Shown: one piece after another, positions 1-49,438 of the stretch
Position numbering within the stretch: position 1 is the first letter of the stretch
Layout: each line of letters opens with the position of its first letter
From: Bacteroidales bacterium
GTDB lineage: Bacteria; Bacteroidota; Bacteroidia; Bacteroidales; UBA932
DNA length: 49,438 bases
Assembly: GCA_017626355.1 (NCBI GenBank)
Contig: JAGAIY010000009.1
Span: forward strand, 1-49,438
Reading direction: 5' to 3'
The notes under the pieces: model-generated
Database searches by the model: none
Seen by the model: the letters and a program-made list of their open reading frames with translations, nothing else
Told to the model about the DNA's origin: nothing
Position numbers and translations under genes: made by a program

Positions 1-95
<95 letters not shown>

Positions 96-106
96 TTTCT
101 TATACG

Positions 107-141
107 ACACCCTGTCATCCTTGATGACGGGGTGTTTTGTT
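107..141 (+). terminator. Rho-independent terminator of the rRNA operon
   Basis: A 13-bp stem (107-119 with 123-135, one G-T wobble, 3-nt loop CTT) is followed by TTTT and a T-rich tail. It lies about 10 nt after the 5S gene, as expected for the end of an rRNA transcript. Confidence 0.9.
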
Positions 142-298
142 ATGCGGTGTATGCTACGTGATGTATGGGATAGAGGAATTGCAGAAGATATCAGTTACGA
201 AAGGGAGGACTCCAAAAGAGTTCCGGAAACGTCGGTACACCGAATTGATCAAACTCGTACCGACACTCACCAAAAACAAAGATTATGAGCGATATGCG

Positions 299-340
299 AA
301 GCGTGGGTACACGGAATGACAGATTCGTGTACCCACGCTT
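299..340. repeat. 15-bp perfect inverted repeat
   Basis: AAGCGTGGGTACACG at 299-313 is repeated as its exact reverse complement at 326-340, with a 12-nt spacer. No T-run follows immediately on the plus strand, although the downstream DNA is pyrimidine-rich. It could be a terminator-like hairpin, a protein-binding palindrome or the end of a decayed element. Confidence 0.85.
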
Positions 341-576
341 CATCCATACTCTTCTCTTCTAGGATACTCTTTTCCGGACCTTACTCTTCTTTGATTACTC
401 CATTTGGGAACTTCTTCCTTCTGGAGTCATTTCTTTTAGAACTCCTCTTTGATCTTGTAGTGATTGCGTTTGCTGCGTTCGTTAAATTATTCCGCAGATG
501 AAGCCTGAAAGGAACGGCTGGAAACCTAATGTGCGTTTATCTATATTAGAATGTTTCAAAATTGGAATATTGTTTG

Positions 577-584
577 TATATTTG
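577..584 (+). promoter_or_regulatory. Bacteroidota -7 box upstream of doxX-eno
   Basis: TATATTTG matches the TAnnTTTG consensus 25 nt before the DoxX-like start codon. No well-spaced -33 box is seen: a TTGG at 562 is only 12 nt upstream. It probably drives doxX and eno. Confidence 0.55.
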
Positions 585-608
585 CCAAGAAGATAAATAC
601 AGACAGCT

Positions 609-2316
<1,708 letters not shown>

Positions 2317-2369
2317 GTGGCGAGGGTGTCGTCATGACGGAGGGATAGAAGAGGCAGGTATATAAAGAA

Positions 2370-2400
2370 AAAGCCCGGCCATAAAGGTCGGGCTTTCTGG
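2370..2400. terminator. Bidirectional-type terminator between eno and tRNA-Ala
   Basis: An 11-bp GC-rich stem (2370-2380 with 2386-2396, one wobble, loop ATAAA) sits between the convergent eno and tRNA genes. On the minus strand it is followed by a long T-rich run (from AAAGAAAAAG at 2361-2372), so it is strongest as the tRNA terminator. On the plus strand the TTTC tail is weaker. Confidence 0.8.
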
Positions 2401-2474
2401 TGGAGATAGTCGGAGTCGAACCGACGACCCCCTGCTTGCAAAGCAGGTGCTCTAGCCAACTGAGCTATACCCCC
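2398..2474 (-). tRNA. tRNA-Ala (anticodon TGC)
   Basis: The reverse strand folds as a full cloverleaf: acceptor GGGGGTA pairs with TATCTCC (two G-T wobbles), the D arm has AGCTCAGTTGGCTAGAGC, the anticodon stem-loop CCTGCTTTGCAAGCAGG shows TGC, and the T arm has GGTTCGACTCC. CCA is encoded at the 3' end (2398-2400). Confidence 0.97.
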
Positions 2475-2494
2475 GTATTTGAAAGAACTTTCAG

Positions 2495-2519
2495 TAAAAA
2501 AGCAGTCTGTTGACTGCTT
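2495..2519 (-). terminator. Terminator-like hairpin between tRNA-Glu and tRNA-Ala
   Basis: AAGCAGTC (2500-2507) pairs with GACTGCTT (2512-2519) around a 4-nt loop. On the minus strand the stem is followed by a run of about seven Ts. It lies directly after tRNA-Glu, so transcription may partly stop before tRNA-Ala, or the hairpin may help 3'-end processing. Confidence 0.7.
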
Positions 2520-2520
2520 C

Positions 2521-2595
2521 TGGTAGTCGGTAGGGGAATCGAACCCCTATTGCAAGATTGAGAATCTTGAGTACTAACCGTTATACGAACCGACC
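2521..2595 (-). tRNA. tRNA-Glu (anticodon CTC)
   Basis: The reverse strand gives acceptor GGTCGGT paired with ACCGACT, an anticodon loop TTCTCAA on a CAAGA/TCTTG stem (anticodon CTC), a T arm AGGGGTTCGATTCCCCT and an encoded CCA (2521-2523). It reads GAG codons. A consensus promoter lies just upstream at 2615-2645. Confidence 0.95.
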
Positions 2596-2614
2596 GTGTT
2601 ATCGTTTGGGATTG

Positions 2615-2645
2615 CAAAGGTACGAAAAAAATCTTACGCTCCAAA
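2615..2645 (-). promoter_or_regulatory. Consensus Bacteroidota promoter for the tRNA genes
   Basis: On the minus strand TTTG (2645-2642) is followed after exactly 19 nt by TACCTTTG (2622-2615). This matches the group's TTTG-N19-TAnnTTTG promoter. It lies 20 nt upstream of the tRNA-Glu 5' end. Confidence 0.85.
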
Positions 2646-2677
2646 TTTTTTCGTGACTTTTTTCAAAAAAAGTGCAA

Positions 2678-3046
2678 TTATTTTAGAAAAACGAAGAAAA
2701 CTGCCATTATAAGGCAGAAAAATGCAGCAAAATGATTCCACTGGAGGCCCTGTCCTTTGAACATCAGGGTCACAATCACAGTAAACACTGTGAGAGAAAT
2801 GACCTCCTGTATGACTTTAAGCTGCATGAGGTTGAAAGGACCTCCGTTTTCGACGAATCCGATTCTGTTGGCCGGTACCTGTGCGCAATACTCCAGAAAG
2901 GCTACAGCCCATGAGAAGAGGATTACCACGATGAGTGGCCATCCTGATGAAATCTTCATTTCCTGAAGTTTCAGGTGGCCGTACCAGGCAAAGGTCATGA
3001 ATATGTTGGATGCTACAAGCAGCAGTATTGTCCAGATAGCTTTCAT
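2678..3046 (-). CDS. DMT-like small membrane protein, DUF486 family
   Basis: A hydrophobic protein of 122 residues with four predicted membrane helices, starting MKAIWTILLLVASN and containing the FAWYGHLK and NRIG segments characteristic of DUF486 (a family related to drug/metabolite transporters). Substrate and function are unknown. An in-frame ATG exists 24 nt upstream (3070), but a TACTTTTG -7 box covers 3068-3075. The transcript should begin inside or after that site, so the ATG at 3046 is the better start. Divergently transcribed from glmM. Confidence 0.85.
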   Translation of the reverse strand: MKAIWTILLLVASNIFMTFAWYGHLKLQEMKISSGWPLIVVILFSWAVAFLEYCAQVPANRIGFVENGGPFNLMQLKVIQEVISLTVFTVIVTLMFKGQGLQWNHFAAFFCLIMAVFFVFLK

Positions 3047-3067
3047 TATGATTGAAGTTTGAGGGTG

Positions 3068-3075
3068 CAAAAGTA
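3068..3075 (-). promoter_or_regulatory. -7 box for the DUF486 gene
   Basis: TACTTTTG on the minus strand matches TAnnTTTG and lies 22 nt upstream of the ATG at 3046. No convincing -33 box is seen. Confidence 0.6.
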
Positions 3076-3083
3076 ATATTTAA

Positions 3084-3115
3084 TTTGTAATTGCCTGCAT
3101 AAAATCTTAATTTTG
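3084..3115 (+). promoter_or_regulatory. Promoter for glmM
   Basis: TTTG (3084-3087) is followed after 20 nt by TAATTTTG (3108-3115), a near-perfect Bacteroidota promoter 26 nt before the glmM ATG. Confidence 0.8.
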
Positions 3116-3141
3116 CATGATGTGCAAATAAAATTGTAATT

Positions 3142-4593
3142 ATGACACTTATCAAATCTATTTCAGGAATACGCGGCACGATCGGTGGCGCTCCGGGTGA
3201 GGGACTGTCTCCCATTGATATAGTTAAGTTTACATACGCTTATTGCGAGAAGATGAAGGAACGTCGTCCTAAGGGCGATGGCGAAAGATATAAGGTCGTG
3301 GTGGGCAAGGATGCCCGTCTGTCCGGCGACATGGTGGAGCAGCTCGTATGCGGTACCTTGGTTTCATGCGGTGTGGATGTGGTTAAGGCCGGTTTTGCCT
3401 CTACCCCGACGACAGAAATGGCTGTTACATTCGAGGAGGCCGACGGAGGTATAATCCTGACAGCTTCGCATAATCCGAAGCAGTGGAATGCCCTCAAGCT
3501 TCTGAATGAGAAGGGCGAGTTCCTCAATGCGGAGGAAGGAGCGGCCATTCTTGAATGTGCTGAGAAGGAGGATTTCCTCTTCGCGGACGTCGATTCACTC
3601 GGCCAGATCGAAGAGAAGGACTTTACCGACCAGCATCTTGATGCGGTTCTTGCTCTTCCTGCTGTGGATGTGGAGGCTGTACGTGAGGCCGGTTTCAAGG
3701 TGGCTCTCGATGCTGTCAATTCTGTAGGAGGAATCATCATGCCTCGCCTTCTCGAGCGCATGGGCGTGGAGTGCGTATGTGTCAATTGTGAACCGACCGG
3801 TGAATTCGCGCATAATCCTGAGCCGCTTCCTGCAAATCTTGTGGAGCTGAGCAAGGCTGTTGTTGATAACAAGGCGGATCTCGGAATATCCGTGGATCCT
3901 GATGTCGACCGCCTGGCCCTCATATGCGAGGACGGAAAGCCTTTCGGAGAGGAATATACTCTTGTAAGCGTGGCGGACTATCTTTTCTCACGCGTATACA
4001 ATGAGGCGTTGCAGTCCGGTAAGTCTATGGATGAGCTGACGGCTCCATATGCCATGACTTCCTCTTCAAATCTTTCTTCATCCAGGGCGCTTCGTGACGT
4101 GACCGAGCAGTACGGCGGAGAGTACTTCGCTGCTGCTGTAGGTGAGGTCAATGTAACTACGAAGATGAAGGAGTGCGAAGCCCTTATCGGCGGTGAGGGT
4201 AACGGAGGTGTAATATATCCGGCTCTTCATTATGGCCGTGACGCCATGGTGGGTGTAGCTCTCTTCCTTACCAATCTCGCTTACAAGAAGATGAAGGTTT
4301 CCGAGCTGCTTGCTACATATCCTCAGTATGTGATCGCCAAGAACAAGATTGAACTTTCCGACAAGGGATTGATCGACAGGATTCTTGATGAGGTGAAAGC
4401 TGTATATGCTTCCGAGGATATCAATACGATAGACGGTGTGAAGATCTCGTTCGAGGCACGTAAGGAATGGGTTCATCTTCGCCGTTCGAACACTGAACCT
4501 ATAATCCGAATCTATGCGGAGGCTGCTACGAAGGATGCGGCAGATGCGTTGGCTCAGCAGATAATTGACATTGCAAACAAGATAATAGGCTGA
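3142..4593 (+). CDS. glmM: Phosphoglucosamine mutase (alpha-D-phosphohexomutase family)
   Basis: Predicted to interconvert glucosamine-6-phosphate and glucosamine-1-phosphate on the way to UDP-GlcNAc for peptidoglycan and LPS. All four family landmarks are visible in the 483 residues: the phosphoserine loop TASHNPKQWNA with Ser109, the Mg2+ loop DPDVDRL (252-258), the sugar-specificity loop GEGNGG (351-356) and the phosphate-binding RRSNTEP loop (447-453). The TASHNPKQWNALK form is what Bacteroidota proteins named GlmM carry, from memory; a phosphomannomutase role cannot be excluded from sequence alone. The stop codon overlaps the next start (TGATG), so it is coupled to the NamZ-like gene. 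Confidence 0.9.
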   Translation: MTLIKSISGIRGTIGGAPGEGLSPIDIVKFTYAYCEKMKERRPKGDGERYKVVVGKDARLSGDMVEQLVCGTLVSCGVDVVKAGFASTPTTEMAVTFEEADGGIILTASHNPKQWNALKLLNEKGEFLNAEEGAAILECAEKEDFLFADVDSLGQIEEKDFTDQHLDAVLALPAVDVEAVREAGFKVALDAVNSVGGIIMPRLLERMGVECVCVNCEPTGEFAHNPEPLPANLVELSKAVVDNKADLGISVDPDVDRLALICEDGKPFGEEYTLVSVADYLFSRVYNEALQSGKSMDELTAPYAMTSSSNLSSSRALRDVTEQYGGEYFAAAVGEVNVTTKMKECEALIGGEGNGGVIYPALHYGRDAMVGVALFLTNLAYKKMKVSELLATYPQYVIAKNKIELSDKGLIDRILDEVKAVYASEDINTIDGVKISFEARKEWVHLRRSNTEPIIRIYAEAATKDAADALAQQIIDIANKIIG

Positions 4594-5660
4594 TGTTCTC
4601 TTTCAGGACCACTTCGCTTGAAGAACAGCTTGACAAGGCCCTTCTTGAAGGAAAGGTCGGCTGTTTCTGTACCCAGAACTGCTGGGACACCGAGAGCGGA
4701 CGTTATATGTACGATATATTCAGGCAGAGGGGAAACCTTCAGGTGATCTTCTCTCCGAGAGATACGGAACTGACTCCCCAGACGAACCACATCGATTTCA
4801 ATGTGGAAGACATCCGGGGACTCAATGCACTTGTCGTGGAGATTCAGGATGTGGGTGCAAGGTACTTCAACTATACCAAGGATGTGATGAGGCTTATGGA
4901 TGCCCTGAAGAGCATGAAGGATGAAGCCCCTTCGCTTTATGTTGTCGACCATATCAATCCTGCCGGCCGAGTGGTGGAAGGTACCATGCCGTCATCCGCG
5001 CTTGAGCCGGACGTGGCAAAAGTCGCTCATCGTCATGGACTTACACTTGGAGAACTTATGAATCTCTATTATCATGAGATAGGAGCGAAATTCGCCCTTC
5101 ATGTGATTTCAGCCTTGGCTACGGATTCCAATCACCAGCTTATGCCTTGGACGATTGCTCCTGCTTCGGATATTCCTGGTCTGTTCACCTGTGATATGTA
5201 CAGCGGGGGAGGACTATGGAACAATACCAACATCACTCCGGGTATCGGTACCGCCCGTCCGTATGAGTATATCGGTGCTCCGTTCATAAAGACAGGACCT
5301 AATGAGACTGTTCCTGTGGCTGAAGGAGTGATGCTCCGTCCTTGTTCGTTCACGCCTTCCTGCGGCCGTTATGAGGGCAAGAAATGCTTCGGATATCAGA
5401 TCATGAGGGAGCCCGGGGTCGAGTATCATTCCCTTATGCATACTCTCCAGCTTCTTCGTTATTTCAAGGAAAGATATGAGGAGTTCATGCTTGAGGATGG
5501 CTTCGAGGCAAAGATTTCGGACCAGATGCTTCTGGACTATATCTGCGGTCGCGTTTCATGGGAAGAGACGCGTGAGCATATCAAGGTAGAGGAGCAGAAA
5601 TGGATACGAAAGGCAAAGAAATTCGTCCTTTATGATGATCAGCCGTATAGAATCAAATGA
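4593..5660 (+). CDS. NamZ-like (DUF1343) protein, divergent
   Basis: A 355-residue protein of the DUF1343 family, whose studied members (NamZ) are exo-beta-N-acetylmuramidases that release MurNAc from peptidoglycan fragments. The family is recognised by VVEIQDVGARYFNYTKDV (81-98), DHINPAGR (about 119-126), YSGGGLWNNTNITPGIGTARPYE in the middle and the C-terminal HSLMHTLQLL region. The segment that in usual members reads FxPEHGxRG is FSPRDTEL here (53-60), so the Glu and His of the presumed active-site loop are absent. There is no signal peptide, so it should be cytoplasmic, whereas many family members are exported. It overlaps glmM by 1 nt. It could be a recycling enzyme with altered chemistry, or a non-catalytic relative. 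Confidence 0.78.
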   Translation: MFSFRTTSLEEQLDKALLEGKVGCFCTQNCWDTESGRYMYDIFRQRGNLQVIFSPRDTELTPQTNHIDFNVEDIRGLNALVVEIQDVGARYFNYTKDVMRLMDALKSMKDEAPSLYVVDHINPAGRVVEGTMPSSALEPDVAKVAHRHGLTLGELMNLYYHEIGAKFALHVISALATDSNHQLMPWTIAPASDIPGLFTCDMYSGGGLWNNTNITPGIGTARPYEYIGAPFIKTGPNETVPVAEGVMLRPCSFTPSCGRYEGKKCFGYQIMREPGVEYHSLMHTLQLLRYFKERYEEFMLEDGFEAKISDQMLLDYICGRVSWEETREHIKVEEQKWIRKAKKFVLYDDQPYRIK

Positions 5661-5696
5661 TTTTTGTCTTGGTGAAGCTGAAAATCGTGGAAAAGG

Positions 5697-5727
5697 TTGG
5701 AAAATAGTTAAAATAGTCGTATATTCG
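5697..5727 (+). promoter_or_regulatory. Promoter for rpmE2
   Basis: TTGG (5697-5700) and TATATTCG (5720-5727) are separated by 19 nt. The -7 box differs from TAnnTTTG at one base. It lies 36 nt upstream of the L31 ATG. Confidence 0.7.
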
Positions 5728-5762
5728 CGCCGCAAAATTAGTTAACTAAATTTATACGCATT

Positions 5763-6011
5763 ATGAAAACAGGTATACATCCCGAAACCTACCGTCTTGT
5801 AGCTTTCAAGGATATGTCAAACGATCAGGTGTTCATCACACGCTCATGCGCGAACACCAAGGAGACAATTGTTGTCGATGGCGTTGAGTACCCAGTTGTA
5901 AAACTTGAGATCTCAAACACTTCACATCCATTCTACACAGGTAAGATGAAGCTCGTCGATACAGCAGGTCGCGTTGACAAATTCTATCAGAGATACGCAA
6001 AGAAGAAGTAA
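5763..6011 (+). CDS. rpmE2: 50S ribosomal protein L31, type B
   Basis: An 82-residue basic protein starting MKTGIHPETYRLV, with SNTSHPFYTG and the C-terminal GRVDKFYQRYAKK, all characteristic of L31. It lacks the CxxC zinc-binding cysteines of the A type, so it is the zinc-independent B type; its only cysteine is in RSCANTKET. It has its own promoter and a strong terminator. B-type L31 is often induced under zinc limitation where an A-type paralogue also exists; nothing in the upstream region shows a zinc-repressor site that I can recognise. Confidence 0.97.
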   Translation: MKTGIHPETYRLVAFKDMSNDQVFITRSCANTKETIVVDGVEYPVVKLEISNTSHPFYTGKMKLVDTAGRVDKFYQRYAKKK

Positions 6012-6034
6012 TTCTTCCAAGACATATGGTACAG

Positions 6035-6068
6035 AACCGGTTCGCATCAGATGTGGACCGGTTTTTTT
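6035..6068 (+). terminator. Rho-independent terminator of rpmE2
   Basis: AACCGGT (6035-6041) pairs with ACCGGTT (6057-6063), with a short CAT/ATG inner stem, followed by a run of seven Ts. The downstream gene is convergent and ends at 6089. Confidence 0.9.
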
Positions 6069-6088
6069 GTATACGGAAGCGAGGGTTG

Positions 6089-7741
6089 TCAGTAAGAGAG
6101 TGAGTCGGAAGTGAATGTCATTTCTTTTCCGGTCTCAGGGTGGATGAAGGTGAGGCTGAGGGCATGCAGGCAGAGGCGGGGACAGGTCATTCCGCCGTAC
6201 AGGAGGTCTCCGGCAATGGGTCTGGCGAGTCCCATGGAGTGAGCGGAGTGGACTCTGAGCTGGTGGGTGCGGCCGGTATGCGGTCGGAACAGTATTTCGA
6301 CAGTGCCGTCATCGTTAAGCGAAACGACTTCGTATTCCGTCAGCGATGGCTTGCCTTGTGATATGTCTGCTTTCTGTCTCGGGCGTTCATCATAGTCCGG
6401 TGCTAAAGGCAGGGATATGCTTCCGCTGCTTCCTTCTTCGAGCAGGGGAGAGGAGGGCGCGAATCTTCCGCGGTCCGGCCTTGAAAGCCGGGCCTTGTAT
6501 GTCTTCCTGACCGAATGTTCCTCAAATTGTTTCTGAAGTGCGGCTGCAGTACCTTCGTCCTTTGCATACACCATGACGCCGGAAGTGTCCATGTCCAGTC
6601 TGTGGACTGACCTGATGCCTTTGCCAAGAAGTTCCTGAAGTGAGATTCTGCCGTCGAGGCCCGGAACCGATGGCAGGCCGGAAGGTTTTTCCGCAATGAC
6701 GATCCATGTGTCCTCATAGAGTATGACAGGAGTCTGTGGGCTCACGGCATCATCGCATCCGAGCTTCATCCCAGTCAGCATATGGCTGAGAAGGGGGCCG
6801 CATTTGCTTGTGCATGAAGGGTAGAAATGTCCGTGGGAGCGTACAGCAGTGGATGAAGCTCTTCCGTACCAGAATTCGCCCATTGCAAGGGGCTTGAGCC
6901 CGAGTGAAAAAGCGTGGTTTAGCATTTTCGGTGCGGCACATTCTCCTGTACCTCCGGGAGGGGTAAGGCCCTTGGATGCAAAGATATCCAGGATCGATGT
7001 CCTGCTGCCGTCGTATCCGGTAACGACAAAATTTTCGAAGATCCATTTCTGGAGAATGTCGGACCTGACGGCTCTTTCTTTCTTCAGAATGTCAATCTTC
7101 TCGGAATGTTCCGATATGATGTCCTTCAGTGATGATATTCTTCCTTCCCATGCAGCCTTCAACCTGCGAAGTTCCGCTTTTTCATGCTGGCTCTCCCTTG
7201 TCAGGGAGGCGAGAGTGGCGGCGTCTTCGGTTGCGGCTCGGATTCCGGCTCTTTCCGCTTTCCTGAGGCTCATAGCTGACTTGAATTCCGTGATTTCTTC
7301 ATCACGTTGAAGCTCAGCAAGTTTCAGCTTCTCTTTCAGTGAAGACAGCTCTTCGGAATCTTCTGCCTTGCGGATCCTGGCACTGAGCTCGTTCAACACT
7401 GCTTCCTCTTTCCTGAAATAACCGTCAGGATCCGTGAGGTCGAAGATCGGCGGTACGAAGCCTTCTATGGTGCCTGTTCCGGCTATATTCCCGGAGAATC
7501 CGCATAAATACCCGACTTCTCCTGAAGGCTCTGATACGACCAGCACTCCCAGCATCTTTCCTTCTGCAAGACTCGCTTCCAAGGCCCTTTCCTGAGTCCC
7601 CTCGGGCATGGAAGCCCAAAGCTCCAGTTTTTCAAGCAGGGCCTCTGCCGCCCTGACCACAAGGGGGTGAGGACGGTATCTGAACGGATCCGTGAACAGT
7701 TCAGGCAGATCTTCCTGTATGGTTGCTGGGAACCGGTGCAT
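6089..7741 (-). CDS. RluA-family pseudouridine synthase with long N-terminal extension
   Basis: Predicted to isomerise specific uridines in rRNA or tRNA. The C-terminal ~200 of 550 residues form the catalytic domain: EDTWIVIAEKPSGLPSVPG, then HRLDMDTSGVMV with catalytic Asp383, and PHTGRTHQLRVH, both RluA-family signatures. The N-terminal ~330 residues have no S4 domain. They comprise a mixed domain (RPHPLVVRAAEALL..., YLCGFSGNI), a charged coiled-coil of ~120 residues (about 115-240), and a Cys/His-containing segment (GECAAPKMLNHAF, HFYPSC, CGPLL). This architecture recurs in Bacteroidota and some proteobacteria. The start at 7741 was chosen because its ATG overlaps the nth stop (TGATG); an in-frame codon at 7852 lies deep inside nth. 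Confidence 0.88.
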   Translation of the reverse strand: MHRFPATIQEDLPELFTDPFRYRPHPLVVRAAEALLEKLELWASMPEGTQERALEASLAEGKMLGVLVVSEPSGEVGYLCGFSGNIAGTGTIEGFVPPIFDLTDPDGYFRKEEAVLNELSARIRKAEDSEELSSLKEKLKLAELQRDEEITEFKSAMSLRKAERAGIRAATEDAATLASLTRESQHEKAELRRLKAAWEGRISSLKDIISEHSEKIDILKKERAVRSDILQKWIFENFVVTGYDGSRTSILDIFASKGLTPPGGTGECAAPKMLNHAFSLGLKPLAMGEFWYGRASSTAVRSHGHFYPSCTSKCGPLLSHMLTGMKLGCDDAVSPQTPVILYEDTWIVIAEKPSGLPSVPGLDGRISLQELLGKGIRSVHRLDMDTSGVMVYAKDEGTAAALQKQFEEHSVRKTYKARLSRPDRGRFAPSSPLLEEGSSGSISLPLAPDYDERPRQKADISQGKPSLTEYEVVSLNDDGTVEILFRPHTGRTHQLRVHSAHSMGLARPIAGDLLYGGMTCPRLCLHALSLTFIHPETGKEMTFTSDSLSY

Positions 7742-8388
7742 CAGAGTACGATGTTTCTTATCTTGTAGTCGGCGCACAGATCCTGCAGGCCGCATGACTC
7801 GCATTTGGGCTTTCTTGCCGTGCAGGTGTATCTTCCGTGCAGGATAAGCCAATGGTGAGCCTTGGGGCGCAGTTCCGGAGCGAAACCTTCCGTAAGGTCG
7901 TGTTCCACGGCTTCAACTGTGGTTCCTTCGGAAAGTCCGATCCTGCGTGAGACCCTGAAGACGTGCGTGTCCACGGCTATGACGGGCTTGTTGTATATTA
8001 CTGAGGCTATTACGTTGGCTGTCTTCCTTCCTACTCCTGGCAGTTTCTCAAGTTCAGACGGCTCGGAAGGTACCTCGCTGTTGAAATCGGATACAAGCTT
8101 GGCGGCCATCCCTATGAGATGTCTGGCCTTGTTGTTCGGGAAGGATATGGACCTGATCAGTTCGTAGACTTCCTCAAATGAAGCTTCTGCAAGAGTTTCG
8201 GGAGTGGGGAAGCGTCTGAATATCACCGGGGTGTGCATGTTCACCCTCTTGTCCGTACACTGGGCGGACAAGATGACGGCAATCAGCAGGTGGAAGGGAG
8301 AGTCGTAATCGAGTTCTGTCTCCGCCGTCTCCATGTTTGCCGAGAACCAGTCTGTTACCTGCCTGTACAGCTCCTTCCTTTCCATCAT
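7741..8388 (-). CDS. nth: Endonuclease III (DNA glycosylase/AP lyase)
   Basis: Base-excision repair enzyme removing oxidised pyrimidines and nicking at abasic sites. The 215 residues show the helix-hairpin-helix LPGVGRKTA (116-124) with catalytic Lys122, the Asp140 in VDTHVFR, and the [4Fe-4S] cluster cysteines 189, 196, 199 and 205 in the C-x6-C-x2-C-x5-C pattern. Its start overlaps the stop of the upstream ATPase gene (ATGA-type) and its stop overlaps the next start, so the three genes form one operon. Two adjacent ATG codons (8388 and 8385) could start it. Confidence 0.97.
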   Translation of the reverse strand: MMERKELYRQVTDWFSANMETAETELDYDSPFHLLIAVILSAQCTDKRVNMHTPVIFRRFPTPETLAEASFEEVYELIRSISFPNNKARHLIGMAAKLVSDFNSEVPSEPSELEKLPGVGRKTANVIASVIYNKPVIAVDTHVFRVSRRIGLSEGTTVEAVEHDLTEGFAPELRPKAHHWLILHGRYTCTARKPKCESCGLQDLCADYKIRNIVL

Positions 8389-9098
8389 ATGGTAAGTTCA
8401 AGGTCAATGGCTTCATCCGGACCCTGCTCTGTGCATGTCTCGTCCTTGCAGACCATGACGCGGCCGGGATATTTTTCGAATATCTGCCTGTTGTGGGTCA
8501 CCATGACTATGGCGGTGCCCTTTTCGCGGTTGATTCCTGTAAGAAGCCTCATGATGCCGTCTGCAGTCTCATTGTCGAGGTTTCCTGTAGGCTCGTCGGC
8601 TATGATCACTTCAGGGTCATTCAGAAGAGAACGTGCGATCGCGATTCTCTGCTGTTCTCCTCCGGAAAGCTGATGCGGCATCTTGTGAGCCTTGAGCTCC
8701 ATGCCGACAGCCTTGAGGACTTCGGTGATCTTTCTGTCCATTGCCTCCTGGTCCTTCCAGCCTGTGGCCTTCAGCACAAAGGACAGGTTGTCTTCCACAG
8801 ATCTGTCCATCAGAAGCTGGAAATCCTGGAATACGACTCCCATCTTCCTGCGGAGGTAGGGGATGTCCTTGTCCTTTATCCCCGCCAGTTCAAAGCCGCA
8901 GGCCTTGCCTGAGCCTTTGTAGAGAGGGTTCTCGGCTATGATTGTCCTGATTATGGAGGTCTTTCCGGTTCCTACCTTGCCTACTATGTAAACGAAGTCT
9001 CCGGGATATACGTCCATGTCCAGACCATAAATGACGGTGGCTTCACCGTTGACGATGTCAGCGTCTTTAAAAGAAATGATGGAATCTTTGTCGCTCAT
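8385..9098 (-). CDS. ftsE: FtsE-like ABC transporter ATP-binding protein
   Basis: A 237-residue ABC ATPase with Walker A GKVGTGKT (40-47), Q-loop VVFQDFQLL, signature LSGGEQQR, Walker B VIIADEPTGNLD and H-loop VTHN. The closest family is FtsE/LolD/MacB-type; the compact form and the QDFQLL segment favour FtsE, which works with FtsX to activate peptidoglycan hydrolases during division. No ftsX lies next to it; it is followed by nth and an RNA-modification gene. The open frame extends to a GTG at 9125, but a TATATTTG -7 box occupies 9125-9132, so ATG 9098 (MSDKDSI) is preferred. Confidence 0.82.
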   Translation of the reverse strand: MSDKDSIISFKDADIVNGEATVIYGLDMDVYPGDFVYIVGKVGTGKTSIIRTIIAENPLYKGSGKACGFELAGIKDKDIPYLRRKMGVVFQDFQLLMDRSVEDNLSFVLKATGWKDQEAMDRKITEVLKAVGMELKAHKMPHQLSGGEQQRIAIARSLLNDPEVIIADEPTGNLDNETADGIMRLLTGINREKGTAIVMVTHNRQIFEKYPGRVMVCKDETCTEQGPDEAIDLELTI

Positions 9099-9124
9099 AT
9101 TCAAAAATATCGTGTATAAGGACA

Positions 9125-9132
9125 CAAATATA
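9125..9132 (-). promoter_or_regulatory. -7 box of the ftsE-nth-rlu operon
   Basis: TATATTTG on the minus strand, 27 nt before the chosen ATG. No good -33 box is visible. It helps place the ftsE start. Confidence 0.6.
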
Positions 9133-9144
9133 GTGGAAAATGGT

Positions 9145-9152
9145 TAAATTTG
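9145..9152 (+). promoter_or_regulatory. -7 box of the TPR-OMP gene pair
   Basis: TAAATTTG matches TAnnTTTG and lies 38 nt before the ATG at 9191. The region 9099-9190 therefore holds divergent promoters. Confidence 0.55.
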
Positions 9153-9190
9153 TAGTTTATTTAATATGAAAAATCCGAAAACGGAATAAG

Positions 9191-12169
9191 ATGAAGAAAT
9201 TGATGACTTTTGCGGCGGCCCTGTGTTCAGCCATTATATCTGTCAGCCCGATGAGCGCTGATGAGGTAAGAAAGGCTCTGAGACTGTACGAGGACGGAAT
9301 GCTGGTCCGCTCGCGTTCGCTTTTTGATGCTGATGCCAGGAAATCGGCTTCTGCCGATCCTCAGGGATGGTCTGTACTTTGTGACGTGCAGATGAGGACC
9401 CCCGGCTATGTCGGAAGGATGGAGGCTTTCCTGAAGGCCAATCCGCATTCTATGCTGGTGCCCCAGATACGATATGCCCATGCGGCAAATCTGTTTGACC
9501 GACAGGAGTATATAGCTGCTGCCGATGAGTTTGCCAAGATCGAAAGAGAGAGACTCTACAAAGATCAGATCGATGAGTTCATATTCTGTCAGGCATACTG
9601 CGATCTTGAAAACAGCAGGCTGACGGCTGCGACTGAGAAGTTTTCCGAACTTACGGCCAGACCTCATTCCGATTACACTGCTCCGGCCCAGTACGTCCTC
9701 GGTTACATAAAGTACGAATTGAAGGACTTCCATTCGGCACTCGGATGGTTCGAGAAGTCTGTATCCGACGCGAGGTTCACGGAAAACTCCAACTGGTACA
9801 TAATGGAGTGCCGCTTCATGATGAAGGACTACCGTTATGTGACAGCCAATGCGGAACAGATGTATCAGAACGTGCCTGAGGAGAGAAAGGCTCATCTTGC
9901 ACGAATAATTTCAGAAGCCTACCTTGTTCTCGGTGATGCTGAAACTGCAAGAAAGTATTATGACCTCAATACCAAGCCGGATTCCGACAAGACAAGGGCT
10001 GACTGGTTCTACAGCGGCTCGCTCCTTTATGCCGTCCAGGACTACAAGGGTGCGATCGACAACTACAACATGGTGACGATGCGTACCGACTCCATCGGTC
10101 AGGTGGCCAACTATCACCTTGGCTTCAGCTATATCCAGACGAAGAACAAGGTTGCGGCAATGCAGGCCTTCAAGGATGCATCCATGGTTTCATTTGATTC
10201 CGAGATGGCGGAGGATGCGCATTTCAATTATGCCAAGCTTGCCTTCGATCTCAATGACGATCCTTCTGTCTTCCAGGATTATCTCGCGAAGTATCCTGCA
10301 GTGGAGAAAGGTGACAAGATCAACAGCTACATAGCCGTTGCCGCCTTGTATAACCATGATTATGCAGGAGCTGTAGATGCCTATGACAAGATCGATGACC
10401 TCGATGACGACATGAGGGACAACTACATGAAGGCCAATTACCTTCGTGCCCGTCAGCTTATCGAGAGCGGATCGTACAGAATGGCCATTGACTGCCTCAA
10501 GGTGACTGTGTACTATTCGGAACGCGGAAGCCGTTTCAACCAGCTCGCCCGCTTCTGGCTTGCAGAGTCGTATTTCAGGAACGAGCAGTATTCCCAGGCG
10601 CGTCAGATCTTTACCGACCTTTACAATACCTCAGCTCTTTACGGAGCTCCTGAATCGTATCTCATCCCGTACAATATCGCTTACTGCTTCTTCAACGAGG
10701 AGAATTATCCTATGTCAATCAAGTGGTTCGACGAATATCTTTCCGAGAGGAAGGTCGAGTTCAGGAAGGAGGCTCTTGAGAGAAAGGGAGACTGCTTCTT
10801 CATTGCCAAGGATTATGATGCGGCCTATGCCTCGTACGATCTTGTCATCAGGGATTATTTCAATGTGAACGACATATATCCTTACTATCAGTCGGCTATC
10901 GCATATGGTCTTGACAGAAAGACCGATAAGAAGATCGAGCTTCTGTCGAGGGTCATGGATGCCTCTCCTGATGCGGAGTTCTATCCGGATGCCCTTTTCG
11001 AGCTCGGACGTACCTATGCTGTCAAGGAGGACGATGACAATGCCTTCAAGTGCTTCAACAAGCTGGCTCAGGAGGTGAAGGACAGCAATTTCGTTGCCCA
11101 GGCCTATATAGAGATGGGTTCTCTTGCCCGAAACCAGTCCCAGTTCAACGAAGCTCTCGGATACTATAAGACAGTCGTTGAGGAAATGCCTAATTCCGGA
11201 TATGCTGAAAGCGCCCTTCTGGCGATAGAGTCGATCTACCAGACCAAGGACAGCCCTGAGGAGTACATCGCATATATCGAGAACATCGGAAAGGGTGCGA
11301 GCAAGTCTGCTGATGAGAAGGAGATGCTCTATTTCAATTCTGCCGAGCAGCTCTTCCTTTCCGCCAACTATCAGAAAGCGCTGGTTTCTCTTCAGAAGTA
11401 TCTGGATAAATATCCGTCAGGAAAGAATTCGTACAAGGCCGAGTTCTATATGGCCGAGTCGTACAGAAGCCTCGGAAGGCTTGAACAGGCCTGCGATTTC
11501 TACAAGAAGGTCATCGCCGGAGGTGAAGGCTCGTTTGTCGAGCTTTCGATGCTCAATTTCTCGAAGATATCATTCGATCTCGAGCGTTGGGCTGATGCGT
11601 ATGGCGGATATTCGTCACTTTATGGTGCGGCCAAGCTGGAGAACAACAAGTATCAGGCTCTTCTGGGTATGATGCGTTCGGCATTCAGAGGCCGTGAATG
11701 GAACGAGGCCGTGAAGAATGCGGACCGCTTGCTTTACGACAGCCGTTCGGATGCTCAGGTGAAGCAGGAGGCTGATTATGTGAAGGCCAAGTCATATCTT
11801 GCCACAAGCCGTCGAGATGAGGCTTTCGCCATCCTTGAAAAGCTTTCGGCTGACATGACGGGAGCTTATGGCGCTGAGGCTGCATATCTGATGGTTATGG
11901 ACAGTTATGACAAGGGAGATTTCGACAAGGTGGAGGAGAAGGTATATGCGTTCTCGGAGACCGGTTCCGGTCAGACCTACTGGCTTGCCAAGTGCTTCAT
12001 CATTCTGGGTGATTCGTTTGTCGAGAAAGGGGAACTCAAGCAGGCAAAGGCTACATTTGAGAGTGTACGCGACGGGTATACTCCTTCCGAGGGTGGTGAC
12101 GACATCCATGATAACGTCAATATGCGTCTGAGAAAGCTCGACGAACTGATTGCAGGACAAAACCAGTGA
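9191..12169 (+). CDS. Large exported tetratricopeptide-repeat protein
   Basis: 992 residues with a Sec signal peptide (MKKLMTFAAALCSAIISVSPMSA, cleavage near residue 23) and no lipobox Cys. The rest is almost entirely TPR-like helical hairpins, for example AQYVLGYIKYELKDFHSALGWFEKS, ARFWLAESYFRNEQYSQARQIF and KAEFYMAESYRSLGRLEQACDFYKK, so it should be a periplasmic or outer-membrane-associated scaffold. The next gene starts 10 nt downstream and encodes an outer-membrane beta-barrel, so the two products probably act together. Similar TPR/barrel pairs occur across Bacteroidales; I do not know an assigned function. Residues are acidic and codon use looks like that of the neighbours. Confidence 0.85.
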   Translation: MKKLMTFAAALCSAIISVSPMSADEVRKALRLYEDGMLVRSRSLFDADARKSASADPQGWSVLCDVQMRTPGYVGRMEAFLKANPHSMLVPQIRYAHAANLFDRQEYIAAADEFAKIERERLYKDQIDEFIFCQAYCDLENSRLTAATEKFSELTARPHSDYTAPAQYVLGYIKYELKDFHSALGWFEKSVSDARFTENSNWYIMECRFMMKDYRYVTANAEQMYQNVPEERKAHLARIISEAYLVLGDAETARKYYDLNTKPDSDKTRADWFYSGSLLYAVQDYKGAIDNYNMVTMRTDSIGQVANYHLGFSYIQTKNKVAAMQAFKDASMVSFDSEMAEDAHFNYAKLAFDLNDDPSVFQDYLAKYPAVEKGDKINSYIAVAALYNHDYAGAVDAYDKIDDLDDDMRDNYMKANYLRARQLIESGSYRMAIDCLKVTVYYSERGSRFNQLARFWLAESYFRNEQYSQARQIFTDLYNTSALYGAPESYLIPYNIAYCFFNEENYPMSIKWFDEYLSERKVEFRKEALERKGDCFFIAKDYDAAYASYDLVIRDYFNVNDIYPYYQSAIAYGLDRKTDKKIELLSRVMDASPDAEFYPDALFELGRTYAVKEDDDNAFKCFNKLAQEVKDSNFVAQAYIEMGSLARNQSQFNEALGYYKTVVEEMPNSGYAESALLAIESIYQTKDSPEEYIAYIENIGKGASKSADEKEMLYFNSAEQLFLSANYQKALVSLQKYLDKYPSGKNSYKAEFYMAESYRSLGRLEQACDFYKKVIAGGEGSFVELSMLNFSKISFDLERWADAYGGYSSLYGAAKLENNKYQALLGMMRSAFRGREWNEAVKNADRLLYDSRSDAQVKQEADYVKAKSYLATSRRDEAFAILEKLSADMTGAYGAEAAYLMVMDSYDKGDFDKVEEKVYAFSETGSGQTYWLAKCFIILGDSFVEKGELKQAKATFESVRDGYTPSEGGDDIHDNVNMRLRKLDELIAGQNQ

Positions 12170-12179
12170 TGATATTACT

Positions 12180-13961
12180 ATGAAGATCAATATATTGAAA
12201 CCATGGCTTGCGGCAAGTCTTGCCGCCTTATCCATTGCATCAAATGCGCAGAATCTCGATCCTACCGTTGTGGTGAACAGGACATACGAAGGTAAACTTC
12301 TTGAAGTTCATAAACCTGTGATCGAAATGGCTGTTCCGGATTCTGTGCAGCAGTTCAACCTCGATTTCGATTATGATGTCTTTGAGAATCCATACAAGGG
12401 CTCATACGATTTCAAACCCTACCAGCTTCTTCTGAAGCCTGTTTCTTCGGATGTGGACATGCCGGCTCTCTGGCTCAAGGCCGGTGCCGGATATACTCTT
12501 CATCCTGAACTGGGGCTTGTGTGGACACCTGTGAAGGCAGGTCCTTTCAAGATGAATGTTTACGCAGATTACGGGGCCTATTTCGGAAAATACCGCAATA
12601 TAGCTCCTAAGCTTGCGGAAGGCTCGCGTAATGAGATCGTTCTTGACAAGACCTTGGCTTCAGACGGCAGGAATGAGCTTTGGAACGGCTATCGCATGAC
12701 GGCGAATGCCGGCGTAGACGGAAGGTATGATTGGGAAAGGTCTGCCTTTTCTTTCGATCTCGGATATTTCGGGGTCGCTTCCGACCAGCAGAAGGCTGAA
12801 AAGGGAAGATTCTACAATGCCTTGGAGTTAAAGCTTGACATGGCTGCCAAGCCAAGAAGCAAAAGTTATTTCCATTATGGTGTCGGTATAGATTACAGGT
12901 ATGGCAATGACAGGCTCGATAACCGATATGATAAGCTCAGCACGGTGTCGGAGCACGATTTTTCTTTCAATGCGACTCTTGGCCCGACACTGTCAGCTTC
13001 AAGTCGTCTGCTTTTTGATGTCGGTCTCGACTATCTCGGATATGGCGGTGCTCTTGAGGCTGCTGTAAGTCAGCTTCGCTTCGCTCCGCATTATGTGGTC
13101 GACAAGGGAGTCTGGAATCTGGATCTCGGATTGAAGGTGGCAAAGATATTCAGATTGACGGAGTCGCAGTGCTACAATGCCAAGGAGCAGGTTGTCTATC
13201 CTGATGTCAAGATCAAGCTTGCTGCTGTTCCTGAAGCCCTCGCAATCTATCTGCATGCAGGCGGTGGAAATACGCTTGACACCTATTCTTCTCTGATCAG
13301 AAGAAACAATTTCGTGGCTCCGGAATTTGCATACGACCGTACCGTCATTGATGGAAGATATGCTTTCGGACTGCTGGATGCGACTGTCGAGAGGCTTGCA
13401 TTGAAACTCGGTTTTGACGGACGTATCTCAAAGAGGTTCACATACGATCTGTACGGTGGTTATGTCATCTATGCTTCAGGCCTGCTCGATGCTGTGCAGC
13501 CTGCAAACTATGGAATGATTGACTTCGACTGCGCACCGGCATACAGATATGCTTCATACTCAAAGCTTTTCGCCGGCTTGGACTGGAAATGGCATGCTGA
13601 GAGAATCGTTTTCGACGGTACTGCAGAATATAATCATGCCATAGGACTTGATACCGCATACGGCTGTTTCGCTCCTGCCGCATTTACAGGTGACGTGGAG
13701 TTTGAGTACAATTGGAGCAGACGCGTGTTCGCTGGTGTGGACTGCGTGTTCTCGACGGCAAGAAAAGCTGCCGTAGACAATGAACACCATGTGGTTCTGC
13801 CGGGATTCGCCGATCTGGGAGTTTCTGCTGAATATGCTGTGAACAGAAAGCTTTCCCTCTGGCTCAGGGGCGGAAACCTTCTGAATATGACAGTTCAGTA
13901 CAGCCCTCTCTACGCAGAGAGAGGTATCAACTTTACTGGAGGAATCCGCTTGAAGTTATAA
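12180..13961 (+). CDS. Putative outer-membrane beta-barrel protein
   Basis: 593 residues with a signal peptide (MKINILKPWLAASLAALSIASNAQ). The mature part is rich in alternating aromatic/hydrophobic strands (LKAGAGYTLHPELGLVWTP, MNVYADYGAYFGKY, FAFDLGYFG-like segments) and ends in a beta-strand with the terminal motif GINFTGGIRLKL, as in Bacteroidota TonB-receptor-like barrels. No plug domain is seen, so it is a barrel-only protein rather than a full TonB-dependent receptor. The upstream in-frame codon at 12150 lies inside the TPR gene; ATG 12180 gives the intact signal peptide. It is probably cotranscribed with the TPR gene. Confidence 0.8.
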   Translation: MKINILKPWLAASLAALSIASNAQNLDPTVVVNRTYEGKLLEVHKPVIEMAVPDSVQQFNLDFDYDVFENPYKGSYDFKPYQLLLKPVSSDVDMPALWLKAGAGYTLHPELGLVWTPVKAGPFKMNVYADYGAYFGKYRNIAPKLAEGSRNEIVLDKTLASDGRNELWNGYRMTANAGVDGRYDWERSAFSFDLGYFGVASDQQKAEKGRFYNALELKLDMAAKPRSKSYFHYGVGIDYRYGNDRLDNRYDKLSTVSEHDFSFNATLGPTLSASSRLLFDVGLDYLGYGGALEAAVSQLRFAPHYVVDKGVWNLDLGLKVAKIFRLTESQCYNAKEQVVYPDVKIKLAAVPEALAIYLHAGGGNTLDTYSSLIRRNNFVAPEFAYDRTVIDGRYAFGLLDATVERLALKLGFDGRISKRFTYDLYGGYVIYASGLLDAVQPANYGMIDFDCAPAYRYASYSKLFAGLDWKWHAERIVFDGTAEYNHAIGLDTAYGCFAPAAFTGDVEFEYNWSRRVFAGVDCVFSTARKAAVDNEHHVVLPGFADLGVSAEYAVNRKLSLWLRGGNLLNMTVQYSPLYAERGINFTGGIRLKL

Positions 13962-13979
13962 GAAAAATTATTAAATTTG
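13949..13979 (+). promoter_or_regulatory. Promoter for gyrB
   Basis: CTTG (13949-13952) is separated by 19 nt from TAAATTTG (13972-13979), 24 nt upstream of the gyrB ATG. The -33 box overlaps the 3' end of the upstream gene. Confidence 0.7.
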
Positions 13980-13996
13980 TCCGTTTATTAAGATAA

Positions 13997-15994
<1,998 letters not shown>

Positions 15995-16032
15995 TTTTAC
16001 AAGTGTACTAATCTACTAAATACTGAATAGTT

Positions 16033-17304
16033 ATGACTGATATTTTTGAAAGAATCGAGAAGCATACAGGTGGCCCTCTCGGACAGTATGCAGCAAAGGC
16101 TTTCGGATATTATATGTTCCCTAAGCTTGAAGGCGAGCTTGGCCCGCATATGAAATTCCAGGGCAAGGATGTGCTCGTATGGAGTCTTAACAACTATCTT
16201 GGTCTTGCAAATCATCCGGAGGTAAGAAAGGCAGATGCAGAGGCTGCTGCAAAGTGGGGTCTCGCATATCCTATGGGAAGCCGTATGATGACTGGTCATA
16301 CCGATCTTCACGAGCGTTTCGAGAGAGAGCTTGCTGAGTTCGAGAGAAAGGAGGATGCTTTCCTTTTCAACTTCGGATATCAGGGTATCCTTTCTACTAT
16401 CGATGCCCTTATGGACCGTCATGATGTAATCGTTTATGATTCAGAGGCTCACGCTTGCCTTATCGACGGTGCCCGTCTTCATATGGGTAAGAGAATGACT
16501 TTCCGTCACAATGACTATGAAAGCTGCGAGAAGACTCTCCAGAGAGCTACAAGACTCTGTGAGGAGACAGGCGGCGGTATCCTCCTCATCACCGAGGGTG
16601 TATACGGAATGACCGGTGCTCTGGGCTTCCTCGACAAGATCGTCGAGCTCAAGAAGAAATACAAGTTCAGAATCCTCATCGATGACGCTCACGGTTTTGG
16701 TAACATGGGCCCTACAGGCCGCGGTACTTCGGAGCATTTCGGAGTGATGGATGAGGTCGACCTCTATATCGGTGCATATGCAAAGTCAATGGCTTCGATC
16801 GGAGGCTTTGTGGCTGGTCCTAAGAGCGTGATCAACTATCTCCGCTACAACATGCGTTCACAGATCTATGCGAAGTCGCTTCCTATGGCTCTCGTTGAGG
16901 GCGGTCTCAAGAGACTTGAGATCATCCGCAGCAAGGAGGGTGACGAGCTCCGTAAGAAGCTCTTCAACATCACCAAGGCCCTTCAGGACGGTTTCCGCAA
17001 TCTTGGATTCGAGATCGGACCTGCCGAGGCTTGCGTTACTCCGGTTCAGATCAAGGGCGGTGTAGGTCAGGCTTCCAGAATGGCTGTTGACCTTCGTGAG
17101 AACTACGGAATCTTCTGCTCTGTCGTGATCTATCCTGTGATTCCTAAGGGAATGGTGATCTTCCGTATCATCTCTACAGCTGCTCACTCTATGGAGGATG
17201 TGGAGCGCACTCTCAAGGCATTCACCGAGGTTCGTGCAAAGCTTGATGCCGGATTCTATGATGGTGACGAGGGCGATATCGTTGATATGGCCGTTGAGAA
17301 GTAA
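16033..17304 (+). CDS. PLP-dependent alpha-oxoamine synthase (sphingolipid or sulfonolipid base synthase candidate)
   Basis: A 423-residue aminotransferase-fold enzyme condensing an amino acid with an acyl thioester with loss of CO2. The PLP lysine is Lys251 in AYAKSMASIGG, the cofactor Asp217/His220 lie in IDDAHGFG, and DSEAHACLIDGARL (136-149) is the family's substrate His region. Relatives are serine palmitoyltransferase, cysteate acyltransferase (capnine/sulfonolipid synthesis), KBL and BioF. The strong GYYMFPKLEGELGP N-terminus and PMGSRMMTGHTDLHE region point to the Bacteroidota lipid-base group rather than BioF or KBL, but I cannot separate serine from cysteate as substrate. It stands alone, followed by a hairpin at 17330. 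Confidence 0.8.
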   Translation: MTDIFERIEKHTGGPLGQYAAKAFGYYMFPKLEGELGPHMKFQGKDVLVWSLNNYLGLANHPEVRKADAEAAAKWGLAYPMGSRMMTGHTDLHERFERELAEFERKEDAFLFNFGYQGILSTIDALMDRHDVIVYDSEAHACLIDGARLHMGKRMTFRHNDYESCEKTLQRATRLCEETGGGILLITEGVYGMTGALGFLDKIVELKKKYKFRILIDDAHGFGNMGPTGRGTSEHFGVMDEVDLYIGAYAKSMASIGGFVAGPKSVINYLRYNMRSQIYAKSLPMALVEGGLKRLEIIRSKEGDELRKKLFNITKALQDGFRNLGFEIGPAEACVTPVQIKGGVGQASRMAVDLRENYGIFCSVVIYPVIPKGMVIFRIISTAAHSMEDVERTLKAFTEVRAKLDAGFYDGDEGDIVDMAVEK

Positions 17305-17329
17305 TAGACAAGACACGGTTTTTACCCTT

Positions 17330-17361
17330 ATAGGGGTCTCAGGTAGGCCTGAGGCCCCTAT
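17330..17361 (+). terminator. Terminator-like hairpin after the oxoamine synthase gene
   Basis: A 14-bp stem (17330-17343 with 17348-17361, one G-T wobble, loop TAGG) lies 25 nt after the stop. No T-run follows, so it is either a non-canonical terminator or an mRNA 3'-end stabiliser. Confidence 0.6.
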
Positions 17362-17393
17362 GTTGCTGAATAGCTGAATATAATTGCTGTAAT

Positions 17394-19445
17394 ATGGAGA
17401 AAATCAATTTCCCGAAACGCTTCAGGGTCTATCTGCCGCTGATCGTACTGTTCCTGCTTCTGGTGTTTCTGATGCCGCGTAGTCCGAAGTTCAACTACGA
17501 CTACAGGAAGGGATCGCCGTGGATGTACGAGACGCTGGTCGCTCAGTTCGATTTTCCTATCCTCAAGACTGATTCTCAGCTTATGGAGGAGAGGGAAGCT
17601 GCTGAAGCTGATATAATCCCTTATTTCAGACTTGACCCGCGAGTGGCTTATGAAGCGGAGAGAAAGGTGGCTTCTGCGGAGCTCGGCGGGCATTCCTATG
17701 CCAGGAAGGACATATCTGATGCCGTTACTTTCATATACTCGAAGGGTGTCCTTCTTGAGAATCTGAACCAGGATTTCCAGCAGGCCTCGCTTGAACAGGA
17801 TGACCTCATCTATGTCCAGATAGGCAAGAGGACCTCGAAGATACCTGCTTCGGAGGTATTCACCCTCGATCAGGCCGAGAGGGTACTGCGTTCCGCTGTC
17901 ATGACTTCGTGCCAGCTGGCCAAGGTGGATTCCCTGATTTCTGCGTCCGGTCTGGAAGGTGTCATCGTCCCTGACCTTCTCTATGACAGCCAGATGACAG
18001 AAAGGGTGCATAATGAGACTCTGGACAATATATCCAGAACCCAGGGTGTGATCCGTTCTGGCCAGATCATCGTATCCGAGGGTGATATAGTCACAGCGGA
18101 GACCGAGCAGATCCTCAATTCATACAAGGCTGAATATGAGATGAATGTAGGATATTCGGGACCGACGGGCTTCCATTGGGCCGGTAATGTTATAATCTCG
18201 CTCTGCCTGGTTCTTGTGCTTTTCTTCGGCATATTCTTCTGCAACACAAGGATCTTCGAACAGTACAACAAGTACCTTTACCTGCTGATGGTCTTCACCA
18301 TATCGGTAGTGGCTTCTTCTGTTGTGGTCCGCACAGATCCGGCTTTGTTCTACATGATACCTTTCACGCTCATATCGCTCTATCTTCTTGCCTTCTTCAA
18401 GAAGAGGGTGGTGTTCACCGTGTATTTCATATCCCTGCTTCCGGTGCTGATCTTCTCTCCTAACGGTATGGAGATCTTCATGATGTATCTCATTGCAGGA
18501 GTTGTCGGCATGCAGGTATTCGGCTATTTCAACAGGGGCTGGCTCCAGTTTGTGACTGCCTTGATCGTCTTTCTTGTCATGGTCCTTGTCTGGGCGGCCT
18601 TCCGTCTGATAGACGACCCGAGCGGCCTGACGAATTACCGTGTCATCTGGAACATGGCTCTTGCCGCCTTCATGTCTGTGGCAGGCTATCCTCTCATCTA
18701 TCTTTTCGAGAAGATATTCTCCCTTGTGTCCAATTCAAAGCTCGTGGAACTGAGTGACACCAGCAACAAGCTTCTGAGGGAACTTGCGGACAAGGCTCCT
18801 GGTACCTTCCAGCACTCTCTTCAGGTAATGAACCTTGCAGATGCAGCCGCAAGATCCATCGATGCCAATGTGCTTCTTGTGCGTGCCGGTGCTCTTTACC
18901 ATGACATAGGAAAGATAGCAAATCCTCAGTGCTTCACTGAGAATGAGGCGGGAGGAGTGAAGTACCATGCCGGACTTTCGCCTAAGGAAAGTGCGCAGGA
19001 AATCATCAAGCATGTGACTGATGGTCTTGCACTTGCGGAGAAGCATGGCTTGCCGGGAGTGATAAAGGAATTCATAAACACCCACCATGGTACGACTTCC
19101 ACAGGATACTTCCTTACCCAGTATCTCAATGAAGGCGGTGATCCTGAAGATATAGATGAATTCTATTACAAAGGGGCCAAGCCTGTGACCAAGGAGCAGG
19201 TCATCCTTATGATCTGTGATGCTGTGGAGGCGGCTTCAAGAAGTCTGAAGGATTACAGTCCTGAAAGCATATCTTCTCTTGTGGAAAGGATAGTGGACGG
19301 AAAGATAGGGGAGGGACAGCTCTCGCAGGCACATATTTCCCTCAATCAGATAAACATCATCAAGGCTGAGATCAAGACCTATCTCCAGCAGATGTACCAT
19401 TCCAGAATAGCATATCCTAAGCGTCATGAAAATACGGCGAAGTAG
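17394..19445 (+). CDS. 7TM-HD (PgpH-type) HDIG phosphodiesterase
   Basis: 683 residues: an N-terminal membrane anchor (about 11-28), an extracytoplasmic 7TMR-HDED-type domain to about residue 255, a cluster of six to seven membrane helices (about 260-450), and a cytoplasmic HD domain. The HD motif ALYHDIGKIANP has its His-Asp near residue 502, with further metal ligands in KYHAGLS, INTHHGT and ICDAVEAASRS. PgpH-family members hydrolyse c-di-AMP to pApA, so this is the likely turnover enzyme for that messenger. It is followed by trigger factor but separated by that gene's own promoter. Confidence 0.88.
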   Translation: MEKINFPKRFRVYLPLIVLFLLLVFLMPRSPKFNYDYRKGSPWMYETLVAQFDFPILKTDSQLMEEREAAEADIIPYFRLDPRVAYEAERKVASAELGGHSYARKDISDAVTFIYSKGVLLENLNQDFQQASLEQDDLIYVQIGKRTSKIPASEVFTLDQAERVLRSAVMTSCQLAKVDSLISASGLEGVIVPDLLYDSQMTERVHNETLDNISRTQGVIRSGQIIVSEGDIVTAETEQILNSYKAEYEMNVGYSGPTGFHWAGNVIISLCLVLVLFFGIFFCNTRIFEQYNKYLYLLMVFTISVVASSVVVRTDPALFYMIPFTLISLYLLAFFKKRVVFTVYFISLLPVLIFSPNGMEIFMMYLIAGVVGMQVFGYFNRGWLQFVTALIVFLVMVLVWAAFRLIDDPSGLTNYRVIWNMALAAFMSVAGYPLIYLFEKIFSLVSNSKLVELSDTSNKLLRELADKAPGTFQHSLQVMNLADAAARSIDANVLLVRAGALYHDIGKIANPQCFTENEAGGVKYHAGLSPKESAQEIIKHVTDGLALAEKHGLPGVIKEFINTHHGTTSTGYFLTQYLNEGGDPEDIDEFYYKGAKPVTKEQVILMICDAVEAASRSLKDYSPESISSLVERIVDGKIGEGQLSQAHISLNQINIIKAEIKTYLQQMYHSRIAYPKRHENTAK

Positions 19446-19448
19446 CAT

Positions 19449-19479
19449 TTTGAAATGTCGTGCGGAATGACTAAATTTG
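19449..19479 (+). promoter_or_regulatory. Promoter for tig
   Basis: TTTG (19449-19452) and TAAATTTG (19472-19479) are spaced by exactly 19 nt, a consensus Bacteroidota promoter. The predicted start is around 19486, inside the inverted repeat at 19481-19515. Confidence 0.85.
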
Positions 19480-19480
19480 C

Positions 19481-19515
19481 AGGCTTGATTGTCGGGCTAT
19501 CCGATAATCAAGCCT
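19481..19515 (+). promoter_or_regulatory. 15-bp inverted repeat at the tig transcription start/leader
   Basis: AGGCTTGATT (19481-19490) pairs perfectly with AATCAAGCCT (19506-19515). The stem extends inward by five more pairs (one G-T) to a 5-nt loop, and the repeat begins 2 nt after the -7 box. It may form a 5'-terminal mRNA hairpin, act as an operator, or terminate the upstream HDIG transcript (the 3' flank is only mildly T-rich). Confidence 0.7.
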
Positions 19516-19544
19516 TTAGATTTGAAATTTAACAATACAAGAAT

Positions 19545-20852
19545 ATGAAAATTGAACAGAACAGAATCGACGATCTTAATCTCGAACTCACTCTTTCTGT
19601 AGCGAAGGAGGATTATGCTGACAGCAGGAAGAAGAAACTCAACGGTTACAGGAAGAATGCTGAAATCAAGGGTTTCAGAAAGGGAATGGTTCCAATGTCC
19701 CTTGTGGAGAAGATGTATGGCCAGCAGGCTCTCGTTGATGCAGTCAACGACGCTATCTCTGAGGGTCTCAATAACTTCATCCAGGAGAACAATATTCGTG
19801 TACTCGGTGAGCCGCTTCCGGCAGAGGAGCAGGCAAGCCACGAGTGGGTGGACGGAAACGAGTTCACATTCAAGTTTGACATCGCAAGCAATCCTGAGGT
19901 TTCATTCGAGCTTTCCAAGGATGACGAGATCACTTATTACACAATCACAGTGACTGAGGAAGCCAAGAAGGAGATGAAGGAGAACCTTCTCCGCCAGTAC
20001 GGCTCTCTTGAAGAGGGTGAGGCTGCAAAGGAAGAGGATTTCATCATCGTTGATTTCGAGCAGGGCGAGACCAAGGTAGAGGGCACTTATGTGGCTCTCC
20101 GCAATGTCGCTGAGGCTGCAAGACAGTCTTTCGTAGGTGTAAAGCCTGGTGATGTTCTTGATGTCAATGTAAACGAGGCATTCGAGAATGAGACAGACCG
20201 CGCATCTATGCTCAAGGTGAACAAGGACGAGCTCGCAAACCTCGATCCTATGTTCAAGATGACTGTGAAGAACGTCAAGACTTTCGTGAGCGCCCCTCTT
20301 ACCGAGGAGACTTTCGAGAAGATCTTCGGCGTGAAGACTGAGGCTGAGTTCGATGCAAAGGTTGAGGAGAGAATCCGTGCCGAGTATACTCAGGAGGCTG
20401 ACTTCCGTTTCTCAAAGGACGCAAAGGCATACCTCGTGGAGAAGGCTAACCTTACTCTTGCAGAGAAGTTCCTCAAGAGATGGGTATATGTTGTCAACGA
20501 CGGCAAGTTCACAATGGAGGACATCGAGAAGGAGTGGGATCTCTTCATCGCTGACTACAAGTGGCAGATGGTCCGTGACTACATCATGAGGAAGTACGAG
20601 GTTGTTGTGAACGATGAGGACATCCTTGCAAGTGCAAAGGGTTTTGCCGCATACCAGTTCGCAATGTACGGAATGAACAATGTTCCTGAGGAGCAGCTCG
20701 AGGCTTTCGCCAAGAATATTCTTTCACAGGAGGAGCAGAGCCGTCGTATCTATGATCAGGTGGAGAATGAGAAGACTGTAGCTGCTGTACGTGAAGTAGT
20801 GACTCTCAAGAAGAAGAAGATCTCAGTCGAGAAATTCCGCGAGTTGAATTAA
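19545..20852 (+). CDS. tig: Trigger factor (ribosome-associated chaperone)
   Basis: Binds L23 at the ribosome exit tunnel and shields nascent chains; cytoplasmic. The 435 residues begin with the ribosome-binding domain containing the signature GFRKGMVPMSLVEK (about 44-57), which matches the GFRxGxxP pattern. The middle region corresponds to the PPIase/FKBP-like domain but is divergent, as in other Bacteroidota trigger factors, and the C-terminal part is the helical chaperone domain (KDAKAYLVEKANLTLAEKFLKRWV). It precedes clpP and clpX, a common arrangement; a terminator-like hairpin separates it from clpP. Confidence 0.9.
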   Translation: MKIEQNRIDDLNLELTLSVAKEDYADSRKKKLNGYRKNAEIKGFRKGMVPMSLVEKMYGQQALVDAVNDAISEGLNNFIQENNIRVLGEPLPAEEQASHEWVDGNEFTFKFDIASNPEVSFELSKDDEITYYTITVTEEAKKEMKENLLRQYGSLEEGEAAKEEDFIIVDFEQGETKVEGTYVALRNVAEAARQSFVGVKPGDVLDVNVNEAFENETDRASMLKVNKDELANLDPMFKMTVKNVKTFVSAPLTEETFEKIFGVKTEAEFDAKVEERIRAEYTQEADFRFSKDAKAYLVEKANLTLAEKFLKRWVYVVNDGKFTMEDIEKEWDLFIADYKWQMVRDYIMRKYEVVVNDEDILASAKGFAAYQFAMYGMNNVPEEQLEAFAKNILSQEEQSRRIYDQVENEKTVAAVREVVTLKKKKISVEKFRELN

Positions 20853-20865
20853 TCTTTTAAAATAC

Positions 20866-20893
20866 AGGTCGGCTCGCAAGGCCGGCCTTTTTT
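20866..20893 (+). terminator. Terminator/attenuator between tig and clpP
   Basis: AGGTCGGC (20866-20873) pairs with GCCGGCCT (20881-20888) with one wobble, and six Ts follow to 20893. The clpP ATG begins at 20895, so the hairpin sits where the clpP leader should be. Confidence 0.85.
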
Positions 20894-20894
20894 A

Positions 20895-21572
20895 ATGCAT
20901 TCTATGAATAAGGAATTTGAGAAATACGCAAGACTTGACCACCGCATCAGTTCGATGACCCTGCACAGATATGAGTCTGTGATGGACGGATACATCAATC
21001 CTACAATTATCGAGGAACGCAAGCTCAATGTGGCTTCGATGGATGTGTTCAGCCGTCTGATGATGGACAGGATCATCTTTCTCGGTGTCCCTATCGACGA
21101 CGATGTGGCGAACATAATCCAGGCTCAGCTTCTTTTCCTTGCATCAAATGACAGCAGCAGCGACATATCGCTGTATCTCAATACCCCGGGCGGAGTGGTT
21201 TCTTCAGGTCTCGGCATATACGATACAATGCAGCTGATAGAGCCTGATGTGGCTACTATCTGTACAGGAATGGCTGCTTCCATGGGTTCGGTCCTGCTTT
21301 GCGCAGGAGCCCCTGGCAAGAGGTCTGCTCTTCCGCATTCAAAGGTGATGATCCATCAGCCTCTGGGAGGTGCAAGAGGACAGGCATCTGACATCCTCAT
21401 TGCTGCCCAGGAGATCGAGAAGACCAAGAAGGAGCTGTACACTATTATTTCCGAGCATTCCGGTCAGCCGCTTGAGAAGATCTATGCCGATGGTGACAGA
21501 GATTTCTGGATGACTTCGCAGGAGGCTCTGGAGTATGGAATGATCGACGAGATCCTAAGAAAGAAGAAATAG
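20895..21572 (+). CDS. clpP: ATP-dependent Clp protease proteolytic subunit
   Basis: Serine protease that forms a double-heptamer degradation chamber with ClpX. The 225 residues carry Ser129 in TGMAASMGS, His154 in KVMIHQP and the third catalytic residue Asp201 in GDRDFW, all in usual positions. The N-terminus is about 45 residues longer than the E. coli mature enzyme (YESVMDGYINPTIIEERKLN), as in other Bacteroidota ClpPs, and is probably processed. Translation may start at ATG 20895 or at the second ATG, 20904 (MNKEFEKYARLD). The terminator-like hairpin ends only 1-10 nt upstream. clpX follows after 3 nt. Confidence 0.96.
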   Translation: MHSMNKEFEKYARLDHRISSMTLHRYESVMDGYINPTIIEERKLNVASMDVFSRLMMDRIIFLGVPIDDDVANIIQAQLLFLASNDSSSDISLYLNTPGGVVSSGLGIYDTMQLIEPDVATICTGMAASMGSVLLCAGAPGKRSALPHSKVMIHQPLGGARGQASDILIAAQEIEKTKKELYTIISEHSGQPLEKIYADGDRDFWMTSQEALEYGMIDEILRKKK

Positions 21573-21575
21573 GAT

Positions 21576-22781
21576 ATGGCCAAGAAACAGACAAGATACT
21601 GTATGTTCTGCGGCAGGAGCGAGAAGGAGGTTCCGCTTCTGCTTCAGGGACTTGATGCATGCATCTGTTCGGACTGTGTCAGACTCGCAGACGATTATGT
21701 ACGCGAAGCGGAAGGCTCCCAGGCCAGACCGATGGGAAAGATCGAGATGCAGCATAAGCCGAAGGATATTCATGCGTTTCTGGATCAGTATGTGATCGGT
21801 CAGGACCGTGCGAAGAAACTTCTGTCGGTGGCGGTATACAACCATTACAAGAGGGTGAACAATAATCTCGAGTCCTCTTCCGATCTTGAACTTGAAAAGT
21901 CCAACATCCTGATGGTGGGCCCTACCGGTACAGGTAAGACGCTGATGGCCAAGACGATAGCAAAGATGCTCAATGTGCCTTTCACTATCGTTGACGCTAC
22001 TGTCCTTACAGAAGCAGGATATGTGGGAGAGGATGTGGAGAGCATACTTACAAGACTGCTTCAGGAGGCTGATTTCGATGTGGCCAGAGCGGAAAGGGGT
22101 ATCGTCTTCATAGATGAGATCGACAAGATCGCGAGAAAGAGCGACAATCCTTCCATAACACGTGACGTTTCGGGAGAGGGAGTGCAGCAGGCCATGTTGA
22201 AGCTTCTCGAGGGCAATGTCGTGAACGTGCCGCCTAAGGGAGGACGAAAGCATCCGGAGCAGGAGTTCCTGCATGTGAACACTCAGAACATCCTCTTCAT
22301 CTGCGGAGGTGCATTTGAGGGTATCGAACGCAGGATCGCCCAAAGGCTCAATACCCAGGTCATAGGCTTCGGTGCAGCCAACAGGCAGCAGATAGATAAG
22401 AATAATCTTTTGAAATATGTTGAGGCTCAGGATCTTCGCTCGTATGGACTCATTCCTGAGATCATCGGACGACTTCCGGTCATAACCTATCTTGACCATC
22501 TTGACAGAGATGCTCTCAAGAGGATTCTTACCGAGCCGAAGAATGCTCTCATGCGTCAGTATGAAAAGATGTTCGAGCTTGACGGAATCAAGTTGACCGT
22601 CGACCCTGAAGTCCTCGATCTCATAGTCGATACGTCCATTGAGAACAAGCTTGGAGCCCGAGGCCTGCGCTCCATCTGTGAGGCCATCATGACTGATGCA
22701 ATGTATGATGCACCGTCTTCAAATAAGAAGACCTTCCATCTTACCCTGAAATATGCAAAGGAAAAACTTGCAAAATCATAA
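21576..22781 (+). CDS. clpX: ATP-dependent Clp protease ATP-binding subunit ClpX
   Basis: AAA+ unfoldase feeding substrates to ClpP. The 401 residues show the N-terminal zinc-binding domain with Cys9, Cys12, Cys31 and Cys34, Walker A GPTGTGKT (115-122), pore-1 loop GYVG (148-151), Walker B FIDEID (178-183), the pore-2 RKH segment in GGRKHPEQ, the ClpP-docking IGFGA loop and sensor-2 region LGARGLRS. Length is typical. It lies 3 nt after clpP in the same transcript and 4 nt before the dipeptidase gene. Confidence 0.98.
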
Positions 22782-22785
22782 GACC

Positions 22786-24132
22786 ATGAAACAATACATT
22801 GAAACTAATAAGGAGAGATTCTTTGAGGAACTTTTCTCTCTTCTCAGAATCCCGTCAGTGAGCTCCCTCGAGCAGCATAAGCCTGACATGCAGCGTTGCG
22901 CTGAAAGACTTGTGGAGCTTCTTATGGAAGCCGGTGCCGATGAGGCTGCCGTTTATCCTACAAAGGGACATCCGGTCGTTTTCGGACAGAAGACTGTGGA
23001 TCCGTCGCTTCCTACCGTCCTTGTATACGGACATTACGATGTCCAGCCGGTGGATCCGATAGAGCTCTGGCATTCAGATCCGTTCGAACCCGAAATCCGT
23101 GATGGAGCCATCTATGCCCGTGGTGCAAACGATGACAAAGGCCAGCTTTTCATGCACATCAAGGCTTTCGAGTTCATGGTACGCGGGGGAGAACTCAAAC
23201 ATAACGTCAAGTTCATCCTCGAGGGCGAGGAGGAGATAGGCAGCCCGTCCCTTGCTGCCTGGGCATCTGAGAACAAGGAGCGTCTCGCAGCAGACATCAT
23301 CCTTGTTTCAGATACTACAATGATCTCTGAATCAGTTCCTTCCATTAACTGCGGCATGCGTGGCCTCTCATATGTCGAGGTGAAGGTTACGGGCCCTAAC
23401 AAGGATCTTCATTCAGGTCATTACGGCGGCGCGGTGGCCAATCCGATCAATGTCCTCTGCGATATGATATCGTCCCTTATCGACAAGGATGGCCATATTA
23501 CAGTCAAGGGATTCTACGATGATGTCGTGGAACTCTCTGCTGAGGACAGGGCGAAGCTTTCACGCGCTCCTTTCGACATGGAGGAATACAAGGAGTTCCT
23601 TGATATCAAGGAGGTAAAGGGCGAGGCCGGCTACACGACCCTCGAGCGCACAGGAATACGTCCGTGTCTGGATGTGAACGGCATCTGGGGCGGCTATACG
23701 GGAGAAGGCGCCAAGACTGTCCTTCCTTCTGTAGCTCATGCGAAGATTTCGATGAGGCTTGTCCCTAATCAGGACAGCGCGACAATAACAAGGCTCTTCA
23801 CCGAGCATTTCAAGGCCATCGCTCCTGATTATGTGAAAGTCGAGGTCATCCCTCATCATGGCGGTGACGGTTTCCTCATCCCTATATCCTCACCGGCCTA
23901 CAAGGCTGCAGAGAAGGCTATGACAGAGGTCTACGGAATCGAGCCTGTGCCTTCGCGTGGAGGCGGTTCCATTCCTATCCTTGCGGATCTTCAGAGGATT
24001 CTCGGCATCGATCCGCTTCTCATGGGCTTCGGTCTTGAGAGGGATACCATTCATTCGCCTAACGAAAGTTACCTCCTGAAGCAGCTTTTTGCCGGCATGG
24101 AGGCCATTGCTTTATTCTACAGATACTATTAG
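22786..24132 (+). CDS. M20 family dipeptidase
   Basis: A 448-residue zinc peptidase of the M20/ArgE-DapE-CPG2 family, nearest to the cytosolic nonspecific dipeptidase/carnosinase branch. Metal ligands are visible: His83 and Asp85 in VYGHYDVQPVD, Asp116 in ARGANDDKG, and the catalytic/metal Glu pair in LEGEEEIGSP (around 148-150). The dimerisation (lid) domain contains HSGHYGGAVANP. There is no signal peptide, so it is cytoplasmic; it may finish digestion of peptides produced by ClpXP. The open frame reaches back into clpX, but ATG 22786 (MKQYIETNKE) follows the clpX stop by 4 nt. Confidence 0.9.
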   Translation: MKQYIETNKERFFEELFSLLRIPSVSSLEQHKPDMQRCAERLVELLMEAGADEAAVYPTKGHPVVFGQKTVDPSLPTVLVYGHYDVQPVDPIELWHSDPFEPEIRDGAIYARGANDDKGQLFMHIKAFEFMVRGGELKHNVKFILEGEEEIGSPSLAAWASENKERLAADIILVSDTTMISESVPSINCGMRGLSYVEVKVTGPNKDLHSGHYGGAVANPINVLCDMISSLIDKDGHITVKGFYDDVVELSAEDRAKLSRAPFDMEEYKEFLDIKEVKGEAGYTTLERTGIRPCLDVNGIWGGYTGEGAKTVLPSVAHAKISMRLVPNQDSATITRLFTEHFKAIAPDYVKVEVIPHHGGDGFLIPISSPAYKAAEKAMTEVYGIEPVPSRGGGSIPILADLQRILGIDPLLMGFGLERDTIHSPNESYLLKQLFAGMEAIALFYRYY

Positions 24133-24157
24133 CGGAAGACCTTATATATAATCGATC

Positions 24158-25000
24158 ATGAACAGAAAGGAATTATATCAGCAGATCCAGGCCAAGAAGA
24201 GCATGCTGTGCGTCGGTCTGGACGTGGATTACAACAAGATGCCGGAACATGTCAAGGCCCTCGCAAACAAGGGTGAGATGGCTGTCAAGGGCGAGCTTTT
24301 CAAGGGAAAGGCACGCTCGATAGTAGAGTTCAACAAGGCGATAGTAGATGCGACAGCTGCACATTGTGTGGCCTATAAGCCTAATCTTGCATTCTATGAG
24401 TGCTACGGAATAGACGGAATGAGGGCTCTCGATGCGACTGTGGACTATATCCGTACTCATTATCCTGAAATATTCCTGATTGCGGATGCCAAGAGGGGAG
24501 ATATAGGAAACACAGCGAAGATGTATGCCAAGGCCTTTTTCGAGGAGATGGATTTCGATGCAGTGACAATCGCTCCTTACATGGGTGCGGACAGCGTCAC
24601 TCCGTTCCTTGAATACAAGGATAAGTGGGCTATCGTGCTGGCTCTTACATCCAATGCCTCAGCCTTCCAGTTCCAGCTTGCCCAGAAGGATGGAAAGCCT
24701 CTTTATCAGGCAGTCATGGAGGAGATGATGGAGATTTCAACTCCTGACAACATGATGTTTGTCGTCGGTGCTACAAAGGCTGACAAACTCGAGGAGCTCC
24801 GCAGCTTCTGTCCTGACAACTTCTTCCTTGTTCCGGGTGTAGGTGCACAGGGAGGCTCTGCAGAAGAGGTCATTGCTCATGGAGCAAACGACCATGGCGG
24901 CCTTCTCATCAATTCTTCTCGCGGAATACTTTTCGCAGACAGTACGGAGAACTATGCCAAGGTTGCAGGTGAAGTGGCTTCACGCACTGCAAATCTGTAG
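24158..25000 (+). CDS. pyrF: Orotidine 5'-phosphate decarboxylase (type 2)
   Basis: Last step of de novo UMP synthesis. The 280 residues match the longer type 2 family. LCVGLDVDYNKMP is at the N-terminus, the catalytic Asp-Lys-x-x-Asp array is DAKRGDIG (110-117) with Lys112, and the phosphate-binding end is LLINSSRGILFA, with VPGVGAQGG before it. It is last in the clpP-clpX-peptidase series. Its last 49 nt overlap the 3' end of a convergent hypothetical gene. Confidence 0.97.
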   Translation: MNRKELYQQIQAKKSMLCVGLDVDYNKMPEHVKALANKGEMAVKGELFKGKARSIVEFNKAIVDATAAHCVAYKPNLAFYECYGIDGMRALDATVDYIRTHYPEIFLIADAKRGDIGNTAKMYAKAFFEEMDFDAVTIAPYMGADSVTPFLEYKDKWAIVLALTSNASAFQFQLAQKDGKPLYQAVMEEMMEISTPDNMMFVVGATKADKLEELRSFCPDNFFLVPGVGAQGGSAEEVIAHGANDHGGLLINSSRGILFADSTENYAKVAGEVASRTANL

Positions 25001-25641
25001 TCCAGAGATCCAAGAAAGAAATCCTTGCACATCTTACGGGTTATCTCGTAGGATGTGCATTTTGTAGGGTGCAGCACCCTGTCGACATCTGTCAGGTCGC
25101 ATACGTACAGGCGGTCTATCAGAGACAGATACATGGTCGAATATCTGACGTCCAGATTCCTCTGGAGGTCGCTTGTATATTCCATGGTGAGAAGCACTTC
25201 CTCTTCGGAAAGATTGTCCTTGCAGAAGATGTAGAGGCCGTATTCGTCGAATTCTCCGTAGAATCCCGATCCTACCTTGCTCACCTTGCTTTCGATTATT
25301 CTGCGCAGAGGCTGGGCGAGGGCCCAGTATTCGTACTCTATATGTCCTATGTATTTTCCGTCCTGAAGTCCGTAGCCGTAACCGCTCTCGATGATATGTC
25401 CGACCTCCTCTCTGTCTTCCTCCTTGATGTCGAGGCCGGCCATCTCTTTAAGCAGGGCGTTCGCGACATCCTTCCTCGGTTCCATGGCCCTTGTCACTTC
25501 AATGCCGAGGCTCCTGTCAGGCATCTGCAGGTCCGGTCTGTCTTCATTCACGAGGGCGGAATAATGGCTTCCCAGAAGTGTCTCGAGGGTTATCTGAGCG
25601 TATCTTTCGAAGAAGCATGTGTCGAATTTTCTCTTTCCCAT
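24952..25641 (-). CDS. Hypothetical protein, possible PD-(D/E)xK-like fold
   Basis: A 229-residue soluble protein beginning MGKRKFDTCFFERYAQ. The N-terminal part has ERYAQITLETLLG, RPDLQMPDRSLGIEVTRAM and a following helical region. The spacing resembles a PD...ExK nuclease core (P-D, then E-V-T where a nuclease would have E-x-K). The Lys position is Thr, so activity is doubtful. The rest (YGYGLQDGKYIGHIEYEYWALAQPL, GFYGEFDEYGLYIF) is not recognised. It has its own TAAATTTG -7 box at 25667 and overlaps pyrF by 49 nt tail to tail. The open frame is intact, with codon use like its neighbours. Confidence 0.72.
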   Translation of the reverse strand: MGKRKFDTCFFERYAQITLETLLGSHYSALVNEDRPDLQMPDRSLGIEVTRAMEPRKDVANALLKEMAGLDIKEEDREEVGHIIESGYGYGLQDGKYIGHIEYEYWALAQPLRRIIESKVSKVGSGFYGEFDEYGLYIFCKDNLSEEEVLLTMEYTSDLQRNLDVRYSTMYLSLIDRLYVCDLTDVDRVLHPTKCTSYEITRKMCKDFFLGSLDYRFAVREATSPATLA

Positions 25642-25666
25642 TGGCTATTAATACTTTTGCATATTA

Positions 25667-25674
25667 CAAATTTA
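25667..25674 (-). promoter_or_regulatory. -7 box of the hypothetical gene 24952-25641
   Basis: TAAATTTG on the minus strand, 26 nt upstream of the ATG. A TACTTTTG on the opposite strand (25652-25659) also fits the consensus, but it would produce a 150-nt leader for the gene at 25810. No -33 box is convincing for either. Confidence 0.5.
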
Positions 25675-25809
25675 ATCAGTTTTACCGAATAAATCTGATG
25701 TGGATAACTTTTTTCGCAAAAAGTCCCCTGAATGTTCTTCTATTCAAAAAAAATGTCCTATAATTGCACCCGGATTCAAAACTGAAATACTAAACCATTA
25801 AAAAATAAT

Positions 25810-26157
25810 ATGGCACCTAATCAGAAGAAAAGAGCTGTCTGCAGCTATGAGAATATGTCAGAGGAGTTGGCTGCGGCATTTGCGGAGAAGTATCCGAAGG
25901 GATACAGTGATTATTTTCCGGATCTGGTGAAGTATGACAAGCCGGACGGAACAAACTTCTATGCAGTGACGATCGAGATACCATCGGCGATATATCTTGT
26001 TAAGATCAAGGTCAAGACAGACGATGCAGAGGATATTGAACGCTGGCTTGACGGAGATGACGGAGATGACAATGACGGAAACGACGGTGAGACAATCCCT
26101 GATGACAACATCTCCCAGTACTCTAACGGAGATGATGACGCTGCAGACGCAGAATAA
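25810..26157 (+). CDS. Small conserved-type hypothetical protein with acidic tail
   Basis: 115 residues. The first ~75 form a compact domain (CSYENMSEELAAAFAEKYP, YSDYFPDLVKYDKPDG, FYAVTIEIPSAIYLVKIKVK) that resembles a family of small Bacteroidota proteins of unknown function. The last ~40 are Asp/Gly/Asn-rich (WLDGDDGDDNDGNDGE, NGDDDAADAE) and probably disordered. There is no signal peptide or membrane helix. It has an intergenic region of 170 bp upstream containing a TATAATTG (25759-25766) that fits the -7 box at 7 of 8 positions. It stands between two operons, so context gives no function. Confidence 0.72.
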   Translation: MAPNQKKRAVCSYENMSEELAAAFAEKYPKGYSDYFPDLVKYDKPDGTNFYAVTIEIPSAIYLVKIKVKTDDAEDIERWLDGDDGDDNDGNDGETIPDDNISQYSNGDDDAADAE

Positions 26158-26176
26158 CATTTTATAAGGAATAGAG

Positions 26177-26209
26177 ATGCCCCCGACAGCCCATAGCTTT
26201 CGGGGGTAT
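26177..26209 (+). terminator. Hairpin between the small acidic protein and the ClC gene
   Basis: ATGCCCCCGA (26177-26186) pairs with TCGGGGGTAT (26200-26209) with one wobble around a 13-nt loop. No T-run follows on the plus strand. The ClC start codon is 13 nt downstream, so it is a weak terminator or a leader structure. Confidence 0.55.
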
Positions 26210-26221
26210 CGTTAAAAAACC

Positions 26222-28009
26222 ATGAGAGCCAAAACCATCATAGCAGGTATTATCTCTCCTTTGAGGCGTCTTGTTCAGAAGATGTCCGAGAGGGATGTGA
26301 TGATCGTTCTGTCTCTTTTCGTAGGTATAGCCTGCGGACTGGCAGCCGTCATCCTCAAGCTTGCCATCGAGTTCATCCATCATTCACTTACTTCATGGTT
26401 CGATGGTGAGGCCTATAACTTCCTGTATCTGGTATATCCGGGTATCGGTATGCTTCTGGCCATGCTCTTCGTCAAGTATATCGTGAAGGACAACATCGGT
26501 CACGGAGTGACGAAGGTTCTTGTGGCGGTTTCAAAGAACGAATCCAAGATCAGACCGCACAACATGTGGTCTTCGATGCTGGCATCTTCCGTCACGATCG
26601 GATTCGGAGGATCGGTGGGAGCGGAGGCGCCGATAGTATATACAGGAGCGGCCATAGGATCCAATGTGGCCAGATACATGGGCCTGTCGTACAAGAACAT
26701 GACCATACTTCTCGGTTGTGGCGCGGCAGGAGCGGTTGCCGGCATATTCAAGGCCCCTCTCGCAGGTGTGCTCTTCACTTTGGAGATCCTGCTTTTCAAC
26801 ATCTCCATGTCATCCATCCTTCCGCTGCTTCTTTCGACCATCTCGGCAACGGTAATCTCGTACATCTTCCTCGGCGGAGCCCCTCCTTTCGAATGTACTC
26901 TCTCGCCGTTTGCGATGAACAACATCCCGTTCTACATAGTTCTGGGTCTGTTCTGTGCTGCATGCTCGGTGTATTTCACGAGGATGACCCTGTGGCTGGA
27001 GGATAAGATAAAGAGCATTGAAAAGCCGTTTGTAAGATGGGGCATCTCGGCCTCGTGCCTCGGTCTTCTCATCTTCCTTTTCCCTCCGCTCTTCGGTGAG
27101 GGATACGAGTATCTGCATGAGCTTCTCAACGGAGGAACCGTCAATCTGGACGGTCAGACTGTGCTGGCCTTCTTCCTCAGGACATCGTGGCTTGTTCCTG
27201 TCTTCTTCCTTCTTGTCCTGCTGCTCAAGGTGTTCTCCATGTCGTTCACCAATGCAGGAGGCGGAGTCGGAGGTACTTTCGGACCTACTCTGTTCATCGG
27301 CGCCATTGCCGGTTTCGTCGTGTCGAGGACCATCAATCTTATAGGAGGCGGTGCCGTCGTACCTGAGCAGAACTTCGTGCTTGTCGGCATGGCAGGCCTT
27401 ATGGCCGGTGTCATGCAGGCACCTATGACGGCGATCTTCCTTATAGCGGACATGACCGGAGGCTATGACCTGCTCATTCCTCTGATCCTCACTTCCACCA
27501 TCTCATATGCAGTTACAAGGGCCATCGAGCCTTATTCGATCTATACCAAGCGAATCGCAAAGAGGGGAGAACTTCTTACCCATGACAGCGACCAGGCTGT
27601 GCTTACACTGTTGAAGACCAACGATCTGGTCGAGGCCGATTTCCATACTGTCAGGATCGATGCCACACTCGGAGAACTTGTCGATGTGGTTTCCAAGTCG
27701 ACGAGGAACATTTTCCCTGTCGTGGATTCAAGGAATCATTTCCAGGGCTTCGTGTCGCTTGAGGATATCAGGCGCGATATGTTCAAGAAGGATCTTTACA
27801 AGAGTCTGCATGTGTTCAATTTCATGAAGTCGGCTCCGGCTTATGTGTATGTGGATGAGAAGATGGACAGTGTGATGAAGAAGTTCGAGCAGACAGGGGC
27901 CTGGAACCTGCCTGTCGTGGAGAGTGACAGAACCTATGTGGGCTTTGTCTCGAAGTCCAAGATTTTCTCGGCTTATCGTGATCAGCTTAAGCAGGTGTCG
28001 CATGATTGA
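26222..28009 (+). CDS. ClC family chloride channel/transporter with C-terminal CBS pair
   Basis: 595 residues. Residues ~20-440 form the ClC membrane domain; the anion-selectivity segments appear as GHGVT, GAEAPIV (the GREGPxV position, retaining the gating Glu) and GGTFGP (the GGxFAP position). Residues ~460-590 form two CBS domains (RIDATLGELVDVVSKSTRNIFPVVDS and VYVDEKMDSVMKKFEQTG...LPVVESD), likely nucleotide-sensing. The protein should move Cl- (or another anion) across the inner membrane, as a channel or H+ antiporter. Tex follows 20 nt downstream. Confidence 0.93.
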   Translation: MRAKTIIAGIISPLRRLVQKMSERDVMIVLSLFVGIACGLAAVILKLAIEFIHHSLTSWFDGEAYNFLYLVYPGIGMLLAMLFVKYIVKDNIGHGVTKVLVAVSKNESKIRPHNMWSSMLASSVTIGFGGSVGAEAPIVYTGAAIGSNVARYMGLSYKNMTILLGCGAAGAVAGIFKAPLAGVLFTLEILLFNISMSSILPLLLSTISATVISYIFLGGAPPFECTLSPFAMNNIPFYIVLGLFCAACSVYFTRMTLWLEDKIKSIEKPFVRWGISASCLGLLIFLFPPLFGEGYEYLHELLNGGTVNLDGQTVLAFFLRTSWLVPVFFLLVLLLKVFSMSFTNAGGGVGGTFGPTLFIGAIAGFVVSRTINLIGGGAVVPEQNFVLVGMAGLMAGVMQAPMTAIFLIADMTGGYDLLIPLILTSTISYAVTRAIEPYSIYTKRIAKRGELLTHDSDQAVLTLLKTNDLVEADFHTVRIDATLGELVDVVSKSTRNIFPVVDSRNHFQGFVSLEDIRRDMFKKDLYKSLHVFNFMKSAPAYVYVDEKMDSVMKKFEQTGAWNLPVVESDRTYVGFVSKSKIFSAYRDQLKQVSHD

Positions 28010-28029
28010 CGGGATATGATTTTTGAAAT

Positions 28030-30165
28030 ATGAAGAATATATATATAAAGTTTATTGCCGGAAGGCTGGATGTACGGGAGTGGCAGGTCGAGAACTGTGC
28101 CGCTCTTTTTGAGGAAGGGGCTACCATCCCTTTCATCAGCCGTTACAGGAAGGAAAGGACCGGAGGTCTTGATGAGGTGGCTGTCGCTGAGATACGCCAT
28201 TGGACAGATGTCTTTGCGGAAATGGAAAAACGCAAGCAGACCATTATCGAGACCATTTCCCAGGCCGGAGCCCTCACTGACGGGCTTCGTGAACGTATAG
28301 AACTGAGTACAGATGCCCGTGAGATAGAGGACCTCTACCTGCCTTACCGCCCTAAGCGCCGCACCCGCGCGACAATCGCCAAGGAAGCCGGTCTGGAGCC
28401 GCTTGCAGACAGGATGTTCCAGGTAGCTGTTGCAGATCCTTCAGTCGAGGCACGCAAGTACCTCTCTGACAAGGTGGAGACGGTCGATGATGCCCTTGCC
28501 GGTGCGCGTGACATAATAGCCGAGCGTCTGAGCGAGACTGCTTCCGTGCGCGAGACCCTTCGTCAGATCTTCAGAACCAGACGCATCGTCACCAAGGCGA
28601 CAAAAAAGGCAACAGGTCCCGAGGCAATGAAATACAAGAGTTACTTCGACTACAGCGAGTCGCTGGAGCGTATCGCCCCTCACCGTCTTCTTGCCATTCT
28701 CCGTGCTGAGGACGAAGGCTACCTGTCGGTGAAGATAGATGCAGATCCGGAGAAATGCGGCAAGAAGCTCTATTATGACTTCTGTCAGGAAAGACGTTAT
28801 CCTTCCGCGGCTCTTGCGGAGCATATTCATCTTGCCATAGACGACTCTTTCAAACGTCTTCTGGAGCCGTCCATATCCAATGAAGTCTTCAAGGAAGCCA
28901 AGGAAAAGGCTGATATAGAGTCGATAAGGATATTCGGGGAGAATCTCCGTCAGCTTCTGCTTGCTCCGCCTATCGGACAGAAACGCGTGCTGGCGATTGA
29001 TCCGGGCTTCAGGACAGGCTGCAAGGTCGTGTGTCTGGACGAGCAGGGAAATCTGCTTCACAATGAAGCCATATTCCCGCATCCTCCTGTCAGCGAGAAA
29101 GTGAAATCGATTCAGGCAGTGTCGGGTATGGTTCAGAAATATGGAATTGAGGTCATTGCGATAGGAAGCGGTACGGCAAGTCGTGAAACCGAAGATTTCA
29201 TCAAGCGTGTCCCTCTTCCTTCAGGTGTCCGTGTGTTTACCGTCAGTGAGGACGGAGCTTCGATTTATTCAGCCTCAGATGTGGCACGTGCAGAGTTTCC
29301 GGACTATGATGTGACCGTGCGCGGTGCCGTTTCGATAGGCCGCCGTCTGATGGATCCGCTTGCCGAGCTTGTCAAGATTGATCCGAAGTCTCTTGGAGTG
29401 GGTCAGTATCAGCATGATGTGGACCAGAATCTTCTGCATGAGACTCTTGACAATACGGTGGAAAGCTGTGTGAATACTGTCGGCGTAAACCTCAATACTG
29501 CAAGTAGTTATCTGTTGAGCTATGTTTCCGGAATCGGCCCTTCGCTTGCCGAGAACATTGTCGAATACAGGACGCAGAACGGAGCATATACATCCCGCAG
29601 GCAGCTGCTGAAAGTAAAGAGGCTCGGAGATAAGGCTTTCGAGCAGTGCGCGGGCTTCCTCCGTATACATGGCGCGGATAATCCTCTTGACAATTCAGCA
29701 GTTCATCCTGAGGCCTACCATATCGTAGACAGGATGGCCCGGGATCTGGGCGTGTCGACCCGTGAACTTGTCGGGAATGCTGATCTGTGTTCAAAGATTT
29801 CAGCTGAGGACTATGTTGACGGTGATTTCGGCCTTCCGACCATCAATGACATACTCAAGGAGCTGCGCAAGCCTGGAAGGGATCCTCGTGAAAGCGCTCA
29901 GGAATTCGAATTCGCCCACGATATCCGCACTATCGAAGACCTTAAGACAGGAATGGAACTGCCGGGCATAGTAACGAACATAACAGCCTTCGGAGCCTTT
30001 GTCAATATAGGAATAAAACAGAACGGCCTCATCCATGCTTCCCAGATGGGAGTGAAGGGAATGGCCGATCCGTCAAAGGTTCTCAAGCTCCGTCAGCAGG
30101 TAAAGGTGACTGTCGTTTCCGTCGACCTCGACCGGGGACGTATAGGACTCAGACTTATGAAATAG
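28030..30165 (+). CDS. tex: Tex family RNA-binding transcription accessory protein
   Basis: 711 residues with the full Tex architecture. An N-terminal helical/HTH-like region (IPFISRYRKERTGGLDEV) is followed by a YqgF-like RNase H fold from about residue 320 (VLAIDPGFRTGCKVVCLD), helix-hairpin-helix motifs (SYVSGIGPSLAENIVEYR, about 500-560) and a C-terminal S1 domain from about 641 (GIVTNITAFGAFVNIG). It binds nucleic acid and affects transcription or translation in other bacteria. The length is slightly shorter than the ~770 of proteobacterial Tex. It may be cotranscribed with the ClC gene (20-nt gap). Confidence 0.96.
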   Translation: MKNIYIKFIAGRLDVREWQVENCAALFEEGATIPFISRYRKERTGGLDEVAVAEIRHWTDVFAEMEKRKQTIIETISQAGALTDGLRERIELSTDAREIEDLYLPYRPKRRTRATIAKEAGLEPLADRMFQVAVADPSVEARKYLSDKVETVDDALAGARDIIAERLSETASVRETLRQIFRTRRIVTKATKKATGPEAMKYKSYFDYSESLERIAPHRLLAILRAEDEGYLSVKIDADPEKCGKKLYYDFCQERRYPSAALAEHIHLAIDDSFKRLLEPSISNEVFKEAKEKADIESIRIFGENLRQLLLAPPIGQKRVLAIDPGFRTGCKVVCLDEQGNLLHNEAIFPHPPVSEKVKSIQAVSGMVQKYGIEVIAIGSGTASRETEDFIKRVPLPSGVRVFTVSEDGASIYSASDVARAEFPDYDVTVRGAVSIGRRLMDPLAELVKIDPKSLGVGQYQHDVDQNLLHETLDNTVESCVNTVGVNLNTASSYLLSYVSGIGPSLAENIVEYRTQNGAYTSRRQLLKVKRLGDKAFEQCAGFLRIHGADNPLDNSAVHPEAYHIVDRMARDLGVSTRELVGNADLCSKISAEDYVDGDFGLPTINDILKELRKPGRDPRESAQEFEFAHDIRTIEDLKTGMELPGIVTNITAFGAFVNIGIKQNGLIHASQMGVKGMADPSKVLKLRQQVKVTVVSVDLDRGRIGLRLMK

Positions 30166-30182
30166 GACAGTCTGTGGAAGTC

Positions 30183-30647
30183 TTACTCCACTTCGAGGTA
30201 TTCTTCCACAAACTTTACAAGACTTTCAAGCTCCTCATCGTTCGCTGCACAGCTCAGCACGGTAAGGAGCTTGTATTTATCTCCCGAACGTACATCTGCG
30301 CAAAGGAAGAAGCAAGGCAGCCCCTCATCAGTGGCCAAGGTAAAGCCATATGCATCGAATCCCTTGAACCTGAACGTCATGATAGGCTCGCCATCGACAT
30401 CCATGTCCTCCTCTTCCATGATCTCCTCATAGGTTCCGCATGCCTCCGCATAAGCATCAGAACCCTCTGGCATAGCACCGTAGCTGATGTTCACGCTGCG
30501 TACATCGTTACCTGTCGCATTTATGTCGATTCCATAGGATTCAGCTCCTTCAAACTCCTCGAAAACCTCAGTCTCGACTTCCCATACTTCAGGAACCTGA
30601 ACAGTAACCCCTCCGAAATAAACCTGTTTCAATGAAATTCTTTCCAT
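30183..30647 (-). CDS. Hypothetical acidic protein
   Basis: A 154-residue, strongly acidic soluble protein (MERISLKQVYFGGVTVQVPEVWEVETE...). No signal peptide, membrane helix or known motif is recognised. Alternating strands (SYGIDINATGNDVRSVNISYG, IMTFRFKGFDAYGFTLATDEG, KYKLLTVLSCAAND) and a C-terminal acidic helix (EELESLVKFVEEYLEVE) suggest a small alpha/beta domain. It lies 33 nt after the cysteine desulfidase-family gene on the same strand, so it could be the last gene of the 37897-30681 operon. It converges with tex (17-nt gap). Confidence 0.7.
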   Translation of the reverse strand: MERISLKQVYFGGVTVQVPEVWEVETEVFEEFEGAESYGIDINATGNDVRSVNISYGAMPEGSDAYAEACGTYEEIMEEEDMDVDGEPIMTFRFKGFDAYGFTLATDEGLPCFFLCADVRSGDKYKLLTVLSCAANDEELESLVKFVEEYLEVE

Positions 30648-30680
30648 AACATTTCTCCTTCCGATTGCAATTATGCTGAT

Positions 30681-32006
30681 TTACTTGCAGACCATGATGT
30701 CCAGAATCATGTTGTCGGTGTTCTGCATTCCGACAGAGCCTATACGGCCGAGATTCCGGATTGTCTTTTCGATGTCTTTCTCGATGATTCCGTCGTGCTC
30801 TGATATGCAGAGGCCTTCACGGGCGAGGACTGCGGACTGAAGGGCGCTGGATACTCCGGAGGCCACTTTCATTGCGCAGCCTACCTTGGCTCCGTCGCAG
30901 ACCATTCCTGTGATGTTTCCGATCATGTTCTTGATGGCGGAGCAGATCTGTTCATAGTCGCCGCCACGGAGATATACGAGGCCGCAGGATGCTCCGGTAG
31001 AGGCGATTACGCAGCCGCACAGGGCAGAGAGCTTTCCGAGATAGCCCTTGATGTGGATGGCTATGAGGTGGCTCATCACAAGGGCACGGGCAAGCTGCTC
31101 ATCGGTTGTACCGTATTTGATCGAATAGGCTATTACAGGCATTGTCACAGTGATTCCCTGGTTTCCGCTGCCGGAGTTGCTCATTGCAGCCAGAGTGCAT
31201 CCGGCCATTCTGGCATCGGACGCGGCTGCAGTAAGTGACATGGCCATGCTGAGGAAATCGTCTCCGAACACTTCCTTGTTGCACTCCAGATTGATTGCAT
31301 AGCCTACCTTAAGGCCGTAGCTGCCTTTCAGTCCCTCTTTGGCAAGGGCGAGGTTCAAGGTTCTGGACTCGAGTATGAAAGCGATGTCTTCGTATGCCAC
31401 ATTGCGCGTGAACTCGTCTATCTCCTTGACTGTCAGCTTGTAGTCAAGAGTGCTTTTCTGAGGCTCCGATTCAGCCTGACATTTTTCCGAGACTGAGGAC
31501 ATGACACAGCCGTCAAAAGATGTCTCCACTATCCTGTCATGGTCGTCAGCTATTACAGCACATGAACGGTGACCGTCGTTATGTTCGATGCTGGCCTCGA
31601 CATACAGCTTCTTGTCGGTTTCAGCCAGACCGATCTCCACTCCCTTCTCTTCAACAATGGATTTCGCCCTGCTGATCGATGCGTCATCAAGGTCATTGAG
31701 AACTTCAAGACCGTAAGAAGATTTTCCGCAGACGGCTCCAAGTGCGGCTGCAATGTGCAGACCCACCATTCCCGTACCGGGGATTCCTACTCCCATTCCG
31801 TTCTTGAGGATGTTTCCGCTGACCAGAACATTGATTCTGTAGACAGGTTCATGCCTCCATGAAGAATCAAGTCCCGAAACTTTCTCTTCCATGATTTCCA
31901 TAGCCTTCGCTACAGCAAGGGCTACGGCAATAGGTTCAGTGCAGCCGAGTGCAGGCTTTACTTCCTTTCTGATAAGGCTGATGATTTCAGATTCTCGTGT
32001 TGTCAT
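30681..32006 (-). CDS. L-cysteine desulfidase / L-serine deaminase family protein (UPF0597)
   Basis: 441 residues of the UPF0597/CyuA (YhaM)-type family, which uses a [4Fe-4S] cluster to eliminate H2S from cysteine or ammonia from serine, giving pyruvate. Visible features are VKPALGCTEPIAVALA with the first cluster Cys22, NGMGVGIPGTG, SNSGSGNQGITVTMP, and the C-terminal cysteines in LSALCGCVIASTGASCG and MVCDGAKVGCAMKVA. It is cytoplasmic. The ATG overlaps the stop of the upstream amidase-like gene (ATGA), so it is translated from the same mRNA. Whether cysteine or serine is the substrate cannot be told from sequence. Confidence 0.88.
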   Translation of the reverse strand: MTTRESEIISLIRKEVKPALGCTEPIAVALAVAKAMEIMEEKVSGLDSSWRHEPVYRINVLVSGNILKNGMGVGIPGTGMVGLHIAAALGAVCGKSSYGLEVLNDLDDASISRAKSIVEEKGVEIGLAETDKKLYVEASIEHNDGHRSCAVIADDHDRIVETSFDGCVMSSVSEKCQAESEPQKSTLDYKLTVKEIDEFTRNVAYEDIAFILESRTLNLALAKEGLKGSYGLKVGYAINLECNKEVFGDDFLSMAMSLTAAASDARMAGCTLAAMSNSGSGNQGITVTMPVIAYSIKYGTTDEQLARALVMSHLIAIHIKGYLGKLSALCGCVIASTGASCGLVYLRGGDYEQICSAIKNMIGNITGMVCDGAKVGCAMKVASGVSSALQSAVLAREGLCISEHDGIIEKDIEKTIRNLGRIGSVGMQNTDNMILDIMVCK

Positions 32007-35000
32007 TTGTTGAAATATTGAAGGGTTGCTGTAATCAGTCTCTGTATATGTTCTTCTTCCTTAAGTGTTTCAAGAGGGAAACCGAAGCATACGGTCCGGT
32101 ATGACTCACCCTGATGACAGATGGCAGCAGGGACATTTGTGTCGGCATATCTCATGATTATCGCTCCTTTGCGTGAGGCCGGTACCAGACCGTCCGGAGC
32201 TTCTATGCAGTAGCATTCGTCGTTCATTTCGTTGTGGAAACTGTATTTTCCGTTGGCGAGGGTAGGGAAGACCTTGTTCGGAGCAGGACGTGCCGTGCCT
32301 CTGCTGCTTCCGAAGTTCGCACCCCACTTGTAGCCGAGAACCTTCTGGGCGAATTTCTTTGACTCGACCCTGAACAGGCTGTCTGTCTGTACCGGATAGA
32401 CCTGGTCCCAGATATCTGTCGCTATGTATGAGCCGCTGACGAGAAGGTGGCCGCCCTTGGAAGTGAAGGCCCTGAGGGCTTTCTGGAGGCTTGCAGGGAA
32501 AACGGTGTATTCTGTCTTTTTGTTTCCGGTGACGGTCGTAACCTGTTTTCCGCAGATGATGTCTGCCGCCCAGGCCTGCTGCATGTATGTGCTGTCGCTG
32601 CAGAATGTGTCGTTGCAGCATGAGTAGAACGGATAGCCGGCGCTCAGAACGGCCTTTCCATGAACATAAGGATAGTCGAAGGTGTTTCCTGCCACAAGTT
32701 CGCCTGCCATGTCTGTGTATGAACCTCCGAAACCAGGGTTGTCGTTGGACTGGAATTCGAGCTCCCTTCTGAACTGGTACATTTCACCGATATATGCTAT
32801 GTCCCTCATATGCGGCACTCCGCTGTCCTGGCTTGTCTGGAAGCCTGCATAGTCCGGAGTATCGATGAATGTAGGGCCGCTTATGCGGTCGAAGTTGTTG
32901 ACAATCAATATCTTCTTGTCAAGAGTGCTGCCGGACGGCATACCTATGCTCACTGTTTCTGACGGGAAACTGCGTCCTCCCTGATTGTAGGCGGCGATGC
33001 GGAAGCTGTAGATATGTCCCGGCTTTATATCCACTTCTGCTGAATATCCTTTTCCCGACCTGCTGCATGACGTGAGGATACGCCCGTTGTCGAACCCTCC
33101 GTCATCCACTCTGGTATAGAGGATGAAGCCTTCCGGAACCGCTGTCGGCTCTATTTCATCGACGGCGGCAGACCATGTGACCGAAGCCTTTCCGTTTCCG
33201 GCAAATGAAACTCCTATGGATTCGACCGGAAGAGGCTGCACGACATATTCACATCCGTATCTGTTGCTGAGATATTTGAGCATGCCTTTGTAGACGGCCC
33301 TGCTGACAGTGAAGCGGAACTTCGGGTCGAGTCCGTATTTCATGTCCGCAAAATTCTGATGCGAAAGGAGCTCGAGGAGCATTGCCGGGCATGATGGAGT
33401 GCGGGATTCGCGGTAAGATCTGTCCCAGATCCAGCGCCTGCTCCACTGAGGCTCGAAGTCTGTGCGTATGTCATTGACTATCTGGCTCTGTACTAGATCT
33501 GCATATTCGCGGCTTCCGCTTCTGCTTTCCCCGTTGGGAAGCTTGTCAGTACCCTCAGAGCGAAGGGTATAGATGGCAAGGGTTCCTACAATAGAGTCGT
33601 TCGGTGTGACTCCCGCATCGGAGTGGAAACCTAATGAGAGGTCGACAGGAATGCCGAGGCCTGGTTTTGTAGAAGGGTTCATTGATGAGCCTCTGCTTAT
33701 CCACTCGACCCAGTCACCTCTTGACATGAAGTCGTCGCGATAGTCGTTCTCCCCGTCGTTCTGGCTGAATATTTCAGGTGATATTCCGGCCCACTGGAGC
33801 CAGTATCTTGCACCTTCAGCCGATCTTGCCATACCCGAGACCTCGGGCTCGCACATGTTTCCGGCGCATTCTATGTTTCCCATTCCGCCGCCAAAGCGTA
33901 CCGCATCTGCCGTCACGACCTTGCCTTCCTCGAAAGCATATCCCTCCGGTGCGGCATTGCTGAGGCTGACATGACCCTCGGTACCCTCATCGAAAAGGAA
34001 GGTTCCGAGATATACCCAGGTGCTTCCGCTCATCTTCTGGTTCACAGCAAAGCTGCTCTTTCCTCCGAGGTGGCTCACGGTATATGAAGCTGCTGACGTG
34101 CTGTTCTCGAGGGACTTGTATGATACGTAGACGGCGTATTCCCCACGTTCAGGAATATCCGGTCTCCATACTATCCGGGCAGTCTCGGAGCCGGCAGCTG
34201 CGCAGGATACCTTTCTGGCTGTTCCCATGGTGAAAGGATTCTCGATACCGGAATATGCCGGTTTCTTGTCAGCGAAACCCTTTCCTGCGTCAGACCATGA
34301 ACCGCTTTCCTCGTAGTCAGCATTGCCGCGGGCTCCGCATGAAGGGTCGTTGTCAGCTATGACTTCGTTTCTCTGCACATCCCTTTCACGTGGAAGCAGG
34401 ACATAGGCTCCTGCATTTTCAAGCATAGGAACGAGGTAGGGGAGAACGAAGCTCTGGGTGAACATGTCCTCCACGGTCTGGAAAAGGCAAGGCCTCTGCC
34501 ATTCCCACTTCTCATTGGCCCTGTCGAAATACCTTCCGTGACTCTGCCAGACTGCTATATGTCTTCCGTCCAGACCTTTCGGGAAGGCTATGCCATCGAC
34601 TTCTTCAACGAGCTGCCTGACTTCCGGATTCCCGGTCCTGCCTGCCGTTTCGGATGGGGTGCCGTCAAAGCCTAATCTCGGGGTTACAAGTTTGTCGAGA
34701 GTGAGTTTCTTTGTGGTGACGTTACCTATGGAGTAACTGCTGTATTTCTCAGGGATAAGGTCGTTCAACTGCTGGATGAACCATTCGGGGTCGCCTTCAT
34801 GCCATGGACAATCGCAGAGGGACTGGGTAAAATAGAAGTCGAGAGTGTTGCCTCTCTTCATGATGGCGTTGAGGCTCAGCTTCGGTGAAGCTATCCCGTT
34901 GCGTTCCATCAGAAGAGTGTTCAGGGAGTCGCACACCGGCTTGAAATCCCTGATCATTGCGCTCTGCGCGCGGCTGCTGACGCCAAGTGTCAGGAAAGCG

Positions 35001-35035
35001 GCGAGAATGGAAATATATCTTATAGATCTTTTCAT
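32003..35035 (-). CDS. Secreted amidase-like protein with inserted golvesin/xanthan-lyase-type domain, FN3 and C-terminal domain
   Basis: 1010 residues with a signal peptide (cleaved near residue 23, SSRAQ). An N-acetylmuramoyl-L-alanine amidase (Amidase_3-like) fold seems to be split. The first half contains AVWQSHGRYF (His166) and the second half contains GFHSDAG (His471) and AMLLELLSH (Glu555), in the order of the family's zinc His, second His and catalytic Glu. Between them, about residues 240-390, lies a beta-rich domain like those at the C-terminus of golvesin or xanthan lyases (GEYAVYVSYKS, WVYLGTFLFDEG). A fibronectin type III domain follows (about 605-700), then a ~310-residue alpha/beta domain (KKILIVNNFD...; YPFYSCCND). 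The start at 35035 gives the signal peptide; the open frame runs further upstream inside the VanZ-like gene. Confidence 0.8.
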   Translation of the reverse strand: MKRSIRYISILAAFLTLGVSSRAQSAMIRDFKPVCDSLNTLLMERNGIASPKLSLNAIMKRGNTLDFYFTQSLCDCPWHEGDPEWFIQQLNDLIPEKYSSYSIGNVTTKKLTLDKLVTPRLGFDGTPSETAGRTGNPEVRQLVEEVDGIAFPKGLDGRHIAVWQSHGRYFDRANEKWEWQRPCLFQTVEDMFTQSFVLPYLVPMLENAGAYVLLPRERDVQRNEVIADNDPSCGARGNADYEESGSWSDAGKGFADKKPAYSGIENPFTMGTARKVSCAAAGSETARIVWRPDIPERGEYAVYVSYKSLENSTSAASYTVSHLGGKSSFAVNQKMSGSTWVYLGTFLFDEGTEGHVSLSNAAPEGYAFEEGKVVTADAVRFGGGMGNIECAGNMCEPEVSGMARSAEGARYWLQWAGISPEIFSQNDGENDYRDDFMSRGDWVEWISRGSSMNPSTKPGLGIPVDLSLGFHSDAGVTPNDSIVGTLAIYTLRSEGTDKLPNGESRSGSREYADLVQSQIVNDIRTDFEPQWSRRWIWDRSYRESRTPSCPAMLLELLSHQNFADMKYGLDPKFRFTVSRAVYKGMLKYLSNRYGCEYVVQPLPVESIGVSFAGNGKASVTWSAAVDEIEPTAVPEGFILYTRVDDGGFDNGRILTSCSRSGKGYSAEVDIKPGHIYSFRIAAYNQGGRSFPSETVSIGMPSGSTLDKKILIVNNFDRISGPTFIDTPDYAGFQTSQDSGVPHMRDIAYIGEMYQFRRELEFQSNDNPGFGGSYTDMAGELVAGNTFDYPYVHGKAVLSAGYPFYSCCNDTFCSDSTYMQQAWAADIICGKQVTTVTGNKKTEYTVFPASLQKALRAFTSKGGHLLVSGSYIATDIWDQVYPVQTDSLFRVESKKFAQKVLGYKWGANFGSSRGTARPAPNKVFPTLANGKYSFHNEMNDECYCIEAPDGLVPASRKGAIIMRYADTNVPAAICHQGESYRTVCFGFPLETLKEEEHIQRLITATLQYFNK

Positions 35036-35427
35036 GCGGTTCGTTTTCTTAGTAGAATGTGGGTGAAGACTATCAGGGCGCCTGTTGAAAGTCCTTTCAT
35101 GTCTGCAAAGGTGTCGTTTATGTCTGAACTTCGGTACTGGGTCAGCGCCTGCAGATATTCTGTCCCGAAAGCGGCACCGATTCCCAGAGCTATGGCGGCG
35201 ACAAGAATCAGCATATCCTTCCATCTGCTTCTTGACCTGTCGAAGAACATCAGGTACATCAGTATGGGAAAAGGAAGGAACATGGTGAAGTGGGCCACCT
35301 TGTCTGCAGGAAGGCCGAATATCAGGAATTCTGTCTGGGGAAGATTGTCGGGCTTCGTCAGACAGAGGTAAAGAATGGCGCCGATATATATGCAGAACGC
35401 CGTTATGTATAGGATCCTGCGCTTCAT
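35032..35427 (-). CDS. VanZ-like membrane protein
   Basis: 131 residues with four membrane helices. The family marks are a DKVAHFTMFLPFP segment (residues 45-57), EYLQALTQYRSSDINDTFADMKG and a last hydrophobic helix. VanZ-like proteins are small membrane proteins; VanZ itself gives low-level teicoplanin resistance, but most members have no known function and no resistance should be inferred. Both ends overlap neighbours: the start overlaps the CBM9-like gene stop (TGATG) and the stop overlaps the amidase-like start (ATGA). Confidence 0.88.
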   Translation of the reverse strand: MKRRILYITAFCIYIGAILYLCLTKPDNLPQTEFLIFGLPADKVAHFTMFLPFPILMYLMFFDRSRSRWKDMLILVAAIALGIGAAFGTEYLQALTQYRSSDINDTFADMKGLSTGALIVFTHILLRKRTA

Positions 35428-36071
35428 CAGAATGTCAGTTCACCGAAAAAGTCAGGCCTGTGGAAGTCTGGGGAAGGAATCTCTATCCTGTTCCAGCTTA
35501 GAAAATGAGGATGGACCGTAAGGTCTGCGCATTTGTAGAAATTTGCCCTTATTCCGGCAGGAAGAGCCTCGCCGTCCAGGCCTATCAGGTCGAAAGGTAT
35601 GCAGAGAGCCGTGCTCCAGCAGCGTATTTCCCCGTTTTCGTCGTAAGGTCTCCTCTCGATGGAACTGTGACGGATTATCCTTGCAAGCTGGTCTGATGAG
35701 AACATGTCCGCATCTTCGCGTGAACGTCTCTTGGATGCAAGAAGGGTTCCGATGCAGTTGAGCTCGAAGTTGTAGTAGGTGCCGTCTGAAGGATGGGATA
35801 CGAAGAACTCGCAGCAGCTGTCCTCCCATACTGGACCGTTGTCCTCGAGAGCTGCTGCCCTGAGGTCAAGTCCTCTTACATTATACATGATGACCAGATG
35901 GGTACTGCTGCGTGCTACCCTGAGCGCTGCTGTCGGCTTGTATGGGTATTCCTGCCAGTTCACTTCACTTATGAAGTCCTTTGCAGCCTTCAGCTCCATG
36001 ACCTTGTCCATTTCATCGAACGGAAGGGCTTCCAGCCCTGATATATAAGGAATGTTTATGCTTTTCATCAT
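35427..36071 (-). CDS. Carbohydrate-binding family 9-like protein
   Basis: 214 residues. The central part (about 40-200) resembles CBM9-like/DUF1083 domains: ALRVARSSTHLVIMYNVRG, GPVWEDSCCEFFVS and YYNFELNCIG are typical segments in which the Trp and acidic residues line the sugar site. There is no signal peptide, lipobox or catalytic domain, so the protein seems cytoplasmic or exported in another way. Such stand-alone domains are common in Bacteroidota with unknown ligand. The ATG overlaps the stop of the ABC exporter gene, indicating tight coupling. Confidence 0.8.
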   Translation of the reverse strand: MMKSINIPYISGLEALPFDEMDKVMELKAAKDFISEVNWQEYPYKPTAALRVARSSTHLVIMYNVRGLDLRAAALEDNGPVWEDSCCEFFVSHPSDGTYYNFELNCIGTLLASKRRSREDADMFSSDQLARIIRHSSIERRPYDENGEIRCWSTALCIPFDLIGLDGEALPAGIRANFYKCADLTVHPHFLSWNRIEIPSPDFHRPDFFGELTF

Positions 36072-37897
36072 AATGCCTGCATGTCGTTAAGTTTCTTGTA
36101 ATATCCGTCAAGAGCCAGGAGCTCCTCATGTCTGCCTCTTTCCACGATCTTTCCTTCGTGCAGCACGCAGATCATATCCGCATTCCTGATTGTAGACAGC
36201 CTGTGGGCGATGGCAATCGTGGTTCTTGTCGATGTGAGCCTGTCAAGGGCTTCCTGAACTATCTTTTCGGACTCGGTGTCGAGAGCTGATGTCGCTTCGT
36301 CGAGGATGAGGACAGGAGGATTCTTGAGGATGGCGCGGGCTATGCTGATTCTCTGTCTCTGGCCTCCCGACAGCTTGCTTCCGCGGTCTCCGATGTTGGT
36401 CATGTATCCTTCTTCCTTCTCCATGATGAAGTCATGTGCATTGGCGATCTTTGCTGCGGCGATAACTTCTTCCATGGTCGCATCTTCCACTCCGAAGGCT
36501 ATGTTGTTGAATATGGTGTCATTGAAAAGTATCGCCTCCTGATTCACGTTTCCTATCAGGCTCCTGAGGTCCTTGACCCTGAAGTTCCTGATGTCTGTGC
36601 CGTCGAGAGTGATGCATCCCTTCTGCACGTCATAGTAGCGTGGAATGAGATCCACAAGGGTGGACTTGCCTGAACCGGACTGGCCGACAAGGGCGACTGT
36701 CTTGCCCTTAGGTACTTCGAGGGAAATGTCATGCAGGATTTCCTTGCCTTCCTCATAGCTGAAGAAGACTCCCTTGAACTCAATCCTGTCGTTGAATCCT
36801 TTCAATGCGGCAGGGTTTTCCGGCTCCCTTATGTCGTTCTCCGCGTTCATGATCTTGTCGACCCTTTCCATCGAAGCGAGTCCCTTAGGGATGTTGTAGC
36901 TCGCCTTTGAAAATTCCTTGAGAGGGGCAAGCACGCTGTAGAGTATGGTCATGTAGAAAATGAAGGTGGATGCGTCGATTGGGGCGTGGTCGCTGAGTAT
37001 GAGTGTACCTCCGAACCAGAGCACGATCATGATCATGATGGAGCCGAGAAGTTCGCTTACAGGATGTGCTGACGCCTGACGTACCGCTACCTTTGCCGAA
37101 GCCCTCCTGTACTGGTCTGCAGTATTGAAGAACCTCTCCTTCATCTTGTCTTCCGCGATGAAGGCCTTGATCACTCTCAGGCCGCCGAGGGTCTCGTCGA
37201 GCTGTGCCATGGTGTCGCTCCATTTCTCCTGGGCTTCAAGTGATTTCCTCTTGAGCTTCTTTCCTATCGCGCTCATTCCCCATGCCATGGCCGGAACTAC
37301 GGTGACAGTGAAAAGGGTAAGTTCCCAGCTGAGATATATCAAGGCTGAAAAGTAGCAGATGATAAGGATAGGGTTCTTTATCAGCATGTCGAGAGAACTG
37401 ATTATCGAAACTTCTATCTCTGTCACGTCTCCGCTCATTCTCGCAATGATGTCTCCCTTCTTCTGCTTCGAGAAGAAACCCATCGGAAGGCTGAGGAGCT
37501 TGTTGTAGACCATTGTCCTGATATCCCTTACTATACCGGTCCTGAGAGGGACCATGACAGCCGAGGACGCGAAGTAGCAGCCTGTCTTCAGCACGGTCAT
37601 TCCTGCGAATATGAGACCCAGAAGCAGAAGGGCTGTGGATCCGCCGAACCTGTCTATCATCTGGCTTACGTAATAGTAGAAATTGTTCATCAGCTGCTCC
37701 TTGTCAGGAACTCCGTCCCATGGAATGAATTCATACACAGTTGAATCCATCTTGAACAGAATGTTCAGTATGGGTATGAGAAGGGCGAACGAGAAGATGT
37801 TGAATACGGCTGAAAAGAGGTTCAGGACCACCGAACCTGCAAGATATTTCCTATATGGGGCGGCAAAGCGCTTGAGTACTCTCCAGAATGCTTTCAT
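36068..37897 (-). CDS. ABC exporter, ATPase-permease fusion (MsbA-like)
   Basis: 609 residues forming a half transporter. Six transmembrane helices lie in residues ~15-330, beginning with YLAGSVVLNLFSAVFNIFSF. The nucleotide-binding domain follows, with Walker A GQSGSGKST (405-413), Q-loop VNQEAILFND, signature LSGGQRQR, Walker B PVLILDEATSALD and H-loop AHRLST. It is of the MsbA/lipid-multidrug exporter type; flipping lipid A core or another lipid-linked product is the best guess. It is first in a five-gene overlapping chain, with a -7 box 29 nt upstream. Confidence 0.9.
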   Translation of the reverse strand: MKAFWRVLKRFAAPYRKYLAGSVVLNLFSAVFNIFSFALLIPILNILFKMDSTVYEFIPWDGVPDKEQLMNNFYYYVSQMIDRFGGSTALLLLGLIFAGMTVLKTGCYFASSAVMVPLRTGIVRDIRTMVYNKLLSLPMGFFSKQKKGDIIARMSGDVTEIEVSIISSLDMLIKNPILIICYFSALIYLSWELTLFTVTVVPAMAWGMSAIGKKLKRKSLEAQEKWSDTMAQLDETLGGLRVIKAFIAEDKMKERFFNTADQYRRASAKVAVRQASAHPVSELLGSIMIMIVLWFGGTLILSDHAPIDASTFIFYMTILYSVLAPLKEFSKASYNIPKGLASMERVDKIMNAENDIREPENPAALKGFNDRIEFKGVFFSYEEGKEILHDISLEVPKGKTVALVGQSGSGKSTLVDLIPRYYDVQKGCITLDGTDIRNFRVKDLRSLIGNVNQEAILFNDTIFNNIAFGVEDATMEEVIAAAKIANAHDFIMEKEEGYMTNIGDRGSKLSGGQRQRISIARAILKNPPVLILDEATSALDTESEKIVQEALDRLTSTRTTIAIAHRLSTIRNADMICVLHEGKIVERGRHEELLALDGYYKKLNDMQAL

Positions 37898-37925
37898 TTC
37901 AAGGACTTAAAGTTGTCTTAATCTA

Positions 37926-37933
37926 CAAATATA
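37926..37933 (-). promoter_or_regulatory. -7 box of the 37897-30681 operon
   Basis: TATATTTG on the minus strand, in the 45-bp gap upstream of the ABC exporter. The -33 region is not recognisable. It could drive all five coupled genes. Confidence 0.6.
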
Positions 37934-37942
37934 ATGATTTTA

Positions 37943-38971
37943 TCAGATCATCCTGTCTATCCAGTGATATATCAGATGGATTCTTTTCTGAAGGACCGGA
38001 TAGTTCAGTGACGGAGCCTTGTCATATGTCTTGTTGTTGTTCATGGTTATGCCGGAAGTGAAGTATACGGCCGGAATCCCGTTGTCGACGAACACCTTCT
38101 GGTCTGACAGGCGGTAGAAGACTTTCGTGAAGTTCTCGCTTCCGTAATAGCTCAGGCCTATGTCCATATGGAGACTGTAGAATCTGTTCACATCTGTTAT
38201 GACATCCTGATGTTCAGGCTTCAGGGAATCGTTGCCAAGCATGATCACGAAGTCCTGTCTGCTGCTTATCGGGGACTTCGTGCTTCCGATCTGGTCTATG
38301 TTCACCATGAATTCGATCTTGTCCGAGGTTATCTTCCTGCCTGAAACAGGGTCTTTCAGCAGACCGTAATCAAGGAGCTTCCATAAGGCTTCGGAACCTG
38401 CCATGCTGTGTTCCTTGGCATCGAAGGCCACGAAGATGATGTTGCATCCGTAGGTCCTTCCGTCCTTCTTCATCAGAGCCATCATCTCCGCAAGACTGGT
38501 CATGGCCACGACTCCGGAGGCATTCGCATCCGCTCCAGGGTACATCTTTCCGTCCAGAATGCCTATGTGGTCGTAATGTGCTCCGATTATTATGTATCTG
38601 TCGCTTTTCTTCTTGTGGGAACCGGGCATCATGCCCATGATGTTATGTCCTATCAGGTCATTGCTGATCCAGACCCTTCTGGCATATGAACCGTCGAACT
38701 TGAGCAGGCCCGCATTCTCGAATTTCCTGTGGATCCAGAAAGCTGCTGACGCCCCTCCTGCCGTTCCTGTGCCTCGGCCCTGACAGAGGCTGTCGCTGAG
38801 GAAACTGATCTCTCTTTCCAGTCTTTCTTCGGTGATCAGATTCCTTGCCGGCTCATGCTCCCTTACCCATACATTCTGCGCTGACGCAGTCCCTGCACCG
38901 AGAAGAATGGCTATGACAGGGCAGATGGCTGTCTTTATGAATTTTTTTATGTTTTTTGTCCTTATGACCAT
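37943..38971 (-). CDS. Secreted M28-family protein, probable inactive peptidase
   Basis: 342 residues with a signal peptide ending near residue 31 (GTASA). The fold is clearly M28 (aminopeptidase Y/S type): IIIGAHYDHIG with His132 and Asp134, GADANASGV, FVAFDAKEHSMAGS and NIDQIGS (Asp226) all appear in order. However, the bridging-metal Asp of GA(D)DNASG is Ala149. The general-base Glu of the E-E pair is Lys186 (only the second, Glu187, remains). The C-terminal zinc His expected in the GIHxDYH region is Asn (GITMNNNK, Asn313). It may therefore bind peptides or glycans without cleaving them. It is divergent from the TPR gene and lies 45 bp upstream of the ABC exporter gene. Confidence 0.82.
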   Translation of the reverse strand: MVIRTKNIKKFIKTAICPVIAILLGAGTASAQNVWVREHEPARNLITEERLEREISFLSDSLCQGRGTGTAGGASAAFWIHRKFENAGLLKFDGSYARRVWISNDLIGHNIMGMMPGSHKKKSDRYIIIGAHYDHIGILDGKMYPGADANASGVVAMTSLAEMMALMKKDGRTYGCNIIFVAFDAKEHSMAGSEALWKLLDYGLLKDPVSGRKITSDKIEFMVNIDQIGSTKSPISSRQDFVIMLGNDSLKPEHQDVITDVNRFYSLHMDIGLSYYGSENFTKVFYRLSDQKVFVDNGIPAVYFTSGITMNNNKTYDKAPSLNYPVLQKRIHLIYHWIDRMI

Positions 38972-38981
38972 GGAAAATGTC

Positions 38982-39032
38982 TATATTTGTAACTTCGCAC
39001 GTTTTGGCGTGTCGAATAAACTGCCAAATTTA
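38982..39032. promoter_or_regulatory. Divergent -7 boxes between the M28-like and TPR genes
   Basis: TATATTTG on the plus strand (38982-38989), with a TTTG 23 nt upstream, points to the TPR gene at 39062. TAAATTTG on the minus strand (39025-39032) points to the M28-like gene at 38971. The two transcripts would overlap in their leaders. Confidence 0.55.
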
Positions 39033-39061
39033 ATAAAAAATAAGCAATTGCAGAAAAATAT

Positions 39062-40960
39062 ATGCATAAACTATTGAAGAATATCCTCGCCGTCTGTCTG
39101 CTCTTATGTGCAGGCATGCTCGAGCTTCATGCCCAGTACGACAAGGATGTCTTCTACATGCGTGGACGACGTGCCCTTGCTGACGGGAAATATGCTCAGG
39201 CCATAGAGAATTTCAACATACTCTCGCAGCTCGACACCACCGACCACTGGACCTTCTTCTTCAGGGGAATCGCTAAGTACAACCTCGGAGACCTCAGGGG
39301 AGCTAAGAAGGATTTCGACAGGTCGGTACGCATCAATCCGGTCTTCACTTCCGGTTACCATTACAGAGGCATCACTGAGAGCCGTTTCGGAAACTACGAT
39401 GCAGCCCTTGCCGACCTTCAGCATGCGATAGATCTGCGTCCCGGTGAAATAGGTCTTTATTTCAGCCGCGGAGTGACCTATTTCCTTTCCCGGCAGTTCG
39501 AGAATGCCGTGTCGGATTTCGACAGGTACATAAGGAAGGAACCGAAAGACCCTTCGGCCTTTCTGAACAGGGGAGCGAGCCATCTGTTCCTCGGTGATAC
39601 CCTCAAGGCTCTGAATGACTACAACAAGGCCATCAAGCTGGACCGCTTCGATCCCGAAGGCTATGTCAGAAGGGGCCGTGTATATGCCTCGCTCAAGGAT
39701 TATGACAAGGCCGTCGCGGATATGGACAGGGCTATCGAACTGGATACGGCAAATACATTCGCCTACTTCAACAGGGCGATAATGCATTATGAGCAGCAGC
39801 GTTACCATGAAGCTATGGACGACCTGAACCGTGTCCTGAAAGAGGAGCCGGGAAATGCTCTTACGCTTTATAACCGAGGACTGATCAGCGCCCAGCTCGG
39901 CGCATATGACGAGGCTCTGAACGATCTGGACAGAGTGCTGAACATCAATCCGGAAAATGTCCTGGCCTACTTCAACAGGGCTTCGGTCTTCATTGAAATG
40001 GGAATGTACGAGAACGCCCTTGAGGATTACGACAAGGCCATAGAACTGTATCCAGACTTTGCCAAGGCCTATATGAACAGGTCATATGTCAAGAACCTGA
40101 TGGGAGACTTCAAGGCTTCGAAGAAGGATTATGACACGGCGCAGCAGAAGGTCAGGGAGTATCGTGAGAGGAACAGGACGGATGTAGGATCGTTCGCGGA
40201 TACGACAAAGAAGTACAGCGCCCTTCTTTCACTTGATGCCGAATTTGCAAAGAAGGATTTCAACGACGAACTCCTGCAGCACAGGGATATAGACATAAGA
40301 CTCAGACCTCTGTACAAATTTACAGTCACAGGGGTGAAGGATGATACCAACTATGCCCTCGAGCACAAGTTCGAGAATCCTCTCATTGCAAGATTCAAGG
40401 CCGGGCTGCCTGTGGGTGCGGATGTCACGAACTCTGAAGTCCAGCTTTCTCCGGAGATGGCCGGAAAGCTTGAAGAGGCTGCATGGACGGGTACAGGGGA
40501 GCCTTCTGCAGAACAGTTCTTCCTGAGGGCCTTGAACGATTATGATGCGAAACAGTTCAACTCTTCGCTCGACTATTATGGCAAGGCTATCGAAGCGGCT
40601 CGACAGAAGGGGGATTTCTCCAGGTATTACGAAGCATTCTATCGCATGAACCGCGGCGTGCTTCGTGCCGAGATGATCGACTTCATCGCTTCGATCCAGA
40701 GCAATGTGCAGGTGCTTTCGATGGATGATACCGGAAATACGAGAGCGCGTGTGAAAGACCAGATAACAAGGCAGTATGACTATACGGACGCAATCGAAGA
40801 CCTCAAGGAGGCCTCTGAAATACTGAAGGATATACCGTATGTCTACTATAACCTCGGCAACCTGTACTGTCTGTCGGCCGAGCATATAAATTCGATAGAC
40901 AATTATACGAAGGCCATAGAGCTTTATCCTTATATGGGTGACGCCTATTTCAACAGATGA
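39062..40960 (+). CDS. Exported TPR protein, interrupted by in-frame TGA
   Basis: 632 residues up to the TGA at 40958. It has a signal peptide (MHKLLKNILAVCLLLCAGMLELHAQ) followed by about ten tetratricopeptide repeats in the first 330 residues (for example AFLNRGASHLFLGDTLKALNDYNKAIKLD, LAYFNRASVFIEMGMYENALEDYDKAIEL). A linker with FKFT-type strands comes next, then further TPRs after residue 475. The last visible words, YMGDAYFNR, stop one codon before the Gly expected in a TPR (YFNRG). The same frame continues after the TGA for 40 more codons that complete the repeat and end at 41083. The product is likely periplasmic or outer-membrane-associated. It may be a recent nonsense mutation, a sequence error or programmed readthrough. 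Confidence 0.85.
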   Translation: MHKLLKNILAVCLLLCAGMLELHAQYDKDVFYMRGRRALADGKYAQAIENFNILSQLDTTDHWTFFFRGIAKYNLGDLRGAKKDFDRSVRINPVFTSGYHYRGITESRFGNYDAALADLQHAIDLRPGEIGLYFSRGVTYFLSRQFENAVSDFDRYIRKEPKDPSAFLNRGASHLFLGDTLKALNDYNKAIKLDRFDPEGYVRRGRVYASLKDYDKAVADMDRAIELDTANTFAYFNRAIMHYEQQRYHEAMDDLNRVLKEEPGNALTLYNRGLISAQLGAYDEALNDLDRVLNINPENVLAYFNRASVFIEMGMYENALEDYDKAIELYPDFAKAYMNRSYVKNLMGDFKASKKDYDTAQQKVREYRERNRTDVGSFADTTKKYSALLSLDAEFAKKDFNDELLQHRDIDIRLRPLYKFTVTGVKDDTNYALEHKFENPLIARFKAGLPVGADVTNSEVQLSPEMAGKLEEAAWTGTGEPSAEQFFLRALNDYDAKQFNSSLDYYGKAIEAARQKGDFSRYYEAFYRMNRGVLRAEMIDFIASIQSNVQVLSMDDTGNTRARVKDQITRQYDYTDAIEDLKEASEILKDIPYVYYNLGNLYCLSAEHINSIDNYTKAIELYPYMGDAYFNR

Positions 40961-41083
40961 CTTGTCCTGATCTACCTGAAGGACAAGGAGAAGGGATGCA
41001 TAGACTTGTCGCGTGCCGGAGAGCTTGGAGTGCAGGATGCCTATGGCGTGATCAAAAAGTATTGTGAAGATGAAAACGAATAA
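40961..41083 (+). other. In-frame continuation of the TPR gene after the TGA
   Basis: Forty sense codons and a TAA follow the TGA in the same frame and read LVLIYLKDKEKGC, then IDLSRAGELGVQDAYGVIKKYC, which look like the end of a TPR/Sel1-like domain. CTTGTCCT (40961-40968) and AGGACAAG (40980-40987) form a perfect 8-bp inverted repeat starting at the base after the TGA. The HAD gene ATG (41070) overlaps the TAA region by 14 nt, as expected if the ribosome normally reaches 41083. Confidence 0.75.
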
Positions 41084-41735
41084 GAGAAAAGCTGTAATAT
41101 TTGATATGGGAGGTGTCCTTGTCGACCTTGACATGCAGGGTTGCAAGGATGCTTTCAAGAGGATTCTGGGCTATTCCAGAATAGATGAACTCCTCGATCC
41201 CTGCCATCAGAAAGGCATTATAGGTGATCTGGAAGGGGGAGTGCTTACTGAGGATGAATTCCGTCAGGCTGTTCTTTCTGAGTCGGCCGAGGGATGTGTG
41301 CCGGAAGATGTCGACAAGGCATTCTGGCATATACTTGAGGGCATAGCTCCTTATAAGGCGGAGCTTCTGGTGAAGATGAGCCAGTCATATGACCTTTATC
41401 TGCTGAGCAACAACAACGGCATCACCATGGTCAGGGCATACCAGCTTTTCGAAGAAGCGGGCGCTCCTCTCGACAAGGTGTTCAGGAAGTGTTTCCTTTC
41501 ATATCAGATGAAGGCTCTCAAGCCATCAGAGACCTTCTACAAGGCAGTTGTCGAACAGATCGGACTTCCTTCCGACATGCTGCTTTTCATAGATGATTCC
41601 ATGCCGAATGTGGAAGGTTCCATTGCTGCCGGTCTTCCTGCAGTACACTATATTCCCGGTTCCGATCTTTCAGCCTTGCTTGCAGAGGCTCTCGGGGATC
41701 CGTCTTTAAGGATGGAGGGGACAGCAGATGCTTAA
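41070..41735 (+). CDS. HAD family hydrolase (HAD-IA)
   Basis: 221 residues starting MKTNKRKAVIFDMGGV. The nucleophile Asp12 is in IFDMGG; the second Asp of a DxD motif is Gly, as usual in the YihX/epoxide-hydrolase N-domain group. Motif II is LLSNNN, motif III Lys is in KALKPSETFYKAV, and motif IV is FIDDS. It is probably a cytoplasmic phosphatase for small phosphorylated metabolites; the substrate is unknown. A GTG at 41064 could also start it, but ATG 41070 is likelier. It overlaps the end of the readthrough TPR frame and the MBL gene (8 nt), so three genes are probably cotranslated. Confidence 0.88.
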   Translation: MKTNKRKAVIFDMGGVLVDLDMQGCKDAFKRILGYSRIDELLDPCHQKGIIGDLEGGVLTEDEFRQAVLSESAEGCVPEDVDKAFWHILEGIAPYKAELLVKMSQSYDLYLLSNNNGITMVRAYQLFEEAGAPLDKVFRKCFLSYQMKALKPSETFYKAVVEQIGLPSDMLLFIDDSMPNVEGSIAAGLPAVHYIPGSDLSALLAEALGDPSLRMEGTADA

Positions 41736-42522
41736 GTTCATGAGCCTTTCCAGCGGGAGCTGCGGCAACTGTTATTATCTCGGTACAGAACATGGAGGCC
41801 TCATCATTGATGCAGGTGTAAGTCTGAGACGTCTCAAGAAAGCCCTTCAGGAGAACGGGCTTGATCTGACTTCCTTTTCCGCCGTTCTTGTGACCCATGA
41901 CCATCTTGACCATATACGTCATCTCGGTTCGTTCTGCAAGAAACTGTGCAAGCCAGTATATACCACAGCCGATATTCATCGTGCCCTTGCCCGCCATACA
42001 TTCACATCGTCCACCATCGGCCCATGCAGGAAGATCCTGGAGGAAGGAGTATGGACTGAGATCGCCGGCTTCAGGGTGAGGTATTTCGTCGTGCCCCACG
42101 ATGCGACACAGACTGTAGGATATGCCATAGAGGCTGAAGGCCGCAGGTTCGTGATAATGACGGACATAGGCCGCATGACGGATGAAGCGGTTGAGCTTGC
42201 CCGTGGGGCGGATACCGTAGTGGTGGAGTCCAATTACGACATGGATATGCTTATGTCCGGCCCCTATACATATGAGCTTAAGATGAGGATAGTCCAGGGC
42301 TGCGGTCATCTGAGCAATGACGAATGCGCTTCGGCTATAAGAAGATTCCATCATCCGGGCCTGCGCAACATTTTCCTTTGCCATCTGAGCGAAAACAACA
42401 ATACGGCCGATCTGGCGTACCGGAGTGCTGCTGAGGCTCTTGCCGCGAAAGGGGTAGGGCAGGGAGAAGTGGCGCTGAGATGTCTTCCGCGACAGTATCC
42501 GTCACAGATGTTCAATCTCTGA
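41728..42522 (+). CDS. MBL-fold metallo-hydrolase (YycJ/WalJ-like)
   Basis: 264 residues. The zinc-binding motif THDHLDH is at 56-62, followed by the other ligands in VVPHDA and in MTDIGRM, and the late His in FLCHLSENNNT. The N-terminus LSSGSCGNCYYLGTEHGGLIIDAG is typical of the YycJ/WalJ group, which are 5'-3' exonuclease-like enzymes linked to DNA repair and cell-wall signalling in Firmicutes. It is cytoplasmic. It overlaps the HAD gene by 8 nt and converges with the histidine kinase gene (9-nt gap). Confidence 0.9.
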   Translation: MLKFMSLSSGSCGNCYYLGTEHGGLIIDAGVSLRRLKKALQENGLDLTSFSAVLVTHDHLDHIRHLGSFCKKLCKPVYTTADIHRALARHTFTSSTIGPCRKILEEGVWTEIAGFRVRYFVVPHDATQTVGYAIEAEGRRFVIMTDIGRMTDEAVELARGADTVVVESNYDMDMLMSGPYTYELKMRIVQGCGHLSNDECASAIRRFHHPGLRNIFLCHLSENNNTADLAYRSAAEALAAKGVGQGEVALRCLPRQYPSQMFNL

Positions 42523-42531
42523 TAGAGGATT

Positions 42532-43737
42532 CTACCTGAATGTGAGCCTGAAGACAGTAAGGCTTTCGTTGCTTTGTACCAGGTTGAGGGAGCCGTTGTG
42601 CAGACGCATGATCTGCCTTGAAAGGCTGAGGCCTATTCCGGTTCCTTCCTGCTTGGTGGTGAAGAACGGAACGAAGATCTCTTCCTGACTTTCCTTGCTT
42701 ATCGGGCGTCCGTCGTTGCTGATGTTTATGATAACATGTTCGGACAGGTCTATCTCCGCAGATATCTCTATTTTTCTTGCCTCAGCCTGAATCGCATTCT
42801 TGACCAGGTTGATGAGGATCTGGGTTATCTGACCCTCGTCGGCATAAAGAAGGATGTCTTCCGATTTTTCCAGATATGTGCAGACTGCGCCGGTGATAAG
42901 GGCCTGCTCGCGTGTCAGGCTTATTACCCTTTCAGCAACCTCCCTGAAGTAGAAGGCTTTCTTGACAGGCGGAGCCACTCTCGTGAGGTTCCTGTATGAT
43001 TCCACGAACTTGATCAGTCCTCGTGACGACTGCGATATCGTGTCGAGACCGTCTCTGACCTCTTCCGAAACATCTTCAAAACCGAGAAGGGTTTCGCTGA
43101 GGGACGCGATAGGGGTGACCGTGTTCATGATTTCGTGGGTCAGCACTCTGATGAGCTTTGACCATGACTGCTGCTCGTTTTCCGCAATCTCGCTGCTTAT
43201 GTCGTTGAAGGCTATGACCTTGACTGCCGTTTTCCCGATAGTGGCCGACGAGGCTGTCATGGCTATGGTCATCTTGCCGCTTTCGTTGTAGTAGCTAGCT
43301 CTTTCTTCGTTGCCTTCCGTCACGGTCTGGAATGCGTTGTAGAGTGAATCGCTGACGGTGCGCAGCTGCCTGATGTGGCCGAAGGTGGCTATACCGAGCA
43401 GGGTGAGGGCAGTGTTGTTGCAGTATGTCACCCTGCCGTTGTGCTCGATTACAGCGACACCGGTCTTCACATGGTCGAGCATGAGACCGAAGTACTTCTC
43501 CTGTGCGGCGATTTCCTGCCTTTCCTTGTCGAATATGTTCTTGAGACGGTTCAGGGTCTTGTTGAAATGTCTGCCGAAGATGCGGCGCTCATCGAAACGG
43601 AAGTTCAGTTCCTTGTCCTCAAGGGCGTCGAGCATGTATGCGACTTTCTTCCTCATGCGTTTGGAAGTGGTCAATGCGGTGACTACGGCAGTCAGAACGG
43701 CTGTCGATCCTATTGCTGCTATGAGCGTCCATGTCAT
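42532..43737 (-). CDS. PAS-domain sensor histidine kinase
   Basis: 401 residues. One N-terminal membrane helix (about 5-23, with no large periplasmic sensor) is followed by a PAS domain (about 85-180, AVIEHNGRVTYCNNTAL), a HisKA-type helix with phospho-acceptor His201 in RVLTHEIMNTVTP and a HATPase domain with N-box NLVKNAIQAE, G1 ISNDGRP and G2 GTGIGLSLS. It resembles NtrB/HydH-type kinases that partner sigma-54 activators, which fits the upstream gene: its start overlaps the regulator's stop (ATGA). It senses cytoplasmic or membrane signals, but the ligand is unknown. Confidence 0.92.
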   Translation of the reverse strand: MTWTLIAAIGSTAVLTAVVTALTTSKRMRKKVAYMLDALEDKELNFRFDERRIFGRHFNKTLNRLKNIFDKERQEIAAQEKYFGLMLDHVKTGVAVIEHNGRVTYCNNTALTLLGIATFGHIRQLRTVSDSLYNAFQTVTEGNEERASYYNESGKMTIAMTASSATIGKTAVKVIAFNDISSEIAENEQQSWSKLIRVLTHEIMNTVTPIASLSETLLGFEDVSEEVRDGLDTISQSSRGLIKFVESYRNLTRVAPPVKKAFYFREVAERVISLTREQALITGAVCTYLEKSEDILLYADEGQITQILINLVKNAIQAEARKIEISAEIDLSEHVIINISNDGRPISKESQEEIFVPFFTTKQEGTGIGLSLSRQIMRLHNGSLNLVQSNESLTVFRLTFR

Positions 43738-45083
43738 ATGTTGTACTTCTTCAACTTGGCATAAAGAGTGGGCCTGCTGATTTCGAGCGACTTCGCCACC
43801 ATCGACAGATTCCCTCCGAACCGCGCCATCGCTGCACGGATGGCCTTCTCCTCGGCCTCCTCCAAGGTCTCGTTACCTGACATTGCAGGTCCGGAGGATG
43901 GATTGCTTCCCTGCTGCAGCTCTATGTCCGCCTCAGTCAGAACCGAGCCTTCTGAAAGTATCACAGCCTTTTCTATGCAGTTCTGAAGCTCCCTTATGTT
44001 TCCTGACCATGAATGTCCTTTGAGCAGGCTGGCCGCTTCCGGAGTAAGGCCGCAGACCTGTCTTCTGTATTTTTCGGAATATTTGCTGATGAACATTTCC
44101 GCCAGCGGTGCGATTTCGTCAGTCCTTTCACGCAGGGCCGGAAGATGCAGATGCATCGTGTTTATCCTGTAGTAGAGGTCTTCGCGGAAAGTACCTTCCC
44201 TGACCATCTTTTCCAGGTCCTTGTTGGTCGCGCAGATCAGTCTTATGTCTATCGGAATGGCCTTGGTATCTCCGACCCTTGTTATGGTCCTGTTCTGCAA
44301 GGCTCTCAGCAGCTTGGCCTGAAGATGGAGCGGAATGTTTCCGATCTCGTCGAGGAAGAGGGTTCCGCCGTCGGCCTGTTCGAATTTTCCCACATGGTCT
44401 GCATGGGCATCGGTAAACGCTCCCTTCACATGACCGAACAGCTCGCTTTCAAAAAGAGTTTCAGTGAGGGCTCCTGCATCGACGCATACCATAGGCCTCA
44501 ATGCCCTTTCGGACAGCCTGTGCACTTCTCCTGCAAGCACATCCTTTCCTGTTCCGTTCTCGCCTGTTATCAGCACCGTGGCGTCTGTACGTGCGATCTT
44601 GTCGACAGTCTTCCTGATAGAAGTCATCGCATGGCCCTTTCCCCAGAACATAGGCAGTGCCGATGGAGGGACGGGAACATCTCCGGTTTCCTTGCTGTGG
44701 CTGTCATATGCTGAGGCAAGCGTCTGCAGCAGCTTCTCGTTGTCCCAAGGCTTTACTATGAAGTCGAATGCTCCACGCTTCATGCCTTCTACAGCCAGCT
44801 GTATGTCGGCATAGGCAGTGAACAGCACGACCTCCGTCTCCGGACTGCGTTTCTTTATTTCCGACAGCCAGTAGAGACCTTCGTTCCCGGTGTTTATGTC
44901 TGTGTGGAAATTCATGTCCAGAAGTATTACATCAGGACGGAAGTCTGAAATTCTGCTGATGAGTTCCTTTGGAGATGGGATAAGCTCTACCTGAGCGAAA
45001 TGCATAGGCAGGAGCAGCTTCAGGGCCGCCCTGATGCCGCTGTTGTCATCCACAACCAGAATCTTTGCTTTACTTTTTGCCAT
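43734..45083 (-). CDS. Sigma-54-dependent response regulator (NtrC family)
   Basis: 449 residues: receiver domain (1-125) with Asp56 in [11 protein letters not shown]+ domain with Walker A GENGTGKD (174-181), sigma-54 contact loop GAFTDA (221-226) and Walker B TLFLDEIG (241-248), and a C-terminal Fis-type HTH ([25 protein letters not shown], about 425-449). The canonical loop is GAFTGA; Gly to Asp at position 5 is an oddity noted separately. Its partner kinase is downstream. No sigma-54 promoter (GG-N10-GC type) was recognised upstream of the adjacent permeases. A TAAATTTG -7 box lies 20 nt upstream (45103-45110). Confidence 0.94.
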
Positions 45084-45102
45084 TGCCGTGTCAATCTGTA
45101 TG

Positions 45103-45110
45103 CAAATTTA
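45103..45110 (-). promoter_or_regulatory. -7 box of the regulator-kinase operon
   Basis: TAAATTTG on the minus strand, 20 nt before the regulator ATG. No convincing -33 box is visible. Confidence 0.6.
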
Positions 45111-45163
45111 ATAAATGCTTTTGATATTTCTGCTTTTGGGGTTTAACTTCCTCCTGCCTCTGC

Positions 45164-45197
45164 CTCTGCGCCCTGCACCCCTTCGCTCTGCGCCCTG
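45164..45197. repeat. Two copies of a 12-bp direct repeat in a pyrimidine-rich stretch
   Basis: CTCTGCGCCCTG occurs at 45164-45175 and 45186-45197, a 22-bp period, inside a C/T-rich segment (about 45145-45205) with no open frame. It differs in composition from the surrounding intergenic DNA. No function is assigned. Confidence 0.7.
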
Positions 45198-45228
45198 AGC
45201 CTATCATGCTGGTTATCAATCCCTTCCT

Positions 45229-45264
45229 TTATAAGCCTGCCGCCCCGGACAGGCAGGCTTATAA
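45229..45264. terminator. 13-bp inverted repeat downstream of the permease genes
   Basis: TTATAAGCCTGCC (45229-45241) and its exact reverse complement (45252-45264) flank a 10-nt loop. It lies 40 nt after the permease stop on the minus strand. No T-run follows in that direction, so it may be a non-canonical terminator or a protein-binding palindrome. Confidence 0.6.
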
Positions 45265-45303
45265 GCTAAAGTGTTGAGGGTTATGGAGTTAGGTGGATGG
45301 TAC

Positions 45304-47583
45304 CTACTCCTTCTTCAGCGCCTCGGCCGGGTTTGTCCTGGCAGCGCGGAGGGTCTGCCAGAGGACGGAGAGCAAGGATATTGCGAAAGGCATTGCGACG
45401 ACGGCGATATATATCCACCATACATTCTTAGGGGATGAGCCTAGTTTGGTAAAGAACATCTGAACGAATTCCGCTATAACGATTCCCAGCACAGTAGCGA
45501 TTCCTGTTATAATCAGATAGAATCTGAGGTTTCTCATTACTTCGCCGTTTTCCGTAGCTCCGAATATCCTTCTGATTGCGATTTCATTCTTTCGCTCATT
45601 CGTGAAGTGGATACTTATTCCGATGAGTCCCATCATGGACATGATTACGACCAGAACCATTACGATTCCAATCATCTCAATGATCATTCTGAAAGGAGCA
45701 GTGATTTCCTTCATGATTTCAAGGACATATTTCGCTTTTCCGATTCCTGTGTCGTCTTCCGGAACGGCTTTGTTCTTCTGGGCTTCTTTGAAGAGTGACT
45801 GAACCAGTTCTTTACCCTTTTTATGCTCTCCTGCAATCTTGAAGACAATTCCGTTTTTGATATCGGGGGTCTCCTTTACAGATGCGACCGTAAGGCACGT
45901 AACCCCTTCGAGGGGTGCTGTGCCCGGATAATCGTTGATGATGCCGGCTATATGGTCAGTTCCTGTATGTTGATACAGATAATCCAGAATACGAGAATCC
46001 TTTTGTATGAAGGATTCCGTAAGCGGGGTCAGCCACAGACCATTGAAAGTCTGGTCATTTTGTTGGAGGATTTCGAAACCGAATGTCTCAAATCCGTCAA
46101 GGTCACATTCGATATGGCTAAAAAGATATTGAGGAGCATCCGGTATTCTCAATTCGCCGCTGAAACCATGTGCAGGAACCTGAGAAGCCAATCCGCATGA
46201 TGTTATTTCCGGGTGTTCGGCTGCATCAGATAACATTATGGATGCAGTTTCCGGGGTTGCCCTTATGAAGACCACATCTTCGATGTCGCAGTTGAAGTCA
46301 ATTTTCATGGCGTCACGATAGCATTTGCCGGACATAAGTACGACTGACAACAGGACAACAGAAAGAATTGTCTGGACACTGATAAAGAATTTGGAAAGCC
46401 TTCTTTTGCTATGTAATTTGAAACTGCCTTTTGTAATCTCAAGAGGACTGAATCTTGATGCAATCAGTGCCGGAGCAAGGCCAGCTGCAAAAGCAGTTAT
46501 AAGAATTATCATCACTGATATCATGATACTCCTGATATTCCATGCCGGTTCTACGGAGAAGTCTGTGATTTCTGTCATTGTAAGCAGTCCTTCTACAATG
46601 GAACCAGTATATCCGCTAAACAGATATCCCAATACGAAACATATGACAGTGAGTATGAATGATTCGTACAGATTGCTGATTATCAATTGTCTGCGAGTGG
46701 CTCCTACAATCTTTCTTGTCGCATTTTCCTTTGCCCTTGTGGTAGAAAGTGCGACATTCAGATTGATATAGTTGATGATAGCTGTTATAAATATCAGTAA
46801 TAGGAGAGAGGTTACAAAAAGCATGTACTCCTTTTCATAAGACATGAACTGTCCGTAATTCGCATTACTTGTAGGTATTTCATCATATCTTATAAAACCT
46901 CTGAATACATCATATTCTTTCAACTTCAAATATTTTTCGTCACCTGCATTAAATTGGTCCGCCAATTTCAGTACACGACTTTCCATCTCCTTCCGGTCGT
47001 GCCCTTCTCGGAATGATATGAATGTCTGTCCATGGGCTGTCCCTCCGGTTTTATGAAGCTCCTTGAAAGGACCGATGCTATGCATTACTTCGCACTCTTT
47101 AAGAATATCATCCCTGCTGCTTTTGAAGACAGCTGCAACAGTGTAATACTTGTCCTTGATATTCACAGCCTTTCCCATAGCCGATCCGTCTGAGATCTTT
47201 TCAGCGAACTTGTCAGAGATGGCGATATTGTCCCAGGAATCCAGAAATGATTCATCTCCTTCGATGAACTCGAACGGGAAGAAATAGAAGAAATCCTTAT
47301 CAATGATGGTTTCCGGGCCAATCTTCGCAGACGTTGTCCTCTCTATCTCCGGAATGCGATCTTTCAGGTATTCTCCGAAATTAACATCGGTATTAAGGTT
47401 ACCCATATAACAGACAGCATAGATATCCTCGTATCTTTCATGTGCATGAGATTTTTCATACTTGTCAATGGCAACATTGATCAATGGAATCACGAACGCC
47501 AGTGCAAGGCTCAGACCTACCACCTCAATGGCAGTATACAGTTTGTTTTTGGACAGGAATCTTAAGTAACTTTTCATGCTCAT
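45304..47583 (-). CDS. ABC transporter permease, FtsX/MacB-type
   Basis: 759 residues in the two-half FtsX/MacB_PCD layout. TM1 is near residues 13-37 (YTAIEVVGLSLALAFVIPL), followed by a periplasmic domain, three helices (about 247-375, with LLLLIFITAIINYINLNVAL and TTRAKENATRKIVGA), a second periplasmic domain and four C-terminal helices ending in RAARTNPAEALKKE. Such permeases act with a LolD/MacB-type ATPase, and none is in the window. The substrate is unknown; relatives export lipoproteins, macrolides, peptides or antimicrobial agents. It shares a nearly identical 3' end with the next permease, 27 nt upstream. The regulator-kinase pair lies just downstream. Confidence 0.87.
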   Translation of the reverse strand: MSMKSYLRFLSKNKLYTAIEVVGLSLALAFVIPLINVAIDKYEKSHAHERYEDIYAVCYMGNLNTDVNFGEYLKDRIPEIERTTSAKIGPETIIDKDFFYFFPFEFIEGDESFLDSWDNIAISDKFAEKISDGSAMGKAVNIKDKYYTVAAVFKSSRDDILKECEVMHSIGPFKELHKTGGTAHGQTFISFREGHDRKEMESRVLKLADQFNAGDEKYLKLKEYDVFRGFIRYDEIPTSNANYGQFMSYEKEYMLFVTSLLLLIFITAIINYINLNVALSTTRAKENATRKIVGATRRQLIISNLYESFILTVICFVLGYLFSGYTGSIVEGLLTMTEITDFSVEPAWNIRSIMISVMIILITAFAAGLAPALIASRFSPLEITKGSFKLHSKRRLSKFFISVQTILSVVLLSVVLMSGKCYRDAMKIDFNCDIEDVVFIRATPETASIMLSDAAEHPEITSCGLASQVPAHGFSGELRIPDAPQYLFSHIECDLDGFETFGFEILQQNDQTFNGLWLTPLTESFIQKDSRILDYLYQHTGTDHIAGIINDYPGTAPLEGVTCLTVASVKETPDIKNGIVFKIAGEHKKGKELVQSLFKEAQKNKAVPEDDTGIGKAKYVLEIMKEITAPFRMIIEMIGIVMVLVVIMSMMGLIGISIHFTNERKNEIAIRRIFGATENGEVMRNLRFYLIITGIATVLGIVIAEFVQMFFTKLGSSPKNVWWIYIAVVAMPFAISLLSVLWQTLRAARTNPAEALKKE

Positions 47584-47610
47584 GTTTATTTAGTATTGTT
47601 ATGTTTGACT

Positions 47611-49438
47611 TTACTCCTTCTTCAGCGCCTCTGCCGGGTTGGTGCGGGCGGCGCGGAGGGTCTGCCAGAGGACGGAGGCGAGGGAGATGACCAGAGCAAG
47701 CAGCACTGCGACGGCGAAAGGCCATACGGTCAGGTCGATCCTGTAGGCGAACTCTTCGAGATAGCGTCCGCAGAATATCCATGCGAGCGGAACAGCAATA
47801 ATACTTCCTATCAGTGTCAGGACCATATATTCAGTAATATTACGACGAGCCTCTCCAGACATGGTGCTTCCGAAAACCTTTCGAATTGCAATTCCTTTCT
47901 CCCTCTCTGCAGCAAAGTATGTACTCATGGCCACCAGGCCGAGGAAAGACAAAAGAACTGCAAGAACAGCAAAAATCTTCAGTAACGTGATAGTAGAATT
48001 ACCTTCTTCAAGTTCATTGACTATCATATCTGCTACATATCCGAATTCCCACGGTTCTATATATACTCCATTATAGTCCTCGGAGAACTTTCGATATATT
48101 CTGTCAAAGGCTTCCTTCGCTTCCTCATGATTTTCGTCAGTTTCAATGAGAAGGTCATTGTTATAGCGTCCGAAATCATCGATCGGGAGTACGATTACTG
48201 CAACTTTGGATTGTTTTATGCTCTCATTCATGGCATTGTCCCCGGCAATATTGCCCAAGACTCCACCTAAATGATCAATCCTTGTCTGGTTGAAATTTCC
48301 GTCCCATGCCTTTGCTATCTTCTGTGCTTCGTCCCTGTTTCCGCAAAAGTTATAAAGACTTTCAGTGAACCATACTGAATAGGCAAGAGAAGTACCGAAG
48401 TCTTCTTTTACATCGAATCCCCACATCTTGAATGCCTCGGTGTCGCAGATCATGATGCTGACATTTGTCATCCCGGTCTTCTCATCCATCAGTGCCGTGC
48501 TGAAAAGGATTTCTGTGGGGTATCCATTTGACAGTGCCATATCCTTCACGAACGGAAGTCCGGCAATCTCGTCCATCATAGGAATGACCTCATTAGCCAG
48601 ATTTGTATCAGTCGAGATTATAAACTTGTTCTCTATATCTGCTCCCAATGGCATATCCATCATATGGGCCATCTGCTTGTCCAGGACAAATGCGGAAGCA
48701 ATCAGTGTAATTGCAAGGATTGTCTGAAGCAGGATGAAGAATCGGTTCAATCCGGCTCTTGTCTTTCGTCTATATGTGCCGTTTACTATGCTGATTGGCT
48801 TGATGGACGATATATTCAACGCCGGGATCAAGCCACAGATGCCTCCGATGACAACAATAAACAGGATGTATATGAAGATGCTTATTGTGCTGAATGGTAT
48901 AAGTATGGTCTGCCCGTCAATCAAGCGGCCTATGTACGGAGCCATGGCAACAGCAATAACCACAGCTATAATGGCACATACGGCAGTAAAGGAAATGGAT
49001 TCAAATATATATTTGGCAGCGATGTGGACCTTGTCGGCTCCGACAAGGCTTCTCGTAGCCATTTCCTTGGCTCTCTTGTTTGTCAAGGCCAGATTGAGAT
49101 TGACGTAATTGATTACAGCTGAAATCAACAGAAGCAAGGCTACAATTGACAGAATGATGACCTGTCTTTTGTCCACCATTGACAAGTATTCGCTAAGTTG
49201 ATCTCCTGTAAAAAGCAGATTATCAAACCTCTCAACCTCAAAACTATCGGCAAATTGCTTGAACACTTCCGGAGTGAATTTCTCTCCCCACAACTGCTTG
49301 AACACAGACAGGATCTGTGTCCTTACTTCATCCTTTTCTGTTCCTTCTGCAACCTGCAGAAATATCACTCCAGATAGCGTGAATATCGGATTCTGCTGAG
49401 GACCATTGTTTATCGGGCTTTCACCTTTGCAGATGAAA
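47611..49438 (-). CDS. ABC transporter permease, FtsX/MacB-type (5' end outside window)
   Basis: At least 609 codons are present; the frame is open to the window edge (FICKGESPINNGPQQNP... precedes the visible GTG at 49368), so the N-terminus lies beyond 49438. The membrane segments IILSIVALLLLISAVINYVNL, FTAVCAIIAVVIAVAMAPYI and FIYILFIVVIGGICGLIP form the first TM cluster, followed by a periplasmic domain and the C-terminal TM cluster ending in RAARTNPAEALKKE. It is paralogous to the downstream permease. Family and layout are clear; substrate and ATPase partner are unknown. Confidence 0.87.
   Translation of the reverse strand, partial: FICKGESPINNGPQQNPIFTLSGVIFLQVAEGTEKDEVRTQILSVFKQLWGEKFTPEVFKQFADSFEVERFDNLLFTGDQLSEYLSMVDKRQVIILSIVALLLLISAVINYVNLNLALTNKRAKEMATRSLVGADKVHIAAKYIFESISFTAVCAIIAVVIAVAMAPYIGRLIDGQTILIPFSTISIFIYILFIVVIGGICGLIPALNISSIKPISIVNGTYRRKTRAGLNRFFILLQTILAITLIASAFVLDKQMAHMMDMPLGADIENKFIISTDTNLANEVIPMMDEIAGLPFVKDMALSNGYPTEILFSTALMDEKTGMTNVSIMICDTEAFKMWGFDVKEDFGTSLAYSVWFTESLYNFCGNRDEAQKIAKAWDGNFNQTRIDHLGGVLGNIAGDNAMNESIKQSKVAVIVLPIDDFGRYNNDLLIETDENHEEAKEAFDRIYRKFSEDYNGVYIEPWEFGYVADMIVNELEEGNSTITLLKIFAVLAVLLSFLGLVAMSTYFAAEREKGIAIRKVFGSTMSGEARRNITEYMVLTLIGSIIAVPLAWIFCGRYLEEFAYRIDLTVWPFAVAVLLALVISLASVLWQTLRAARTNPAEALKKE

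Follow-up and report, generated by a model that had tools for sequence, protein, structure and literature searches.

A TPR protein gene in the window, which is the whole 49,438-nucleotide stretch of DNA that was analysed, is interrupted by an in-frame TGA 41 codons short of its normal end. The stop is best explained, with a probability of roughly 0.93, as a private TGA in an otherwise intact and conserved gene, which either arose very recently as a nonsense variant in this strain or population or reflects an erroneous consensus base in the metagenome assembly. Between these two, the real young variant is favoured by about 2 to 1 as a matter of judgement. The source genome (G000) is a MAG of 1.70 Mb in 28 contigs that is 73.76% complete and 1.9% contaminated, and it appears to derive from an uncultured gut Bacteroidales organism. 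The interruption is an ordinary finding and gives no support for recoding.

Layout of the interrupted gene

The TPR frame starts at 39062, meets the TGA at 40958-40960 and then continues for 40 sense codons to a TAA at 41081-41083. The features of the region are the following:

39062..40957, + strand: TPR protein gene, 632 codons ahead of the in-frame stop (Pfam TPR_1, E 2.2e-61)
40958..40960, + strand: in-frame TGA, at a site that holds a glycine codon in 109/109 relative loci read
40961..41083, + strand: conserved C-terminal tail of 40 codons with the ancestral TAA, assigned from the relatives' loci and the codon score
40961..40987, + strand: inverted repeat of 8 bp with an 11-nt loop, within the codons of the conserved LVL...KDK peptide and without excess stability
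41070..41735, + strand: HAD-type hydrolase gene further downstream, sharing its first 14 bases with the ancestral end of the TPR gene

The original prediction had reported the TGA with 40 further in-frame codons up to the TAA, a perfect 8-bp inverted repeat behind the stop and a HAD ATG at 41070 that overlaps the extended frame, all of which are confirmed from the sequence. The hydrophobic segment at the N terminus of the TPR protein looks like a signal peptide, as judged by eye. The tail is true coding sequence and no chance open frame, because its codon score reaches +0.50 bits per codon (versus +0.34 in the gene body) and because it is present in all 109 relative loci. The TGA also creates an ATGA stop-start overlap at 40957-40960; read by eye, the alternative frame that begins there is open over about 36 codons, and there is no sign of its being used.

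The codon and the tail in relatives

A glycine codon (GGN) occupies the TGA site in 80/80 relatives from the contig collection and in 29/29 same-genus loci, the latter taken from the best-matching among the 349 other genomes that gave a hit in a search of same-genus genomes. The resulting 109 loci, which include some genomes twice and amount to 84 distinct stretches with the window's own counted in, use GGA 58 times, GGC 26 times, GGT 14 times, and GGG 11 times. Beyond the glycine codon, every locus runs on for 38 to 41 codons with a near-identical peptide. The corresponding protein stretch of a relative was additionally used as the query against 400 same-genus genomes, the source genome included, of which 377 matched. 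Among the best 150 of these 377 matches, a stop falls inside the stretch in five, namely the window's own TGA and four natural gene ends (G032, G136, G266, and G290; G136 and G032 are the loci L084 and L107 of the codon comparison). Since the relatives carry glycine followed by a continuing tail and the other rows with stops reflect natural ends, the sequence comparison indicates that the longer TPR gene ending at 41083 is ancestral and that the TGA is private among the loci read. The marks of a young nonsense variant or of a consensus error are found together: a sense codon in relatives, a stop in this genome alone, and a homologous tail without decay.

These results bear out the expectation of the original prediction that glycine belongs at the codon and that the upstream gene evolved with its end at 41083. 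The orthologue alignment that it proposed, in which glycine in relatives with a nonconserved TGA would point to a mutation, falls on the side of nonsense or error; orthologues ending at the TGA without downstream homology, which it had named as evidence against a longer ancestral gene, were not encountered in any of the 109 loci. Its suggestion of a recent nonsense mutation or an assembly error is supported for the two options jointly.

The tail is strongly conserved at the protein level. All 40 of its residues are the same in L083, the nearest DNA match within the genus, and no amino-acid difference from the window is seen over the 38 to 40 aligned tail codons in 15/109 relatives. In the twelve relatives of highest protein identity, the tail shows 9-23 synonymous and 0-2 nonsynonymous differences. 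The dN to these twelve closest relatives is 0.00-0.02 in the tail versus 0.13-0.15 in the gene body, and the gene-wide dS is at least 1.75 or lies beyond the method. Because the amino acids of the tail are unchanged despite many synonymous differences, the stop is recent, or absent from the organism through a consensus error, or read through at a level that maintains selection on the tail. If the tail were unconstrained, the stop could have existed for no more than about 3-6% of the branch that leads from the split with the nearest relative compared, given an assumed own-branch dS of 1.0-0.5 and about 95 nonsynonymous sites without a change; the lowest tail dS, 0.49 against L084, would loosen this bound to roughly 13%.

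The conservation extends somewhat upstream of the stop, as the region 40925-41080 (the last TPR-like unit and the tail, MGDAYFNR...KKYCE) varies far less among relatives than other parts of the protein do. The case also draws attention to a conserved Bacteroidales TPR protein in which the last 41 residues are far more constant than the remainder.

Explanations for the stop codon

The open frames of relatives cover 11.1 kb of the window with seven genes, the TPR gene included. A sense-frame stop inside a gene is present at 40958 alone and the six other genes are free of one, which rules out a wave of decay for these six; the other stops listed in the neighborhood lie outside genes or in other frames according to coordinate arithmetic. 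A paralogue that supplies the full-length protein was rejected as well, as the single DNA match and all four protein matches in the approximately 74%-complete genome lie within the same gene, and neither the DNA search nor the protein search of that genome found a second copy. The search brought up no further assembly of this species, the best same-genus DNA match being 80%.

In the case of a consensus error, caused by sequencing, mixed strains, or binning, the gene of the organism itself would be intact. This reading is tentatively given the smaller share of the joint probability stated above. It fits a source that is a MAG of the given contig number, completeness, and contamination, a gene that is intact in relatives with a tail free of decay, and the lack of any other broken gene among the six neighbors checked. 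However, there is no direct evidence of a wrong base, and a survey of in-frame stops in bacterial genes (PMC7918605) calls nonsense substitutions relatively common in bacteria. In the case of a real TGA, most translation would end at codon 632, the final TPR-like unit would lose its last part, and the TPR frame would no longer reach into the HAD gene as it normally does. Ordinary leaky decoding of UGA would then yield the full-length protein in at most a minor amount.

Programmed or selected readthrough, in which ribosomes would decode UGA often enough to be useful, aided by the base that follows and by the hairpin behind it, is very unlikely. A tail without amino-acid change is what functional readthrough would also give, TGA is called a leaky stop in PMC7918605 (readthrough level of 6% for one TGA mutant reporter in B. 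subtilis), and the hairpin begins directly after the TGA. The stop codon, however, is not conserved, with TGA in 0/109 relative loci, none of which belongs to the same species. The perfect inverted repeat consists of CTTGTCCT (40961-40968) and AGGACAAG (40980-40987). Its fold has an MFE of -14.8 kcal/mol, whereas shuffled sequences average -13.53 kcal/mol (z -0.50), and 56/200 shuffles are at least as stable. With G-U pairs allowed, 8/8 pairs form in 5 of the 109 relatives, seven in 43, six in 43, five in 17, and four in one, and the relatives that show the pairing have no stop at the site. The fixed codon positions of the LVL...KDK peptide already favor the pairing, so that the repeat needs no function, and the hairpin was rejected as a signal on account of its shuffle-level stability and its occurrence without a stop. 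The originally proposed readthrough aided by the hairpin is therefore not upheld. The TGAC context is ordinary in this genome sample too, because it closes 20 of the 70 frames that end in TGA and are 300 codons or longer (410 kb sample, TPR gene included, antisense frames kept). The notion that the stop has been fixed as a dosage switch, with leaky UGA giving minor full-length and major truncated TPR protein and altering the coupling to the HAD gene, is exceedingly improbable.

Insertion of selenocysteine or reassignment of UGA to glycine or tryptophan has a probability close to nil, even though the UGA stands at a sense position with a hairpin just downstream. In the approximately 74%-complete genome, no tRNA-Sec was found over the curated cut-off (controls over cut-off in 5/14 genomes) and no SelB over its curated cut-off (controls over cut-off in 2/14 genomes), and an ARAGORN scan gave no UCA anticodon among the 32 tRNA matches of this incomplete genome. 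The tRNAs for Lys, Phe, Cys, and Trp are missing from the 32 matches as well; the incompleteness of the genome is therefore evident, and the absence of the machinery is no proof. RF2 is present over its cut-off, and TGA ends 135 of the 333 coding-like segments of a stop-to-stop survey of 410,121 bases, antisense shadows included. Judged by eye, the best 40 of these 333 rows seemingly are mostly same-frame neighboring genes or antisense shadow frames. The survey has little power for tails this short, and other interrupted genes may remain; the TPR tail itself scored 20.1, just under the best 40. A search with Rfam over 40700-41300 gave three matches with E values of 1.1 to 8.4, all under their gathering scores, and an already described RNA element in this place was rejected accordingly. 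As far as a genome of this completeness allows, the earlier doubts about selenocysteine and about a genome-wide recoding of TGA are thus well placed.

Known systems and the downstream HAD gene

In bacterial selenoproteins, UGA is accompanied by a SECIS hairpin close downstream. The UGA of the TPR gene likewise has a hairpin close behind it, but differs in that neither SelB nor tRNA-Sec is found over cut-off, the UGA is unconserved, relatives carry glycine, and the hairpin has shuffle-level stability. Some uncultured bacteria use a code (code 25) in which UGA stands for glycine, and the TPR gene resembles these in having UGA where glycine is expected. Here, in contrast, UGA ends many ordinary genes, RF2 is present, and the tRNA search found no UCA anticodon. 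A UGA-as-glycine code in some uncultured bacteria is mentioned in a passage of PMC10471768.

The TPR gene also resembles the bacterial genes with in-frame stops that are described in PMC7918605 as short-lived and on the time scale of polymorphism. With them the TPR gene shares a single stop, a conserved gene, a coding-like downstream part, and a polymorphism time scale. The survey itself warns that many initial hits may be artefacts and keeps stops found in at least two species as a guard against them; unlike those stops, the one in the TPR gene is private and would fail this filter. One limited targeted search of the literature on this TPR gene gave nothing that stood out among the matches listed. 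The stop matters little in itself, and it illustrates cleanly that a premature in-frame stop in a MAG can pass for recoding until relatives are aligned.

Early termination might affect the coupling to the HAD gene, because the ancestral TPR frame runs into the start of the HAD gene in the window and in relatives too. An ATG overlapping the TPR end is present in at least 75 of the 109 relatives in a crude scan. The overlap of HAD start and TPR stop is thus common in relatives, with -8 (25 loci), -14 (17), and -11 (13) as the commonest offsets in this crude scan (n = 109).
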